A DNA stretch of 64,000 nucleotides from Halorhodospira halophila. GTDB lineage: Bacteria > Pseudomonadota > Gammaproteobacteria > Nitrococcales > Halorhodospiraceae. How positions within the stretch are numbered: the first letter of the stretch is position 1; the number at the start of each line of letters is the position of its first letter. The stretch covers positions 50,891-114,890 of the forward strand of contig NZ_NHSN01000015.1 of NCBI RefSeq assembly GCF_016653405.1. The letters are read 5' to 3'. Positions 1 through 64,000 of this stretch are shown piece by piece. A program made the translations under genes and the position numbers. The notes under the pieces were generated by a model that saw nothing but the letters and a program-made list of their open reading frames with translations, was not told the origin of the DNA and searched no databases.

Positions 1-1232
1 CCGGTCTCCGCGAGCGCCCGCTCCAGATCGCCGATCAGTCCGTCGTCGTTGAGGTTGCGTGCGGAGAGGTTCAACGCCACGTGCCAGGGGCGACCGTCGC
101 GCTGGAGCTCAGCCAGATCGCGCAGCGCGGCGGAGACCACCCAGGGCGTCAGCTCGTGGATCAGGTGGCTGCTCTCCAGCTGCGGGATGAAACGCACCGG
201 GGTCAACAAGCCGTGCTCCGGATGCTGCCAGCGCAGCAGCGCCTCGGTACCCACCACCCTCTCCTGCTCCAGGTGCCATTTGGGCTGGTGGTAGAGGCAG
301 AGCTCACCGTGGGAGACCGCACGCCGGAAGCCGCTGAGCAGCACCAGGTTCTCGCGGCTGGTCTGATCACTGCCGGCATCGTAAACGCGCTCGCGCTCGC
401 CCCGCCGGCTGGCCAGATCGGCGGCGATGGTCGCGCGCTGGATCAGCTCCTCGGCGCTGGCGCCGTGCTCCGGATGGTCGGCCCGCCCGAAGGTCAGGTT
501 CACGTAGAGCGGCACCCCATCGGCGACCAGGGGCTCCATAAAATGCGCGCGGATGCGCGCGCGGACATCATCCAGCCGCTCCCCGTCGACGACCACCGCG
601 AACCGCTCCCCGTGGAGGTGGTAGACCCCGGCATCGCCCTGGCACGAGGCCTGGAGCCGCTGCACCACGCCACCAATCAGCCGCACGCCCACCTCCGGGC
701 CGAAGGTGTTCACCAGCTCGGTGTAGTTGTCGAAGATGGCCACCAGCACCGAGAGGCGCCGCGGGGCGTGTCCGGATACCGGCGGCTCCAGCGTCCGCTC
801 CAGCGCCTGGCGCAGCGGCTGCTGGCTCGGCGCCCCGCTGACCGGGTCCTCGCCGAGCAGGCGGGCCACCGCCTGACCGAGCATGCCCACCACACCGCCG
901 ACAAAGACAAAAAAGGCAGTGCGGTAGATCCAGTTGACCGGGTCCTGCATCTCGCCGGTGGCGGTATCGATGGGCATCCCCGGCCCCAGAGCGAGCCCGC
1001 CGGCCAGCCCCGCGGCCACACCGCCGGCGGCACCGAAGAGCGCGGCGCCGAGCAGCACGGGCAGGTACATGATGTGGGAGAACGCGTACCGGATACCGCC
1101 GGTCTGCCAGACTAGGAACGTGGTCGCGGCGACGAGGGTAGCGATCCCGGCCACGGCCAGCCAGCGGCGCAGGCCGGCGGGGTGTTGCCAGCGCGTCAGG
1201 GCCAACGCCAGCGCGCGATCCATCCTTGCCAT
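1..1232 (-). CDS. Membrane-anchored degenerate-GGDEF/EAL protein (partial, 3' end outside window)
   Basis: Reading leftward from an ATG at 1232, the frame stays open to the window edge, giving about 410 residues without the C-terminus. An N-terminal membrane region of several hydrophobic segments covers roughly residues 10-105. A diguanylate-cyclase-like domain follows, but where GGDEF should be the sequence reads HGERF, so cyclase activity is unlikely. The C-terminal part is an EAL domain, with an intact TEALLRW motif and the NLSAR motif before the cut. The likely role is c-di-GMP hydrolysis, with the dead GGDEF as a regulatory domain. A second in-frame ATG lies at 1223; AAAGG upstream favours 1232. 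The domain reading is direct. Activity is inferred because the later catalytic residues are outside the window. Confidence 0.85.
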   Translation of the reverse strand, partial: MARMDRALALALTRWQHPAGLRRWLAVAGIATLVAATTFLVWQTGGIRYAFSHIMYLPVLLGAALFGAAGGVAAGLAGGLALGPGMPIDTATGEMQDPVNWIYRTAFFVFVGGVVGMLGQAVARLLGEDPVSGAPSQQPLRQALERTLEPPVSGHAPRRLSVLVAIFDNYTELVNTFGPEVGVRLIGGVVQRLQASCQGDAGVYHLHGERFAVVVDGERLDDVRARIRAHFMEPLVADGVPLYVNLTFGRADHPEHGASAEELIQRATIAADLASRRGERERVYDAGSDQTSRENLVLLSGFRRAVSHGELCLYHQPKWHLEQERVVGTEALLRWQHPEHGLLTPVRFIPQLESSHLIHELTPWVVSAALRDLAELQRDGRPWHVALNLSARNLNDDGLIGDLERALAET

Positions 1233-1569
1233 GCAGGGGCCCTTTCCGTAGCCCTGGTGAGGGCACCGCCATGAAGCGACACGGTGCCGCATGACTGCAA
1301 CCGTATCGCAACCGGCACGGACCGACCACCCCACCCACTCACGCGGCTCCCACCGAACCGCGCCCCGACACCAACGCCCCCACAATCCACAAGTACATTC
1401 ACAAGGGGCGCTGCCCAGCGTAGACTGTCCCCAAGGCGCGCCGCGCACCGTTCTCACCGACATCAGGGAGACGGACCCAAGCGACGGTCGCGCCCCATTG
1501 GATCGAACCGGAACCGGGAGACCCCCATTGATGAAAGACACAACGAAGCAGCTTCAGGGACATCGCTCG
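1233..1569. other. Non-coding gap before the pilin gene
   Basis: About 300 bases separate the divergent EAL gene and the pilin gene. No convincing gene, tRNA or strong hairpin was seen. The stretch must hold promoters for both neighbours, but no clear sigma-70 or sigma-54 site could be picked by eye. Confidence 0.4.
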
Positions 1570-2028
1570 ATGACCCTCGTCGAACTCGCCAAGCAGCATG
1601 TGCATCGCATGAGCAGCGAGCCGCGCCGCCGCCGTCAGCGTGAGGAAGGGTTCACGTTGATTGAGTTGGTTATTGTTTTGGTTGTTCTGGGTATTCTGGC
1701 GGCGATTGCGGTGCCGCAGTTTACGGGTCTTCAGGAGCGTACCCAGCTTGCATCTCTTGCTACGGCTGCAGCTTCAGGAGCCAGCAATGTAGCAACCGAC
1801 GAGGCACTTTCCGGCGGCACGTGGCCCGGTGGCACTTTTGCAGAAAGCAATCTTGACGACCTTATTGATGATTGGGATAACTATCCGTGGGATTCGGCAA
1901 GCGACCTCGACATAAGCGAGGACAACAGAGATGATTGCGAAGGCGCTCATTTCACGGTCCCCGATGTCGAAGCTGGCAATATCGTCGGCCAAAGAAATGC
2001 GTGTCTTACCGTCCCTAGTAGTGACTGA
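1570..2028 (+). CDS. Type IV pilin-like protein
   Basis: This encodes about 152 residues with a class III prepilin signature: a basic leader ending in RRRRQREEG, cleavage before Phe, then FTLIELVIVLVVLGILAA with the conserved Glu at mature position 5. That helix drives inner-membrane insertion and pilus assembly. The rest is short and very acidic (DDLIDDWDNYPWDSASDLD), with two cysteines near the C-terminus able to form the usual D-loop. AGGGA at 1556-1560, nine bases ahead, favours the ATG at 1570. ATGs at 1531 (GGGAG upstream) and 1609 are alternatives. Codons in the N-terminal helix are T-rich (ttg, gtt, att), unlike the GC-ending codons of neighbours, which may reflect transfer or selection. 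No other pilus genes adjoin it, so it may be a minor or orphan pilin. Confidence 0.85.
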   Translation: MTLVELAKQHVHRMSSEPRRRRQREEGFTLIELVIVLVVLGILAAIAVPQFTGLQERTQLASLATAAASGASNVATDEALSGGTWPGGTFAESNLDDLIDDWDNYPWDSASDLDISEDNRDDCEGAHFTVPDVEAGNIVGQRNACLTVPSSD

Positions 2029-2052
2029 GGGACAGTCACCTTGGTCTTATAT

Positions 2053-2075
2053 CCCCCGATATTATCTTCGGGGGG
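2053..2075 (+). terminator. Hairpin after the pilin gene
   Basis: The arms CCCCCGA (2053-2059) and TCGGGGG (2068-2074) form a 7-bp stem with an 8-base loop, 25 bases after the pilin stop. Only a weak CT-rich run follows (cctcctcttt). It may terminate or protect the pilin transcript. Confidence 0.5.
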
Positions 2076-2114
2076 TACCTCCTCTTTCACAAATCGGCAC
2101 AATCCAGCTCACCC

Positions 2115-2300
2115 CTAAATAGTCGGTTCTGAATAACCGGCTATGCCGGAACGCCGGCGGATTCCGGTGCGCCCACCAGCGGGCGCTAACCACCCAGACG
2201 CGAGAGCAGCCACCCCAGTAGAACGCGCAAAAGAGCTGGCATGGCCCGCAGCAGGAGCCGGATGTTGTGCCCGGCGGCGGCCAAAACAGCGTTCATCTCC
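2115..2300 (-). mobile_element. Remnant of an IS5-type insertion sequence (transposase 3' end and one terminus)
   Basis: On the minus strand, from 2296 to the TAG at 2186, the frame reads MNAVLAAAGHNIRLLLRA followed by a Leu-rich end. This strongly resembles the last residues of IS5-group transposases (pattern GDxxNAxLxxxGHNLRxLL). Past the stop comes a candidate element terminus, TAGTCGGTTCTGAATAA on the plus strand at 2120-2136. Only about 190 bases remain; the body of the element and the other end are missing. The remnant abuts, and supplies the stop codon of, the NERD gene. The family assignment is from motif memory and the left boundary is approximate. Confidence 0.65.
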
Positions 2301-2937
2301 CAGAAACCCGCTCCTGAACATTCCTTCGGTGTCGCAAGTCGGTCTTGATGGACCGAACCAGCCTACCCTGCTCGATCGCTTGGATGATCTTTTCCACCTC
2401 ATCTTCCGGTAAAATCGGCCGCTTTTTTGACTTGATATACCGGATCACCCCCCTGCCGTAGGTCACGTTGTCCGGCATATCAGTCTTGAACCGACCCTCC
2501 CCGATGAACACCACCACAGAGAATACCTGATCATCCCTTAAATCCAGCAGCTGCTGCAGGGCGCGGACATGCTTGTTGTTCTGGCGCAGGGGATTCTGAA
2601 ATTTTCTGGAGTGCCTGTAGATCTTTTGCGTCCAGGTTTTCTGGTTCGGCTTCCCGTATATCCAGCCCTTCATGTTCTTGGTCTCCACAACGAAGACCCC
2701 ATAAACCGATACGATGATATGATCGATTTGAGTCGTCCCGTCCGCAGTGGGTAGCGTGACGTTGCGGATCAGGTGATACGACTCTCGGTCGAGAGAAAGA
2801 CGAATCAGCAGGTTGATTACTACCTCGCCGAGCGCACCCTTGAACCAGGGCGTCCGCACAACGAGCACGAGGACGACCGCGGGCACCAGGTACCACAGCA
2901 TTCCCATGAGCGGGTCCAACACAGCAAAGAAGTCCAT
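2293..2937 (-). CDS. NERD-domain membrane protein, 3' end replaced by IS remnant
   Basis: This 214-residue protein has one N-terminal membrane helix (about residues 10-30) followed by a NERD (nuclease-related) domain at about 40-165. The PD-(D/E)xK-like core is visible as TQIDHIIVSVYGVFVVETKN. NERD proteins are predicted membrane-tethered nucleases of uncertain function. ATG 2937 is preferred over the in-frame 2982 because GAAGAGGATAAGGGA lies immediately upstream. The last residues, NVQERVSGR, run into IS5-type sequence and the stop TGA overlaps the remnant. Family members often continue into a C-terminal zinc ribbon, which is absent here. Base composition is more AT-rich than the surroundings. 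The protein may still be folded, because the NERD core is complete. Confidence 0.75.
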   Translation of the reverse strand: MDFFAVLDPLMGMLWYLVPAVVLVLVVRTPWFKGALGEVVINLLIRLSLDRESYHLIRNVTLPTADGTTQIDHIIVSVYGVFVVETKNMKGWIYGKPNQKTWTQKIYRHSRKFQNPLRQNNKHVRALQQLLDLRDDQVFSVVVFIGEGRFKTDMPDNVTYGRGVIRYIKSKKRPILPEDEVEKIIQAIEQGRLVRSIKTDLRHRRNVQERVSGR

Positions 2938-3028
2938 TCCCTTATCCTCTTCCCGGAACCGCCCATAGCGACGGGCGAGCATCCGCCAGGGCGCGCAACC
3001 CTCGCTGCGGGCCCATCCTATCTAGGCT

Positions 3029-4180
3029 TTAGCGTTCCACACCCACCGGCACCCCCCAGTCGAGCAGCAGCCCCGTGGCCGGCGGCGAGAGCGCGGTGGC
3101 GAAGGACATGGCGGCGTGGGCCAGGGCGCGAATGCCGCCGAGGTTGTGGATGCCGTAGAGCTCCGCCCACAGGGCGTTGATGGCCGGGGCACCGACGCCG
3201 GCGGAAAGACCGGCCAAGAGCATATAGGCCGGCACCACCCAGGGTCCGGTGAACACTGCGGCGAGCGTCAACCCGGTGAGCAGCGGCAGCAGGGCCAGCG
3301 GCAGGGCGCGGCGGGCGGTGATCCGATCCACCCACGGCCCGCCGAAGAGCAGTCCCACCACGTGGGCGGCGGCGAAACCGAGGAACGAGGCGGCCATCAG
3401 CTCCAGCGGCCAACCGCGGGTGTCGGCGATGTGGACCTGATGGAAGAAGAGGAAGGTCACCGCCGTGGGGGCGGCCAGCACCCCGGGCAGGTAGAACCAC
3501 ATCCGCCGGTCGCGGAGCACGTCGCGGCGCCGCCAGCCGGCGCCGGCCGGCTGCTCATCAGCCAGGCGCTCGATGCGTCGGCGCCGGGTGCCGTGACCGC
3601 GCAGCAGAACCAGCAGCGCCGGCAATCCGATGAACAACAGTAATGCGGCCACCAGCAGCCATACCTGCTGCCACGCCAGGAAGGCCATCAGCACCACGGC
3701 ACTGGCCGGCAGCACCGCCTCGGCCGCCGGCAGGCCCAGGGCGGCAAGGCCCAGGGCGCGGCCGCGCCGGGCGTCGAAGTAGCGCGCCATGCTGCTGAAG
3801 GCCATGTGGGTCATCAGCCCCTGGCCGCTGAGTCGCAGCAGCAGGAGTGCCAGCAGGAGAACGGCCGCGTGCTCCGCCACACCAAGCAGCAACGCCCCGG
3901 CGGCCAGGCCGATTACGGTGGCGGCGGCAAAGACGCGCAGGTCGATACGATCCAGCGCCCGACCCAGCCAGACCACCGCCGCGGCACTGCCCAGGGTGGC
4001 GATGCCGTAGTAGAGGCCGAAGCCGCCGTGGCCCAGGTCGAAGGTGGCGCGGATCGGCTCGCTGAACAGCGAGACGAAGAAGGTCTGCCCGAAGCCGGAG
4101 AGGGCCGCGGCCAGCAGACCGAATCCGAGAAAGCGACGGTTCTCAATAACGAACCGCAGGTATTCGGATCCGCCTGCCAA
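3029..4180 (-). CDS. Major facilitator superfamily transporter
   Basis: This encodes 383 residues with about twelve hydrophobic segments and a basic central loop (RGHGTRRRRIERL, about residue 200) between two six-helix halves, the standard MFS layout. The inter-helix motif appears as WLGRALDRIDLR near residue 70. The reading starts at TTG, with GAGG ten bases upstream; no good ATG lies near. The substrate cannot be told from sequence. The gene ends just before the NERD gene and follows the BCCT carrier gene on the same strand with a 62-base gap, so joint transcription with the carrier is possible. Confidence 0.8.
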   Translation of the reverse strand: MAGGSEYLRFVIENRRFLGFGLLAAALSGFGQTFFVSLFSEPIRATFDLGHGGFGLYYGIATLGSAAAVVWLGRALDRIDLRVFAAATVIGLAAGALLLGVAEHAAVLLLALLLLRLSGQGLMTHMAFSSMARYFDARRGRALGLAALGLPAAEAVLPASAVVLMAFLAWQQVWLLVAALLLFIGLPALLVLLRGHGTRRRRIERLADEQPAGAGWRRRDVLRDRRMWFYLPGVLAAPTAVTFLFFHQVHIADTRGWPLELMAASFLGFAAAHVVGLLFGGPWVDRITARRALPLALLPLLTGLTLAAVFTGPWVVPAYMLLAGLSAGVGAPAINALWAELYGIHNLGGIRALAHAAMSFATALSPPATGLLLDWGVPVGVER

Positions 4181-4242
4181 GGCCGCGATGCCTCCCTCCG
4201 TTCCGGTGGGTGGGTGGACTCCGTGCCGGAGTCGGGCGCCGT

Positions 4243-5847
4243 TCAGCGCCCGGCCGGCTTCTCCGCCCGGGCCGGCTCACCGTCGATGGCCGGCTCCTCA
4301 CCGTCAGCCAGGTGCATCGCCATGCGCGGCGCGTACCACAGCGACGGCAGCAGGATCAGCGACACCGGCACGGCGGTGACTACGATGAACGACTGCAGCG
4401 CGGTGATGCTGCCCTCGCCCATAAGCATGAGGATCATCGCCATCACGCCGAGCACCAGGCCCCAGAAGACCCGCAGCCAGGTGGCCGGCTCGTCGCCCTC
4501 GCTCATGGTCAGCGAGATGGTGTAGGTCATCGAGTCCGAGGTGGTAGCCACGAAGATGGTGGTCAGCACCAGGAAGAGGACGGCGATGATCGCACCGAAG
4601 GGCAGCTGCTGCGCGATCGCCATCATCGCCGCGGGCAGCCCGGCCTCGTGGTACGGCTCGGAGACGGCGCCGGGCGTGGCCAGCTCGAAGGCGATCCCGG
4701 AGCCGCCGACGATGGCGAACCAGAAGCAGGTGGCCACCGGGGCGAGCACCGACATGGCCAGCACGATCTGGCGGATGGTGCGCCCGCGCGAGATCCGCGC
4801 GACGAAGATCGCCATCAGCGGCCCGTAGCCCATGAACCAGCCCCAGAAGAAGACGGTCCACCAGTCCAGCCAGGCCGGATCCTCGCGGAAGGTGGCCATG
4901 GGCACCAGGTTGTCCACGTAGGCGCCCATGCCCTGGACGAAGCCGTCGATGATGAACGCCGTCGGGCCGAAGAGCAGGATGAAGGCGGCCAGGAACAGCG
5001 CCAGCATCACGTTGAAGCGGCTGAGCATGCGGATGCCGCGGTTCAGCCCGGTGATCGCCGAGAACAGGTAGATGGGGATTACCGCCAGCAGCACCGCCGC
5101 GGGCAGCCACACGCTATCCGGCAGCCCGAAGAGATCGCTCAGCCCGTAGGCCACCTGCAGCCCGAGGAAGCCGAGCGGCCCCACCGTACCGGCCACCACG
5201 GCGATCACGCAGAAGGTGTCGACGATCGCCCCCGGCGTGCCGTGCATGATGCGCTCGCCAAAGAGCGGGTAGAGCAGCGTGCGCGGCTTCAGCGGCCAGC
5301 CCCGGTGGTAGTGGAGCTGCATGAGCATGCCGCCGGTCAGCGCGCCGAGGATCGACCAGGCCAGGAAGCCCCAGTGCATGAAGCTCTGCGCCAGCGCGGG
5401 GACGGCCGCCCCCTCCTCGCCGCCCTCGATGCCCAGCTCGGCGGCGAACAGCGGCGCCGGGTCCATGAAGTGGGCGATGGGCTCGGCGGCCGCCCAGAAG
5501 ACGCCGCCGCCGGCGAGCAGCGTGGCCATGATCATGGCCAGCCAGGAGAAGTTGCTGTAATCCGGCTGGTCGTTGCCGACCCGCAGCCGGCCCAGCGGGC
5601 TGAAGGCCATGACCAGGGCGATCAGGAAAGTGGCGAGCATCAGCAGCTGCCAGTACGCGCCGAAGTACTGCGTGGCGTAACCGAAGGTGGTGTCCACCGC
5701 GGCGCTCAGCCAGTCCAGATCCAGCGCCGCCATGGCGATGAAGGCCAGGACGAAGCCACCCGAGAGCACCATCACGGTGCGCTCGTTGCCGCGAATCTCG
5801 CGTTCGGGCACAGCCTGGCGGTTACCCGCCGTTTCGGGTTGGGACAT
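4243..5847 (-). CDS. BCCT-family betaine/choline/carnitine-type transporter
   Basis: This 534-residue protein with about twelve membrane segments is a BCCT secondary transporter for quaternary ammonium compounds such as glycine betaine. Family signatures visible include the Gly-rich unwound helix segment (LLAGGGVFWAAAEP, about residue 110) and the Trp-rich signature WWTVFFWGWFMGYGP (about residue 330) followed by ARISRGRTIRQ. The N- and C-terminal cytoplasmic tails are short and charged. Such carriers import osmoprotectants at the inner membrane, which fits a halophile. The exact substrate is not proven. A possible sigma-70 promoter lies about 100 bases upstream. Confidence 0.92.
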   Translation of the reverse strand: MSQPETAGNRQAVPEREIRGNERTVMVLSGGFVLAFIAMAALDLDWLSAAVDTTFGYATQYFGAYWQLLMLATFLIALVMAFSPLGRLRVGNDQPDYSNFSWLAMIMATLLAGGGVFWAAAEPIAHFMDPAPLFAAELGIEGGEEGAAVPALAQSFMHWGFLAWSILGALTGGMLMQLHYHRGWPLKPRTLLYPLFGERIMHGTPGAIVDTFCVIAVVAGTVGPLGFLGLQVAYGLSDLFGLPDSVWLPAAVLLAVIPIYLFSAITGLNRGIRMLSRFNVMLALFLAAFILLFGPTAFIIDGFVQGMGAYVDNLVPMATFREDPAWLDWWTVFFWGWFMGYGPLMAIFVARISRGRTIRQIVLAMSVLAPVATCFWFAIVGGSGIAFELATPGAVSEPYHEAGLPAAMMAIAQQLPFGAIIAVLFLVLTTIFVATTSDSMTYTISLTMSEGDEPATWLRVFWGLVLGVMAMILMLMGEGSITALQSFIVVTAVPVSLILLPSLWYAPRMAMHLADGEEPAIDGEPARAEKPAGR

Positions 5848-5948
5848 GGGGAATCAGGCTCCGTTTCGTCGTGCGAAGGGCCACGACCACCCCGCCTGCA
5901 CGGGCTCGGACGCACAAAACTGGGGCAGCCCCGGGGGAAAGGCGCTGA

Positions 5949-5977
5949 ACGGTACCGCTTCGATTGCACAATTTCAA
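5949..5977 (-). promoter_or_regulatory. Possible sigma-70 promoter of the BCCT gene
   Basis: On the minus strand TTGAAA (5977-5972) is followed after 17 bases by TACCGT (5954-5949), about 100 bases ahead of the BCCT start codon. The -35 match is good and the -10 match modest. Confidence 0.35.
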
Positions 5978-6063
5978 GGCACCAGCCCCAGGGAAACCGG
6001 GCCGTTGGCCACCGAGAGCGGCGCCACACGGGGCTTTCAGGCGCCCCGGGCCCTGCACCACCG

Positions 6064-8040
6064 TCAGCCGCGGCCGGTGCCGCCCCGGCGGACCCACTCG
6101 AGCACACGCGAGAGTTCGTCGCGGTCGAGGGGCTTGGTCAGGGTGGCATCACTGCCCTGGCGGGCGCAGTCCTCCCAGACCTGCTCCACGGCGTGGGCGG
6201 TGCACATCACCACCGGCGTGCGGGACCAGCCGCGCTGCGCCTCACGCTCGCGCAGGATCCCGAGGGCCTGGCACCCATCCATGCCGGGCATCTGGACGTC
6301 CAGCAGGAGCAGATCGGGGCGCTCCCGCTCCCACTGCGCAACCACCGCCTCGCCGTCTTCGACCACCGTGACCCGGCACGTCTGCTGCTCCAGAAGGGTT
6401 CGGATCAACAGGGCGTTGGTTGGCTCGTCCTCGGCCACCAGCACCTGCAGCGGCGCGTCCGTCGCGGCCCCCTTGGCCGTCGGGGCTGCGGCCGGCGCAG
6501 CGTCACCATCCGCCGGGGGCTCCGTTGCCGGCAGACGAGCTGTGAAATGGAAGGTCGATCCGGCCCCCGGGGTGCTCTGCACCCCGAGCTCACCGCCCAT
6601 CAGGCGAACCAGCTCCTTGCAGATGGTCAGTCCCAGCCCGCTGCCCTCCTGCCGGCGGAAGACATCGTCGCCCTGGGTGAAGGCGCGGAAGATGCGCTGC
6701 TGATCCGTCTCGGAGATCCCCGGCCCGGTGTCGGTAACCGCCACCAGCAGCCGGTCATCGCCGTCCGCCGGGGCCACGGTGATGGTCACACTGCCCTGCT
6801 CGGTGAACTTGATGGCGTTATTCGCCAGGTTGTAGAGCACCTGACCGAAGCGTACGGCGTCCCCCTCGACCCACTCCGGGACCGCCGGATCGACGGTCAG
6901 CGTCAGCGCCAGCCCCTGCTCGGCGGCCAGGGCCTCCAGCAGCTTGCTCTCGTCGGCCAGGTAGGCGCGCAGCTCGAACGGCTCGCGCTCGAGCCGGAGT
7001 TCGCCGGCCTCGAGCCGCGACAGGCTGAGCAGGGTGTCCACCAGCCCGAGCAGGGTTTGGCTGGCGGTGCGGCACAGCTCCACGTAGCGGCGCTGCTCGT
7101 CGTCGAGCCGGGTATCCTCAAGCAGCCCGGTGAAGCCAACCACGGCGTTGAGCGGCGTGCGCAGGTCGTGGCTGACCGCAGCGAGGAAGGTGCTGCGGTC
7201 TCGGTCCGCCTGCTTGCGCGCCCGCTCAAGCTCCATGCGTTCGGTGATGTCGTAGAGCGCGCCCTGGAAGACCTGGCGCCCGTTGGCCGGCAGCTCCACC
7301 ATCTGCCAGATATCCCGGACCCAGCGGGTGGAGCCATCCCGGTGGCGGATCCGATAGCGCAGATCCCCCACCCGCTCCCCCCGGCTCCGGATGGCGGCGT
7401 CCTCGACATCGACGCGCTCGCGGTCATCCGGGTGGATCAGATCCGACCAACAGCTCGTCCGATCCAGCAGGTAGGCTCGGTCGTAGCCGGTGATCGACTC
7501 CACGGCCCCGCTAAGCAGAAGAATCCGGTAATCCTCCGGATCGATCTGATAGGCAATCCCCAGAAAGCCCTCGAGGAAGCGGCGGTAGCGCTCCTCACTC
7601 TTGCGCAGCGCGTGCTCGGTCTCTTTCTGTTCGGTCAGCTCGCGGATGATGGTCGAACAGCGCTGCGCCTCACCGTGCTCATCCCTGTGGATGATCAGCG
7701 TCTGCAGCACCGGGATCGAGCGGCCGTCCTCCACGCAGAGCACCGCAGTCTCGCCCTGCCAGACCCCGTCGCGCCGCGCCGCCGGAAGCCCCTCATCGAG
7801 GACGCGCCGGGTCGCCCACTCCGGGTGCGAATCGGCGATGCGCTGCTCCAAGGGCTTGTCCGGGCGCGGCTCGCCCATGATCCGGCGCATGGCCGGGTTT
7901 CGGTAAAGCTCGCAGCCACCGCGCAGGTCCGCGACGCCGACCAGCTCGGGGGCGGCCTCGACCATCTCCAGCAGCTCCGCCGGCGCGATTTCGTGTCCGC
8001 CGATGCCGCGCTCCACGCCCCCACCATTGCCACTGGCCAT
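6064..8040 (-). CDS. Hybrid sensor histidine kinase (PAS-PAS-HisKA-HATPase-REC)
   Basis: This 658-residue cytosolic protein has no membrane segment. Its order is PAS (about 15-138), PAS with PAC (about 145-275), a HisKA box with phospho-acceptor His291 in SHDLRTPLNA, a HATPase domain (N-box NLANNAIKFTEQG, then DTGPGIS and GSGLGLTI), and a C-terminal receiver (about 535-655) with LLLLDVQMPG and the conserved Lys in LTKPLD. All catalytic motifs look intact. GGAG sits seven bases ahead of the ATG. The kinase region is close to that of the kinase at 34280-36895 (shared QADRDR-TFLAAVSHDLRTPL), suggesting paralogues. No cognate DNA-binding regulator adjoins it. The ligand is unknown. Confidence 0.92.
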   Translation of the reverse strand: MASGNGGGVERGIGGHEIAPAELLEMVEAAPELVGVADLRGGCELYRNPAMRRIMGEPRPDKPLEQRIADSHPEWATRRVLDEGLPAARRDGVWQGETAVLCVEDGRSIPVLQTLIIHRDEHGEAQRCSTIIRELTEQKETEHALRKSEERYRRFLEGFLGIAYQIDPEDYRILLLSGAVESITGYDRAYLLDRTSCWSDLIHPDDRERVDVEDAAIRSRGERVGDLRYRIRHRDGSTRWVRDIWQMVELPANGRQVFQGALYDITERMELERARKQADRDRSTFLAAVSHDLRTPLNAVVGFTGLLEDTRLDDEQRRYVELCRTASQTLLGLVDTLLSLSRLEAGELRLEREPFELRAYLADESKLLEALAAEQGLALTLTVDPAVPEWVEGDAVRFGQVLYNLANNAIKFTEQGSVTITVAPADGDDRLLVAVTDTGPGISETDQQRIFRAFTQGDDVFRRQEGSGLGLTICKELVRLMGGELGVQSTPGAGSTFHFTARLPATEPPADGDAAPAAAPTAKGAATDAPLQVLVAEDEPTNALLIRTLLEQQTCRVTVVEDGEAVVAQWERERPDLLLLDVQMPGMDGCQALGILREREAQRGWSRTPVVMCTAHAVEQVWEDCARQGSDATLTKPLDRDELSRVLEWVRRGGTGRG

Positions 8041-8116
8041 CCGAGACTCCGCTTGCTCAAAGCATTCAAAGGTACCACGCCCCGGGGCCCACCCGGCGCC
8101 GGCGGCCCCGCGCGGG

Positions 8117-8857
8117 TCAGTCGTCCGCTTCGATCAGGTGCACGTCCACACGCCGGTTGCGGGCGCGCTGCTCGGGGGTGTCGTTGGGCTCCAGCGGCCG
8201 CGTCTCGCCGTGGCCCTGGGCGATCAGCCGTTCCGGCGTGATCCCCGCGTCCTTGAACACGTGCACCACCGAGATCGCCCGGGCGGTGGAGAGCTCAAAG
8301 TTGGAGCGAAAGCGGTCGCTGCGGATGGGGATGTCGTCGGTGTGTCCGGTCACCCGGATCAACCCCGGGGTATCCGACAGCACGCCGGCGACCCGCTCGA
8401 GCACCGGCACGAAGGGGTCGCTGATCTCCTTGCTGCCCAGCGCGAAGGCGGCCCGCTCGGGGAAGCGCAGTAGTACGCCGTCCTCGCCCTCGCCCAGCTC
8501 CACCTCGCCGGCGGCGAGTTCCTCGGCCAGGGCGTCCTGCAGCGCCTCGAGGATCTCCGCCGTCTCGTCGTACTCCGGATCCGAAGGCGGCAGGTCATCC
8601 CGGACCTCCTGCTCCGGGGTCGGTGCCGGCCCCTCCAGGTCTACCACCGTCGGCGCGGCCTGCGGCGTGTCCTCCTGCACCACCGCGGGCCCGAGGACCT
8701 GGCGCAGGGACTCGGCGAGCTGCTGGTAGCGTTCGTTGTCGATCACAGACATGCTGTAGAGCATGACGAAGAAGACCACCAGCACCGCCATGAGGTCGGC
8801 GAAGGTGGTCATCCAGGCGGGCGAGCCGCGCGCGGTGGCCTTACTGCGGTATCTCAT
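8117..8857 (-). CDS. motB: Flagellar motor stator protein MotB/PomB
   Basis: This 246-residue protein has one N-terminal membrane helix with the ion-binding Asp in WMTTFADLMAVLVVFFVML (about residue 21). A variable acidic linker follows, then a C-terminal OmpA-like peptidoglycan-binding domain with TGHTDDIP and the NRRVDVHL end. It anchors the stator to the cell wall and carries ions to power flagellar rotation. The start overlaps the end of motA (ATGA), indicating translational coupling. The pair sits alone, away from other flagellar genes. Sequence style is closer to PomB or the second Pseudomonas stator set than to E. coli MotB, so sodium coupling is possible but not shown. Confidence 0.9.
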   Translation of the reverse strand: MRYRSKATARGSPAWMTTFADLMAVLVVFFVMLYSMSVIDNERYQQLAESLRQVLGPAVVQEDTPQAAPTVVDLEGPAPTPEQEVRDDLPPSDPEYDETAEILEALQDALAEELAAGEVELGEGEDGVLLRFPERAAFALGSKEISDPFVPVLERVAGVLSDTPGLIRVTGHTDDIPIRSDRFRSNFELSTARAISVVHVFKDAGITPERLIAQGHGETRPLEPNDTPEQRARNRRVDVHLIEADD

Positions 8858-9654
8858 CCCTGGTTCCCGGAACCCTCCGCGGCCGTCTGCCCGGCGGGGG
8901 CGGCCACGGCCCCGCGCTGGCTCGGCGGCAGGTAGTTGGACAGCACCTCGTCGATCAGCCGCGAGTTGTAGCGCTTGTGGATGCAGGTCACGGCGTCGAT
9001 GATCAGCAGGTTGTTGGTGTACTCCCGCTGCGCCCGGACCTCCAGGTTGTCGGCGATGGGCAGGGCGACGAGCTGGGCGAACAGCGCGCCGTAGAGGGTG
9101 GTCAGCAGCGCCACGGCCATACCCGGCCCGATGGCCTCCGGGTCTTCCAGGTTGCCGAGCATCTGCACCAGCCCGACGAGGGTGCCGATCATGCCGAAGG
9201 CCGGGGCCTGCTCGCCCATGCTGCGGAAGATACGCTGCCCCTCCTCGTGGCGCTGCATGGACAGCTCCAGCTCCTCGCGCAGGATGCGCTGCACCAGCTC
9301 CGGCTCGACGCCGTCCACCGTCAGGTCCAGCGCCTTGCGGAAGAAGGGGTTGTCGACCTCGGCGTCCTCCAGGACCAGGAAGCCGTGCTTGCGGACCTGG
9401 GTGGCCAGCTCCTTGGTCTGGGCGATGAGCGCGGCGGGGTCGTCCTGACGCCGTTTGAAGGCCTGGCCGGCTACCCGCACCGAGTTGATGACTTGTTGGA
9501 GCGAGAACTTGATCAGCGTCGCCGAGAAGGTGCCGCCGAAGACGATGAGCACCGCCGGCAGGTAGAGGAACTGTGCCGCATCGCCGCTGGCGGCGATGGC
9601 CGTGACGATGATGGTGATGCCGACCAGCAGCCCGCCGAGGGTCGCTTTATCCAA
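8854..9654 (-). CDS. motA: Flagellar motor stator protein MotA/PomA
   Basis: This 266-residue protein has four membrane segments, two near the N-terminus and two around residues 150-205. A cytoplasmic loop carries charged residues that contact FliG. The MotA/TolQ/ExbB proton-channel signature is visible around PAFGMIGTLVGLVQML and GMAVALLTTLYGALFAQL. It forms the ring around MotB in the stator. The length matches the PomA type, shorter than E. coli MotA (about 295). It is the first gene of a two-gene operon with motB, overlapping it by four bases. Confidence 0.92.
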   Translation of the reverse strand: MDKATLGGLLVGITIIVTAIAASGDAAQFLYLPAVLIVFGGTFSATLIKFSLQQVINSVRVAGQAFKRRQDDPAALIAQTKELATQVRKHGFLVLEDAEVDNPFFRKALDLTVDGVEPELVQRILREELELSMQRHEEGQRIFRSMGEQAPAFGMIGTLVGLVQMLGNLEDPEAIGPGMAVALLTTLYGALFAQLVALPIADNLEVRAQREYTNNLLIIDAVTCIHKRYNSRLIDEVLSNYLPPSQRGAVAAPAGQTAAEGSGNQG

Positions 9655-9886
9655 TATTCGCCTCCAGGGTGTGCGCCACCGTGCGCTGCGACGGCTAACA
9701 GGCGGTTAACGCCCTATTCTGCCGCGCTGCCCGCCCACGTCCACCCCTGCGGCGGCGCAGCGGCTGCGCCGTTGGCGCGCCGTAGGCCGCAGCGCGGGGC
9801 GCGCGTGCGCTCCGCAGGCCTTGTCACGCCCGCCGCTGTCGCCAACACTACGCCGGCCGCACACACAGACCCGACAACCGCGATCG

Positions 9887-10765
9887 ATGCCGTACCTGCT
9901 CCTGGTCACCCTGCTCTGGGCCTTCTCCTTCAGCCTGATCGGCGAGTACCTCTCCGGGCAGGTGGATGACGACTTCGCCGTCCTCAGCCGGGTGGCGCTG
10001 GCCGCGCTGGTCTTCCTGCCCCTGGCGCGCTTTCGGGGCCTGTCACCGTCGCTCGCCGGCGGGCTGATGCTCCTCGGCGCCCTGCAGTTCGGGGTGACCT
10101 ACCTGTGCCTGTACCGCTCCTTCGCCTATCTGACGGTGCCGGAGGTGCTGCTGTTCACCATCACCACGCCGCTCTACGTCGCCCTGCTCGACGACGCACT
10201 GCACCGACGCTTCGCGCCGGTGGCGCTGCTCGCCGCGGGTCTGGCGGTGCTCGGCGCCGGGGTGATCCGCTACGACGGCATCACCGATGAGTTCCTGCTC
10301 GGCTTCCTGCTGCTGCAGGTGGCCAACGCCGCCTTCGCCGCCGGACAGGTGGGCTACAAGCACCTGCTGCTGCGCCACCCCATCGACGCCCCGGCCTACC
10401 GGGTCTTCTTTTTCTTCTTCCTGGGCGCACTGCTGGTCGCCGCCCCGAGCTTCGCCGTATTCGGTGACCCGGGCCTGATGCCCGACAGTGGGCTGCAGTG
10501 GGGCGTGCTGCTCTGGCTGGGCCTGGCGGCCTCGGGGCTGGGCCTCTATCTGTGGAATCAGGGGGCCCGCGTGGTGGACGGTGGCACACTGGCGGTGATG
10601 AATAACCTGCTGGTCCCCGCCGGCTTGCTGGTCAACCTGCTGCTCTGGGACGCGGATGCCGATCTGCTGCGGCTGGCCGTTGGTGGGGGCATCATCGTCG
10701 CCGCGCTGTGGATCAACGCCCGCTTCTCGCGCTACGCCGTGCTCGGCGCCGGGAGACCAACATGA
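9887..10765 (+). CDS. EamA-type DMT superfamily permease
   Basis: This encodes 292 residues with ten hydrophobic segments in two repeats of five, the EamA layout (PF00892). It starts MPYLLLVTLLWAFSFSL, typical of the family's first helix with the conserved Trp. Members export amino acids, metabolites or other small molecules; the substrate here is unknown. The start at 9887 lacks a good Shine-Dalgarno sequence. The stop overlaps the ATG of the following disrupted lipoprotein gene (ATGA at 10762-10765), so the two were once translationally coupled. A near-palindrome GGCGCAGC-G-GCTGCGCC at 9754-9770 lies upstream and could be an operator. Confidence 0.85.
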   Translation: MPYLLLVTLLWAFSFSLIGEYLSGQVDDDFAVLSRVALAALVFLPLARFRGLSPSLAGGLMLLGALQFGVTYLCLYRSFAYLTVPEVLLFTITTPLYVALLDDALHRRFAPVALLAAGLAVLGAGVIRYDGITDEFLLGFLLLQVANAAFAAGQVGYKHLLLRHPIDAPAYRVFFFFFLGALLVAAPSFAVFGDPGLMPDSGLQWGVLLWLGLAASGLGLYLWNQGARVVDGGTLAVMNNLLVPAGLLVNLLLWDADADLLRLAVGGGIIVAALWINARFSRYAVLGAGRPT

Positions 10766-11417
10766 TCCATGCGCTCCGCCGGCGACGGGCGCTGCACGTG
10801 GCGCCCGCGCTGGTTTTGTTGGCCGCCCTGGCCGGCTGCGCCAACGCGTGATGCTGGCCTCGCCCTACTTCGTACCCGGCGCCGAGGGCACGGCGGGACT
10901 CACCGGCCTGGCGCAGCGCGGCGTGACGGTCTCGGTGCTCACCAACTCGCTGGCCGCCACCGATGTGGCCCTGGCCCACAGCGGCTACGCCCGCCGCCGC
11001 CACGCCCTGCTGGAGGCTGGCGTGGCGCTCTACGAGCTGCGCCCCAGCGCCTGGCAGCACTACCAGGCCGACGCCGCCTTCGGCCTGGGCGCCTCGCGGG
11101 CGAGCCTGCACACCAAGGGGGCGGTCTTCGACGGCGACGAGATCTTCCTCGGGTCGTTCAATCTCGATCCGCGCTCGGCGCACATCAACACCGAGCTCGG
11201 CGTCTTCGTCCGCGACTCCGAAATGGCCACGGCGCTGGAGACCATCTTCGAACAGGCCACCGACCCGCGCTTCGCCTACCGGGTGCGCCTCTCCGAGCGC
11301 GGGGCCCTGCGCTGGGAGGACGACACCCGCACGTACCGGCGCGACCCCAAGGCGGGATGGTGGCGGCGCTTCGTGGCCAGTTTCGCGCGCCTGCTGCCCA
11401 TCGAGTCGCAGCTTTAG
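10762..11417 (+). pseudogene. Disrupted phospholipase D/cardiolipin synthase-like lipoprotein gene
   Basis: The ATG at 10762 opens a lipoprotein signal peptide (hydrophobic core, then LAGC lipobox) that stops after 24 residues at a TGA at 10849. Immediately after, in another frame from ATG 10851, comes the C-terminal half of a phospholipase D superfamily protein of the YmdC/ClsC type. It begins at the conserved SPYFVPG segment and contains the second HKD motif (SLHTKGAVFDGDEIFLGS, then FNLDPRSAHINTE). The first HKD half is absent. An internal deletion of roughly 250-300 codons with a frame change explains both pieces. Active enzymes need two HKD motifs, so the 188-residue leftover should be inactive unless it dimerises. 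Confidence 0.82.
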
Positions 11418-11521
11418 CCGCCGGCCCCGGGCCCTCGCGCCCTGCTTCCCTTTCGACGGTTGCGGTTTTGCACCCCGGTGTGCTTAATTGAACGGAACTG
11501 CTTACAAAGAGGTCGCCCGAC

Positions 11522-15568
<4,047 letters not shown>

Positions 15569-15575
15569 GCCGACT

Positions 15576-16562
15576 TCAGGGAGAACCCGCGTCCAGCGCG
15601 GGATCCAGCGCCTCGAGCAGCGCCCGGCGGGCCTCCGGCGTGCGCGCCCGGATCGCCTGCTCGACCACCTCTTCGGTCAGGTGCGGCGCGAAGAGGTGGA
15701 TGAAGGCGTACATGAAGCCGCGCAGGTGGCTGCCGCGGCGGAAGCCGATGCTCGTGGTGCTCGGGGCGAAGAGGTGGCTGGCGTCGCGGGCCACCAGCCC
15801 CTCGTCGGCATCGGGGTCGAAGGCCATGCTGGCGATGATCCCCACCCCGACCCCCAGCTGCACGTAGGTCTTGATCACCTCGGCGTCGGTGGCGGTGAAG
15901 GCCACCTCCGGCGCCAGCCCGGCGCCCTGAAAGGCCTCATCGAGCTGCGAGCGCCCGGTGAAACCGAAGACGTAGGTGACCAGCGGGTGGGCCGCCAGAG
16001 CCTCCAGGGTCAGCGGCTCCGCCTCGGCCAGCGGGTGGTCGGCGGGGACCACCACGCTCCGGTTCCAGCGGTAGCAGGGCATCATGACCAGATCCTCGAA
16101 GTGCTCCATGGCCTCGGTGGCGATGGCGAAATCCGCCTCGCCCCGGGCGGCGAGCTCGGCGATCTGCATGGGCGTGCCCTGGTGCATGTGCAGGCTGACA
16201 TTGGGATAGCGGGCACGGAAGCGCTGGATGACCCGCGGCAGGGCGTACTTGGCCTGGGTCTGGGTGGTGGCGATGGTCAGCTGGCCGCGCTCCTGGCCGG
16301 CGTAGTCGGCGGCGATGGCGCGGATGTTGCGGGCTTCCTCGAGCAGCCGGGCGGTGGCCTCGATGATGCGCTCGCCGGCCGGCGTCAGGTGGGAGAGGCT
16401 CTTGCCGCTGCGCACGAAGATCTGGACGCCGAGCTCATCCTCGAGGGCCTGGATCTGCTTGCTCACCCCGGACTGCGACGTGTACAGGGCGTCCGCCGCC
16501 GCCGAGATGTTCAGGTTGCGGTGGACCACCTCGTGGATGAACTGCAGTTGCCTGAGCTTCAT
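15576..16562 (-). CDS. cysB: CysB-type LysR regulator of sulfur assimilation
   Basis: This 328-residue LysR-type regulator has an N-terminal winged HTH (MKLRQLQFIHEVVHRNLNIS, then TSQSGVSKQIQALEDELG) closely matching the CysB/Cbl subgroup. The effector domain includes the CysB-typical TTQTQAKYALP and VTYVFGFTGRSQLD segments. CysB activates sulfate and thiosulfate uptake and cysteine genes in response to N-acetylserine. The neighbour on the same strand is a YeeE/YedE sulfur permease, which suggests local control of that gene. The length is normal. Cbl-like paralogues cannot be fully excluded. Confidence 0.9.
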   Translation of the reverse strand: MKLRQLQFIHEVVHRNLNISAAADALYTSQSGVSKQIQALEDELGVQIFVRSGKSLSHLTPAGERIIEATARLLEEARNIRAIAADYAGQERGQLTIATTQTQAKYALPRVIQRFRARYPNVSLHMHQGTPMQIAELAARGEADFAIATEAMEHFEDLVMMPCYRWNRSVVVPADHPLAEAEPLTLEALAAHPLVTYVFGFTGRSQLDEAFQGAGLAPEVAFTATDAEVIKTYVQLGVGVGIIASMAFDPDADEGLVARDASHLFAPSTTSIGFRRGSHLRGFMYAFIHLFAPHLTEEVVEQAIRARTPEARRALLEALDPALDAGSP

Positions 16563-16652
16563 GGCCGTCCCTCGTGGCGCCTGATGATCGCGGGCCGGCC
16601 CCGCGTCGGCACCGGGCCGGCCCCTTCCCAGCGTACACCCCGCGGACTCCGC

Positions 16653-17873
16653 TCAGCAGGAGGCGGGCTGGCGCGGCTGCCGCGACTCCTCGCCGAAGAA
16701 CCAGGGCCGCAGGCGCACCCCGACCACGTTGCCGAGGAAGGCGAAGATCAGCCACACCCAGCCGTGCAGGCTGCCCGAGGCGATACCGCCGAAATAGGCG
16801 CCGATGTTGCAGCCGAAGGCCAGCCGCGCGCCGTAGCCGAGCAGCAACCCGCCGATGATCGATGCCGCCAGGGCCCGCGGCGGGATACGCAGGCTCGGCG
16901 CCAGCCGCCCGGCGAGCACCGCGGCGAGCAGCGCGCCGAGGATGATGCCGAAGTTCACCACCGAGGTGGCGTCAGCCAGCACGCTGGCCTCCAGCGCCCG
17001 GGCGTTGCCCGGCAGCTGCCAGTAGCCCCACTGCGCCACCTCGATGCCCACCGCCTCGAAGCCCTTGGCACCCCAAAGGGCGAAGGCGGCGGTGATCCCC
17101 CAGGGCCGCCCGGAGAGGATCAGCGTCAGCGCGTTGAGCACGGCCAGCGCCACCGCCCCCCAGATCAGCGGCCAGGGGCCACGCAGGAACCGTTGCCAGC
17201 CGGCGCGCCCAGCGGCCGCCGGCTGTTCCAGCGCGCCGTGGCGGCGGCGTTCGAAGTACACGGTGCCGGCGTAGATGGTGGCGAACAGCGCCAGGCTCAG
17301 GGCCAGGCCGCCGGTCACGCCCAGCCCCTCGACCACCGAGACCGCCTCGAAGGCCGGCAGATCCCACCACCAGTCCACGTGATGGGTGGCGATCACCGAG
17401 CCCAGGATGAACCCGAGCAGCGTGATGACCATCCGGGCATTGCCACCGCCGACGGTGAACAGCGTCCCCGAGGCGCAACCGCCGCCGATCTGCATGCCGA
17501 GGCCGAAGAGGAACGACCCCACCACGACGGCCACGCCCACCGGGAAGACGTAGCCGCTGAGCTCGTTGCCGAACGCCGACCCGGCATCGAGCAGCGGGAA
17601 AAAGAGCAGGACCGCCACCGCCAGCATGATCATCTGCGCCCGCAGCCCGCGACCGCGGCGCTCGTTGATGAACACCCGCCAGGCGGCGGTGAACCCGAAG
17701 GCGGCGTGGTAGAGCACCACGCCCAGCGCACCGCCGACGATGAGCAGCGCGGCCTGCGTGGGGCTGATGAATGCCCCAAGGTAGAGCGCCCCGACGGCAA
17801 GCAGGCCGAGGCTGGCCCAGCCGGCGATCGGGGCCGCACTGCCCCGCGCGGTCAGGGTGATGGATGACGACAT
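16653..17873 (-). CDS. YeeE/YedE (TsuA-like) sulfur-compound permease
   Basis: This 406-residue protein has about ten to twelve membrane segments and the two family motifs with conserved cysteines: GGGCASGTLFTVGGG (about residue 133) and LAFGCNIGAYFGG (about residue 365). It ends in Cys. YeeE/TsuA carriers take up thiosulfate, with these cysteines lining the path; related YedE proteins are tied to selenium or sulfur handling. No TusA-like sulfur carrier gene follows. The neighbour cysB supports a sulfur role, and in a purple sulfur bacterium thiosulfate is a plausible substrate. ATG 17873 is preceded by GGGAGG. Confidence 0.88.
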   Translation of the reverse strand: MSSSITLTARGSAAPIAGWASLGLLAVGALYLGAFISPTQAALLIVGGALGVVLYHAAFGFTAAWRVFINERRGRGLRAQMIMLAVAVLLFFPLLDAGSAFGNELSGYVFPVGVAVVVGSFLFGLGMQIGGGCASGTLFTVGGGNARMVITLLGFILGSVIATHHVDWWWDLPAFEAVSVVEGLGVTGGLALSLALFATIYAGTVYFERRRHGALEQPAAAGRAGWQRFLRGPWPLIWGAVALAVLNALTLILSGRPWGITAAFALWGAKGFEAVGIEVAQWGYWQLPGNARALEASVLADATSVVNFGIILGALLAAVLAGRLAPSLRIPPRALAASIIGGLLLGYGARLAFGCNIGAYFGGIASGSLHGWVWLIFAFLGNVVGVRLRPWFFGEESRQPRQPASC

Positions 17874-18158
17874 GGTTGCCTCCCGTCTCGATAGGTACCG
17901 GCCCCGCCGGATCCGGGGCCGTCTGAGTCGAGAGGCTACGCCGCGCGCAACAGCGCCGTGAAAGGACGCTTCGGCCTATGCATATTCCGCTGCGGCGGTG
18001 GCACGCGGCAGCGCCCCGCCCCGGAGACCGTGTCAAGACAACCGCAGTGATCGGATTGCCGCACCCGGGCATTCCCCTGTTTCGTCGATGTGATAGCGTA
18101 TCAACATCACGGATCGCCGGGTTCCTGGCCCGGCACTGGCACCAGCGAGGAACCGCCC
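17874..18158. other. Intergenic region between yedE-like and PAS-GGDEF-EAL genes
   Basis: This 285-base divergent region shows an imperfect hairpin (CGGCCCC/GGGGCCG around 17904-17926) near the yedE-like start, and a long part with no coding signal. Promoters for both genes must lie here; none is clear. A CysB site would be expected if cysB controls the permease, but CysB sites are too degenerate to call by eye. Confidence 0.35.
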
Positions 18159-20621
18159 TTGCCGAGCGGTCGCGACCCCCAGCATCAACGCAGTGCCGTC
18201 CTGGCAACCCCGGTGACCATCGCCGCCCAGGGGGCGGAGGCGTGCGACTGGCTGCGCGCCCTGGACGCCCTCTCCGAGCCGGTGTTCATCCACGACGAGC
18301 ACTACCGCATCCTCGCCGCCAACCGGGCCTACGCCGAGCGGGCCGGGCTGGCCCCGGAGGAGTTCCGGCTGCGCCCCTACTGGGAGGTCTTCCCCCGCCG
18401 GGACGGCCCCTTGCCCAGCTGCCGCGCCGCCATGGAGCAGGGCCGCTGCGGCGAACGCCGGGGCAGCGGCGAGATCACCGAGGAGCTGGCCCTGCCCACC
18501 GGCGAGATCCTCATTTCGCGCTCGTTCGCCGTCACCGACGCCGAAGGCCGCTACAGACAGTCGGTGCACATCCTCGAGGACATCACCGAGCAGCGCCGGC
18601 GCGAGCACCGGCTGAGCGTCGCCGAGTCCCGCGCTCGCGAGCGCGAGCACCAGCTCGACCGGGTCCTGAGCAACACCGCCGAGGGCATCCTGGTGGTGGA
18701 TGACCACGGGCGGATCGTCTACGCCAACGCCACCGCCGGCACCCTCACCGGCCACCCGCCCGCCGAGCTGATCGGCCAGGTCTTCGGCTTCCCGGTGGCG
18801 ACCGGGGCGCCCCAGGAGATCGAACTGCGGACCGGCGAAGGCGGCAGCCGGATCGTCGAGATGCGGGCGCGGACCATGCGCTGGGAGGGCGATCCGGCCT
18901 TCGTCCTCAACCTCCACGACGTGACCGAGCGTAAGCGCGTCGAGCGCGAGCTGCGCCAGGCGGCCATCGTCTTCGAGGAGGCCCGCGAGGGGGTGATCAT
19001 CACCGACGCCGAGGCCACCATCGTCGCCGTCAACCGGGCCTTCACCCGCATCACCGGCTACGAGGAGGACCAGGCCCTCGGCCGCAACCCCCGCTTCCTC
19101 GCCTCCGGCTTCCACAGCCAGGCCTTCTACGAGGCCATGTGGGAGGCAATCCGCAGCCACGGCTACTGGACCGGAGAGATCTGGAACCGCCGCAACGACG
19201 GCACCACCTTCGCCGAGCTGGCCACCATCCGCGAGCTGCGCGACGAGTCCGGCCACCCCACCCACTACATCGGGGTGTTCTCGGACATCTCGCGGATCAA
19301 GGAGTACCAGAGCCAGCTCGAGCGGGTCATGCATCTGGATCCGCTCACCGAGCTGCCCAACCGCCTGCTCTTCCAGGACCGCCTGGAGCAGGCCCTGCGC
19401 CAGCACCAGCGCCAGCGCCGGCGCGGCGGCGACAGCACGGTGGCGGTGCTGATCGTCGATCTGAGTGATTTCCGCGCCGTCAACGACAGCCTCGGCCACG
19501 CCATCGGCGACCGCACCCTGCGGATCATTGGCGAGCGGCTCGACGCCGCCGTGGGCGACTCGGCCACGGTGGCACGGCTCAGCGGCGACGAGTTCGGCGT
19601 GCTGCTGCCCCAGCTGGTCAGCACCGACGATGCCGCCGGCACCGCCGAGCGGCTGATCGCCGCCGCCGAGGCACCGCTGGAGATCGAGGGCCACCAGATC
19701 CCCATCACCCTGCGCGTCGGCCTGAGCACCTTCCCGGACCAGGCCCAGGGCGCCAGCGTACTGCTCGAGCAGGCCGACGCCGCCATGTACGAGGCCAAGA
19801 GCGAGGGCGTGGGCTACCGCTTCTTCAGCGAGGAGCTGACCGAGCGCGCCCGCGAGCGCATCGAGCTCGGCGCCGAACTGCGCCAGGCCCTGGCCAGCGA
19901 CGCCCTGGACCTGCACTTCCAGCCCCAGGCGGACCTGGCCAGCGGGCAATGGATCGGGCTCGAGGCGCTGTTGCGGTGGCCGCACCCGGAACGCGGTCCG
20001 ATCTCGCCGGCGCGATTTATCCCGGTGGCCGAGCACGCCGGTCTGATGGGCCAGCTCGGCGCCTGGGTTCTGCGCCGTGCCTGCCGGCAGTACCAGGCCC
20101 TGCTCCGCAACGGGCGGGACTGGGGGCGCCTGGCGGTCAACATCACCGCCCCCGAGCTCGCCGATCCCGGTTTCGTCGGCCGCGTGCTGAGCACCCTGGA
20201 CGAGACCGGGCTGCCGCCCGACCGCCTGGAGCTGGAGATCACCGAGAGCCTGCTGGTGAACACCGACACGCGGGTCATCGCCCGCCTCGACGAACTGCGC
20301 CGCCACGGCGTTCGCGTGGCCGTGGACGATTTCGGCACCGGCTACTCGGCGCTCAGTTACCTCAAGGATCTACCCGTGGACCGGCTGAAGATCGACCGCT
20401 CCTTTGTCGACAACGTCGATCAGCCCTCCCGCGGGGCGACGATCACCCGGGCCATCCTCGCCCTCGGCCACAGCCTGGAGCTGGAGGTCATCGCCGAGGG
20501 CATCGAGACCGTGGCCCAGCGCGACGCCCTGCTGGAGGCCGGCTGCCTCCAGGGCCAGGGCTACCTGCTGGCGCGACCGGCGCCGCTGGAACAGCTCACC
20601 CCGCCCGACCCGCCCTCCTAG
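18159..20621 (+). CDS. PAS-PAS-PAS-GGDEF-EAL c-di-GMP protein
   Basis: About 820 soluble residues. The TTG at 18159 is chosen because GAGGAA lies six bases ahead; the frame also opens at a GTG at 18090. Three PAS domains are visible: one with FIHDEHYRILAANRAYAERAG, one with VVDDHGRIVYANATAG, and one with ITDAEATIVAVNRAFTRITGY. A diguanylate cyclase domain follows with SGDEF in place of GGDEF and no RxxD inhibitory site. The EAL domain is complete: LEALLRW, AVNITAPEL, ELEITESLL, VDDFGTGYSAL, KIDRSF and EGIET. Net activity is probably phosphodiesterase with possible residual cyclase. It is transcribed towards the trehalose cluster but separated from it by about 90 bases. Confidence 0.9.
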   Translation: MPSGRDPQHQRSAVLATPVTIAAQGAEACDWLRALDALSEPVFIHDEHYRILAANRAYAERAGLAPEEFRLRPYWEVFPRRDGPLPSCRAAMEQGRCGERRGSGEITEELALPTGEILISRSFAVTDAEGRYRQSVHILEDITEQRRREHRLSVAESRAREREHQLDRVLSNTAEGILVVDDHGRIVYANATAGTLTGHPPAELIGQVFGFPVATGAPQEIELRTGEGGSRIVEMRARTMRWEGDPAFVLNLHDVTERKRVERELRQAAIVFEEAREGVIITDAEATIVAVNRAFTRITGYEEDQALGRNPRFLASGFHSQAFYEAMWEAIRSHGYWTGEIWNRRNDGTTFAELATIRELRDESGHPTHYIGVFSDISRIKEYQSQLERVMHLDPLTELPNRLLFQDRLEQALRQHQRQRRRGGDSTVAVLIVDLSDFRAVNDSLGHAIGDRTLRIIGERLDAAVGDSATVARLSGDEFGVLLPQLVSTDDAAGTAERLIAAAEAPLEIEGHQIPITLRVGLSTFPDQAQGASVLLEQADAAMYEAKSEGVGYRFFSEELTERARERIELGAELRQALASDALDLHFQPQADLASGQWIGLEALLRWPHPERGPISPARFIPVAEHAGLMGQLGAWVLRRACRQYQALLRNGRDWGRLAVNITAPELADPGFVGRVLSTLDETGLPPDRLELEITESLLVNTDTRVIARLDELRRHGVRVAVDDFGTGYSALSYLKDLPVDRLKIDRSFVDNVDQPSRGATITRAILALGHSLELEVIAEGIETVAQRDALLEAGCLQGQGYLLARPAPLEQLTPPDPPS

Positions 20622-20709
20622 GCTTCCGGTCCACGGTTCGCGGCACCGGACGGGGATGACGACGGGGTCACGCATAAGGCCTTGCACAACCCGAAGGAGG
20701 TGCGCCAAA

Positions 20710-21462
20710 GTGAACCTAATGGATCCGTCAGCCGTTGACATCGCCGATTACCAGGCCGCCATCTTCGACATGGACGGCGTGGTCACCCGTACCGCCACGG
20801 TGCACGCCCGGGCGTGGAAGGAGATGTTCGACGCCTTCCTGCAGGCGCATGCCGAGCGAACCGGCACCCCCTTCGCCCCCTTCGACGCAGAGACCGAGTA
20901 CTGGGAGCACGTCGACGGCCTGCCGCGCCAGGAGGGCGTGCGCCGTTTCCTGGCCGCGCGCGGCATCGACCTGCCCGAGGGCGAAGAGGACGACCCACCG
21001 GAACACGACACCATCCACGGCCTGGGCCGCCGCAAGGACGCACTGATCCAGGCGGTCATCGAGCGCGACGGCGTGGAGGTCTTCCCGGACTGGCTGGAGC
21101 GGGTCCGGCAGTGGCGGGCCGCCGGGGTGCGCACGGCCATCGTCTCCTCGAGCCGCAACTGCCGTCGGATGATCCAGGCCGCCGGAATCGAGACCCTGTT
21201 CGACGCCCGGGTGGACGGCGAGACCGCCCGCGAGCTGGGCCTGCGTGGCAAGCCGGATGCCGACATCTTCCTGGTCGCCGCCGAGCGGCTGGGGGTGGCC
21301 CCGGGACAGAGCGTAGTCTTCGAAGACGCCATCTCCGGCGTCCAGGCCGGCGCCGCCGGGCCCTTCGCCCTGGTGGTGGGCGTGGCCCGCCACGACAATC
21401 ACGATGTCCTGCGTGCCCACGGCGCCGACGTCGCCGTGGCGGCGCTGACCGAACTGAGCTGA
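20710..21462 (+). CDS. HAD-family hydrolase, beta-phosphoglucomutase type
   Basis: 250 residues. The GTG at 20710 is preferred over the ATG at 20719 because AAGGAGG lies nine bases before the GTG. HAD motif I is FDMDGVV with Asp20/Asp22. Motif II is the Ser in IVSSSRN, motif III the Lys in LRGKPDADIF, and motif IV FEDAISGV. The cap domain and the SSSRN segment match beta-phosphoglucomutase-family proteins, which turn beta-glucose 1-phosphate into glucose 6-phosphate. The neighbouring GH65 phosphorylase would make that substrate, a pairing common in other bacteria. It is the first gene of a three-gene cluster (gaps 19 and 13 bases). Confidence 0.88.
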   Translation: MNLMDPSAVDIADYQAAIFDMDGVVTRTATVHARAWKEMFDAFLQAHAERTGTPFAPFDAETEYWEHVDGLPRQEGVRRFLAARGIDLPEGEEDDPPEHDTIHGLGRRKDALIQAVIERDGVEVFPDWLERVRQWRAAGVRTAIVSSSRNCRRMIQAAGIETLFDARVDGETARELGLRGKPDADIFLVAAERLGVAPGQSVVFEDAISGVQAGAAGPFALVVGVARHDNHDVLRAHGADVAVAALTELS

Positions 21463-21481
21463 GCCACAGGAGGCGCAAGCG

Positions 21482-22264
21482 ATGCAATCCCCCCCGGAGC
21501 TGTTCGAACCGGCGGTGCTCGATGAACTGCGCACGCGCATGGAGGGGCGGAGCACGCCGCTGTTCCTCGACTACGACGGCACCCTGACGCCGATCGTCGA
21601 CGACCCGGCCGAGGCGCGGCTGGATCCGGCCATGCACGCGGCGCTGGAGCAGCTGGCCGCCCGCCACACCGTGGCCCTGGTCAGCGGCCGCGACCTGCAG
21701 GCGCTGCAGGCGTTCGTCGGTCTGGAGTCGGTCTATTACGCGGGCAGCCACGGCTTCGAGATCGTCGGCCCCGGCGGCGTACACCGCTGCAACGAAGAGG
21801 CCGAGGCCGGCCTGGACGCCCTGGCCGCGGCGGCCGAGGAACTCGACGACGCCCTCGCGGCGGTCGAGGGCACCCTGCTCGAGCGCAAGCGCTTCGCCCT
21901 CGCCGTGCACTACCGGAATACGCCGGAGGATCAGGTCGAGCGCGTCCGGGCCGCCGTGGACGGGGTGCTTGAGCGCCACCCGCAGCTGCGCTGCGGGCCG
22001 GGCAAGTGCGTCTTCGAGCTGCAGCCGGACGTCGCCTGGGACAAGGGCCGCGCGGTGCTCTGGCTGCTTGAGGCGCTGTCGCTGAACAACGGCGACACCC
22101 TGCCCATCTACATCGGCGACGACTGGACCGATGAGCACGCCTTCCGGGCCCTGGAGGGCCGCGGCGTGGGCATCTTCGTCGGCGAGCCCGACCGCGCCAC
22201 CGCCGCCGACTACCGGCTGGCCGACGTGGCCGCCGTCCGCCAATTCTTCGAGCAGATGCTGTGA
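21482..22264 (+). CDS. otsB: Trehalose-6-phosphate phosphatase
   Basis: 260 residues, HAD superfamily type IIB. Motif I is PLFLDYDGTLTPI with Asp30 and Asp32; SGRD and GSHGFE mark the OtsB cap; GDDWTDEHAF carries the Mg-binding acids. It hydrolyses trehalose 6-phosphate to trehalose, a compatible solute. AGGAGG sits ahead of the ATG. No trehalose-6-phosphate synthase (OtsA) gene is beside it, so the substrate must come from elsewhere on the chromosome. It is sandwiched between the phosphoglucomutase-like and GH65 genes, placing a synthetic and a breakdown step in one transcript. Confidence 0.92.
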   Translation: MQSPPELFEPAVLDELRTRMEGRSTPLFLDYDGTLTPIVDDPAEARLDPAMHAALEQLAARHTVALVSGRDLQALQAFVGLESVYYAGSHGFEIVGPGGVHRCNEEAEAGLDALAAAAEELDDALAAVEGTLLERKRFALAVHYRNTPEDQVERVRAAVDGVLERHPQLRCGPGKCVFELQPDVAWDKGRAVLWLLEALSLNNGDTLPIYIGDDWTDEHAFRALEGRGVGIFVGEPDRATAADYRLADVAAVRQFFEQML

Positions 22265-22277
22265 AGGGGCTTCAGCG

Positions 22278-24701
22278 ATGACGCTACCGGAGACCGAAGG
22301 CTGGCAACTGACCTACCAGGGCTGGCTGCCCGAGGAGCAGCAGCACCGCGAGGCGATCTGCGTGCTGGGCAATGGCCGTTTCGCGACCCGCGGCGCCTTC
22401 GAGGGGGCCGCCGCCGGCGACATCCACTACCCCGGCACCTACATGGCCGGCGGCTACAACCGTCGCACCAGTCTGGTCTCCGGCCGCGAGGTGGAGAACG
22501 AGGACCTGGTCAATCTGCCCAACTGGCTCTGCCTGAACTTCCGCCCGGCCGAGGGCGACTGGTTCGACTTCGACGGCGTGGAGTGGCTGGACCACCGGCA
22601 GACCCTGGACATGCGCCACGGGGTGCTGACCTGGCACCTGCACTTTCGCGACCCGCACGGGCGCGAGACGCGGCTGACCAGCCGGCGGCTGGTGCATATG
22701 GGCGACAGCCACCTGGCCGCGCTGCACTGGGAGCTGGAACCGGTGAACTGGACCGGCGCGCTGCACATCCGCTCAGGGATCGACGGCGGCGTCGAGAACC
22801 TCGGCGTGGCCCGTTACCGGGCCCTGGAGACCCGCCACCTGGATGTCCTCGCCACCGAACGCTGCAGCGACGAGGCGGTCATGCTGCGCAGCATGACCAA
22901 TCAGTCGCGCATCGACCTGGCCCACGCAGTGCGCACCCGGGCCTGGCAGGCCGACGGCCGCGGGCCGGAGCACCGCGAGCGGCTGGAGACCGACGACTAC
23001 ATCGGTGACGACCTGACCCTGCAGGCCGAGCCGGGGCAGCCGATCCGCGTCGAGAAGGTCGCCGCCTTCTACAGCGGCCGGGACCGGGCCATCTGCGAGC
23101 CGGGCATCGATGCGGCTTCCGCGGTGGAGCGCGCCCCGGCCTTCGACGAGCTGCTGCGCACCCACGCCAAGGCGTGGGAACGCTACTGGCGCGGCTGGGA
23201 CGTGACGCTGCATACCGACAACAACGGCGAGGCCGAGGAGCAGACGGTCCTGCGCCTGCACATCTTCCATCTGCTGCAGACCACCTCGCTGCACACCACC
23301 GATCTGGACGTGGGCGTTCCGGCGCGCGGCCTGCACGGCGAGGCCTACCGCGGGCACATCTTCTGGGACGAGCTGTTCATCCTGCCGCTGCTCAATCTGC
23401 ACAGCCCGGAGATCAGCCGCGCCCTGCTGATGTACCGCTACCGCCGCCTGCCCGAGGCGCGCCGGGCGGCTGCCGCCGAGGGGCTGCGTGGGGCCATGTA
23501 CCCGTGGCAGAGCGGCAGCAGCGGCCGCGAGGAGACGCAGACCCTGCACCTCAACCCGGCCTCGGGGCGCTGGCTGCCGGACAACACCCACCGCCAGCGC
23601 CACGTCAACGCCGCCATCGCCCACAACATCTGGCGCTACTATGAGGTCTCCGGCGACACCGACTTCATGGCCTTCGCCGGCGCCGAGATGATCCTGAGCA
23701 TCGCCCAGTTCTGGGCCAGCCTGGCCACCTACAACCCGCAGCGCCAGCGCTACGAGATCCGCGGCATCGTCGGCCCCGATGAGTTCCACACGCGCTATCC
23801 GGGCAGCGACGAGATCGGGCTGGCCAACAACGCCTACACCAATGTCATGGCCGCCTGGTGCCTGCGCATCGCCCGCCAGGCCCTGGAGGTCATCGGCCCG
23901 ACGCCACGCAGCGAGCTCCTCGACCGGCTGGCGATCGACGAGGCGGAACTCACCCGCTGGCAGGAGATCAGCCAGCGGATGTTCATCCCCTTCCACGGCG
24001 ACGGCATCATCAGCCAGTTCGAGGGCTACGACCAGCTCGAGGAACTGGACTGGGCCGGCTACCGCGAGCATTACGGCAACATCCAGCGGCTCGACCGGAT
24101 CCTTGAGGCCGAGGGCGATGACGTCAACCGCTACCAGGCGAGCAAGCAGGCCGACCTGCTGATGCTCTTCTACCTGTTCTCCCGGCAGCAGATCGAAACC
24201 CTGTTCGCCGACATGGGCTACGAGCTCGACGCCGAGGCCATCCCGCGCAACATCGCCTACTACGAGGCGCGCACCTCCCACGGCTCGACGCTGAGCAACA
24301 TCGTCCACTCGTGGGTGCTGGCGCGCTCCGACCGGCAGCGCTCCTGGGATCTGTTCGGCAACGCGCTGATCAGCGACCTGGGCGACATCCAGGGCGGCAC
24401 CACCAAGGAGGGCATCCACCTCGGGGCCATGGCCGGCACCGTGGACCTGGCGCTGCGCGGCTACACCGGCATGGAACCGCGGGACGGCATCCTGTGGCTC
24501 GATCCCATGCTGCCCGATGGGCTCCACGAGGTGGAGCACAAGATCCATTATCGCGGCCACTGGATCCACCTGGTGGTCAATCACACCCGGCTCACCCTGC
24601 GCCTGGAGGAGGGGCCGTGGCCGCCGGTGCGCATCGGCTACCGCAACGAGGTCCACGACCTGCACCAGGGCGAGACCCTGGAGCTGGCCTACCAGCGCTG
24701 A
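22278..24701 (+). CDS. GH65 family disaccharide phosphorylase (trehalose/kojibiose/maltose type)
   Basis: 807 residues. The N-terminal super-beta-sandwich (about 1-280) contains ICVLGNGRFATRGAFEG. The (alpha/alpha)6 catalytic barrel includes HGEAYRGHIFWDELFILPLL, PWQSGSSGREETQ, and the general acid Glu502 in GPDEFH. HGSTLSNIVHSWV and GTTKEGIHLGAMAGTVDL are the phosphate-binding region. GH65 phosphorylases split an alpha-linked glucose disaccharide with phosphate into glucose and beta-glucose 1-phosphate. Given the adjacent otsB and beta-phosphoglucomutase-like genes, trehalose is the likeliest substrate, but kojibiose or maltose cannot be excluded. Length is typical. Confidence 0.88.
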   Translation: MTLPETEGWQLTYQGWLPEEQQHREAICVLGNGRFATRGAFEGAAAGDIHYPGTYMAGGYNRRTSLVSGREVENEDLVNLPNWLCLNFRPAEGDWFDFDGVEWLDHRQTLDMRHGVLTWHLHFRDPHGRETRLTSRRLVHMGDSHLAALHWELEPVNWTGALHIRSGIDGGVENLGVARYRALETRHLDVLATERCSDEAVMLRSMTNQSRIDLAHAVRTRAWQADGRGPEHRERLETDDYIGDDLTLQAEPGQPIRVEKVAAFYSGRDRAICEPGIDAASAVERAPAFDELLRTHAKAWERYWRGWDVTLHTDNNGEAEEQTVLRLHIFHLLQTTSLHTTDLDVGVPARGLHGEAYRGHIFWDELFILPLLNLHSPEISRALLMYRYRRLPEARRAAAAEGLRGAMYPWQSGSSGREETQTLHLNPASGRWLPDNTHRQRHVNAAIAHNIWRYYEVSGDTDFMAFAGAEMILSIAQFWASLATYNPQRQRYEIRGIVGPDEFHTRYPGSDEIGLANNAYTNVMAAWCLRIARQALEVIGPTPRSELLDRLAIDEAELTRWQEISQRMFIPFHGDGIISQFEGYDQLEELDWAGYREHYGNIQRLDRILEAEGDDVNRYQASKQADLLMLFYLFSRQQIETLFADMGYELDAEAIPRNIAYYEARTSHGSTLSNIVHSWVLARSDRQRSWDLFGNALISDLGDIQGGTTKEGIHLGAMAGTVDLALRGYTGMEPRDGILWLDPMLPDGLHEVEHKIHYRGHWIHLVVNHTRLTLRLEEGPWPPVRIGYRNEVHDLHQGETLELAYQR

Positions 24702-24770
24702 TGGCGGCGGGGCTGGCCTCCCGCCGCCCGGCTCGCTACCTTGGGGATCCGGACCCTGCGCGGAGGCCCC

Positions 24771-25268
24771 ATGGACCCGATGAACGACCCGCAATCGGTG
24801 TGGACGGTATGGCTCACCCTGGCGGTGGTGCTGCTCGGCGTCGAGATCCTGCTCGCCGGCGGTGGCGCCGGGGTGCTGCTGGCCCTGGCGGTAATGGCCT
24901 TCGCCGGCATGGCCATGGCCCTGCTCGGCGCGCCGCTGGTCGCGCAGATCGCCGTGGCCATCCTCGCCGGGCTGGCCTCGCTGCCGTTCATGGTCTGGGT
25001 CTTCCGGCGCATGGGCCGCGGCGGCGGCCCGCCCTCAGCGGATGACAGTGCCCTGCGCCGCACCGCCTTCGAGGCCTACTACGACCTGCGCGGCCACCTG
25101 CGCGTGCGCGCCTTCGGCGACCACCTGATGGCCATCCCCGACCCCGCCGACGACCCCGAGATCGCCCCGGGCAGTGCCGTGCGCATCGTCCGGCTGGAAG
25201 GCACGCGGGCCATCGTCCGCCCGGTGGACGCCCCGGTCGGCGCACGGCTCGACGACGCCGAGGCCTGA
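24771..25268 (+). CDS. NfeD-like membrane protein
   Basis: 165 residues, with hydrophobic segments in the first 80 residues (VWLTLAVVLLGVEILLAGGG, then two more) and a C-terminal small beta domain of the NfeD/OB type (LRGHLRVRAF, PGSAVRIVRLEGTRAIVRP). NfeD proteins act with stomatin/SPFH proteins in membrane quality control, but no SPFH gene adjoins here. GGAGG five bases before ATG 24771 sets the start; ATG 24780 is possible. It is followed by a strong terminator. Confidence 0.75.
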   Translation: MDPMNDPQSVWTVWLTLAVVLLGVEILLAGGGAGVLLALAVMAFAGMAMALLGAPLVAQIAVAILAGLASLPFMVWVFRRMGRGGGPPSADDSALRRTAFEAYYDLRGHLRVRAFGDHLMAIPDPADDPEIAPGSAVRIVRLEGTRAIVRPVDAPVGARLDDAEA

Positions 25269-25312
25269 CGGCGAGCGGCAGGCCCTTCCGAGCGGCGGCC
25301 GTAAACCCGAGC

Positions 25313-25345
25313 CGGGGTTCGGGTCAATGCTCGGACCCCGTTTTT
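25313..25345 (+). terminator. Rho-independent terminator after the nfeD-like gene
   Basis: CGGGGT (25313-25318) pairs with ACCCCG (25335-25340), with further partial pairing inside the loop, and a run of five T follows. It closes the transcript that includes the trehalose and nfeD-like genes. Confidence 0.75.
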
Positions 25346-25415
25346 ATTGACCTATTGAGGGGGAGGGGGCTTGTGGTCCACCTTATGCGCTCTTCGAACG
25401 CTGATGGAGGTATCC

Positions 25416-26888
25416 ATGGAGTCTTATCGGCAGCGCATTGGACTGTTCCTGGGGCCATTGGTGGCCCTGGCCGGCTTGCTGGTCGGCCCGCCCGGCGAAT
25501 TGACCCAGGCCGAGTGGAACGTCGCCCTGGTCGCCATCCTGATGGCCATCTGGTGGATCAGTGAGGCGCTGCCCCTTGCCGCCACGGCGCTGGTCCCCAT
25601 CGTCGCCTTCCCGCTGCTCGGGGTCATGGAGGTCGGCGATGTCACCGAGGCCTACGGCAACCACCTGATCTACCTGTTCCTGGGTGGTTTCTTCATCGCC
25701 GTGACCATGCAGCGCTGGAACCTCCATCGGCGCATCGCCCTGCACACCATCAACCTCGTCGGTCCCTCGCCCCGGCGCATCATCCTCGGCTTCATGCTGG
25801 CCACCGCCGGGCTGTCCATGTGGATCAGCAACACGGCCACGGCGATGATGATGCTGCCCATCGCCCTGGCGGTGCTCAAGCAGAGCCAGGAGGAAGCCGA
25901 GCAGAACGGACAGGAGCTGCCCCGCGGCTTTGGCGTGGTGCTCATGCTCGGTGTCGCCTACGCCGCGTCAATCGGCGGCATCGCCACGCTGATCGGCACG
26001 CCACCGAACGCGGTGCTCGCCGGTCAGGCCCAGGAGCTCTACGACATCGAGATCACCTTCGCCAGCTGGATGGCCTTCGGCCTGCCCTTGTCCCTGCTCT
26101 TTCTCGGCATCGCCTGGGTCTATCTGGCTTTCAGCCGCCACTGCCGCGGCATCGGGCATCTGGTCAGTGGCCGCGAGACCATCCGCCAGGAGCTGGCCGA
26201 GATCGGCCGCATGGACCCCGCCGAGCGCCGCGTGCTGAGCGTCTTCGTGCTGGTGGCCCTGGCCTGGGTCCTGCGCGGTTTCCTGCCCGAGGGCGTGCTC
26301 GATGAGTTCGGCGACGCCAGCATCGCCATGGCCGGTGCCCTGGCGCTGTTCCTGCTGCCCTCGGGCAAGGAAAAGGGGCAGCGGCTGCTCGACTGGGACA
26401 CCGCCGTGAAGATCCCCTGGGACATCGTCCTGCTCTTCGGCGGCGGCTTCGCCCTGGCGGCGGGCTTTGGCGCCAGCGGCCTGTCCGAGAGCCTGGCCGA
26501 GGCCCTGCAGGTGCTCGACGGCGTCTCCATCTTCCTGATCATCGCTGCCTGCGTGGCCCTGGTGGTCTTCCTCACCGAGGTGACCTCCAACACCGCCACG
26601 GCGACGGTGTTCATCCCGCTGATGGGCGCGCTGGCCGTGGCCACCAACTTCAACCCGCTGGTGCTGATGGCCGCCGTGGCCGTCGCTGCCTCCTGCGCCT
26701 TCATGCTGCCGGTGGCCACGCCGCCGAACGCCGTCGTCTTCGGCAGCCGGGCCCTGACCGTGCCGGACATGGCGCGCGCCGGGCTGCTGCTGAACCTGGT
26801 CACCATCGTGCTGACCACGGTGTTCGTCTACTTCCTGCTGCCGGTGGCCCTGGGCGTGGAGCTGACCACGGTCATCGAGAAGCAGTAA
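25416..26888 (+). CDS. DASS-family sodium:dicarboxylate/sulfate symporter
   Basis: 490 residues with about twelve membrane segments and the two SNT motifs that bind sodium and carboxylate in the SLC13/DASS family (VcINDY type): ISNTATAMMMLP (about residue 143) and TSNTATATVFIPL (about residue 392). Each is followed by a Pro-rich hairpin (TLIGTPPNAVLAG; PVATPPNAVVFG). Likely substrates are C4-dicarboxylates or sulfate; the SNT pair and the TPPNA hairpins fit dicarboxylates. GGAGG five bases before the ATG supports the start. It is monocistronic, flanked by terminators. Confidence 0.9.
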   Translation: MESYRQRIGLFLGPLVALAGLLVGPPGELTQAEWNVALVAILMAIWWISEALPLAATALVPIVAFPLLGVMEVGDVTEAYGNHLIYLFLGGFFIAVTMQRWNLHRRIALHTINLVGPSPRRIILGFMLATAGLSMWISNTATAMMMLPIALAVLKQSQEEAEQNGQELPRGFGVVLMLGVAYAASIGGIATLIGTPPNAVLAGQAQELYDIEITFASWMAFGLPLSLLFLGIAWVYLAFSRHCRGIGHLVSGRETIRQELAEIGRMDPAERRVLSVFVLVALAWVLRGFLPEGVLDEFGDASIAMAGALALFLLPSGKEKGQRLLDWDTAVKIPWDIVLLFGGGFALAAGFGASGLSESLAEALQVLDGVSIFLIIAACVALVVFLTEVTSNTATATVFIPLMGALAVATNFNPLVLMAAVAVAASCAFMLPVATPPNAVVFGSRALTVPDMARAGLLLNLVTIVLTTVFVYFLLPVALGVELTTVIEKQ

Positions 26889-26924
26889 CCCCAAGGGGAT
26901 CGTTCCACCATCCCCGCGGCAACG

Positions 26925-26956
26925 GGCCGCCGATCCACCGGATCGGCGGCCTTTTT
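26925..26956 (+). terminator. Strong rho-independent terminator
   Basis: A perfect 12-bp stem (26925-26936 with 26940-26951, GGCCGCCGATCC/GGATCGGCGGCC) with an ACC loop and five T after it. It ends the symporter gene; dinG converges from the right. Confidence 0.95.
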
Positions 26957-26974
26957 CGTTGCGGGATGCCTGCC

Positions 26975-29107
26975 TTAGTCGAGACGGCGCCGGAACGGCG
27001 GCAGGGCGTCGAGGAGTTGGCGGCCGTAGCGCTGGGTCACCACCCGCCGGTCGAGGATGGTGATCCGCCCGCGGTCATCCTCGGAGCGGACCAGCCGTCC
27101 GCAGGCCTGGGTCAGGCGCAGCGATGCCCGCGGCAGGCTCAGGGTATGGAACGAGGAGTGCTGCTGATCCTCCAGCCACTCGCTGAGGGTGGCGGTCACC
27201 GGTTCGGTGGGCACCCCGAAGGGGATGCGCTCGATGACCACGTGATCGCAGTAGCGCCCGGGCAGATCCACCCCCTCGGCCATACCCGCCAGTCCGAAGA
27301 GGATACTGCCCTGCCCGGCATCCACGGCCTCGCGGTGGCGCTGGAGCATCGCCTCGCGGGAGCGCTCACCCTGGCACTGCAGCCGCTCCCGCAGGCCCTC
27401 GGGCAGCGCCTGGGCCACCCGCTCCATGCGCTGACGGCTGGTGAACAGCACCAGCGCCGCCTCGTAGGGGTCGAGGAGCTCGGGCAGCCACTGGCAGACC
27501 TCGGCCAGGTGCGCCTCGGCGTCGCGCGGATCGTTGCGCAGCGCCGGCACGTGCAGCAGGGATCGGCTGTAGTCGAAGGGCGACGGCAGGCAGCCCTGGC
27601 GGATGGCCTCCCCGTCGGGCAGGCCCAGGTCACTGCGCAGATGATCGAAGCGCCCCAGGGCAGTCAGCGTGGCGCTGGTGATCACCGCACCGGCGCACCG
27701 GTCCCACAGGCGCCGGGCGAGCTCGCCGGCCACCGAGACCGGCGAGACCGAGACCCGATGATCCACGGCACCGTCGGACTCCGCCTGGCGTTCCACCCAG
27801 CGGGCCACCGGCGGCGTTCCGGCATTGTCCTGCTCGGCGAGGAGCTCCCAGGTGGTGGCCAGGTTCGCCGCCCGCTCACGCAGGAAGCCAAGCCGCGGCA
27901 GCTGGCGCTCCAGCTCCTGGGTGTCGCCCCGCTGCGCCTCCAGGGCGGCGTAAACCCGGTCCGAGAACCCCTGCAGGGCGTCGTGCAGCCCCCGCGCCGG
28001 GCCGGCCACGCGCCCGGCCAGCTCACGCACCGGCTCGGGGGCATGACCGGCGCGGAAACGCCAGCGCTCACCCTCGGCATCGGCCCGGTAGTTGTGCTGC
28101 AGGAAGGTATCCGCCTCCTGCAGCGCGGTGGCTACCTCGCCCAGACGCTCCTGCAGCCGTTGCGCCTCGGCGTCCGGCGGCTCGCCGACCGCATCGTCCG
28201 GCAGCACCGCCGCGGTGTCCGTAGCAACGCCTTCGCCCTCCTCCAGCCACGTCCGCGCCGCCTGGACGCGGGCACTGGCAGCGAAGCGCTGCACCGCCTT
28301 GGCGGCCAGGTGGTGGCCCTCGTCGATGACGTAAAGCGCCTGCTCGGGCGCTGGCAGCAGGACCCCGCCCTCCTCCTCGCCGAGCTGCAGGTCGGCGAGC
28401 AGCAGGTCGTGATTGGTGATCACCACCTCGGCGCGGGACACCCGGTCGCGGGCGGCGTAGACGGGACATCCCTCAAAGTGGGCACACCGCCGTCCGGAGC
28501 AGGAGTGACTGGTGGAGGTGACCATCGGGCGCAGGTCGTCGGCCACGCCGTCGGCCCACTCGTCCAGGTCACCGCCCCAGCGCCCCTCGGTTAGGGCCTC
28601 GGCCATGGACTCCAGCTGCTCGGGCTCGCCCGGCTGAGGCGGGCGCGGCCAGCGGGCGCTGCCCAGGATGTCGGCGGCCAACGCCTGCTGCGCCCCGGCC
28701 TCGGCACTGGCCGACTGCCCGACCAGCTCATCCAGGTTGCGCGGGCACAGGTAACGACCACGCCCCTTGGCCACCGTGGCATCCACCTCGATGCCGGCGT
28801 AGCGGGCCAGCTTGGGCAGATCCTGGTGCAGGATCTGCTCCTGCAGCCCCACGGTGGCCGTGGCGATGACCAGCGGCAGCCCGCGGCTGCGCGCCGCCGG
28901 GACCCCGCCGAGCAGGTAGCTGAGGCTCTTGCCGGTGCCGGTGGGCGCCTCGATGGCAAGCAGGCGGTGGTCCTGCTCCCCTGCGAGGGCCTTGGCCACC
29001 TCCCAGATCATGCGTTTCTGCGCGGCCCGCTCGCGGAAGCCGGGCATCTCGTCCCGGACGCGGCGGTAGGCCGTGGCGATGGCGTCGGTGATGTCGGAGT
29101 CTGGCAT
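26975..29107 (-). CDS. dinG: DinG/YoaA-type iron-sulfur ATP-dependent DNA helicase
   Basis: 710 residues of the XPD-like superfamily 2. Walker A is APTGTGKS (about residues 54-61). The iron-sulfur cluster cysteines are visible in YLCPRN and SCSGRRCAHFEGCPVY. Walker B is DEGH, and helicase motifs III-VI are present (SATL, LFTSRQRM, GMAEGVDLPG, QACGRLVRS). DinG unwinds R-loops and D-loops and helps replication past transcription. Length and motif set match DinG or its paralogue YoaA. The start MPDSDITDAIATAY is normal for the family. It stands alone. Confidence 0.9.
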   Translation of the reverse strand: MPDSDITDAIATAYRRVRDEMPGFRERAAQKRMIWEVAKALAGEQDHRLLAIEAPTGTGKSLSYLLGGVPAARSRGLPLVIATATVGLQEQILHQDLPKLARYAGIEVDATVAKGRGRYLCPRNLDELVGQSASAEAGAQQALAADILGSARWPRPPQPGEPEQLESMAEALTEGRWGGDLDEWADGVADDLRPMVTSTSHSCSGRRCAHFEGCPVYAARDRVSRAEVVITNHDLLLADLQLGEEEGGVLLPAPEQALYVIDEGHHLAAKAVQRFAASARVQAARTWLEEGEGVATDTAAVLPDDAVGEPPDAEAQRLQERLGEVATALQEADTFLQHNYRADAEGERWRFRAGHAPEPVRELAGRVAGPARGLHDALQGFSDRVYAALEAQRGDTQELERQLPRLGFLRERAANLATTWELLAEQDNAGTPPVARWVERQAESDGAVDHRVSVSPVSVAGELARRLWDRCAGAVITSATLTALGRFDHLRSDLGLPDGEAIRQGCLPSPFDYSRSLLHVPALRNDPRDAEAHLAEVCQWLPELLDPYEAALVLFTSRQRMERVAQALPEGLRERLQCQGERSREAMLQRHREAVDAGQGSILFGLAGMAEGVDLPGRYCDHVVIERIPFGVPTEPVTATLSEWLEDQQHSSFHTLSLPRASLRLTQACGRLVRSEDDRGRITILDRRVVTQRYGRQLLDALPPFRRRLD

Positions 29108-29183
29108 GGCGCCAGTTTACCTGGGGGGCGGGGGTGAGCGGGAGCAGTGCGGGCGGGCCACCGGGCCCGCCCGGGCAGGGTCA

Positions 29184-29489
29184 TCAGGAGCGGAAACGGT
29201 TCAGCGCATCGCGGAAGGCCCGCGTCATCGCCTCCCACGCGCTCTCCGAGCCCTCGCGCATGTCACGGAAGGCCTCTTCGCTGGCGTCCTGCATCTCGCG
29301 CAGCCGCTGCTTGCCCTCCTCGTACTTCTCCTCCAGCTCCTGGAGCTGCTCCTGATAGCGCTCGCGCATCTCCTCACCGGCCTCCTCGGCCTGGGCACGG
29401 ACGCGGTCGATCTGCTCCTGCCACTCGGACAGGCGCGCCTTCATGTCCTCGACATGCTGCTCCTTGCGGTTCTGATCATCGTCGGCCAT
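29184..29489 (-). CDS. Small coiled-coil protein
   Basis: 101 residues, highly charged, with almost continuous heptads (KARLSEWQEQIDRVRAQAEE, then EQLQELEEKYEEGKQRLREM) predicting one long alpha-helical coiled coil. There is no signal peptide or membrane segment. The ATG at 29489 is preceded by AAAGGAGGAGA, which fixes the start. Similar small coiled-coil proteins occur widely as sll1863-like stress proteins, but no function can be assigned. Confidence 0.75.
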   Translation of the reverse strand: MADDDQNRKEQHVEDMKARLSEWQEQIDRVRAQAEEAGEEMRERYQEQLQELEEKYEEGKQRLREMQDASEEAFRDMREGSESAWEAMTRAFRDALNRFRS

Positions 29490-29810
29490 ACCGGTCTCCT
29501 CCTTTCTGGTTCTGGTTGCCGGTCCTCCCCGGGAAGATAGACCGGGATGGGCTTGTTCACAAAACCTGTGGAAAACCCTGCGGAGAAACACCGCAGCCCC
29601 CAGCGTGATGCGGCTCCACAGCGGCCGGCCACTCACTGACCACCCCGCTCACCGGGGGCGCGCCGGTCGCCGCACGGCGGATTGGGAATTGACAATAGCG
29701 GTGCCCCCTGCGATAAAGCGCACTGCGCCCCGGTCACGGGTGCGGGTTATGCCAACCACCGAAACGCCCGCCAAAGGGCTTCCCCGGGCTCTGGAGGAGG
29801 AGCAAACAGA
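29490..29810. other. Upstream region of the TRAP operon
   Basis: This 320-base divergent intergenic stretch contains one good sigma-70 promoter facing the TRAP genes (29689-29717) and an imperfect GCGG..CCGC hairpin near 29580. No small gene was recognised. Confidence 0.5.
29689..29717 (+). promoter_or_regulatory. Sigma-70 type promoter of the TAXI-TRAP operon
   Basis: A perfect TTGACA (29689-29694), a 17-base spacer and GATAAA (29712-29717) lie about 95 bases ahead of the binding-protein start codon. Confidence 0.65.
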
Positions 29811-30788
29811 ATGAGAATGAAAACCTGGCAACTCGCCATCTGCGCCACCTCGGCGCTGGCCCTGTCGGCACCGGCACTGGCCGACCGCGACGACTGGCCC
29901 CGCAGCTTCACCGTGGGCACCGCCAGCCAGGGCGGCACCTACTACATCTACGGCAGCGGCTGGGCCGACATGGTCGCCGGGATGCTCGACATCCGCGCCG
30001 GCGGCGAGGTCACCGGCGGGCCGGTGCAGAACGCCACCCTGGTCGAGACCGGCGACCACGAGTTCGGCCTGGTCACCATGGGACCGGCCCGCGCCGCCTG
30101 GGACGGCGAGAGCGAGCTGGCTCCGGGCATGGAGCATCGCAACATCCGCGCGGTCTTCCCCATGTACCAGACCACCTTCCACATCATCACCCGCGAGGGC
30201 GACGAGCTGACCTCCATGGAGGATCTGGAGGGCAAGCGTGTCGGGGTCGGCCCCTCCGGCGGCACTGCGGATATGTACTTCCCGCAGTTCTTCGATGAGC
30301 TCGGCATCGATGTGCGCGTCCGCAACGGCGGCGCCTCGGATCTGGCCGGCCAGCTGCAGGACGGCCTGATCGACGCCTTCGCCTTCGCGGCCGGCACCCC
30401 GATCTCGGCCTTCTCGCAGCTCGAGGCGGAGATCGACGCCAACATCTTCTCGGTCACCGAGGCGCAGCAGGAGCAGCTGCTCGAGGCATTCCCGGCGCTC
30501 TCCCCGGCGGACATCGAGGCGGACCTCTACAGCTCCCTGGACGCGGACATCCCGGCGATCTCCATCTGGAACTTCGCCATCACCCACCAGGACATGCCCG
30601 AGTCGCTGGTCTACGAGGTCACCCGGGCGGTCATGGAGAACCACGACCGGATGATGGACATCCACCGGGCCTCGCGCGAGACCCTGCCGGAGAACCACCA
30701 GTACAACGACTGGATGCCCTGGCACCCGGGCGCCGTGCGCTGGTTCGAGGAGAACGGCTACGAGATCCCCGAGGACCTGCGCGGCTGA
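29811..30788 (+). CDS. TAXI-family TRAP transporter solute-binding protein
   Basis: 325 residues with a Sec signal peptide (MRMKTWQLAICATSALALSAPALA, cleavage near 24). The mature protein begins with SFTVGTASQGGTYYIYGSGWA, the TAXI/TTHA1157-type ligand-binding signature, and contains the paired lobes typical of the family. It captures a ligand in the periplasm for the fused permease encoded next. TAXI ligands include glutamate/glutamine or other carboxylates; none can be named here. GGAGGAG precedes the ATG. A hairpin between this gene and the permease could raise the binding-protein to permease ratio. Confidence 0.9.
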   Translation: MRMKTWQLAICATSALALSAPALADRDDWPRSFTVGTASQGGTYYIYGSGWADMVAGMLDIRAGGEVTGGPVQNATLVETGDHEFGLVTMGPARAAWDGESELAPGMEHRNIRAVFPMYQTTFHIITREGDELTSMEDLEGKRVGVGPSGGTADMYFPQFFDELGIDVRVRNGGASDLAGQLQDGLIDAFAFAAGTPISAFSQLEAEIDANIFSVTEAQQEQLLEAFPALSPADIEADLYSSLDADIPAISIWNFAITHQDMPESLVYEVTRAVMENHDRMMDIHRASRETLPENHQYNDWMPWHPGAVRWFEENGYEIPEDLRG

Positions 30789-30814
30789 CCCCGAGCGGGA
30801 CAGCCCATTGATCC

Positions 30815-30851
30815 CCCGCCCCCGCGCCGCATCCGTGCGACCGGGGGCGGG
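30815..30851 (+). promoter_or_regulatory. Intercistronic hairpin in the TRAP operon
   Basis: CCCGCCCCCG (30815-30824) pairs perfectly with CGGGGGCGGG (30842-30851), a 10-bp GC stem with a 17-base loop and no T-run. Placed after the binding-protein stop, it resembles the stabilising or attenuating stems that keep binding protein in excess over permease. Confidence 0.6.
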
Positions 30852-30919
30852 CTGTGTCAGGGGGCCTGCCCGGTAGCAGGTCCCGCACCGGTATCACCGA
30901 GGCCGAGGCATCCCCATCG

Positions 30920-33091
30920 ATGAGCGATCGATCCACGAATCCGGAGCCAACGATCGAGACCCAGGGCGAAACGGAGATTCCCCTCGGCAGCAACGAGCGC
31001 GCCCTCACCGGCTGGCAGAAGCAGCTGTTCTTCTGGGCGTGCGCGCTCTATACCGCATTCCACATCTTCACCCTGAACGTGATCCCGCTGGAGACCTGGA
31101 CCTTCCGGATCCTGCACATCGCCGGCGGCCTGTTCATCGGCTTTGCGCTGACCTCGGCGCGGACCCTGGACCGCGACGCGCCGGCCGCGCCCACCGGGAT
31201 GCTCCAGTGGCTGGTGATGCTAGCCAGTACCGCCCTGATGCTATGGGCCCTGGGCGCACTCGGCTACATCGCCTACCTGCTGCAGGTGGATGGCATGTCC
31301 TCCACCCAGCTCCCGCCGTGGCTCGCCCAGCAGTTCGGCTACACCCTGTTCGCCAGCGTGGCCGTCGCCACCCTGGCCGGCTGGTTCCTGCGCAGTCCGG
31401 ACAACCGTGTCCACTGGCCGGACTGGATCCTCGGCTTCGGCGCGCTGATGGTCGGTACCTACATCATCCTGGCGCTGACCCGCTGGCAGCTAGCGGCCGG
31501 AACCCCCTTTGCCGGGGCCCAGGAGCTGTGGATCTCGGCCGCCGGCGTGCTGCTGATCCTGGAGCTGACCCGACGCATCGCCGGCCTGGCGCTGGTGATC
31601 ATCACCGCCATCTTCCTCGTCTACTCCTTCGTCGGGCCGTGGCTGCCCGGCTTCCTGGAGCACCGCGGCTACTCCTTCACCCGCTTCTTCACCTACCTCT
31701 ACACCGACAGCGGGATCCTCGGCCCGACCACCGCGGTCTCCTCGACGTACATCATCCTGTTCATCACCTTCGCCGCCTTCCTGCAGGTCTCCCGGGTCGG
31801 CGATTACTTCGTCAACTTCGCCTTCGCCGTGGCCGGCTGGGCCCGCGGCGGCCCGGCCAAGGTGTCGATCTTCGCCTCCGGGCTGATGGGGATGATCAAC
31901 GGCACCTCCGCCGGCAACGTGGTGGCCACCGGCAGCCTGACCATCCCGCTGATGCGCAAGGTCGGCTACCCGGCCAAGAGCGCCGGCGCCATCGAGGCGA
32001 CCGCCTCCACCGGCGGGCAGCTGGTGCCGCCGATCATGGGCGCCGGCGCCTTCATCATGGCGGAGATCACCGGCATCCCCTATGTGGAGATCATCGCCGC
32101 CGCCATCCTGCCGGCCGCCCTCTACTTCCTGTCGGTCTACTTCATGGTCGACAACGAGGCGGCCAAGATGGGCATGCGCGGGCTGCCGCGGGCGCAGCTG
32201 CCCGGACTGGGGCGGATGCTGCGGCAGGTCTACCTGTTCATCCCCATCCTGGTGCTGATCTTTACCCTCTTCCAGGGCTACTCGGTGATCCGGGCCGGCA
32301 CCGTGGCGATGATCTCGGCGGTGGTGGTCAGCTGGCTGACCCCGGAGGCGATGGGCATCCGCCGCATCCTCCGCGCCCTGGAGATGGGCGGGCGCATGGT
32401 CATCCCGCTGGTGGCGGTGTGCGCCTGCGCCGGCATCATCGTCGGCGTGATCAGCCTCACCGGCGTGGGTACGCGCTTCTCGTCCATGCTGCTGGGGGTG
32501 GCGGACGCCTCCATGCTGCTGGCGATGTTCTTCGCCATGTGCATCTCCATCATGCTGGGGATGGGCATGCCGACGACCGCCGCCTACGCCGTGGCCGCCT
32601 CGGTGGTGGCACCCGGGCTGCAGCAGCTCGGCGTGGAGCCGCTGATCGCCCACTTCTTCGTCTTCTACTACGCGGTCATCTCGGCGATCACCCCGCCGGT
32701 GGCACTGGCTGCCTATGCCGCCGCCGGCATTGCCGGCACCGATCCGCTGCGCACCTCGGTGACGGCGTTCAAGATCGGGCTGGCGGCGTTCATCGTGCCG
32801 TTCATGTTCTTCTACAGCCCGGCCATGCTCGGTGAAGGGACCTGGACGGAGATCGCCCGGGTGGGCGTGACCGCCTCGGTGGGCATCTTCCTGCTGGCCG
32901 CCGCGGTGCAGGGCTGGCTGTTCGGCCACGTCTCGTGGCTGCTGCGCGGCGTGCTGCTCGCCGGTGCCATCTCGATGATCTACGGCGGGATCTACAGCGA
33001 CCTGGCCGGGATCGCGGTAGGCGCGGTGCTGATGGCCTGGCAGTACCGCTTCGCCTCACGGCAGCCGCTGGTGCCGAGCCAGGGCGGCTAG
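30920..33091 (+). CDS. TRAP transporter fused DctQM permease (TAXI type)
   Basis: 723 residues with about 18 membrane segments. An N-terminal part corresponds to the small DctQ subunit (about 25-230), fused to the large DctM subunit (about 230-700). DctM hallmarks visible are SGLMGMINGTSAGNVVATGS, ATASTGGQLVPPIMGAGAF, and GMGMPTTAAYAVAA near residue 550. Fused permeases are the usual partners of TAXI binding proteins. The system uses the sodium or proton gradient to import carboxylates at the inner membrane. The Shine-Dalgarno sequence (GAGG) is a little distant. Confidence 0.92.
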   Translation: MSDRSTNPEPTIETQGETEIPLGSNERALTGWQKQLFFWACALYTAFHIFTLNVIPLETWTFRILHIAGGLFIGFALTSARTLDRDAPAAPTGMLQWLVMLASTALMLWALGALGYIAYLLQVDGMSSTQLPPWLAQQFGYTLFASVAVATLAGWFLRSPDNRVHWPDWILGFGALMVGTYIILALTRWQLAAGTPFAGAQELWISAAGVLLILELTRRIAGLALVIITAIFLVYSFVGPWLPGFLEHRGYSFTRFFTYLYTDSGILGPTTAVSSTYIILFITFAAFLQVSRVGDYFVNFAFAVAGWARGGPAKVSIFASGLMGMINGTSAGNVVATGSLTIPLMRKVGYPAKSAGAIEATASTGGQLVPPIMGAGAFIMAEITGIPYVEIIAAAILPAALYFLSVYFMVDNEAAKMGMRGLPRAQLPGLGRMLRQVYLFIPILVLIFTLFQGYSVIRAGTVAMISAVVVSWLTPEAMGIRRILRALEMGGRMVIPLVAVCACAGIIVGVISLTGVGTRFSSMLLGVADASMLLAMFFAMCISIMLGMGMPTTAAYAVAASVVAPGLQQLGVEPLIAHFFVFYYAVISAITPPVALAAYAAAGIAGTDPLRTSVTAFKIGLAAFIVPFMFFYSPAMLGEGTWTEIARVGVTASVGIFLLAAAVQGWLFGHVSWLLRGVLLAGAISMIYGGIYSDLAGIAVGAVLMAWQYRFASRQPLVPSQGG

Positions 33092-33097
33092 GCCGGC

Positions 33098-34030
33098 TTG
33101 GCGGGCGCCCTGGCCAGCGCCCTGGCGGCGGTCTTCGGACTCATCGCCCTGGGCCACGTGCTGCGCCGTCAGGAGGTCGTTCCGCCCCTGTTCTGGGACG
33201 GGGCGGAGCGGCTGACCTACTACTTCGCCCTGCCGGCGCTGCTGGTGGTGCGGCTGGCCGAGGCACCGCTGCGCGAGATGCCACTGCTGCCCGTAGTGGC
33301 CATCCTCGCCGGCGGCGTGGCGATCGCCGGCGCCCTGCTGCTCCTCGCCCGGCCGCTGCTGGAGCCGGACGGCCCCGGCTTCACCTCGGCGCTGCAGGGC
33401 ACCTTCCGGCCCAACACCTACGTGGGACTGGCCACGGCGGCGGCACTGTTCGGCACCGAGGGGGTGACCCTGGCGGCGATCAGCCTGGCGGTCCTCGTCC
33501 CCCTGGTGAACCTGCTGGCGGTGGCGGCCCTGATCCGCTACGGCCGGCGCACCGGACGTCAGGCACCCGGCTTCTGGGCGAGCCTGGCGCGCAACCCGCT
33601 GGTGCTCGCCTGTCTGCTCGGCGTCGCACTCAGCCTGCTGCCGGTGGGCTTGCCGGCACCGCTGGCCGCCTTCCTCGATGCGCTGGGCCAGGCCGCGCTG
33701 CCGCTGGGCCTGATGGCGGTGGGCGCCGGGCTGTACTGGGGGCAGATCGGCCGCCATCCGCGGCTGCTGATCGCATCATCGGCCATCAAGCTCCTGCTCC
33801 TGCCTGCCGGCGTCGGCGCCGTAGTCCTGGCCGCCGGCCTGGACGCGACCACCGGGGCGGTGCTCGTGCTCTTCGCCGGGGTACCGGCCTCGGCGTCGTG
33901 CTACATCCTCGCCCGCCAGCTCGGTGGCGATGCCCCGCTGATGGCCTCGATCCTCACCGTGCAGACCGTCGCCGCCGTGGCCACCCTGCCCTTGGTGATT
34001 GGCGGTTTTCTGGCCATCAGCGGCGGCTGA
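33098..34030 (+). CDS. AEC-family (auxin efflux carrier-like) permease
   Basis: 310 residues, about ten membrane segments in two inverted halves, with the AEC marker FRPNTYVGLATAAALFG and an Asn/Pro-broken helix near residue 105. The C-terminal FAGVPASASCYILARQLGGD is also typical. It starts with TTG at 33098, six bases after the TRAP permease stop, so it is likely co-transcribed. AEC proteins export or import malonate-like organic acids, which would match a carboxylate TRAP system, but the substrate is unproven. Confidence 0.82.
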   Translation: MAGALASALAAVFGLIALGHVLRRQEVVPPLFWDGAERLTYYFALPALLVVRLAEAPLREMPLLPVVAILAGGVAIAGALLLLARPLLEPDGPGFTSALQGTFRPNTYVGLATAAALFGTEGVTLAAISLAVLVPLVNLLAVAALIRYGRRTGRQAPGFWASLARNPLVLACLLGVALSLLPVGLPAPLAAFLDALGQAALPLGLMAVGAGLYWGQIGRHPRLLIASSAIKLLLLPAGVGAVVLAAGLDATTGAVLVLFAGVPASASCYILARQLGGDAPLMASILTVQTVAAVATLPLVIGGFLAISGG

Positions 34031-34047
34031 CCGCCACGCCCGGTGAC

Positions 34048-34224
34048 CTACCAGGGCAGCCCCATGGACTGCTGCTGGTAGGTCCGGCGCATCAGCTCCT
34101 CGGCGTGGGCCTCGGCCTGGCGCTGCTGCTCGTAGCCGCTGCCGTGGGCGATCCGGGTGCCGTCCTGGTGGAAGAGCTCGAAGGCCCAGCGCCCGTCGGG
34201 CTCGCGGTAGGTCTCGTAGTACAT
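34048..34224 (-). CDS. Small DUF1508/YegP-like protein
   Basis: A 58-residue frame from ATG 34224 (GAGGAG six bases upstream) to TAG. It reads MYYETYREPDGRWAFELF, then an HQDGTRIAHGSGY turn and a Gln/Glu-rich helix. The beta-hairpin pattern (dGrwyFeLf..dG..ia.s.gY) is like one repeat of DUF1508 proteins such as YegP. Regular codon bias and a good ribosome site support a real gene. Function unknown. It is convergent with the AEC gene. Confidence 0.7.
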   Translation of the reverse strand: MYYETYREPDGRWAFELFHQDGTRIAHGSGYEQQRQAEAHAEELMRRTYQQQSMGLPW

Positions 34225-34279
34225 GGCTGCTCCTCGGCGCCACCTCCCCTGCCGCCAAGGATAACGCGCGGCGCCGGGG

Positions 34280-36895
34280 TCAGCCGTCGCCGGCGATCCC
34301 CGACAGCAGGGCCGCCAGCCGTTGCCGGTCCACCGGCTTGGTCAGGTAGTCGTCACAGCCGGCGGCCAGACACTCCTCGCGGACCTGGTCCACGGCGTGG
34401 GCGCTCAGGGCGACGATGGGGGTGCGCGCACACGCTTGCTCGGCCTCCTGGGCGCGGATGGCCCGCACCGCATCGGGCCCGTTGAGCCCGGGCATCTGCA
34501 CGTCCATGAGCACCAGGTCCCAGTCCTGCTCCCGCCAGGCGGCCACCGCCTGGCGGCCATCCTCCACCAGCGTCGGATGGACGCCGGCCAGCTCCAGCTG
34601 CGCCTGGATGAGCAGGGCGTTGGTGGCGTCGTCCTCGGCGACCAGCACGCGCAGGCCGGCGGCCTGCCCGGAGACCGCTGCGCCGGGGCCTTCGGCGCGG
34701 GGTGGCTCCGCGCGGGGCAGCCGCGCCGTGAAGGAGAACGTGGACCCCTGCCCCGGCTCGCTGGCCACCGCCAGGCGCCCGTCCATCAGTCGCACCAGCT
34801 CGTGGCAGATGCGCAGGCCCAGGCCGTTGCCGGGCTGGCGCCGGAAGGACGGGTTGCCCTGGGCGAACGCCTTGAAGATGTGCTCGCGATCCCCGGGGGC
34901 GATGCCCACGCCGGTATCGTGGACGGCGACGTAGAGCCGTCCGGTCCCCTCCGGTGCAACCTCCAGCACTACCTCGCCGCGCTCGGTGAACTGGATGGCG
35001 TTGCTGACCAGGTTGTGCACGACCTGCCCGAAGCGGGTGGCGTCGCCGCGCACCCACTGCGGGGTACCCGGCGCCTCGCGGACGCGAAGCGCCAGCCCGG
35101 CCTCCTCGGCGACGGCGCGCAGGACCGCCACCTGCCGCTCGATCACCTCGGCAAGCTCGAAGGGCTCGTCGCGCAGGGTCAACCGCCCCGACTCCATCCG
35201 CGAGAGATCCATCAGCGTGTCGATCAGCGCCAGCAGCTTCTCGCTGGCGCTGCGGCACAGGTCGAGGTACTCGCGCTGCTGCCCGGTCAGCTCGGTGGCC
35301 TGGAGCAGGTCGGTGAAGCCGTAGATGGCGTTGAGCGGCGTGCGCAGGTCGTGGCTGACCGCGGCGAGGAAGGTCTGGCGGTCGCGGTCGGCCTGGGCGC
35401 GGGCCCGCTCGGCCGCGACCCGTTCGGTGTTGTCGATGCCCACGGCCTGGAAGTGGCTGATCAGGCCATCCTCGTCGAAGAAGGCCTGGCAGGTCCACTG
35501 CACCCAGCGCTGCTCGCCGGTGGCGGCGGTAACCGGCAGCTCCAAGGTACCCACCGGCTCGGAGCGGTTGAAACGGCACAGGAAGGCCTCGAGCTGCTCG
35601 CGCTGCTCCGGCGCCAGCCATTCGATCCAGCGCCGACCATCCATCTCTGGCGCCGGCACCCCGAACAATTCCGCCACCATGCGGTTGGCGTAGAGCAGCG
35701 TGGTATCCGGCAGAAAACGCTGGATCAGATGGGGGTGGTAGTCGAGGATCTCCAGCATCTGGTCGCGCTCGCGCTGGAGGCGCTTGCGCCGGCTGATGTC
35801 CTGGAAGGAGATCACCGCGCCGGTGATCCCGTCGTCCTCGTCGCGCAGGGGCGCAGCGTAGACGAGCACGTCGAAACCGCGGCCGTCCATCCGCCAGAAG
35901 TAGTCCTGCCACGCCTCCAGGGGTTCGCCGGTGCGAATCACCCGGAAGATCGGGCACGCCTGCGCGGGGTACGGGCTGCCGTCCGGGTGGCTGTGGTGGG
36001 TCAGTGCGTGGGCGTCCCGGCCGAGGGCTGCCTCCTCGGAGGGAAAGCCGAGCAGCTGCCGGGCCGCGGGATTGAGGAAGGTGAAGCGCCCGGCCCGGTC
36101 GAGCCCGCAGACGCCCTCATTGATGGCCTCGAGCAGCCGGTCGCGCTCGCCCTGCAGGCGCACATGCTCGCTGATGTCCTCGACCATCCCGTCGAAGACG
36201 GTCCGGCCCTGCTCGTCCTCCACCCGGCGGACCGACAGCCGCAGCCACAGCGGCCGGCCTCGCAGCGTGCGGGCCTGCAGCTCGACCCAGCCGACGTGGC
36301 CGTGGCGTTCGATCAGGTCGCTGATCTCGGCCCGGCGCTGCGGATCGCGGTAGAGCGCCGACACCGGCGTGGCCAGCAGCTCCGCCTCGCTCTCGGCCTC
36401 GAAGAGCTCGACCATGGCCGGATTGACCTCGAGAAAGCGCCCCGCCGGGCCGGGGGTGTTGCGGTAGATGCCCACCGGCAAGGAGCGGAAGAGGTCGTGG
36501 AAGACCTCGAGCCGGCGCTGATAGCGCCGTATATCGGTGATGTCGTGGACGATGGAGTAGAGGTACTGCCGGCCGCCGAGCTCCAGCGGCCCGCTGTAGA
36601 CCTCGACGTCGCGGACCTCGCCACCCTGCACGCGGTGCTGGAAGCGGAAGTAGCGACGCTGCTCGGCCCGTGCCCGGGCCATTTCGGCGTGCACCTGCGC
36701 ATCATCGAGGGTATTGATGTCCTGGATGCGCATGCCGCAGAGCTCCGCCCGGGGGTACCCGTAGAAGCGCACGGCACTGGGGTTGGCGTCGAGGATGGCC
36801 CCGGATTCCGGGTCGATGAGCAGTTTGACCGCGGTATTGTCGGCGAACATGCGGGCGTAGAGCCGCTGCGCCTCGGTCTGCTCCGATCCGTTCAT
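34280..36895 (-). CDS. Hybrid sensor histidine kinase (PAS x4-HisKA-HATPase-REC)
   Basis: 871 soluble residues. Four PAS domains lie at about 15-125, 130-245, 252-370 and 378-495. The HisKA box has His515 in SHDLRTPLNA, then the HATPase (LVSNAIQFTERG, DTGVGIAPG, GNGLGLRI) and a receiver (LVLMDVQMPG, conserved Lys in LTKPVD). The third PAS has the segment HHSHPDGSPYPAQACPI seen in many redox or light-sensing PAS kinases, with a Cys and His that might bind a cofactor. The catalytic half is a close relative of the kinase at 6064-8040. The downstream partner is unknown. All catalytic residues are present. Confidence 0.92.
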   Translation of the reverse strand: MNGSEQTEAQRLYARMFADNTAVKLLIDPESGAILDANPSAVRFYGYPRAELCGMRIQDINTLDDAQVHAEMARARAEQRRYFRFQHRVQGGEVRDVEVYSGPLELGGRQYLYSIVHDITDIRRYQRRLEVFHDLFRSLPVGIYRNTPGPAGRFLEVNPAMVELFEAESEAELLATPVSALYRDPQRRAEISDLIERHGHVGWVELQARTLRGRPLWLRLSVRRVEDEQGRTVFDGMVEDISEHVRLQGERDRLLEAINEGVCGLDRAGRFTFLNPAARQLLGFPSEEAALGRDAHALTHHSHPDGSPYPAQACPIFRVIRTGEPLEAWQDYFWRMDGRGFDVLVYAAPLRDEDDGITGAVISFQDISRRKRLQRERDQMLEILDYHPHLIQRFLPDTTLLYANRMVAELFGVPAPEMDGRRWIEWLAPEQREQLEAFLCRFNRSEPVGTLELPVTAATGEQRWVQWTCQAFFDEDGLISHFQAVGIDNTERVAAERARAQADRDRQTFLAAVSHDLRTPLNAIYGFTDLLQATELTGQQREYLDLCRSASEKLLALIDTLMDLSRMESGRLTLRDEPFELAEVIERQVAVLRAVAEEAGLALRVREAPGTPQWVRGDATRFGQVVHNLVSNAIQFTERGEVVLEVAPEGTGRLYVAVHDTGVGIAPGDREHIFKAFAQGNPSFRRQPGNGLGLRICHELVRLMDGRLAVASEPGQGSTFSFTARLPRAEPPRAEGPGAAVSGQAAGLRVLVAEDDATNALLIQAQLELAGVHPTLVEDGRQAVAAWREQDWDLVLMDVQMPGLNGPDAVRAIRAQEAEQACARTPIVALSAHAVDQVREECLAAGCDDYLTKPVDRQRLAALLSGIAGDG

Positions 36896-36996
36896 GACAG
36901 TCCCTGCCAGCGCTGCCGCCCACCGGTTTCAACTCCGATGCACCATACCATTGCCTTGCGTTTCGTGGGGCTGCGCGACACCGTGTCGCGGCCGCC

Positions 36997-38553
36997 TCAA
37001 CCGCCGCGCCGGTCGCTTCCGGCGTCGATCAGCCCCAGGCCCTGCCAGACCGGCAGGCGCTCGCGCAGGATCCCCCGGGCGCGCTCCTGGAGCTCGCGCA
37101 GGTTGGCCCGCTCGCCTTCCAACACCTGGCCATCGCGCACCATCCGCCGACCCACTGGACGAAAACGCGACCAGACGGCCTCGGCCAGCCGCTCCGCACG
37201 CTGCGGGGCCCCCTGGCGCAGCGCCGCCAGGGCGACGATCTCGGTGTCCGAGGCGGCCACGGCGCTGCCGATGGCCGGCGCGGGCAGATGGCCGTGGGCT
37301 TCATCCTCGAGGATGCGCTCGGCGAGCAGCTCGGCCAACCGCCCCGCGGGCCCGGGATCAGCCGGTGGCTGCGCCGGGTGGGCCTGTCCGGTGGCGACCA
37401 GCACGGCGCACGCCTGGATCAGCGCCGGCAGCTCGACCCCGGTGGCCTGTCGCAGGTCGCCGAGGGTGGTCGGACCGCGGGCGATGCGATCCATCAGCGG
37501 CTGGTAGATCCGCGCCTGCCCGGTCAGCTCGCCGAGGTGGGTGTGGAAGACCGGGGTCATCTCGGCGCGGGTGAGCAGCGGCGCCACCGCGGTCTGGAGC
37601 ACGGCGGCGTCCTGCTGCGCCGGCGTGCCACGGCGGCTGCCCTTGATGAAGACGTCCCGGCGGAATACCCGGTTCACCGCGTAGTCGCGCAGCAGCTCGC
37701 GGTAGTGGGGATCGGCGACGTCCTCCAGGGCCGCACGTGCCGGCTCGGGAAGGCTCAGGGCGTCGTAGTTCTCCAACAGATCGGCGGAGCCGACGTAGTC
37801 CAGGCGGGCCGGCGCCAGCTCGGCGAGCACGTCGGTGAAGTACAGGGGCTGCGCCGCGGTGTTGAGGTACTCGTGGGCCAGGTAGGTCGACTCCCGGGCG
37901 ATGTCGCCGAGCCCGTCGAGCTTGGCCGGCGCCGCCGGGTGGCGCTCGAAGTAGGCGAGCCCGGCCTCGCGGAGCTGCTGCATGAAGGCCAGGCCGGACT
38001 CGACCTGCCGGTCGCTGCGCCCGGGGTGGCGGGCGGCGTGCTCGCACAGCAGCCGCTGGAAGGGCAGCACCCCGGCCCAGCCGGGCATGGCGTTGTAGCT
38101 GACGTAGACCAGGCCGCCCGGCTTCAGCCAGCGCTCCAGGAAACGCACGATGGCCTGCCGGTTGGCCGGGCTGACCCAGGCGTAGATCCCGTGCAGGGTG
38201 ATGTAGTCGAAGGGGGCCAGCGCGGCGTCGGGCCACTGCGCCGCCTCGGCGAAGCTCGCCTCGTGGAAGGTGACGTTCTCCAGCCCGGCCGCCGCGGCCT
38301 GATCGCGGGCGTTGGCGATCTGCCCGGGCAGGAAGTCGATGCCGACGAATTCGGCGTGGGGATTGGCGGCGGCGAGCAGGTTGGTGCCCAGCCCCTGGCC
38401 GCAGCCGAGCTCGGCGTAGCGAAACGGCCGGGCCGGATCCGGCGCTGGCTCGCCCTGGAGACGGGCCACGAAGCTCAGATAGCCCGGGGCGAGCTCGCGG
38501 TAGAAGCCGCTGATGTAGTTGATATCCGAGACGTAACCGCCGCTCCAGTCCAT
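36997..38553 (-). CDS. SAM-dependent methyltransferase with C-terminal regulatory domain
   Basis: 518 residues. The N-terminal class I methyltransferase fold (about 40-190) has the SAM motif AELGCGQGLGTNLLAAANP, motif II acid in FVGIDFLPGQIANAR, and FDYITLHGIYAWVS. The central and C-terminal part (about 215-510) matches the methyltransferase regulatory domain found in PF10119-type proteins. ATG 38553 is chosen for GGGGAGAG just upstream. The methyl acceptor is unknown. It is divergent from the SRPBCC gene. Confidence 0.85.
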   Translation of the reverse strand: MDWSGGYVSDINYISGFYRELAPGYLSFVARLQGEPAPDPARPFRYAELGCGQGLGTNLLAAANPHAEFVGIDFLPGQIANARDQAAAAGLENVTFHEASFAEAAQWPDAALAPFDYITLHGIYAWVSPANRQAIVRFLERWLKPGGLVYVSYNAMPGWAGVLPFQRLLCEHAARHPGRSDRQVESGLAFMQQLREAGLAYFERHPAAPAKLDGLGDIARESTYLAHEYLNTAAQPLYFTDVLAELAPARLDYVGSADLLENYDALSLPEPARAALEDVADPHYRELLRDYAVNRVFRRDVFIKGSRRGTPAQQDAAVLQTAVAPLLTRAEMTPVFHTHLGELTGQARIYQPLMDRIARGPTTLGDLRQATGVELPALIQACAVLVATGQAHPAQPPADPGPAGRLAELLAERILEDEAHGHLPAPAIGSAVAASDTEIVALAALRQGAPQRAERLAEAVWSRFRPVGRRMVRDGQVLEGERANLRELQERARGILRERLPVWQGLGLIDAGSDRRGG

Positions 38554-38682
38554 GCTCTCTCCCCTTTTGGCGCGCCACGGTACCAGTTTCCGGGCAGCCT
38601 GCCTGCCCGACCGGCACAAGGGGGAGCCCGTGTGCCGCGGGCGGCGCTCGCCAGGGCGGCGCCGCGCGACTAGAGTGACGGT

Positions 38683-39240
38683 ATGCGCCGTGGACTATTC
38701 GCCATCGCCCTGGTGGTCGTGATCGGCGCCGTCCACCCCCCGGCCGGCGCCGTGGAGATCCTTGAGCGGGATTTCCAGGTCGCGCGTCCCGACTACCAGC
38801 TGCGCGTCGTCGCCCGGATCGACGCCCCGCGCGAGGCGGTCTGGGCAGTGCTCACCGACTACGAGCGACTCTCCGAACTCTCTCCCGGCCTGCTGGAGAG
38901 CCGGATCGTACCGGACGGCGCCGGCGAGGCCGTCCTGGTGGCCACCGTCACCGAGGGGTGTCTGGTGCTGATCTGCCGCCGGGTGCGCCGCGTCGAGGCC
39001 ATGGAGGAGGAACCACCGGAACGCATCCGGGCGCGCATCCTGCCGGAACACAGCGATCTGCGCCGCGGCGTGACCGAGTGGCTGCTCGAGGCCGACGGCG
39101 AGGCGACCCGCATCACCGTCGACAGCCATATCCGGCCCGACTTCTGGGTACCACCGGGCATCGGCCCGCGCCACATGCAGCGCACCTTCCTCAGTGATCT
39201 AACCGAGTTGATGGAGCAGGTTGAGCGCATCGCGCAATAA
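38683..39240 (+). CDS. Secreted SRPBCC/START-like (polyketide cyclase-type) protein
   Basis: 185 residues with an N-terminal signal peptide (MRRGLFAIALVVVIGAVHPPAGA). An SRPBCC fold follows: VVARIDAPREAVWAVLTDYERLS at its first strand-helix, and a C-terminal long helix (HMQRTFLSDLTELMEQVERI). Such domains bind hydrophobic ligands in an inner cavity. The exported version is probably periplasmic, possibly for lipid or quinone handling. No ligand can be assigned. It converges with the CPXCG gene. Confidence 0.82.
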   Translation: MRRGLFAIALVVVIGAVHPPAGAVEILERDFQVARPDYQLRVVARIDAPREAVWAVLTDYERLSELSPGLLESRIVPDGAGEAVLVATVTEGCLVLICRRVRRVEAMEEEPPERIRARILPEHSDLRRGVTEWLLEADGEATRITVDSHIRPDFWVPPGIGPRHMQRTFLSDLTELMEQVERIAQ

Positions 39241-39262
39241 ACGGGTCCGCTAGCACCGGCGC

Positions 39263-39463
39263 TTAGTCGTCATCCCGACGCAGGACCACCTCCGGCTCGT
39301 CGTCCCCCATGGACCAGCGCACCGCCACCTGGATCGGTGCGCAGCAGACCGGACAGTCCTCCACGTAATCCGTGTCCTCTCCATCGGTGTCGAGGAGCAG
39401 CTGGAATGGCTCACCGCAGTAGGGGCACGAGACACTCCTTTCCGGCCGCCAATCGGAATACAT
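39263..39463 (-). CDS. CPXCG-motif cysteine-rich small protein
   Basis: 66 residues with two zinc-type knuckles, CPYCGEPF and CPVCCAPI, separated by a short acidic stretch (DTDGEDTDYVED). This is the CPXCG family of small zinc-binding proteins, function unknown. GAGG six bases before the ATG supports it. The second knuckle has an extra Cys (CPVCC). Confidence 0.85.
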   Translation of the reverse strand: MYSDWRPERSVSCPYCGEPFQLLLDTDGEDTDYVEDCPVCCAPIQVAVRWSMGDDEPEVVLRRDDD

Positions 39464-39518
39464 GGCTCACCTCGTCGTCACTGCACGCCCCGGCGATGCG
39501 AGCATCACGCCGACAGCC

Positions 39519-40016
39519 CTAACGATTCCCCAGCTCCATCACGCCCGGCAGCCGGCGCGGTCGCCACACGCCGAGGACCACATTGGCGATGCAGATGATC
39601 AGCACCACCCAGAGCACCAGCGGCTCGTTGTGGACGTTGCGCGGGATCTCGTCGACGCCGATGCGACCAGCGGCGGCCGCATCGGCCGCCGCGGCGACCT
39701 GCACCGCATTGCCGTGGATGAAGGCCAGGGTGGCCGAGAAGATGCTGAAGCTGAGGATACCCTTGATCCACACCCAGCCGGCCTGCCGGAAGCCAGTGTA
39801 GAGGGCCATGCTCATCAGCCCGGAGAGGAAGACCAGCGCCAGCGAGGGCAACAGCAGCCAATTGCCGATGGCGGCGATGCTGCCGCGGATGACGGCGTAC
39901 TCCTCGATGGCCGTCGGCTCCGGGGCCAGGCCGAGCAGGATCAGGTGCACGGCCACGGCCCCGGTGAAGCCGATGGCCCCGAGGGTGTGGAGGATCTTGA
40001 GCGACTTGATCAGCAT
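39519..40016 (-). CDS. Four-helix membrane protein (DUF2269-like)
   Basis: 165 residues with four hydrophobic helices. The first begins LKILHTLGAIGFTGAVAVHLI, carrying two His that could ligate heme as in other DUF2269-type or copper-resistance-like membrane proteins. The loop AAAADAAAAGRIGVDEIP is low-complexity. It sits 46 bases after the MFS gene on the same strand and is probably co-transcribed with it. No function is established. Confidence 0.7.
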   Translation of the reverse strand: MLIKSLKILHTLGAIGFTGAVAVHLILLGLAPEPTAIEEYAVIRGSIAAIGNWLLLPSLALVFLSGLMSMALYTGFRQAGWVWIKGILSFSIFSATLAFIHGNAVQVAAAADAAAAGRIGVDEIPRNVHNEPLVLWVVLIICIANVVLGVWRPRRLPGVMELGNR

Positions 40017-40062
40017 GGATGCTCTCCGCTGCGCGGTCCGGTGACAATCCCGGCGCCCCGGC

Positions 40063-41412
40063 CTATCCGGTTGCTGCCTCCTCGGTGACCTCCGGCAGCC
40101 GGGCGGAAAGCCAGGCGCCGGCCAGGCCCATGGCTGAGAGGATGAGGATCACGCCGGTGATCGGCATGACCGCGGTCAGGGCCCCGATCAGACCGGTGAG
40201 CAGCAGGACCACGCCGATGACGGTGTTGCTGACGGCGACGTAGTCGGTGCGCTTGTTGCCGCCGGCCAGATCGACCACGTAGGTCTTGCGGCCCATGCGC
40301 ACCCCGGCGTGGGCCACGGCGAGGAGGAAGAAGAAGACGGGGTAGACGGCAGCGTGGCCGGCGACCCCCGGCAACAGATGGACAAGCGCCACCAGCGCGA
40401 TGCCCACCAGCGCGGCGGCCAGCCCGGCGCGGATCATCACCCGGCGGCTGGAGGCATCCGCAAAGCGCCCCCAGAACGGCGCGGAGAGCAGATCCGCCAG
40501 GCCGTCGGCGATGACGAACAGCCCCAGCGCCAGGGCGGCCGCCCCGGTCTGCTCGTAGGCGAGCATGACGATGAACGGGGCGGTCAGCGCCGAGCAGAGC
40601 AGCAGCGCGCGGGCCAGGACGAAACGCCGGAACGGCGGATCCTCGGCGAGGAGACTGAGCCGATCCACCGCCTCGCGGATGGCGTTGGCGCCGCCCGCGG
40701 TCTCGCCGGGCTCCTCGCGGATGGCGGCGTAGAACCCGGCGCCGAGTACCCACAGCGCCGCAGCGCCGGCGAGCAGCAGGGCGTAGAAACCGGCTCCCCC
40801 GGCCTCGCCCATGCCCAGCCACAGCGCCAGGCCGACGCCCACGGTCACCAGTCCGGCGGCGGCCGCGGACCAGCCGTTGACCTGGCCGCGCCGGGTCTTG
40901 GGCACGGTCTTGCCGAGGACGTCCTTGGAGGCCACCGAACAGAGGCCCCGGGCCAGGCTGAAGAGCACCAGCGCGGCGATGATGCCGGCACCGGCGGCCG
41001 CCCCCTCGAGGGTCAGCGCAACCCCGGCCATGGCCAGCACCGCCCCGCCCTGCAGGAGGTTGCCGAGCACGTAGGTCCACTTGCGCACCGCCCGGCGCCG
41101 GACGAAGCTGGCGATCAGCAGCTGCGGCAGCAGCGAGCCGGACTCGCGCACCGGCACCAGGAAGGCCGTGAAGAGCCCCGGCGCGGACAGCGCGCTGAGC
41201 ACCCAGGCGAGGACCGTCTTGGGGTTGGCGATGGCATCGCCGAGCTTGGTGAAGAACTGCGCGGCGATCTGCAGGAAGAAGTTGCCCGGGACGACCCGGC
41301 AGGCGTCCGCGCTGATATCGCGGCAGACGCGGGCGTCCTCCTCGTTGACCAGGGTTCGGTAGGCCTTGTCCAGGGCGCCTTCGGCAGGCGTGGCGGCCGG
41401 CTGCTGCTCCAT
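40063..41412 (-). CDS. Major facilitator superfamily transporter
   Basis: 449 residues, about twelve membrane segments, with an unusual 50-residue soluble N-terminus (EGALDKAYRTLVNEEDARVC, then two more Cys/His-poor helices). The MFS loop motif appears as GKTVPKTRRGQVNGW near residue 165 and WGRFADASSRR near 315. No recognised substrate class. The ATG lacks a strong Shine-Dalgarno sequence. It is the probable first gene of a two-gene unit with the DUF2269-like gene. Confidence 0.8.
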   Translation of the reverse strand: MEQQPAATPAEGALDKAYRTLVNEEDARVCRDISADACRVVPGNFFLQIAAQFFTKLGDAIANPKTVLAWVLSALSAPGLFTAFLVPVRESGSLLPQLLIASFVRRRAVRKWTYVLGNLLQGGAVLAMAGVALTLEGAAAGAGIIAALVLFSLARGLCSVASKDVLGKTVPKTRRGQVNGWSAAAAGLVTVGVGLALWLGMGEAGGAGFYALLLAGAAALWVLGAGFYAAIREEPGETAGGANAIREAVDRLSLLAEDPPFRRFVLARALLLCSALTAPFIVMLAYEQTGAAALALGLFVIADGLADLLSAPFWGRFADASSRRVMIRAGLAAALVGIALVALVHLLPGVAGHAAVYPVFFFLLAVAHAGVRMGRKTYVVDLAGGNKRTDYVAVSNTVIGVVLLLTGLIGALTAVMPITGVILILSAMGLAGAWLSARLPEVTEEAATG

Positions 41413-41661
41413 GGTGACGGGTCGGCTCCGTGGCTGCGGGATCTCGCCTCGAACCGCCCAACCCTACCAACACAACCGCATCGCGGCGAGGCCCGTGGCG
41501 GTGCTCACAGCTGGCGCAGCCGCCCCCGGACCCACCCGAAGGCGATCCGCTCCTGCTCAAGACGGACCCGCCCACCCAGGCGGCCCCGGCGCAGATCCTC
41601 GAAAAGCGCCGCTTCCGCCGTGCCTGTTCGGGGTCACCGTTAGGCTGCATAATGCCGTTCT

Positions 41662-42609
41662 ATGGAGAAGGAAGAACACCCCACGGCGCCCGAACATGAC
41701 GGCACGCCGCCGACTATCCTCATCGTCGACGACGAGCCGACCAACATCCAGGCGCTGGCCCACCTGCTCAAGGACGACTACCGCATCCGGGTCACGGCAG
41801 CCGGCGAGAAGGCGCTGGCGATCGCCGCCGCGGATCCGCAGCCGGATCTGATCCTGCTCGACGTGGTCATGCCCGAGCCCGACGGCTACGAGGTCTGCCG
41901 CAGACTCAAGGCCGACCCGCGCACCCAGGGCATCCCGGTGATCTTCGTCACCGGCCGGGACAGCGCCGCGGATGAAGAGCGCGGGCTGGAACTCGGCGCC
42001 GTGGACTACATCATCAAGCCGTTCAGCCCGCGGATCACCCGCACCCGCGTGCGCAACCACGTCGAGCTCAAGCGCAAGACCGACGCGCTGGAGCGGCTCT
42101 CGCAGCGCGACGGGCTGACCGACCTGCCCAATCGCCGGGTGCTGGACCAGCGCCTCGGGGAGGAGTGGACGCGCTCCCAGCGCGGCGGTACGCCGCTGTC
42201 AGTGGTCATGATGGACATCGACCACTTCAAGCCGTTCAACGACCACTACGGCCACGGCGCCGGTGACGACTGCTTGCGCCGCGTCGCCCGTGCCCTGGCC
42301 GGCGTACCGGGGCGAACCACCGATCTGGTGGCCCGCTACGGCGGCGAGGAGTTCATCGCCCTGCTGCCCTACACCGACAAAGCCGATGCCTGGCGGATGG
42401 CCGAACGATTCCGCACCGCGGTGGCTGCACTCCAGCTGACCCACGGCCACACCACCACCGGAATCGTGACCCTGAGCGTGGGCGTGGCCACCCATAACGC
42501 CGGCGACGGGACCGCCAGCGCCGAGCAGCTTCAGCAGGCCGCGGACCGGGCGCTCTACGCGGCCAAGCAGGCCGGCCGGAACCAGACCCACCAGGCGCCG
42601 GCCCCCTGA
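41662..42609 (+). CDS. Response regulator with diguanylate cyclase output (REC-GGDEF)
   Basis: 315 residues. The receiver (about 18-135) has acid pair DDE, phospho-acceptor Asp in LILLDVVMPEP, and Lys in IIKPF. The GGDEF domain (about 155-305) has active-site GGEEF and the RxxD inhibitory site RTTD exactly five residues before it. Substrate residues (MDIDHFKPFND) are present too. It should make c-di-GMP when phosphorylated and be product-inhibited, like PleD/WspR. The multi-domain kinase with Hpt encoded 130 bases downstream on the same strand is the obvious candidate phosphodonor. Confidence 0.93.
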   Translation: MEKEEHPTAPEHDGTPPTILIVDDEPTNIQALAHLLKDDYRIRVTAAGEKALAIAAADPQPDLILLDVVMPEPDGYEVCRRLKADPRTQGIPVIFVTGRDSAADEERGLELGAVDYIIKPFSPRITRTRVRNHVELKRKTDALERLSQRDGLTDLPNRRVLDQRLGEEWTRSQRGGTPLSVVMMDIDHFKPFNDHYGHGAGDDCLRRVARALAGVPGRTTDLVARYGGEEFIALLPYTDKADAWRMAERFRTAVAALQLTHGHTTTGIVTLSVGVATHNAGDGTASAEQLQQAADRALYAAKQAGRNQTHQAPAP

Positions 42610-42739
42610 GCAGGCGCCGCAGCCCCGCCCACACCCTGCGACGCACCGCGTCGGACGCTGTGTTAATCTGCCCTTAACCCCTCTTCCGACAAGGGTACGG
42701 CGGAGGGACGCACGGCACCGCAGCTTCGGGGGTGACAGC

Positions 42740-46534
<3,795 letters not shown>

Positions 46535-46571
46535 GGGGAGGCACGACCGCCTGGCGCCGGCGTAGACGCGC

Positions 46572-48143
46572 TCAGACCGGACAGCCGGTGGACTGTTCCC
46601 GCAGCCTGCGGATGTGATCGATGAGCTGCTGCAGGACACCCAGTCCGACCCGCTCCTTGAACACCCGGTCCGCCCCGGCCTGCAGGCAGTCGCGCTGCAC
46701 GTCGGCCAGAGGATGGGCGGTGATGATAGCAATGGGGGTGCGCGGCATGTCCTCCTCGGCTTCGGCCTGACGCACCAGCCGGGTCAGCCGGCGTCCGTCG
46801 AGATCGGGCAGGTGCAGGTCGAGGAGCATCAGGTCCGGGGGCCGGCGCTGCCACTCGTCGAAGGCGTCCACGCCGTTGTCCACCAGACGGGGTGCGCAGC
46901 CGATGCGCAGCAGGAGTTCGTAGAGCAGCCGGCCACTGGCCGCATCGTCCTCGGCGACCAGCACATCGAGTTCCACCGCACCCGGGGACGGGACCTCGTC
47001 ACCGAGCAGATCGCCAACCATTGAGGCCTCGCCGTCGTTGTCGGCCTCCGGGAGCACGGCGGAGAAGCTGAAGACCGCACCCGCGCCGGGGGTGCTCTCC
47101 ACCCGGATTTCCCCACCGAGCAGCGAGACGATCTGCTGGCAGATGTAGAGGCCGAAGCCACAGCCGGTTTCACAGGTGGGTGAGTTGCAGGCGCGCGTGA
47201 AGGCCTCGAAGATGCGCGCCTGATCCGCCTCGGCGATCCCCGGCCCGGTGTCGGCCACCGCCACCTCGATCCGCGCCCCCTCAAGCCGCCGCACGCGTAC
47301 CGTCACCGAGCCATGCTCGGTGAAGTGGATGGCGTTGTGGGTGAGGTTGTTGACCACCTGGAGAAAGCGTACCGGATCGCCGCGCACCCGGCGCGGCAGC
47401 GCGCCGCCCCACTCCAGGTGCAGCTGCAGTCCCTTGCGCTCGGCGAGTTCGCGCAGCAGCGCCACCTGCTCCGACAGGCAGCGGCGCAGGTCGAAGGGCT
47501 CGGCGCGCAGTTGGCCTGCATCGGGCTCGGGCTGTGCCAGTCCAAGGATGGCGTGGACCTGGGCGAGGAGGGTCTCGCCGGCCATTTCCGCCTGCTCGAG
47601 GTCGTAGCGCTGCTCGGCATCCAGGGCGGAGGCCCGGAGACGCTCATGGGCCCGGCCCAGGGTCCGCAGCGGCTTGCTCAGCCCATGGCTGATCGCCCGA
47701 AGGGAGGCGCGGTGCTCCTGCTCGGCACGGGCACGGGCCCGCTCGGCCTGGCGCTGCTCGGTGACGTCCTCGTTGATCCCGAACATCCGGCTCGGCTGGC
47801 CCTGCTCGTCGTAGAGCTGCTGTCCGGCGGAGCGGATATCCCGCAGGCTGCCGTCCGGCCGGCGGATGCGAAAGGTCGTCTCCCAGGGCTGGCCCTGCTC
47901 CACCGCCGCCCAGATCCGCTCCAGCGCGGCCCGGCGGTCTTCCGGCAGCAGGCGCTGCTCCCAGGCCGCGAAGGTCAGCGGCGCATCGCCGTAGGGCACC
48001 CCGTAGAGGTCGTACATGGGCTGATTCCAGTGGAACACGCCGGCGCGCATGTCCAGTTCCCAGACCCCGATCCCGGCGGCTTCGGTGGCGACCCGAAAGC
48101 GCTGCTCGTTCTGATGGATGATGCGGTGATACGGGTTGGACAT
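46572..48143 (-). CDS. PAS hybrid kinase with altered H-box (PAS-HisKA*-HATPase-REC)
   Basis: 523 residues. A PAS domain (about 12-130, [15 protein letters not shown]) is followed by a dimerisation helix with His153 in [11 protein letters not shown]. The family consensus is H-(D/E)-L-R-T-P-L, so the catalytic acid after His is Gly and RT is SK. The HATPase keeps Asn ([14 protein letters not shown]) and DTGPGIAE, but the G2 box reads GCGFGLYI. The receiver has Asp in [10 protein letters not shown], yet its Lys is followed by Glu (VFKERVG) instead of Pro. It may be a weak kinase, a phosphatase-deficient form or a sensor scaffold. It lies beside kaiBC on the same strand, with one divergent gene between. 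Confidence 0.88.
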
Positions 48144-48329
48144 CCGGGCACGCCCCTAGCCTTCCGTGCATTGGACTACCCTCAGAATATACGCGCTTTT
48201 TGCGGCGCGACATAGCCTGCTGCCTGCAACGCCGGCGAAGAGGAATCCCGCAGGGAAATCACGTTGTGCAGTGCACCGCGCCCGGCAATATTGAATGGGC
48301 AGCGTTCCAGCACATTGCGGAGGTGGGGA

Positions 48330-48734
48330 ATGTTTAGTGCGATCCAGAAGACCCTTGTCCTGATTGGCCTCGCCGTTATCGCCGTCGTCTATGCGGGCAT
48401 GAATGTGCACGCGTGGGCCTGGTGGGAGACGGCGGGCACCCTGCGTGAGCAGTACGACGCAACCATCATCGGCCTCAACGGCCTCGCCGGCCTGCTCATG
48501 ATCATCGGCGGCGCCTTTGGGGCCGAGAACTACTACCGTGACCTGCGCGGGGACAATCTCCCGGGCAGCGGCGGTATGGCGGCAAGCCTGCCGAGTTCAT
48601 CGCTGCGGGTGGACCAGGAGGCATTCTTCAGCTCTAGTGGCAGCGCCGCCGGCTACGATCTGGCGATCAAGCTCGGCTTTGTGATCCTGCTCTGCGGCCA
48701 CGCCTTGATCGTCTACTCCCGGGCCGTTAGCTGA
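48330..48734 (+). CDS. Membrane protein of unknown function
   Basis: 134 residues, with GGAGG ahead of the ATG. Helix one is KTLVLIGLAVIAVVYAGM, then MNVHAWAWWE, a second helix NGLAGLLMIIGGAFGAE, a Ser/Gly-rich soluble middle (LPSSSLRVDQEAFFSSSGS) and a C-terminal helix IKLGFVILLCGHALIVYS. No family is recognised. It lies between the altered hybrid kinase and kaiC, transcribed opposite to both, and ends before a strong palindromic hairpin. Confidence 0.65.
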   Translation: MFSAIQKTLVLIGLAVIAVVYAGMNVHAWAWWETAGTLREQYDATIIGLNGLAGLLMIIGGAFGAENYYRDLRGDNLPGSGGMAASLPSSSLRVDQEAFFSSSGSAAGYDLAIKLGFVILLCGHALIVYSRAVS

Positions 48735-48797
48735 CCGGGGTAGCGAACAGGCGAAATCCCGAATAGCAAGGCGGGTTGACGCAACCGGTCATCGCCC

Positions 48798-48830
48798 CCC
48801 GGCCGGCCCTGCAGTAGGGCCGGCCGGGGA
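48798..48830. terminator. Perfect 14-bp GC hairpin between convergent genes
   Basis: CCCCGGCCGGCCCT (48798-48811) and AGGGCCGGCCGGGG (48817-48830) are exact complements around a GCAGT loop. No T-run follows on either strand, so it may act as a factor-assisted bidirectional terminator or an RNA stabiliser rather than a classical intrinsic terminator. Confidence 0.65.
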
Positions 48831-48868
48831 CTTCTCTGCCGCCAGACCCGGCGGTCAGCACACCGACG

Positions 48869-48894
48869 CGCCCGACACCGTCCGGTGCCGGGCG
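48869..48894. repeat. Second inverted repeat next to kaiC end
   Basis: CGCCCGACACCG (48869-48880) faces CGGTGCCGGGCG (48883-48894), a 12-bp arm with one A/C mismatch and a very tight centre. Confidence 0.5.
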
Positions 48895-48973
48895 TCTACG
48901 CATTGCCAGCTTCCGCGTTGCCGAGGCGATCGCCGTCGGGCGCATTGGACGGCGCCACCATGCCGGCGCGGGT

Positions 48974-50500
48974 TCACTCACAGTAATGCGAGGATCGGGG
49001 ATCCCTGCCGGCAGCGGACGGCGAGTCGATGATTCGGTTGGGATGCCCCTCCAGGATGCCTTCGATGCCGCGGAACGGGTCGCCGATATGCATGCCCCGG
49101 TGATCGATCCGGAACTGCCGAATGCTCTTCTCGTGAGCGGCACCGCGCATCTTGAGGACGGTGAGCCCGCGCCGCACCTCGCCGGCCATTTCGACGTAGC
49201 GCAGCAGGATGATCGAATCGGTGAGTGTGGAGATGTGGGCCTCGGTGACGGAGGATCCACCCATCAGCGAGGGCGTACTGGCCGTAAACAATCCCGCCGT
49301 CTCCCGATCCTTGGTGAAGGAGGTCAGAGCGATGACAAACTCCCGGAACCCACGTGGGGTGGCTACGCGCTCCAGCGCGGTCAGGCTGTCGAGAGCGATC
49401 CGGTGGGGCCGGAAGGTGTCGATGGCCTGCTTGATGCGGATGAGGTGATCCTCCAGCCCGGCCGACTCCGGGTACTCGCAGTGGATTTGCAGGTCACCCC
49501 GCGCTTCGGCGGGCTCGTACTGAACGTCCCAGCCACGGGCGTTGCGGATGAGCTGGTCGCGACTCTCCTCGAAGGCAAAGAGCAGGCAACGCTCGCCGAC
49601 CGCCAGGCCGCCTGCGATGAATTCCGTGGCCATCAGGGTCTTGCCGGTCCCCGTGGCCCCGGAAGCGAGCACGATGGAATCCCTGTAAAAGCCACCGCCG
49701 CACATCCGGTCCAGATCGGCGTTGCCCGAGGTAATACGCAATTCGGAGGAACGCTGGGTCAGTTCCATCGCCGAGAGCGGGATTGCAACCACACCGCTTT
49801 CGGGCAGGATCGTGAACGGGTACTCCCCTTTCTGGTGGTTCGTGCCGCGGAATTTGAGGATCTCCACCGTCCGGCGGCGTGTCTCCGCCTCCAGGATATT
49901 CCGCAGGATGACCACGTTATCCGCAACGAACTCTTCCACCCCGTGCCGTGCCACCAAACCATACTCGGCCTCGCGCTCGGCGGTCATGACGGTGGTGATC
50001 TCCAGGCGCTTCATCTGGCCGGCAATCCGAAACAGATCCCAGCGCACCTGCCGGACATCCGGGAAGCGCGAGAACATGGCACCGAGGGAGTCGATGGCCA
50101 GGCGGGTCGCGCCCGAGCGCTGCACGGCGCCGAAGACCCGAGCGATCAGGCCACCCAGGTCGTAGGCGCCGGTCTCCTGCGGCTCCTGATCGATATCGGG
50201 GGAGGCGTCCACGAACGTCCACCAGCCGCTGGCCTCCCACTCCTCCACGGGCCACCCGAAGGCCTGCAGATTGCGCCGCAGGTCGGCCGGTGATTCCTCG
50301 CAAGTGACAAAAACGCCCGGGGTTTGCTCATCGAGGATCCCCGCAGCCAGGAACTGCCCCGCAAAGACCGTCTTGCCGCTACCCGGCGTACCCGCGACCA
50401 GAGTGGTCCGTCCCGCCGGGACACCCCCCCGGGCGATGGAGTCGAACCCCGGGATCCCGGTGGCGGTCTTGCGCACCGGCTCGATGCTCCGTTCACTCAT
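48974..50500 (-). CDS. kaiC: KaiC circadian-clock ATPase/autokinase
   Basis: 508 residues with two RecA-like halves. CI has Walker A GTPGSGKT (37-44) and catalytic pair Glu68/Glu69 in TCEES. CII has GATGTGKT (281-288) and Glu311/Glu312 in AFEES. The cyanobacterial phosphorylation pair S431/T432 is conserved as Ser424/Thr425 in AHISTLTD, with Thr419 matching T426. This is therefore a true KaiC autokinase candidate, not just a RadA-like relative. The C-terminal tail after NRIIDS is short and does not resemble the KaiA-binding segment; no kaiA is present. It overlaps kaiB by four bases (ATGA). Such kaiBC pairs act as timers or hourglasses in some purple bacteria. Confidence 0.95.
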   Translation of the reverse strand: MSERSIEPVRKTATGIPGFDSIARGGVPAGRTTLVAGTPGSGKTVFAGQFLAAGILDEQTPGVFVTCEESPADLRRNLQAFGWPVEEWEASGWWTFVDASPDIDQEPQETGAYDLGGLIARVFGAVQRSGATRLAIDSLGAMFSRFPDVRQVRWDLFRIAGQMKRLEITTVMTAEREAEYGLVARHGVEEFVADNVVILRNILEAETRRRTVEILKFRGTNHQKGEYPFTILPESGVVAIPLSAMELTQRSSELRITSGNADLDRMCGGGFYRDSIVLASGATGTGKTLMATEFIAGGLAVGERCLLFAFEESRDQLIRNARGWDVQYEPAEARGDLQIHCEYPESAGLEDHLIRIKQAIDTFRPHRIALDSLTALERVATPRGFREFVIALTSFTKDRETAGLFTASTPSLMGGSSVTEAHISTLTDSIILLRYVEMAGEVRRGLTVLKMRGAAHEKSIRQFRIDHRGMHIGDPFRGIEGILEGHPNRIIDSPSAAGRDPRSSHYCE

Positions 50501-50808
50501 GGCATTCCATCCTTTGCCTCGGGGATCAACTGCAGGCCGTTGAGTACCTGCTCACGATCCGAAAGATCACCGATGACACGCCGCACCGGTGGCGGTAGCT
50601 CCTTAATGAGCGCGGGGGTGGCAATCACCCCCTCTTCGTCACCCCGGTGCGGCTCGTGCATCAGATCGACCACCTCGATGCGGTACTGATCCGGGAACTG
50701 TGACTCGCAGATCCGCTGGAGATTGTGCAGGGCTGCGCGGGCGTGCGGACTGTCGCCCGCAATGAAAAGCCGCAGCAGATAGCGGGGCGCGGAGGTGTCT
50801 TCTGGCAT
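50497..50808 (-). CDS. kaiB: KaiB clock protein
   Basis: 103 residues of the KaiB thioredoxin-like family: LLRLFIAGDSPHARAALHNL, then YRIEVVDLMHEPHRGDEEGV, IATPALIKELPPPVRRVIGD and LSDREQVL. The TPALIK..PPPVRR region includes the cis-prolines that allow KaiB fold switching. It binds the CI ring of phosphorylated KaiC. Length is near the 102 residues of S. elongatus. It is the first gene of kaiB-kaiC, with a promoter expected in the 192 bases shared with the divergent CBS-GGDEF-EAL gene. Confidence 0.95.
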   Translation of the reverse strand: MPEDTSAPRYLLRLFIAGDSPHARAALHNLQRICESQFPDQYRIEVVDLMHEPHRGDEEGVIATPALIKELPPPVRRVIGDLSDREQVLNGLQLIPEAKDGMP

Positions 50809-51000
50809 ATCTGGCGTGCCCTGAGGTCTTCCGGGCAGGCTAGCATCGCCGGTCTCACAAGACCATCGAACGCCAGCTGGCGTGCTTGTGCACGACCGCC
50901 TGCGTGCTGGCAGAATGCCCGCAGGACGTGGCCGGGATCGACCCTAATCGGGGCACCGACCGCCGCCCGGGCCCCCGGGGCGACACAAGGACTCCCGCAC

Positions 51001-53502
51001 ATGGATAACGAGACGCCGGTCACCCGGCTAATGCACGCCGGCATCCTCCACTGCTCACCGGAGACCCCGCTCAACGAGGCGGCCAACCGCATGGCTGCGG
51101 GCGGCAAAAGCGCCATCGTGGTCCTCGATGACGAGGATCGCGCCATCGGCATCTGGACCGAACACGACGCGCTGACCGTCGATTTCTCCGACCCCTGCGC
51201 GTGTCAGGTTCCGATCCGCGAAGCCATGAGCTCCCCGGTAGAGACGGTGCCGTCGCAGACCTCCATCGGCGAGGCGGCCAGTGCCTTCCGCGAGGGGCGG
51301 CGCCGCCATGCGCTGGTGGTGGACACCCGCGAGCGGCCCATCGGCATCATCTCGCGCACCGATGTCGTCCTCAATCTGGGCCTCGCCCCCTACCTGCGCC
51401 TGCGTGAGGTGCGCAGCGTCATGCGTACCGAGCCACTGGTCCTGCCCGACACCCTCCCCCTGGCCGATGCGGCGGCGCAGATGCGCGAGTCGGCCTGGGA
51501 GGCCGCCGTGGTGGCCGCCCCCGGTGACGAGCTGGGCATAATTACCGAGCGGGACCTGGTGCGCTGCGTCGCCGACTACCCCGGCTCGACGGTGATCGGC
51601 GCACTGGCCAGCCGCCCGCTGCTCCAAATCGAGGCCGATGCCCTGTTGATCCGCGCACGCAGCCTGTTCTTCCACAACCAGGTCCGCCACCTCGCCGTAA
51701 CCGATGAGCAGGGCTCCGTGGCGGGGCTGCTCGGCCTCAACGACCTACTCGTTGGCACCGAGCAGCTCCACCTCAAGGATTTGCAGAGCGCCATCGAGCA
51801 GCGCGACGAGGCCATCAGCGAATCCCGCATTAACGCTCGTTTGGCACAGCGGCTAATCGAGTCCTCGCGGGAGGCGGTGATGATCACCAGCGCCGAGGGT
51901 TACATCGAGTACATCAATGATGCCTTCGTCGATCTCACCGGCTACAGCAATAGGGACGTCATCGGTCGAACCCCGTCGCTGCTGGCCTCGGGCCGCCATG
52001 CCCAGTCTTTCTTCAGCGACATGTGGCAGTCGATCCACGAGCAAGGCGCCTGGGAAGGCGACATCTGGAACCGGCGCAAGACCGGCGAACTCTACCTGGC
52101 CAGCCTGAACATCAGTGCCGTACGCAACGATCGGGGGCAGACCGTCAACTACGTCGGCCAACTACACGATGTCACCGAAATCCGCGACCAGCAGGAGCGG
52201 CTGCGCCGCCAGGCCTACTACGACCCGTTGACCCGACTGCCCAACCGGCGCCTGATCGAGGAGCGGCTACCGACCATAGTGACCCGGGCCAGCCGTGAGG
52301 GTGGTCACATCGGGATCGTCATCATCGACCTCGACGGCTTCAAGCAGGTCAACGACAGCCTGAACCACGACAGCGGTGACCGCATCCTCCAGGAACTGGC
52401 CGGGCGCATGAACGAAACCCTGGGCGAGGCGGACGAACTGGGCCGGCTGGCCGGCGATGAGTTCATCGCCATCATTGCCCCGGGCGGGGACCACGACGGC
52501 GTGGTCCGGCGTGCCCGGCGTCTGATGAGCGCCGTGAACGCCCCCCTGGAGCAGGCCGGACAGCACTTTCGCATCGGCTGCAGCGTCGGGATCGCCACCT
52601 ACCCGGACGACGGCGAGGAGGCCAGCGCGCTGATCCAGCATGCCAGCACCGCACTGCGCCGGGCTAAACACGAGGGGCGCAACACCCTGCGCCTCTACCG
52701 CGCCGAGATGCACGAGGCCATCCACCAACGCCTGGCCCTGGAGAGCGATCTGCGCGGCGCCCTGGAGAATGACGCGGGCCTAGAGGTCTGGTACCAGCCG
52801 CTGTTCACGTCAGCCCACCACCGCCTCGCCCACCTGGAGGCCCTCGTCCGCTGGCGTCACCCGCAGCAGGGGCTCATCGCCCCGGGAACGTTCGTGCCAC
52901 TGGCCGAGCAGGCAGGGCTGATGCGCAGCCTGGGTGACTGGGTGCTCGACGCGGTCTGCCGGCAACTGGCCACCTGGCGGGAGCAGGGGCTGAGTCCTCC
53001 GCCCGTCGCCGTCAACCTCTCAGCGCAGCAGCTGTGGGTCGATGATCTGGTGAGCCGGGTCCGCGACCGACTCGATCACCATCAGTTGCCGAGCCAATGC
53101 CTCTCCTTCGAGCTCACCGAGAGCGCATTCCTGGCTCCGGATCAGAACCCCACCGGGGTGCTGCGAGGGCTGCGCGAAATCCCCTGCGAGGTCGCCATCG
53201 ACGACTTCGGTACGGGCTACTCGTCCCTGAGCTACCTTCATGAGCTCCCGGCCAACACCCTGAAAATCGACCGGGCGTTTATCCGCGGCTTGGCGGAGAA
53301 CCGCAACAGCCGCGCCATCGTCGCTGCGATCACCAGCCTGGCCCGGGAGCTTGGCATGAAGGTGGTGGCCGAAGGGGTGGAGACAGCCGAACAGCTGGCG
53401 GCCCTGGAAGGCTTTCCGGTGGACCTGGTGCAGGGTTTCCTGCTCGGGCGGCCCACCCCCGCCGAGGACGTGGAGCAGGCGTTCCTGACCGCGACGGCTT
53501 AG
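51001..53502 (+). CDS. CBS x4-PAS-GGDEF-EAL c-di-GMP protein
   Basis: 833 soluble residues. Four CBS repeats, i.e. two Bateman modules, occupy about 1-255 (starting VTRLMHAGILHCSPETPL, then MSSPVETVPSQTS, MRTEPLVLPDTLP, and a last repeat near 200). A PAS domain with a TGYSNRDVIGRTPSLLASG segment follows at 285-400, then a cyclase domain with AGDEF in place of GGDEF and no RxxD site, and a complete EAL domain (LEALVRW, AVNLSAQQL, FELTESAF, IDDFGTGYSSL, KIDRAF, EGVET). CBS modules commonly sense adenine nucleotides, so this protein could tie energy charge to c-di-GMP. AAGGA nine bases before ATG 51001 sets the start. It is divergent from kaiB. Confidence 0.92.
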   Translation: MDNETPVTRLMHAGILHCSPETPLNEAANRMAAGGKSAIVVLDDEDRAIGIWTEHDALTVDFSDPCACQVPIREAMSSPVETVPSQTSIGEAASAFREGRRRHALVVDTRERPIGIISRTDVVLNLGLAPYLRLREVRSVMRTEPLVLPDTLPLADAAAQMRESAWEAAVVAAPGDELGIITERDLVRCVADYPGSTVIGALASRPLLQIEADALLIRARSLFFHNQVRHLAVTDEQGSVAGLLGLNDLLVGTEQLHLKDLQSAIEQRDEAISESRINARLAQRLIESSREAVMITSAEGYIEYINDAFVDLTGYSNRDVIGRTPSLLASGRHAQSFFSDMWQSIHEQGAWEGDIWNRRKTGELYLASLNISAVRNDRGQTVNYVGQLHDVTEIRDQQERLRRQAYYDPLTRLPNRRLIEERLPTIVTRASREGGHIGIVIIDLDGFKQVNDSLNHDSGDRILQELAGRMNETLGEADELGRLAGDEFIAIIAPGGDHDGVVRRARRLMSAVNAPLEQAGQHFRIGCSVGIATYPDDGEEASALIQHASTALRRAKHEGRNTLRLYRAEMHEAIHQRLALESDLRGALENDAGLEVWYQPLFTSAHHRLAHLEALVRWRHPQQGLIAPGTFVPLAEQAGLMRSLGDWVLDAVCRQLATWREQGLSPPPVAVNLSAQQLWVDDLVSRVRDRLDHHQLPSQCLSFELTESAFLAPDQNPTGVLRGLREIPCEVAIDDFGTGYSSLSYLHELPANTLKIDRAFIRGLAENRNSRAIVAAITSLARELGMKVVAEGVETAEQLAALEGFPVDLVQGFLLGRPTPAEDVEQAFLTATA

Positions 53503-53546
53503 GCGCCGCATCCGCACCAGCAGCGATGCAGGACCCTTTCTGACCG

Positions 53547-54191
53547 GTGGAAGCAAACGACTGGCTACTGCTGATCACCGTCTGCGCCCTGGGGGCCATG
53601 TCGCCGGGGCCGAGCCTGGCGGTTGTGGCGCGTCACAGCCTGGAAGGCGGTCGGTCGGCCGGGCTCACCGCGGCCGTCGCCCACGGTATCGGCGTCGGCG
53701 GCTACGCCGCCCTCAGCGTGGTCGGGCTGGCCGGTATCCTGGCCGCCCACCCGACCCTGCTGGCGGCCATCCAGGGCCTGGGTGCCGCATACCTGGGCTG
53801 GCTGGCCGTGCAGTCCGCCCGCAGCGCCCGGATCGGACCGGAACCCCCTGCTGCACAGAAAGACCGGTCGCCGGCGCAACCGGGCAGCCCGATCCAGGCG
53901 GCAGGAGACGGCCTGGCCATGGCACTGCTCAACCCGAAGATTGCCCTGTTCTTCCTGGCGATCTTCAGCCCGTTCACCGGCCCCGGGCAGGCGGCGTGGG
54001 AGCAGGCGCTGATGGTGTCCATTGCCGCCGGGGTGGACATCGGGTGGTATGCGGCGGTCGCCGCGCTGTTCTCGCTGCCAGCCTGGCGTGAGCGGCTAAA
54101 AAGCCACCAGCGGCTGCGCGAAGGAGTCTTCGCTGTGGTATTGGCCATGCTCGCGCTCTACACCGCCGGCATCGCTGTGGGCGCTGTCTGA
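53547..54191 (+). CDS. LysE/RhtB-family amino-acid exporter
   Basis: 214 residues from a GTG, about six membrane segments, with the LysE family start LLLITVCALGAMSPGPSLAVV and the central MALLNPKIALFFLAIF motif. It probably exports an amino acid or derivative at the inner membrane; the substrate is unknown. It follows the CBS-GGDEF-EAL gene by 44 bases on the same strand. Confidence 0.88.
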   Translation: MEANDWLLLITVCALGAMSPGPSLAVVARHSLEGGRSAGLTAAVAHGIGVGGYAALSVVGLAGILAAHPTLLAAIQGLGAAYLGWLAVQSARSARIGPEPPAAQKDRSPAQPGSPIQAAGDGLAMALLNPKIALFFLAIFSPFTGPGQAAWEQALMVSIAAGVDIGWYAAVAALFSLPAWRERLKSHQRLREGVFAVVLAMLALYTAGIAVGAV

Positions 54192-54220
54192 GCCCGCGCG
54201 ATGAGCCGGGGCGGCCGCAA

Positions 54221-55453
54221 TCACCCGCGCTCGGCGCGATCCACCGCCTCGCCCCACTCCTGGTCATAGCCCCAGGCCATGTGCGGCGAATAGAGCACGC
54301 GCAGCTCCTCCTGGCGGTACACGCCACGGATCTCTACACCCTCCTCCTCCGCCAGCGAGCGGAACCGTGGGCGGATGAAGACGCTGCCGTCCGGCCGGCG
54401 CAGCAGGAAAACCTGTGGGGCCATGCTGCTCGGGCCGCGACGGGTCACCACCGCGGTCTCGCCGTTGCTCAGATCGACCAGGGTGCCCGGTGGGAAAACC
54501 CCCAACTCGCGAATGAGCAGCCGCGTCAGCGTGGCGTCGAAGCGACACCCATCGTCCGCGTATAGCTCCCGCAGGGTATCCCGGATGACATGCGCCGGGC
54601 GGTGAGCGCGAGGGGTCACCATGGCCATATAGACATCGGCGAGCATGACCACCGCGGCCTCGGTACTGATCCCCTCCCGCGTCAGCCCGCGGGGGTAGCC
54701 GGAGCCGTCCATCCGTTCGTGATGCTCGCGGACGGCGCGCAGCCAATGTTGATCCTCCAGGCCCGCGGCCGTCAGCAACGCCTCGGTCCGCTCCGGGTGA
54801 CTGTGGAGTTCACGGCGCTGCGCCGCGCTGAGGGCGCTCTCCTGCTGATCGAGCTGTTCCTGCAGGGCGAGCATGCTGAGGTTGGCGGTCAGCGACGCAC
54901 CGACCACCGCCCGGCGCTGACCACCGTCCAGAGAGGCGGCGCGGGCGAGCAGGTCCGCGACTACAGCCTTGCGGATGGGGTGCAGCACGCGATTGGGGAA
55001 CTCGCGGTTGATGTGCGCCGCCGCCAGTGCAGCATCCGGATCGCGGTCGATCAGGTTGCCGAGCTGGCTGATCATCCCTTCCAGCCGCAGCAGGTAGTCG
55101 TGGCGACCGAGATCGATGGCGTGATGGACCCGCCGCAGGGAAGCGGCACATCGGTCGAAACTGACGAAGGGATCGAACTTCAGTTCGCCACTGTGGTTCT
55201 CCCAAGACGGGCTGGCTTCCCCCAGGGTAACCGTATCCTCCTGGAACGAGGTGGCACGAGCGCGCCCCGACTCCAGCAGCATCTGGCGCTGCGCGTCGCT
55301 TTTCAGCACGCGGCCGGAGCGCAGCAGGAGCCGCTCGTAGGTATCGTAGATGGAGTAAGGCACCGGGCGACCCACGACGAGATCCTTTCCGCGCACGGGC
55401 AGGAAGCGCTCCGGCTCCCCGCTTTCTGGGCTGCGTTTCGACTGCTCGCTCAT
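54221..55453 (-). CDS. Degenerate HD-GYP domain protein
   Basis: 410 residues. An N-terminal part (about 18-65, RFLPVRGKDLVVGRP) resembles the N-terminal domain seen before HD-GYP domains. A helical middle follows, then an HD-GYP domain with the GYP box HHERMDGSGYPRGL (244-257) and LADVYMAM. The metal-binding HD pair, expected about 60 residues earlier, is missing: the segment reads VGASLTANLSM. The enzyme should be catalytically dead as a c-di-GMP phosphodiesterase and may bind the nucleotide or a partner instead. The frame continues upstream, but ATG 55453 fits the domain start. It is divergent from the SNF2 gene. Confidence 0.85.
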   Translation of the reverse strand: MSEQSKRSPESGEPERFLPVRGKDLVVGRPVPYSIYDTYERLLLRSGRVLKSDAQRQMLLESGRARATSFQEDTVTLGEASPSWENHSGELKFDPFVSFDRCAASLRRVHHAIDLGRHDYLLRLEGMISQLGNLIDRDPDAALAAAHINREFPNRVLHPIRKAVVADLLARAASLDGGQRRAVVGASLTANLSMLALQEQLDQQESALSAAQRRELHSHPERTEALLTAAGLEDQHWLRAVREHHERMDGSGYPRGLTREGISTEAAVVMLADVYMAMVTPRAHRPAHVIRDTLRELYADDGCRFDATLTRLLIRELGVFPPGTLVDLSNGETAVVTRRGPSSMAPQVFLLRRPDGSVFIRPRFRSLAEEEGVEIRGVYRQEELRVLYSPHMAWGYDQEWGEAVDRAERG

Positions 55454-55639
55454 GATCGCTGGTGACCGCAAAATGGACCGAGGAGGCGGTGAGCCGCTAC
55501 GACAAACCGCCGCAGGCTGGTTTCCACCTCCCAGAATATCGGGAAACGCACGCCGGGAGAACCGCTCGGGGCCGCCGGAACCCTCAGCCACCCGGCCGCG
55601 CGCTTGGCCGGGACGGTGCCAGCCGCTAAGCTGGGCCCC

Positions 55640-58600
55640 ATGACGCGCGCAACCTTCGGCCGGACCTGGTGGGGCGAGCAGTGGCTTGGCGCCCTGCACG
55701 AAATCGATTACACCAATCGCCTGCCACGGGGCCGGCGTTACGCCAACAACGGGTCCGTCCAGGCCCTGACCATCGATCAGGGCGAGGTCACCGCCCGGGT
55801 GAAGGGGTCGCGTCGCCAGCCTTACAAGGTACACCTGCGGATCCCTGCGTTGCCGGCGGATCAGACCCGGCAGCTGATCGAGGCCATTGTCGATGATCCG
55901 GCGCTGCTCGCAGGGCTGCTCAACAGGCAGCTGGATCCGGCGGTACTGGAGCGCGCCAAGGCGGCGGGCATCCGCGTCTTCCCGAGCAGCTGGCAGGAGC
56001 TGGGCATGCGCTGCTCGTGCCCGGACTGGGCCGTCCCGTGCAAGCACCTAGCGGCGGCGGTCTATCTGCTGACACGCGAGATCGATACAGATCCGTTCCT
56101 GGTCTTCCGATTGCGCGGGGTCGACTTACTCGGCGCGCTGCGCGAGCGGGGCCATGAACTCCCAGAGAACGACGCCCAGGGGGCGCCGCCGAGCCTGGCG
56201 GCGGCACTGTGCGCCGGCAGCGCGGCACCGGAGGAGACAGCGGCCGACCCGGCAGTGCTCGCCGAGCTAGATTTCTCACGGCTGCCCGATCGCATCGAGG
56301 CGATCCCGGACGCCCTCCCCCAGGAACCGCCGATCGGCGGGCTGAACAGCTACCGCAAGCTCTGGCGCACCCAGATACGGCGTGTCGCCCGGCAGGCCCA
56401 GCGCACGCTGAGCGACGCCGCACGCAGCGACGCACAGGTCCAGGAGGCGCAGACCCAAGCCACCACCCTGACCCCGGACGACCACCCCATCATTCGGGTG
56501 GATGCCGACGGCGACGTCCAGATCGACGGCTGTGAAGCGGCTGCAGAGCTCGCGGACCTCGTCGAGCTGCTCGCGCCCCTGGACGCCGACCAGGTGGCCG
56601 ACCTGCAGCCGGAGGTTGCAGCCCTGCATGCGGCCTACCGCACCGCCCTGCACCTGACCGCCGCCGGCGCGGCGGTACCCTGGGTACTGACCATCGACCG
56701 GGGCGGCACCAGCGTCCTGTGGATGCCAGCGAGCCTGGATCCGCAGGTCGATACGCTCCTGCGCAGCCTTGCTGCGGGCACCCCGGAAGGGGTCATCCGC
56801 CTGGACGAGCCCGGGGCCGACCAGGGCCTCGACCGCCGGACCCGGGCCCGTCTGCTCTGCGGCCTGTTCATCGATTACTGGATCCGGGAGTGGAGCGAGC
56901 TTGCCAGCAATGCAGCCGCTGACCCGGTGGCCGACCTGCTTTTCGGCGGTGGCTGCGCCTGGCTGTCGGATCCCGGCCAGGGCGGCACCGCCGCCAGCCT
57001 GCACCATTGGCTGCGCCGTTTGCACCTGGCCGAAGCGGCGCAGACCCTGATCCTGCGTGTGGACGAGCCGCAGCCCGAATCCTTCGAACTCTCCATCGAG
57101 GTCGGCGACGAGCCGGGCGGCAACGGCGCGGGCGCCCATCGCCCGCTCGCCGACGCCCTCGCCGAGCGCGGCGACGGGCACAGCGAGCTGCTGCGCACCA
57201 CGGCGATGCTGGCCGATGCCTACGACCCGCTGCGCGACTACCTGCGTGGCGGGGGCCGCACACCGCTGTCACTCACCCTCGACGAGCTGCCGGAACTGCT
57301 CTTCAACGTCTTCCCGACACTGCAGCTGCTCGGCGTCCGCACGCTGCTGCCCCGGTCGCTGGAGCGACTGGGCCGACCACCGAGCGCAACGATGAGGCTC
57401 ACCGCCAGCAGTAGCGACAGCGACGGCCACCTCAACGCCAACGATCTGTTCCGCTTCGACTGGCAGGTGGCAGTGGGCGATGACGTGATCGACCCGGGAA
57501 CCTTTGAGGACTTGGTGGAAGGGGCGACCGGGCTGGTCCGCTTCCGCGGACAATATGTTTACCTCGACCCGCAGGAGATCGAACGTGTCCGCCGCAACCT
57601 GGCCAACCCGCCGAAGGTTGACGGCGCGGAGCTGACCCGAGTCGCGCTCACGGGGGAGTACGCTGGGACGCCAGTGCAGTTGGACGAAAGCGCCCGGGAA
57701 CGGGTCGCAGCTCTGCACCAGGACCTTGAGCGCGCGCCCCCCCGATCACTGGCTGCGCAGCTGCGCCCCTACCAGCAACGCGGCTTTCAGTGGCTCTACG
57801 GCAATGTCCGCGCCGGTCTGGGCTGCGTGATCGCCGACGACATGGGCCTGGGCAAGACCGTGCAGATTCTGGCCCTGCTCGCGCAGCTCCGCGACGACGG
57901 GGAACTGGCCGGGCGGCCGGCGCTGGTCGTGGTCCCGACCAGCCTGCTCAGCAACTGGATGCGCGAAATCCAGCAATTCGCCCCCGAGCTGGGTGCCACC
58001 ACTTACCACGGCGGCCGGCGCGCCCTGCCGGACGATGCGCAGGGAACCGGCGTCGTGCTCACGACCTACGGCGTGGCGCGAACCGACGCCGCACGGCTGC
58101 GGCGGCAGTCCTGGCGCGCGCTGGTGGTCGACGAGGCACACAACCTCAAGAACCCCCAGGCGGCCCAGACCAAGGCGATCAAATCCATCCCCGCCGGCGC
58201 CCGGGTAGCCATGAGCGGCACCCCGGTGGAGAACCGACTCACTGAGTACTGGAGCCTGATGGACTTTTGCAATCCGGGCCTGCTCGGCACCCTGAAGCGC
58301 TTCACGCGCGAGTACGTCACCCCGATCCAGACCCACGGTGACCAGGAGACGGCCACGCGCTTTCGCCAGGTCACGGCCCCTTTCCTGCTGCGACGGCTGA
58401 AGACCGACCGAAGCATCATCACCGACCTGCCGGAGAAGATCGAGCAGTATCAGTACTGTCAGCTCACTCCCGAACAGAGTGCGCTGTACGAATCGGTGGT
58501 GCGCGAGGGCCTGGAGGTCATCCAGGGAACCTGCGATACGTTCCGGCGCCAGGGTCTGGTGCTACAGATGATCCTGGCGCTCAAGCAGATCTGTAACCAC

Positions 58601-59185
58601 CCGCGCCAGTACCTTAAGGAGGGCGAATACGGGAGCGAGGCGTCGGGCAAGATGCAGCGCCTGCTCGAACTCCTCCAACCGATCCAGCGCCGGCACGAGA
58701 AGGCGATCGTGTTCACGCAGTTCCGCGAGGCCGGCAGCTTGCTCCAAGAGGCCGTCGCCGAGACCACCGGCCGCACACCGGCGTTCCTGCATGGCGGGCT
58801 CTCGAGAAACCAGCGCGACGCAGTCGTCCACCGCTTCCAGAATGATCGCACCGAACGGGTACTGGTGCTGTCCCTGAAGGCCGCCGGCACCGGACTCAAC
58901 CTGACTGCGGCCTCCCACGTCATCCACTTCGACCTGTGGTGGAACCCGGCCGTCGAGGCCCAGGCCACGGACCGCGCCTACCGCATCGGGCAAACGCAGA
59001 CGGTTCAGGTCCACCGCCTGCTGACCCAGGGCACCTTCGAGGAGCGGATCAACGACATGATCCAGTCCAAGCGCGCACTGACGGAGATGACGGTGGAAAG
59101 CGGCGAGCAGTGGATCGGCAATCTGGACGACGCCCAACTCAGCCAGGTTTTCAGCCTGGGTCAGAGCCACACCGAGCCGGCGTGA
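55640..59185 (+). CDS. SWIM zinc-finger SNF2-family helicase
   Basis: 1181 residues. A SWIM finger near the N-terminus is C-x-C-x6-C-x-H, with Cys125, Cys127, Cys134 and His136. The centre is poorly conserved (about 150-690). The C-terminal Swi2/Snf2 ATPase (about 705-1165) has ADDMGLGKTVQ, DEAHNLKN, SGTPVENRLTEYWSLMDF and the later motifs LKAAGTGLNLTAA and DRAYRIGQTQ. It belongs to the bacterial SNF2/HepA-like group with SWIM domain, presumed to remodel nucleic acid-protein complexes. The stop overlaps a possible GTG start of the next gene, so coupling with the permease genes is possible. Confidence 0.92.
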   Translation: MTRATFGRTWWGEQWLGALHEIDYTNRLPRGRRYANNGSVQALTIDQGEVTARVKGSRRQPYKVHLRIPALPADQTRQLIEAIVDDPALLAGLLNRQLDPAVLERAKAAGIRVFPSSWQELGMRCSCPDWAVPCKHLAAAVYLLTREIDTDPFLVFRLRGVDLLGALRERGHELPENDAQGAPPSLAAALCAGSAAPEETAADPAVLAELDFSRLPDRIEAIPDALPQEPPIGGLNSYRKLWRTQIRRVARQAQRTLSDAARSDAQVQEAQTQATTLTPDDHPIIRVDADGDVQIDGCEAAAELADLVELLAPLDADQVADLQPEVAALHAAYRTALHLTAAGAAVPWVLTIDRGGTSVLWMPASLDPQVDTLLRSLAAGTPEGVIRLDEPGADQGLDRRTRARLLCGLFIDYWIREWSELASNAAADPVADLLFGGGCAWLSDPGQGGTAASLHHWLRRLHLAEAAQTLILRVDEPQPESFELSIEVGDEPGGNGAGAHRPLADALAERGDGHSELLRTTAMLADAYDPLRDYLRGGGRTPLSLTLDELPELLFNVFPTLQLLGVRTLLPRSLERLGRPPSATMRLTASSSDSDGHLNANDLFRFDWQVAVGDDVIDPGTFEDLVEGATGLVRFRGQYVYLDPQEIERVRRNLANPPKVDGAELTRVALTGEYAGTPVQLDESARERVAALHQDLERAPPRSLAAQLRPYQQRGFQWLYGNVRAGLGCVIADDMGLGKTVQILALLAQLRDDGELAGRPALVVVPTSLLSNWMREIQQFAPELGATTYHGGRRALPDDAQGTGVVLTTYGVARTDAARLRRQSWRALVVDEAHNLKNPQAAQTKAIKSIPAGARVAMSGTPVENRLTEYWSLMDFCNPGLLGTLKRFTREYVTPIQTHGDQETATRFRQVTAPFLLRRLKTDRSIITDLPEKIEQYQYCQLTPEQSALYESVVREGLEVIQGTCDTFRRQGLVLQMILALKQICNHPRQYLKEGEYGSEASGKMQRLLELLQPIQRRHEKAIVFTQFREAGSLLQEAVAETTGRTPAFLHGGLSRNQRDAVVHRFQNDRTERVLVLSLKAAGTGLNLTAASHVIHFDLWWNPAVEAQATDRAYRIGQTQTVQVHRLLTQGTFEERINDMIQSKRALTEMTVESGEQWIGNLDDAQLSQVFSLGQSHTEPA

Positions 59186-59220
59186 CAGCGCCCCACGACC
59201 GTGACGAGGGGCACACGCGC

Positions 59221-59748
59221 ATGTCCGCGCGGTACTTGGATCCGATGACGATCTTCTTCGCGGTGCTGGCGCTGGGCGCCGGGGCCGCGGTCTACGTGCT
59301 CCATGGCCCGGCGGCCTGGTGGGACGCACTCAGCCGGGCCGGCGAGTTGATGCTGCAGGTGGCACCGATCCTGGTGGCTGCGCTGCTCATGTCCGGCTAT
59401 GTACAGACACTGATCCCGCGCCACGCCATTGAACGCTGGCTGGGCGAGCGCAGCGGCGTGCGTGGCCTCGCCCTGGCCACGGCTGCCGGCGCCCTCACTC
59501 CGGGCGGCCCGTTCGCCGCCTTCCCGCTGGTGGTGGCCCTGCTGCGCTCGGGTGCCGCGTTCGAGGTGTGCGTCGCCTACCTCACCGCCTGGTCGGTCCT
59601 CGGCCTGAACCGCGCCCTGGTCTGGGAGATCCCGTTCTTCGGGCTCGACTTCGTTGCGCTGAAGATGCTCGTCTCCCTGCCCCTGCCCTTTCTGGCCGCA
59701 CTCCTGGCCCGCCCGTTGGGCCGTCGCGTGAGACGTTGGGCATGCTGA
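59221..59748 (+). CDS. Half-size permease, YraQ/UPF0718-like (first copy)
   Basis: 175 residues with four to five membrane helices. The core reads LTPGGPFAAFPLVVALLRSGA, then VAYLTAWSVLGLNRALVWEIP and LVSLPLPFLAALLA. The pattern resembles half of a YraQ/ArsP-type permease (PF03773). The start is ATG 59221; an upstream GTG at 59182 would overlap the helicase stop. The next gene encodes a diverged copy, overlapping by seven bases. A two-protein heterodimer is the simple model. The substrate, perhaps a metal or metalloid, is unknown. Confidence 0.68.
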   Translation: MSARYLDPMTIFFAVLALGAGAAVYVLHGPAAWWDALSRAGELMLQVAPILVAALLMSGYVQTLIPRHAIERWLGERSGVRGLALATAAGALTPGGPFAAFPLVVALLRSGAAFEVCVAYLTAWSVLGLNRALVWEIPFFGLDFVALKMLVSLPLPFLAALLARPLGRRVRRWAC

Positions 59749-60242
59749 GTGCTTTTGTGACCATCCTCATCCTGCTGGGGATCTGCGCGGCGATCGCGCA
59801 GTTCCAGCCCCACGGCAGCCATCGTGCCGCCGCCCGGGAGGGCTGGCGACAACTCCAGCCGCTGCTCACGCGCCTCCCGGTAGCGCTCATCGCGGCAGCC
59901 TTCCTGGCCGTGCTGATTCCGGCCGAGGCGGTCGGCTCGCTGTTCGGCGAGGACTCGGGCGGCGCAGGGATCCTGATCGCATCGTTGCTCGGCGGCTTCC
60001 TGCCCGGCGGACCGGTGGTCGCCTTCCCTCTAGTCGTGGTGCTGAGCGACGCCGGCGCCGGCATGGCTCAGCTCATCGCACTGATCACCGCCTGGTCGGT
60101 GCTCGCCTTCCACCGCGTCGCCGCCTTCGAGCTGCCGATGCTCGGCGCCCGCACCACCGCGGCCCGCCTGCTGGTCTCCCTGCCGCTGCCAGTACTCGCC
60201 GGAGTAGCGGCCGGTGCGCTGACCGGGGCGCTGGCACCTTGA
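59742..60242 (+). CDS. Half-size permease, YraQ/UPF0718-like (second copy)
   Basis: 166 residues, about five helices, with FLPGGPVVAFPLVVVLSDAGA, then ALITAWSVLAFHRVAAFELP and LLVSLPLPVLAGVAAG. These line up one-to-one with the preceding protein (GGP-AFPLVV, TAWSVL, ELP or EIP, LVSLPLP). It overlaps the first gene by seven bases, so translation is coupled. No cysteines typical of ArsP appear. Confidence 0.68.
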   Translation: MLSAFVTILILLGICAAIAQFQPHGSHRAAAREGWRQLQPLLTRLPVALIAAAFLAVLIPAEAVGSLFGEDSGGAGILIASLLGGFLPGGPVVAFPLVVVLSDAGAGMAQLIALITAWSVLAFHRVAAFELPMLGARTTAARLLVSLPLPVLAGVAAGALTGALAP

Positions 60243-60263
60243 GGCCCCGCGCCCGGCCGCCGA

Positions 60264-60401
60264 TCAGACCGGGCGCAGCGCCAACCCGAAGATGATCAGG
60301 GCCACAATGAGCGCCAAGGTCACCGCCAGCAGGGGGTGGCGGCGAAACCCGCCCGGGCTGGCGAGCTCCCGGAGCAACCTGCGCAGTCGATCAATCCTCA
60401 T
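60264..60401 (-). CDS. Small single-pass membrane protein
   Basis: 45 residues from ATG 60401, with AAGGGG ten bases upstream. A basic amphipathic start (MRIDRLRRLLRELASPGGFRR) is followed by one helix, LLAVTLALIVALIIFGLALR. The frame also opens further up at 60473. No homologue is recognised; the regular gene-like layout is the only support. Confidence 0.45.
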   Translation of the reverse strand: MRIDRLRRLLRELASPGGFRRHPLLAVTLALIVALIIFGLALRPV

Positions 60402-60482
60402 CCGATAGCGCCCCTTATCCGCCGCCCCTGTCCACCTGCACAGCGGGTTTTGCTCACAATCGAGGGGTTCCACGCGTTGGAC

Positions 60483-60645
60483 TCAGCGGGCAGGTAGGGT
60501 CAACCGGAACGTGCAGACCCGCTCGATCAGCTCCAGATCGTGGCTGATTACAATGACACACGCCCCGGAGTCCGCCAAGCGCTGCAGGTTCCGCACGATC
60601 AGCGTGAGATTCGCGCCGTCGAGTCCACTGGTCGGCTCACCAACG
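60483..60645 (-). pseudogene. Fragment of an ABC transporter ATPase
   Basis: The last 52 codons of a minus-strand frame read GEPTSGLDGANLTLIVRNL, then CVIVISHDLELIERVC. This is the D-loop and H-loop end of an ABC ATPase; the Walker B acid is lost at the join (Gly before EPTSGLD). Walker A, Q-loop and signature are absent. It is a remnant, not a working gene. The DEPTSGLDG wording suits ECF/energy-coupling-type ATPases. It lies directly ahead of the hemin-uptake promoter. Confidence 0.75.
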
Positions 60646-60656
60646 CAGACCCCCGG

Positions 60657-60685
60657 TTGCCGAGCCGGGCATTCCGGACTAGAAT
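60657..60685 (+). promoter_or_regulatory. Sigma-70 promoter of hemP
   Basis: TTGCCG (60657-60662) and TAGAAT (60680-60685) are separated by exactly 17 bases. The -10 box overlaps the left arm of the candidate Fur site. Confidence 0.6.
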
Positions 60686-60711
60686 CGCATTCGCTAATGA
60701 TTCTCATCCGC
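60681..60711 (+). promoter_or_regulatory. Candidate Fur box
   Basis: The AT-rich patch from AGAATCGCAT to ATGATTCT (60681-60704) contains inverted AGAATC/GATTCT arms, and GCTAATGATTCTCATC (60693 on) matches about 13 of 19 positions of the Fur consensus by hand alignment. It overlaps the -10 of the hemP promoter, the position expected for iron repression. Confidence 0.6.
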
Positions 60712-60770
60712 GCCCTGGCGGATTGACGCTCCGGGCACGGGCAGAGGCACGGCAATCAGAGGAAGCAGCC

Positions 60771-60980
60771 ATGACCAAACGGAACCAGGAGCCGACGACC
60801 GCCGCCCACAGCCAGGAGGTTCCCACTCCGAGCGATCATCAGCGCGAACAGACCTCAAGGACCCCGCACATGGACAGCGCTGCCCTCTTCAACGGCGCGA
60901 ATCGTGTCTTCATCCACCACCGCGGTGAGGCGTACCAGCTCCGTGAGACAAGACAGGGCAAACTCATCCTGACCAAGTGA
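60771..60980 (+). CDS. hemP: Hemin uptake protein HemP
   Basis: 69 residues, with AGAGGA before the ATG. The C-terminal half has the HemP pattern: DSAALFNGANRVFIHHRGE, then YQLRETRQGKLILTK. HemP/HmuP proteins are small regulators or accessory factors for heme uptake gene expression in proteobacteria. The hydrophilic N-terminal 30 residues are longer than usual and Gln/Thr-rich. It precedes the TonB-dependent receptor by 169 bases on the same strand and has a Fur-type promoter. Confidence 0.88.
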   Translation: MTKRNQEPTTAAHSQEVPTPSDHQREQTSRTPHMDSAALFNGANRVFIHHRGEAYQLRETRQGKLILTK

Positions 60981-61149
60981 CCCGGGCCGTTTCACCCCGG
61001 CTCTACGCCCTACATTCCATCGTTTTTTATTCCATTTTCGCGAGCCAGGTGCTGCCCCCTGCACCCAGCCAGCCACTGCGTAAACCGTGATCCACCCGGG
61101 GCCTACCCGGGGATCGCACTTTGGACTGGCCATCAGGAGGCTTTGCACG

Positions 61150-63246
61150 ATGCATCCGAAACGAACGCAGACGCCGCTTCTCACCTGCACCAGCCTGGCG
61201 GTGCTCGGCGCCCTCAGCACCACCGCCGGGGCCGATGAGGCCCCGACCGCGCTCCCCGAAGTCCTCGTTGAACCGCCGGAGGAGATCGAGGGCAGCGGCA
61301 CCGAGCGGATCAGCCGGCAACAGTCCCACCGTCTGCAGGACCTGTTCCGGGGCGACTCGGAATCCCACGTGGGCGGTCCACGCCAGGCGCGACGCCTCTA
61401 TCTGCGCGGTATCGAGGGGAACCAGACCCGGGTCACGGTCGACGGCGCCCGGCAGGGCCGGGATCTGCACAACCACCGGGGCGGCCTCGCCGGGATCGAT
61501 CCCGCCTTCCTCCGCTACGCCGAGGCCGAACCCGGACCGCCGGCGGCGGACGACGGCCACGGCGCCACCGGCGGCTCGGTCCGCTTCGAGACCATCGACG
61601 CAGGCGACCTCGTCGACCCCGAGACCGGCTACGGCGGCTTCGCGCGGGGCGTCCGGGGCAGCGCGGCCGACTCCCTGGCCACCAGTGCGGCGGGCGCCAT
61701 CTACCCCACCGAACGGATCGGACTGCTCGTGGGCGGCAGTTACACGACCACCGAGGACTATCGCCTCGGTGGTGGCGAGATCAAGGATTACACGGCGTAC
61801 GATGACCGCAATCTCCTGCTTCGGCTCAACGCCGATGGCGAACAGCAGCGGGTCCGACTTGGCTATGAGGAGAACGAGAACCTGGGGGAATTGCCCCTCA
61901 GCGGCGGCGATCGTCCGCCCTTTGAAGAGGACGACCTTACCGATCAGCGTATGGTGCGGGAGACGACCAGCCTCAACTACGAGTTCCACCCGGAGACGCG
62001 GTGGGTGGACCTGGAACTCGACCTCTACCGCAATCAGAGCGAGTGGGAAGACCGCGATGAGGGGGTCGGCTTTCTCAGCGACGGTGTCGGCGGCCGCCTG
62101 GCCAACACCGCCACTCTCGCGCGGGGTTCCCTGGGGCCGTTGGGCCACGGGGAGAACCGCCTGACCGTCGGCGGCGATATCGAACGGGATACCGGGGAAG
62201 GCGACCATACGAGCCGGGGCGGCGACATCCTGACCTACGAGTCCCAGGGGGCGTTTATCCAGAACCGGCTCGAGAGCGAGCGACTGGATCTCTCGCTGGG
62301 GGTTCGGGGCGACTGGATGGAGACCGACTATGAACAACTAGGGGAGTCGGTGGACTTCTCGGAGGTCTCCACCAACGCCCGGATCGGCTACTGGGCCACC
62401 CCGTCAACCGAGCTCTTCGTGGGCTACGGCGAGTCCGCCCAGGGCCGCTCGGGGACCACGACGCTGCATCTGGACCGGAACATCGGCAGCCGCGACCAAT
62501 TCGATGAGAACGAGGTACCTGACGATTTCAACCTCGACGAGTTCGAGGCGACTCGCATCGAGTATGACGACCCGCAGACCAGCGCTACGACCGAGGCCGG
62601 CGTCCGGTCCGAGCAGCCGCTGGCCGGCGGCCGACTGGAGCTTTCCGGCACCCTGTTCCGGACCGATATCGACGACCTGATCCTCTACGGGTTCGAGCAA
62701 CCCACACGTCTCGGACGGCAACCGATCCAGAGCATCGATAACCTCGACGATCAGATCACCACCGAGGGCTACACGCTCAAGGCCGCGTGGCGCGGGGAAG
62801 CTCTTTACAGCTCCGTGAGCTTCACCCACGACAAGGTGCGCGGCCTCGGGGACGGAGACACCCTGACCCCCGGCGAGCCCTCCGGACGCCAGCAGCTGGT
62901 CCGTGCCGTCGGCCCGCAGGGGGATCGCCTGGTCTGGGACAGCGTCTACCAGTTCCACCCGGCTCTCCAGGTCGGCTACACGCTGAAGGCGGTCGCGGAC
63001 CTGGAGCGGGTGATCCCGGGCGACGGCGAACGCGACGGCTACACCACCCATGATGTGCAGATGCGCTGGCAGCCCGGGGGCGACGAGGACGTCACCCTCT
63101 ATTTCATCGTGCACAACCTCTTCGACGAAGAGTACGCCAGCCACACCGCCATCCCGCGGTACGCAGCCGGTGAGACCGTCGAGGATAGCGATTACGCACG
63201 CGAGCCGGGACGCGACATGCGGCTGGGTGCCAAGGTCCGATTCTAA
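61150..63246 (+). CDS. TonB-dependent hemin/siderophore outer-membrane receptor
   Basis: 698 residues. A signal peptide (about 1-28) is followed by a plug domain (about 30-155) with RLYLRGIEGNQTRVTVDGAR. The 22-strand barrel ends in the terminal Phe of LGAKVRF. The plug layout (DLFRGDSESHVGG, LRGIEGNQTRV, HNHRGG) is of the HmuR/HemR group, and the upstream hemP supports heme as ligand. A FRAP/NPNL box could not be found, so heme is likely but not certain. AGGAGG nine bases before the ATG sets the start. The protein is very acidic, as expected for a surface protein in high salt. Confidence 0.9.
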   Translation: MHPKRTQTPLLTCTSLAVLGALSTTAGADEAPTALPEVLVEPPEEIEGSGTERISRQQSHRLQDLFRGDSESHVGGPRQARRLYLRGIEGNQTRVTVDGARQGRDLHNHRGGLAGIDPAFLRYAEAEPGPPAADDGHGATGGSVRFETIDAGDLVDPETGYGGFARGVRGSAADSLATSAAGAIYPTERIGLLVGGSYTTTEDYRLGGGEIKDYTAYDDRNLLLRLNADGEQQRVRLGYEENENLGELPLSGGDRPPFEEDDLTDQRMVRETTSLNYEFHPETRWVDLELDLYRNQSEWEDRDEGVGFLSDGVGGRLANTATLARGSLGPLGHGENRLTVGGDIERDTGEGDHTSRGGDILTYESQGAFIQNRLESERLDLSLGVRGDWMETDYEQLGESVDFSEVSTNARIGYWATPSTELFVGYGESAQGRSGTTTLHLDRNIGSRDQFDENEVPDDFNLDEFEATRIEYDDPQTSATTEAGVRSEQPLAGGRLELSGTLFRTDIDDLILYGFEQPTRLGRQPIQSIDNLDDQITTEGYTLKAAWRGEALYSSVSFTHDKVRGLGDGDTLTPGEPSGRQQLVRAVGPQGDRLVWDSVYQFHPALQVGYTLKAVADLERVIPGDGERDGYTTHDVQMRWQPGGDEDVTLYFIVHNLFDEEYASHTAIPRYAAGETVEDSDYAREPGRDMRLGAKVRF

Positions 63247-63263
63247 ACGTTCCGCACGGCAGG

Positions 63264-63293
63264 CCGGGGAGTGCGCCCTCTGGCGCTCCCCGG
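63264..63293 (+). terminator. Hairpin after the receptor gene
   Basis: CCGGGGAG (63264-63271) pairs with CTCCCCGG (63286-63293), with a short inner CGCC/GGCG pairing. There is no T-run, so termination is possible but unproven. Confidence 0.5.
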
Positions 63294-63397
63294 GCCCTCC
63301 GGGCCACCTGCTCTTTGCTCGCCGCCCGGGAATCGGCTAGATTCCTCCAAGGGTTCGGAACCACGCGTGCAATCGTGAGCCGTGGAGGCATGGGGCA

Positions 63398-63646
63398 TTG
63401 GCTTTTGAATTCTTGATGCTGGTTGGGCTGGCACTGGCGGCGCTGGTGGTCGCCGTCATCATCCAGCGCCGTCGCGACGGGCGCGCCCCGGGCAGCCGCG
63501 ACGACCCACTGACCCGCGCCTGCCACGGCGACACGGAACAGGCCGATCGCCTGGAGGCCGCCGAGCAGGAACGCGCGGCAGGCAAGCTCTCCCGCACCGA
63601 GGCGCGGCGGCGGGCCGCCGAACGCCTGAAACGGGACCGCGTCTAA
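63398..63646 (+). CDS. Small single-pass membrane protein
   Basis: 82 residues. A TTG at 63398 has GGAGG nine bases ahead; an internal ATG lies at 63416. One N-terminal helix (LMLVGLALAALVVAVII) is followed by a charged tail, RRRDGRAPGSRDD, and a helical end (GKLSRTEARRRAAERLKRD). No family is recognised. It is followed after three bases by the next membrane-protein gene, so they form a unit. Confidence 0.6.
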   Translation: MAFEFLMLVGLALAALVVAVIIQRRRDGRAPGSRDDPLTRACHGDTEQADRLEAAEQERAAGKLSRTEARRRAAERLKRDRV

Positions 63647-63649
63647 GCC

Positions 63650-64000
63650 ATGTTTCTGTGGCTGCTGATCGCTGCCGTCCTGGCAGCCATCGACCTCGGC
63701 GCCCGCCCGTCGAGCCTGCAGGGTGGCTATCTGCTGGCCGCGGCCATCGGCGCCCTGGCAGCGGCGCTCGCCAGCCTGGCCCTCGGCGATGCCCACCAGT
63801 TCGTGATCGCACTACTCGTCGGGGCCGCTGCTGCCCGCTTTCTGCCGCCAGCCATCCAACGCCGGGAAAGGCACCGGCTCAAGCGGGAAGCACGGGACTA
63901 CACGCTCGCCGAAGTTGACGTCGATGAAGACGGCATCCCCTGCGTCCAGCCTCAGGGTGAGGACACCCCCCTGCCGGCCATGCTCGAGGATCGCGGTGAG
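63650..64000 (+). CDS. Membrane protein, cut by the right window edge
   Basis: 117 codons are visible, open at the edge. Two or three helices come first (MFLWLLIAAVLAAIDLGAR, YLLAAAIGALAAALASLAL, FVIALLVGAAAARFLPP), then a soluble acidic tail beginning LAEVDVDEDGIPCVQPQGE. The layout recalls NfeD-like proteins, but too little is visible to be sure. It probably forms an operon with the preceding small gene. Confidence 0.65.
   Translation, partial: MFLWLLIAAVLAAIDLGARPSSLQGGYLLAAAIGALAAALASLALGDAHQFVIALLVGAAAARFLPPAIQRRERHRLKREARDYTLAEVDVDEDGIPCVQPQGEDTPLPAMLEDRGE

Follow-up and report, generated by a model that had tools for sequence, protein, structure and literature searches.

The three-gene run examined here lies within the window, the whole 64,000-nucleotide stretch of Halorhodospira halophila DNA that was analysed, and raises the question of what a trehalose-6-phosphate (T6P) phosphatase, OtsB, does between a beta-phosphoglucomutase-like protein and a GH65 phosphorylase (Table 1). 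The placement of the three genes and the gaps between them (19 bases between beta-phosphoglucomutase and OtsB, 13 bases between OtsB and GH65), as described in an earlier sequence-only reading, were confirmed with all the open reading frames on the forward strand, and its view of the run as a trehalose-metabolism operon was upheld; the genes are presumably co-transcribed. Their order is kept in eight of the nine genomes of the genus, so the neighbourhood is not due to chance, and the ninth genome retains the usual otsB-GH15-otsA cluster. Judged from its sequence, the cassette looks like a route from glucose 6-phosphate to trehalose without a UDP-glucose-using enzyme.

Table 1. The genes of the cassette, with their positions in the window.
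Product	Position	Strand	Remarks
Beta-phosphoglucomutase-like HAD protein P0001	20710..21462	+	250 aa; GTG start; AAGGAGGT-type Shine-Dalgarno
Trehalose-6-phosphate phosphatase OtsB, P0002	21482..22264	+	260 aa
GH65 phosphorylase P0003, predicted T6P phosphorylase	22278..24701	+	807 aa

The first protein, P0001, scored above the cut-off of the HAD beta-phosphoglucomutase subfamily TIGR02009 (168.8 bits against 153.35) and below that of the equivalog TIGR01990 (96.8 against 189.4 bits); its beta-phosphoglucomutase activity is therefore predicted from the residues of the active site and from the neighbouring genes. The nearest solved structure was 8h5s, 'Beta-phosphoglucomutase' (E 7e-65). Residues D20, D22, T28, H32, R73, S146, S148, N150, K181, E205 and D206 correspond to the active-site set of the L. 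lactis enzyme, the equivalents of R49, S116 and N118 included, as would be expected of a beta-phosphoglucomutase, and we take the roles of the L. lactis residues to apply to these positions. The second protein, P0002, was identified as OtsB by TIGR00685 (191.6 bits, cut-off 68.05) and by PF02358, also above its cut-off, and its HAD catalytic residues (DxDxT, SGR, K and GDDxTDE) are intact. It gave the single PF02358 match of the genome, G000, and is thus the sole OtsB.

The third protein, P0003, is the only GH65 of the genome and spans all three domains of the family (PF03636, PF03632 and PF03633, above cut-off). It carries the motifs GPDEF and KQAD, which we take to provide the catalytic acid and the phosphate site, respectively. 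The best PDB match was 9lb6, 'Trehalose-6-phosphate hydrolase' (449 bits), and the kojibiose phosphorylase 3wiq gave 303. At positions 64, 392, 394, 402, 416 and 585 of CsKP, P0003 reads DQGQDE, all six residues being those of T6P phosphorylases; of these, position 416 depends on gap placement, a plain alignment giving W in nearly all rows, and a gap-free anchor on the right giving D in P0003 and recovering in L048 the E that is published for maltose phosphorylases. According to PMC8537180, DQGQDE belongs to CaGP, which was assayed as a T6P phosphorylase, and TRIGPP to TbGP, assayed as a trehalose phosphorylase; the TRIGPP-type fingerprint of trehalose phosphorylase (EC 2.4.1.64) was not found in P0003. 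T6P is therefore fairly likely to be the real substrate of P0003, as far as this can be read from sequence.

The same conclusion was reached from the phylogeny. In a maximum-likelihood tree of 65 rows, a branch with an SH-aLRT of 100 set the GH65s of the cassettes and their PTS-type relatives (47 rows together) apart from the kojibiose, maltose and TR-type sequences. This was a quick tree, supported by SH-aLRT only, in which L048, L054, 9lb6 and 3wiq formed long branches; rows of 480 residues or fewer had been left out beforehand, as had the short, duplicate or remote L002, L005, L067, L068, L070, L071, L072, L098 and L100. One of the relatives, L053 from genome G332, has the same fingerprint as P0003, and its gene (C2:47846-50119) adjoins a pgmB and a PTS-IIBC-Tre gene (C2:50533-51888), so that the substrate of the G332 enzyme must be T6P. 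Basic residues conserved specifically in the clade, R390, R441 and H504 of P0003, may bind the 6-phosphate.

With a T6P phosphorylase fingerprint, OtsB and GH65 would meet at T6P rather than catalyse opposite steps on trehalose. The latter arrangement had been proposed in the sequence-only reading, of which the operon and the possible synthetic direction were retained and the GH65 trehalose phosphorylase opposing OtsB was rejected, since both the fingerprint and the tree speak against that assignment of P0003. A loop of this kind, in which GH65 and beta-phosphoglucomutase would return the trehalose made by OtsB as glucose and glucose 6-phosphate, is improbable, although the GH65 family includes trehalose phosphorylases, the cassette of G012 has a TreY gene about 5 kb away and a glucokinase gene adjoins the beta-phosphoglucomutase-GH65 fusion of Nitrobacter. 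Besides the DQGQDE motif and the separate, well supported group of the TR-type sequences, it has against it that the operon holds no glucokinase for the free glucose, that G000 already has genes for a glucokinase and a GH15 trehalase-like protein next to otsA, and that OtsB would be left without substrate in the genomes devoid of OtsA described below. The sister GH65s carry HQGPDE, DQGDDE and RAPDR, so that specificity may drift within the clade, and six positions do not fully define the acceptor; GH65 might then use a phosphorylated acceptor other than glucose 6-phosphate, OtsB dephosphorylating the product to a different compatible solute. Little probability is given to this, since the motif of P0003 is identical to that of an assayed T6P phosphorylase and P0002 scores as the T6P phosphatase equivalog TIGR00685.

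The absence of otsA, pointed out earlier, is correct within the window and incorrect genome-wide: the single GT20 (OtsA) gene of G000 lies on another contig (G000:C17:119187-120479), which rules out absence as a property of the genome. An arrangement of otsA beside otsB, the OtsAB operon, was not found in G000, where OtsB is encoded on C15, and P0002, as the sole OtsB, must therefore also serve the distant OtsA. No match to PTS-IIBC-Tre (TIGR01992), and with it no trehalose PTS catabolic operon, was found in G000; a trehalose PTS was found in none of the 11 genomes searched besides G332.

Among 20 genomes with a cassette-type OtsB, GT20 was present in 15 and gave no match in five (G012, G018, G123, G542 and G659), a result that rests mostly on draft assemblies; the five represent five genera in three families, and the number of independent events behind them may be smaller. 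GT20 was missing from none of the 24 OtsB genomes of the order that contain no cassette-type OtsB. The count includes G018 (87% complete), whose contig ends directly after OtsB, so that GH65 would lie past the end, and G459, where a beta-phosphoglucomutase-OtsB fusion and GH65 are encoded on opposite strands about 5 kb apart. In a phylum sample of 397 genomes a GH65 match was obtained in 21, with close cassette types only in G000, G123 and G069, and the remainder, belonging to other GH65 groups, were kept out of the cassette count; in a second sample of 389 genomes the cassette clade was found in six (G069, G459, G506, G535, G542 and G659), and the other five with a GH65 match again belonged to other groups. 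Alpha-amylase-family genes were observed near the cassette in G123.

None of the five genomes without GT20 gave a PTS-IIBC-Tre match, and each has no or one GH65 match, hence no second GH65 to supply beta-glucose 1-phosphate. The OtsB catalytic residues are nevertheless intact in all 27 cassette-type matches, these five genomes included, and dN/dS values of about 0.14-0.24 in pairs from OtsA-less genomes show that OtsB is under purifying selection there. An OtsB is encoded somewhere in the genome in 22 of 22 examined genomes with a cassette-clade GH65, and none was found in the PTS-type G332 or the RAP-type G107. The simplest source of T6P for a selected OtsB, where both OtsA and a trehalose PTS are missing, is GH65 working in synthesis.

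The best explanation, given about an even chance, is thus a trehalose pathway free of UDP-glucose, with the operon as a self-contained T6P module. Beta-phosphoglucomutase would interconvert glucose 6-phosphate and beta-glucose 1-phosphate, GH65 would join beta-glucose 1-phosphate and glucose 6-phosphate to T6P, and OtsB would convert T6P to trehalose, pulling the chain forward; the net conversion, two glucose 6-phosphate to trehalose and two phosphate, would need neither UDP-glucose nor OtsA. The equilibrium of beta-phosphoglucomutase is on the glucose 6-phosphate side, and synthesis would therefore hang on the pull of OtsB. In G012, trehalose can also be had without OtsA by way of TreY, which speaks against the pathway. 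The earlier suggestion that GH65 could run synthetically is accepted in this sense, a net synthetic flux through the cassette being inferred with the odds evenly balanced. In vitro, a T6P phosphorylase working in synthesis gave a 93% yield of T6P from maltose (PMC13121652), and CaGP formed T6P from beta-glucose 1-phosphate and glucose 6-phosphate (PMC8537180).

The main rival is a T6P valve, in which OtsA makes T6P, GH65 and beta-phosphoglucomutase return the surplus as two glucose 6-phosphates, and OtsB leads the rest to trehalose, the operon setting the branch ratio and holding T6P low. With GT20 in G000 and in most of the cassette genomes, T6P could come from OtsA and then be broken down; the PTS-type relatives run the same pair of enzymes catabolically, and the OtsB-free relatives adjoin phosphoketolase or glucokinase genes, a setting that looks catabolic. 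Such a valve is rather unlikely, being unworkable in the five genomes that lack GT20 and a trehalose PTS and still keep an intact, selected OtsB, and costing UTP for T6P that is made only to be unmade.

The UDP-glucose-free route resembles several known systems in part. The trehalose PTS-TrePP (EC 2.4.1.216)-pgmB pathway of lactic acid bacteria, of which G332 has the PTS version, likewise combines a DQGQDE GH65 with a beta-phosphoglucomutase, but there T6P is imported by the PTS and degraded, whereas in the cassette OtsB takes the place of the PTS. OtsB and the T6P intermediate are shared with OtsA/OtsB (TPS/TPP) synthesis, the difference being that the predicted T6P maker beside OtsB is GH65, not GT20, and that some cassette genomes have no GT20. 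The reversible TreP pathway has a GH65 trehalose phosphorylase and beta-glucose 1-phosphate in common with the cassette; its acceptor is glucose, whereas that of the cassette GH65 is predicted to be glucose 6-phosphate, and fingerprint and clade differ. OtsB is joined to GH65 in one protein in mycobacterial OtsB1 (Rv2006, 1327 aa; domain order HAD-OtsB-GH65) and in the Rhodococcus fusion L033 (fingerprint SQGQDE). The N-terminal beta-phosphoglucomutase part of L033 is degenerate, which ruled it out as a triple fusion, whereas the window holds three separate intact genes.

In the available part of a 2025 review, TrePP is given as a route of T6P degradation only, with TPS/TPP and TreYZ as synthesis routes and TreP, TreS and TreT as reversible (PMC12125463). 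The pathway was not described in the titles and abstract openings searched, where coverage of subscription papers is thin, and a published assay of any cassette enzyme was not found in the literature searched. With slightly less than even confidence, it is tempting to speculate that the conversion of two glucose 6-phosphate to trehalose is an undescribed natural pathway, occurring in three-gene, fused and plasmid forms in several phyla, supplying all the T6P of bacteria that lack OtsA, and offering a testable function for the OtsB1-type fusion. OtsB1 of M. tuberculosis is DosR-linked and biochemically uncharacterised, and in one study was detected under carbon starvation only (PMC12090744); its deletion gave no obvious phenotype (PMC11046441). 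If the pathway is real, the function of OtsB1 becomes directly testable, and cells would have one more way of making an important stress protectant, with UTP spared. This may suit energy-limited cells, since relatives lie on stress or fermentation islands that also encode universal stress proteins, phosphoketolase or polyphosphate kinase.

The run of three genes with gaps of 13-19 bases described by the sequence-only reading was confirmed, 19 bases separating the genes of P0001 and P0002 and 13 those of P0002 and P0003. P0001 scored above the cut-off of the beta-phosphoglucomutase (beta-PGM) subfamily model TIGR02009 (168.8 bits; cut-off 153.35) and below that of the equivalog TIGR01990 (96.8 bits; 189.4), and P0002 above that of the trehalose 6-phosphate (T6P) phosphatase equivalog TIGR00685 (191.6 bits; 68.05). 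Near relatives of the locus, at 97-98% identity, are the Ectothiorhodospiraceae MAGs L006 and L007. Immediately 5' of the operon lies an 843-aa ORF (18090-20621, + strand), which by eye looks like a PAS-GGDEF-EAL signalling protein.

Genes of the operon in the window
Gene	Position	Strand	Remarks
P0001, beta-phosphoglucomutase-like	20710-21462	+	GTG start, strong Shine-Dalgarno before start
P0002, OtsB	21482-22264	+	TIGR00685 match
P0003, GH65	22278-24701	+	all three GH65 domains present

In sections of De Beul et al. 2021 (PMC8537180), six GH65 positions are tied to specificity: TRIGPP in the trehalose phosphorylase TbGP and DQGQDE in the T6P phosphorylase CaGP, both assay-confirmed, EEAPxx in kojibiose phosphorylases and KV[MF]NES in maltose phosphorylases. 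These positions were read in an alignment that set P0003 beside 70 GH65 loci and two chains of solved structure (73 rows), in the numbering of the kojibiose phosphorylase chain 3wiq, with W391, E392 and T417 as check residues. P0003 reads DQGQDE, the letter at position 416 varying with gap placement (W in the plain alignment, D when right-anchored); right-anchoring also yields the published E in the maltose phosphorylase L048. Altogether 46 rows were of this type or near it, 30 of them exactly and 16 as variants or truncated sequences; the remaining 27 belonged to other types. Among solved structures P0003 matched 9lb6 best (449 bits, against 303 for 3wiq), an entry whose depositors call it 'Trehalose-6-phosphate hydrolase'. 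In a quick ML tree of 65 GH65 rows, a branch with SH-aLRT 100 separated cassette and PTS-type sequences (47 rows) from kojibiose, maltose and TR-type sequences. Genome G332 is an internal control: its GH65 (C2:47846-50119), with the same motif, adjoins pgmB and PTS-IIBC-Tre (C2:50533-51888, above cut-off), and the sugar entering there is T6P. The earlier interpretation, a loop of trehalose turnover or salvage, is partly supported; P0003 is a predicted T6P phosphorylase, with the fingerprint DQGQDE and not the TRIGPP of trehalose phosphorylase.

Among 54 genomes of the order, 15 have a close GH65, adjoining OtsB in 12; in G003, G033 and G034 OtsB adjoins otsA instead. The genes occur as three separate ones (window genus, G542, G659, Rhodospirillales MAG L004); as a beta-PGM-OtsB fusion with GH65 (G001, G002, G004, G012, G123, G069, G506, G535, Indioceanicola, Croceicoccus, Legionella); as a beta-PGM-GH65 fusion without OtsB (G033, G034, Nitrobacter, Mycolicibacterium, Caballeronia, Rhodococcus aetherivorans, Corynebacterium marinum); and as OtsB with GH65 and no adjoining beta-PGM (Rubrobacter). 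G018 has a fused beta-PGM-OtsB at a contig end. The Rhodococcus sp. DK176 plasmid (L033, 4837-8403) carries an OtsB-GH65 fusion with a degenerate N-terminal beta-PGM part, among surroundings that include universal stress protein genes. The fusion on the Caballeronia sp. SBC2 plasmid (L041) has a beta-PGM part that has lost key active-site residues, most of which are present in a separate beta-PGM-like gene (14209-14994) some 4 kb downstream.

Two members of the cassette clade, L040 (Skermanella rosea plasmid, 5977-8397, immediately 3' of a ribokinase gene) and L054 (G107), have the fingerprints SRAPDR/ARAPDR, and their GH65 possibly uses a different acceptor. OtsB-free GH65s of actinobacterial plasmids (L035, L045, L046, L047), three of them beta-PGM-GH65 fusions, read HQGPDE and may act on another substrate. 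L045-L047 adjoin phosphoketolase genes, in islands with heavy-metal or copper ATPases.

That otsA is missing holds for the window but not for the genome, whose search returned one GT20 (OtsA family) gene (G000:C17:119187-120479; TIGR02400 540.8 bits, slightly below the cut-off of 564.85), flanked by a GH15 trehalase-like gene and glucokinase, and one OtsB and one GH65, those of the window. The congener G023, with no GH65 match, has the order otsB-GH15-otsA, likewise published for Spiribacter salinus (PMC5818414, in part). Since the cassette OtsB is the sole OtsB in the eight congeners with GH65, and tblastn of the surroundings of the otsA cluster in G000 and G022 picked up no remnant of the usual otsB, it appears to have replaced the usual OtsB within the genus. 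Elsewhere, G011, G014 and G015 have GT20 in open frames of 763-783 aa and were negative in the OtsB search; as a guess, these may be fusions of glucosylglycerol-phosphate type. In G001 (C1:88951-90352) a GT20 match is split in three in one run beside a second OtsB, which may reflect a disrupted otsA or errors in the sequence.

Cassette-type OtsB occurs in 20 genomes, 13 in the order (G000, G020, G021, G022, G024-G027, G001, G002, G004, G012, G018) and seven outside it (G123, G069, G459, G506, G535, G542, G659). No GT20 match was found in five of them (G012, G018, G123, G542, G659), while each of the order's 24 remaining genomes with an OtsB has one; as the seven were chosen for having GH65, and kinship is ignored, this is a contrast and no formal test. 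PTS-IIBC-Tre had no match in these five, and among seven further genomes searched only G332 had one. OtsB active-site residues are intact in all 27 cassette-type hits, and dN/dS between OtsA-less pairs was about 0.14 (G012/G018, 0.160/1.111), 0.24 (G542/G659, 0.176/0.745) and 0.18 (G012/G123, 0.316/1.76, saturated). Because an OtsB kept working requires T6P, and OtsA and PTS are absent, the adjoining GH65 would be the simplest T6P source.

In the proposed pathway, beta-PGM would convert Glc6P to beta-Glc1P, GH65 would condense this with Glc6P to T6P and Pi, and OtsB would release trehalose and Pi. The beta-PGM equilibrium lies on the Glc6P side, and OtsB hydrolysis would draw the chain forward. 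The synthetic direction is chemically sound, since CaGP forms T6P from beta-Glc1P and Glc6P (PMC8537180, in part) and the Lactococcus lactis T6P phosphorylase gave 93% T6P yield from maltose in an in vitro system (PMC13121652, in part). Against synthesis, GT20 is present in 15 of the 20 cassette genomes, TreY lies about 5 kb from the cassette in G012, and OtsB-free relatives adjoin phosphoketolase or glucokinase, neighbours which suggest that these relatives operate in breakdown. In the window's organism OtsA is also able to supply T6P, so a valve in which GH65 and beta-PGM return surplus T6P to glucose 6-phosphate still stands there, although we consider it rather unlikely. The literature search found no description of a beta-PGM/GH65/OtsB trehalose pathway, and sections of a 2025 review (PMC12125463) enter T6P phosphorylase solely under degradation. 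Judged from the genes, a UDP-glucose-free trehalose pathway made of known kinds of enzymes in a new combination is plausible.

Follow-up and report, generated by a model that had tools for sequence, protein, structure and literature searches.

A KaiA-less kaiBC pair beside a CBS-PAS-GGDEF-EAL gene in Halorhodospira halophila: an apparently derived arrangement against a background of frequent kai and c-di-GMP gene adjacency

The locus described here raises the question of whether a kaiB-kaiC pair without kaiA, lying back to back with a gene for a CBS-PAS-GGDEF-EAL protein (CPGE), marks a circuit that links a timer to c-di-GMP, or whether two independent functions simply adjoin. It lies in a stretch of 64,000 nucleotides of Halorhodospira halophila DNA, which was analysed as a whole and is referred to as the window (Table 1). 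The gene identities, strands and coordinates had been proposed from the letters alone (the sequence-only reading), and they agree with the open reading frame positions and domain matches; the 192-base upstream region attributed jointly to kaiB and the divergent gene was reproduced exactly, as the distance between the two start codons. The kaiB and kaiC genes overlap by 4 bases (ATGA). In the list of open reading frames, the CPGE frame opens at GTG 50725, within kaiB, but its relatives align from residue 1-2 onward of the product read from ATG 51001, and the start was set there.

Table 1. Features of the kaiBC-CPGE locus and its surroundings (positions in the window)
Feature	Position	Strand	Description
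PAS-histidine kinase-receiver gene	46572-48143	-	same strand as kaiC, downstream of kaiC
kaiC	48974-50500	-	508 aa, KaiC1/KaiC3-type
kaiB	50497-50808	-	103 aa
Divergent intergenic region	50809-51000		192 bases
CPGE gene (CBS-PAS-GGDEF-EAL)	51001-53502	+	833 aa
LysE-type exporter gene	53547-54191	+	44 bases 3' of CPGE; neighbour, outside the Kai system
HD-domain protein gene	54221-55423	-	domain call

The genome (2.86 Mb, 45 contigs, 99.9% complete) contains pufL/M-type genes, which encode two photosynthetic reaction-centre proteins, and the host is therefore an anoxygenic phototroph. On a different contig it has a second Kai pair, kaiC2-kaiB2, whose KaiC2-type protein also has no C-terminal extension. 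The KaiC of the window has all the features of a double-domain clock KaiC: two Pfam KaiC ATPase domains (E 1.1e-103), Walker A motifs at 37-44 and 281-288, Glu pairs at 68/69 and 311/312, and an intact T-S/T phosphosite motif with Thr419, Ser424 and Thr425. It also scores 583 bits against the NCBIfam clock equivalog TIGR02655, for which the cut-off is 546. KaiB matches PF07689 (E 1.3e-23; 82.9 bits against a Pfam cut-off of 27) and scores under the NCBIfam equivalog cut-offs. KaiC has neither a KaiC2-type C-terminal extension nor the tail motif associated with KaiA3.

A search of the genome with the Pfam KaiA model (PF07688) gave zero matches up to E 10. On its own this is a weak test: many of the non-cyanobacterial kaiBC loci that were fetched have a gene for a response regulator of about 290 aa just upstream of kaiB, and Pfam scores only the receiver of these proteins, so that its KaiA model is blind to them. 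They resemble Synechocystis KaiA3 in position and C-terminal domain (PMC11372060). A KaiA3-type profile was built from 20 such proteins. It matched nothing in the genome of the window or in 11 relatives (12 genomes of the family), whereas genomes outside this set gave matches at E 1e-42 or better in the same search. By the Pfam model and this profile, a hidden KaiA is rejected. The proposal of a phosphorylation-competent, KaiA-less KaiBC with a short KaiC tail consequently stands, and the absence of KaiA holds in a stronger form, since KaiA3 is excluded as well; the phosphorylation residues were at the exact positions given and both Glu pairs are present, and KaiC is predicted from them to be competent for phosphorylation.

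Among the loci examined, the KaiC tail follows the presence of KaiA3-type genes. A tail motif of the approximate form ExxRLxxMF is found in 29 of 33 KaiC proteins encoded near a KaiA3-type gene, and the remaining four have the close variant -DR[LI]xGMF-. Without such a gene nearby, the motif occurs in one of 17, which comes from a cyanobacterial MAG (Fisher p 1.5e-8, ignoring kinship). The KaiC of the window and those of three congeners are among the 16 that have neither tail motif nor KaiA3-type gene. The congener proteins end 5 or 6 residues past the GHPNR motif plus its next residue, and at the corresponding position (after GHPNR plus one) the KaiC of the window carries 18 unrelated residues. 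KaiBC timing that is driven by ATP/ADP and free of KaiA is reported for R. sphaeroides in PMC10076222, which also cites hyperphosphorylation after removal of the A-loop. Taken with these precedents, the joint absence of tail motif and KaiA3-type gene suggests that the timer would be independent of KaiA.

The divergent gene encodes, as had been proposed, a CBS module fused to c-di-GMP enzyme domains: the domain search identified three scored CBS copies (a fourth was seen by eye), PAS, GGDEF and EAL. It found no domain of the KaiB or SasA type. Adenine nucleotides are frequent ligands of CBS modules. The GGDEF signature reads AGDEF, a tolerated variant, and the inhibitory RxxD site is without its Arg. 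The catalytic motifs of the EAL domain are all intact (EAL, NLSxQ, DDFGTGYSS, KIDxxF, AEGVET and QGFxLGxP).

If the pair were a functional unit, its adjacency would be expected elsewhere. Orthologues of kaiC are present in three of the eight other congeners (four of nine genomes of the genus), at 79-83% identity, which is similar to that of MetH. In these three, kaiC lies between metY and metH, and CPGE is not there. Congener G003 has the order metY, MCP-type gene, kaiC, kaiB, PAS-MCP-type gene, metH; G002 has the same locus with kaiB undetected in it; and in G005 the interval holds only kaiB and kaiC. In the genome of the window, metY adjoins metH directly (contig 27), and kaiBC lies on a different contig (contig 15). 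Conversely, no full-length CPGE was found in the congeners, and no kai gene lies near the CPGE orthologues of 12 other genomes, three of the same family (G001, G010 and G011) and nine of the class. One of the genomes examined, G122, has both on separate contigs: the CPGE gene on contig 4, and a total of two kaiBC loci on contig 3. Conserved linkage of kaiBC with CPGE is thus rejected across the family and 369 genomes of the class. Since congeners have kaiC without CPGE and CPGE orthologues occur without kai, the pairing is, judging from gene order, a derived arrangement of one genome. The sequence-only reading had suggested that the pair marks a clock to c-di-GMP circuit and had named adjacency in this genome only as the first outcome that would speak against it; the synteny comparison gave that outcome, and the pair is unsupported as a mark of such a circuit.

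Four-taxon trees of KaiC, MetH, MetY and KaiC2 share one best grouping, with the alternatives rejected only by MetH and KaiC2. This agreement suggests that kaiC was vertically inherited and that its position is derived. A quick tree of 70 rows had joined the KaiC of the window with that of G002, as horizontal acquisition within the genus might produce, but in the four-taxon test KaiC favoured the same topology as MetH, which leaves no conflict to claim. Relocation of kaiBC from the metY-metH site in the lineage of the window is the simplest reading of its position, which may alternatively come from an assembly join.

The shared intergenic region and the flanking genes were also compared. The 192-base gap contains a perfect 14-base palindrome, ACGCCAGCTGGCGT, at 50870-50883; it is absent from all loci fetched from other genomes, and palindromes of 14 bases occur at chance frequency within the window, which speaks against a conserved operator. 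No sigma-70-type site was found in the gap, and its predicted RNA folding is not notable (z = -1.31), so a structured RNA was rejected. The PAS-histidine kinase-receiver gene has no counterpart beside kai in the congeners. Separately, the HD-domain protein has a 52% identical relative that adjoins metH, near the kaiBC locus of G003.

The class of neighbour is another matter. KaiC-bearing genomes were sampled in the class and the phylum regardless of their neighbours, and genes were labelled around each kai locus. Read by hand, these labels place a GGDEF or GGDEF-EAL gene immediately next to kaiB or kaiC in 9 of the 31 genomes and 8 of the 20 genera. In the eight genomes counted, about 5-11 of every thousand genes are GGDEF genes, so that chance alone would give about 1-2% adjacency per locus. 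With the null rate set by assumption at 2-5%, the binomial test gives a probability of 3e-9 to 3e-6, the genera not being fully independent. Kai loci in Proteobacteria are therefore strongly enriched for adjacent c-di-GMP genes, far above chance. The builds vary, and some are tightly coupled kaiB-GGDEF genes: loci L132, L133 and L137 have kaiB-PAS-PAS-GGDEF, and L136 has kaiC-PAS-PAS-GGDEF. Two congeners (loci L083 and L084) have kaiC2-kaiB2 followed by a PAS-PAS-GGDEF-EAL gene in a tight same-strand run. The kaiBC-lpp1114 locus of Legionella, whose third gene probably encodes a GGDEF/EAL-type protein, is not part of this argument.

A clock to c-di-GMP link of this build had been thought undescribed. 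This holds for the exact architecture, but the principle has been reported before. According to De Luca et al. 2011 (PMC3164672), almost every kaiBC cluster of non-cyanobacteria carries, directly downstream of kaiC or kaiB, a gene for either a histidine kinase or a GGDEF/EAL protein; they also proposed signalling partners for such neighbours. In 2026, c-di-GMP was reported to alter the S. elongatus clock in both phase and period (PMC13001216).

We consider it rather probable that the locus holds a KaiA-independent KaiBC timer driven by ATP/ADP, lying beside an independent, nucleotide-sensing c-di-GMP enzyme. KaiC would autophosphorylate at Ser424/Thr425 and, because its regulatory tail is lost or degenerate, would need no KaiA for pull-out of the A-loop. 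Binding of KaiB to the CI ring would favour dephosphorylation and ATP hydrolysis, and the timer would be reset by the ATP/ADP ratio, which light and dark would set in this phototroph; it would thus behave as an hourglass and not as a free-running clock. CPGE would be a separate enzyme without dedicated coupling to the timer. It would most probably act chiefly as a phosphodiesterase, with a CBS-bound adenine nucleotide and the PAS domain tuning it, and it would have become the neighbour of kaiBC when the latter left its ancestral metY-metH site. This independence is weakened by the enrichment of c-di-GMP genes at kai loci (8 of 20 genera), which makes pure coincidence less likely than the occurrence in one genome would imply.

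Dedicated coupling, both directions taken together, is a minority reading that we regard as somewhat unlikely; it keeps its share of probability on account of the general enrichment and of the differing kaiBC neighbours among congeners. As an output, in which the Kai timer would control CPGE either by contact between the proteins or via the divergent promoter, it is unlikely. The region common to both genes, the enrichment over the 1-2% expected, the same-strand kaiC2-kaiB2 runs in two congeners and the signalling role proposed by De Luca et al. (PMC3164672) are all consistent with c-di-GMP as a clock output. Against this, the pairing occurs in one genome only, CPGE is widespread without kai and congener kaiBC occurs without CPGE, the genes are divergent and not co-directional, and CPGE is without any domain of a Kai-binding type, such as a KaiB- or SasA-like one. 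The more specific proposal, that a KaiBC timer which lost KaiA3 and the tail was newly wired to CPGE via the divergent promoter in one lineage of purple sulfur bacteria, is distinctly doubtful, although the kaiBC neighbours (MCP-type in G002 and G003, none adjacent in G005, CPGE in the window) also fit such new wiring. If it is true, this would be one instance of a recurrent process in which Kai timers take on c-di-GMP enzymes as their outputs.

That kaiBC is here a decaying relic without timing function is very unlikely. The patchy occurrence of kaiC in the genus (four of nine genomes), the degenerate KaiC tail and the kaiB undetected in the G002 operon would agree with decay, but the catalytic and phosphorylation residues of KaiC are all intact and its identity to congeners is similar to that of MetH. 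Less probable still is the reverse direction of coupling, in which CPGE would serve as an input and inform the timer of energy state or of c-di-GMP: CBS modules frequently bind adenine nucleotides, KaiC timers are set by ATP/ADP (PMC10076222), and c-di-GMP shifts the S. elongatus clock, but it had no direct action on S. elongatus Kai proteins in vitro (PMC13001216) and kaiBC has no conserved linkage with CPGE.

Unless the timer and the enzyme prove to be coupled, the exact kaiBC-CPGE pair is of little consequence, and the wider adjacency of kai and c-di-GMP genes outside cyanobacteria matters more. This adjacency and the co-occurrence of KaiC tails with KaiA3-type genes, with their joint absence elsewhere, yield testable predictions on how simple Kai timers are driven and on what they control.

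Among known systems, the KaiBC hourglass of R. sphaeroides (PMC10076222) is similar in that an anoxygenic phototroph has KaiB and KaiC without KaiA, with intact ATPase and phosphorylation residues. Its KaiC belongs to the KaiC2 type and has two Ser sites as well as a C-terminal coiled coil of about 50 aa, whereas that of the window is KaiC1/KaiC3-type with Ser-Thr sites and no extension, and so falls outside the KaiC2-type hourglass class as defined by two Ser phosphosites and the extension. The KaiA3-KaiB3-KaiC3 system of Synechocystis and relatives (PMC11372060) shares the broad KaiC clade, the Ser-Thr sites and the kaiB-kaiC order, but the window has neither the KaiA3 gene, usually found just upstream of kaiB, nor the associated tail motif. 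Synechococcus elongatus KaiABC likewise has a double-domain KaiC with a T-S-T phosphosite motif and a KaiB, and differs in its KaiA and KaiA-binding tail. In the clusters of De Luca et al. 2011 (PMC3164672), kaiBC also adjoins a protein of the PAS-GGDEF-EAL class; there the GGDEF/EAL gene is immediately downstream, whereas CPGE contains CBS domains, lies upstream in divergent orientation and is not conserved in this position. Finally, CBS-PAS-GGDEF-EAL proteins of other Gammaproteobacteria (G001, G122, G172 and others) have the same N-terminal CBS-PAS arrangement, mostly at 42-51% identity, and unlike the gene in the window, none of theirs lies beside kai.

Besides the kaiBC pair of the window, the same genome holds a second Kai system, kaiC2-kaiB2, whose KaiC2-type protein has two Ser sites and is without a long C-terminal extension. 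Of the eight other congeners, seven carry this second pair too, and some of those seven are without the first kaiBC. At two of these congener loci, the link between kai and c-di-GMP genes is tighter than that of the window's kaiBC with the CBS-PAS-GGDEF-EAL gene. Separately, another genome of the class (G122) has two separate kaiBC loci (L096 and L097), and each of them has a PAS-GGDEF-EAL gene of its own directly upstream, in the same orientation. Additional KaiB-domain genes overlap PAS-PAS-GGDEF genes at four further loci, as if a KaiB-like partner served the diguanylate cyclase.

Coordinates of kai-associated features (L, fetched locus with coordinates within it; G000:C30, a contig of the window's genome)
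Feature	Location	Remark
kaiC2-kaiB2	L081:8659-10628 (G000:C30); L083-L090	KaiC2-type
kaiC2-kaiB2, then directly PAS-PAS-GGDEF-EAL gene, same strand	L083:5018-8846; L084:6097-9829	two congeners
Extra KaiB-domain gene and PAS-PAS-GGDEF gene, overlapping	L132:7016-8640; L133:7796-9393; L137:6411-8292; L094:2502-4126	
kaiC flanked by soluble PAS-MCP-type protein and HAMP-containing MCP	L032:7599-12132; L033:6580-11265	two congeners
KaiA3-type response regulator near kaiB	L016, L017-L021, L026-L027, L029, L093-L095, L098-L099, L128-L138, L141-L144	

The MCP-type genes flanking kaiC suggest chemotaxis as the Kai output in those two congeners. In one of them (G002), kaiC directly follows the PAS-MCP-type gene with no kaiB between (L032:8447-8514), and only kaiB2 was found in that genome. 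Elsewhere, L030:2366-2518 has 86% identity to KaiC residues 451-501, with the rest of kaiC missing and a small ORF, antitoxin-like by eye, preceding it; this is either a remnant or a chimeric contig.

In many Proteobacteria, and in other phyla as well, the fetched loci show KaiA3-type response regulators close to kaiB, and their presence goes together with a C-terminal motif of KaiC. PMC11372060 lists five non-cyanobacterial genera with such genes; the spread seen here is wider.
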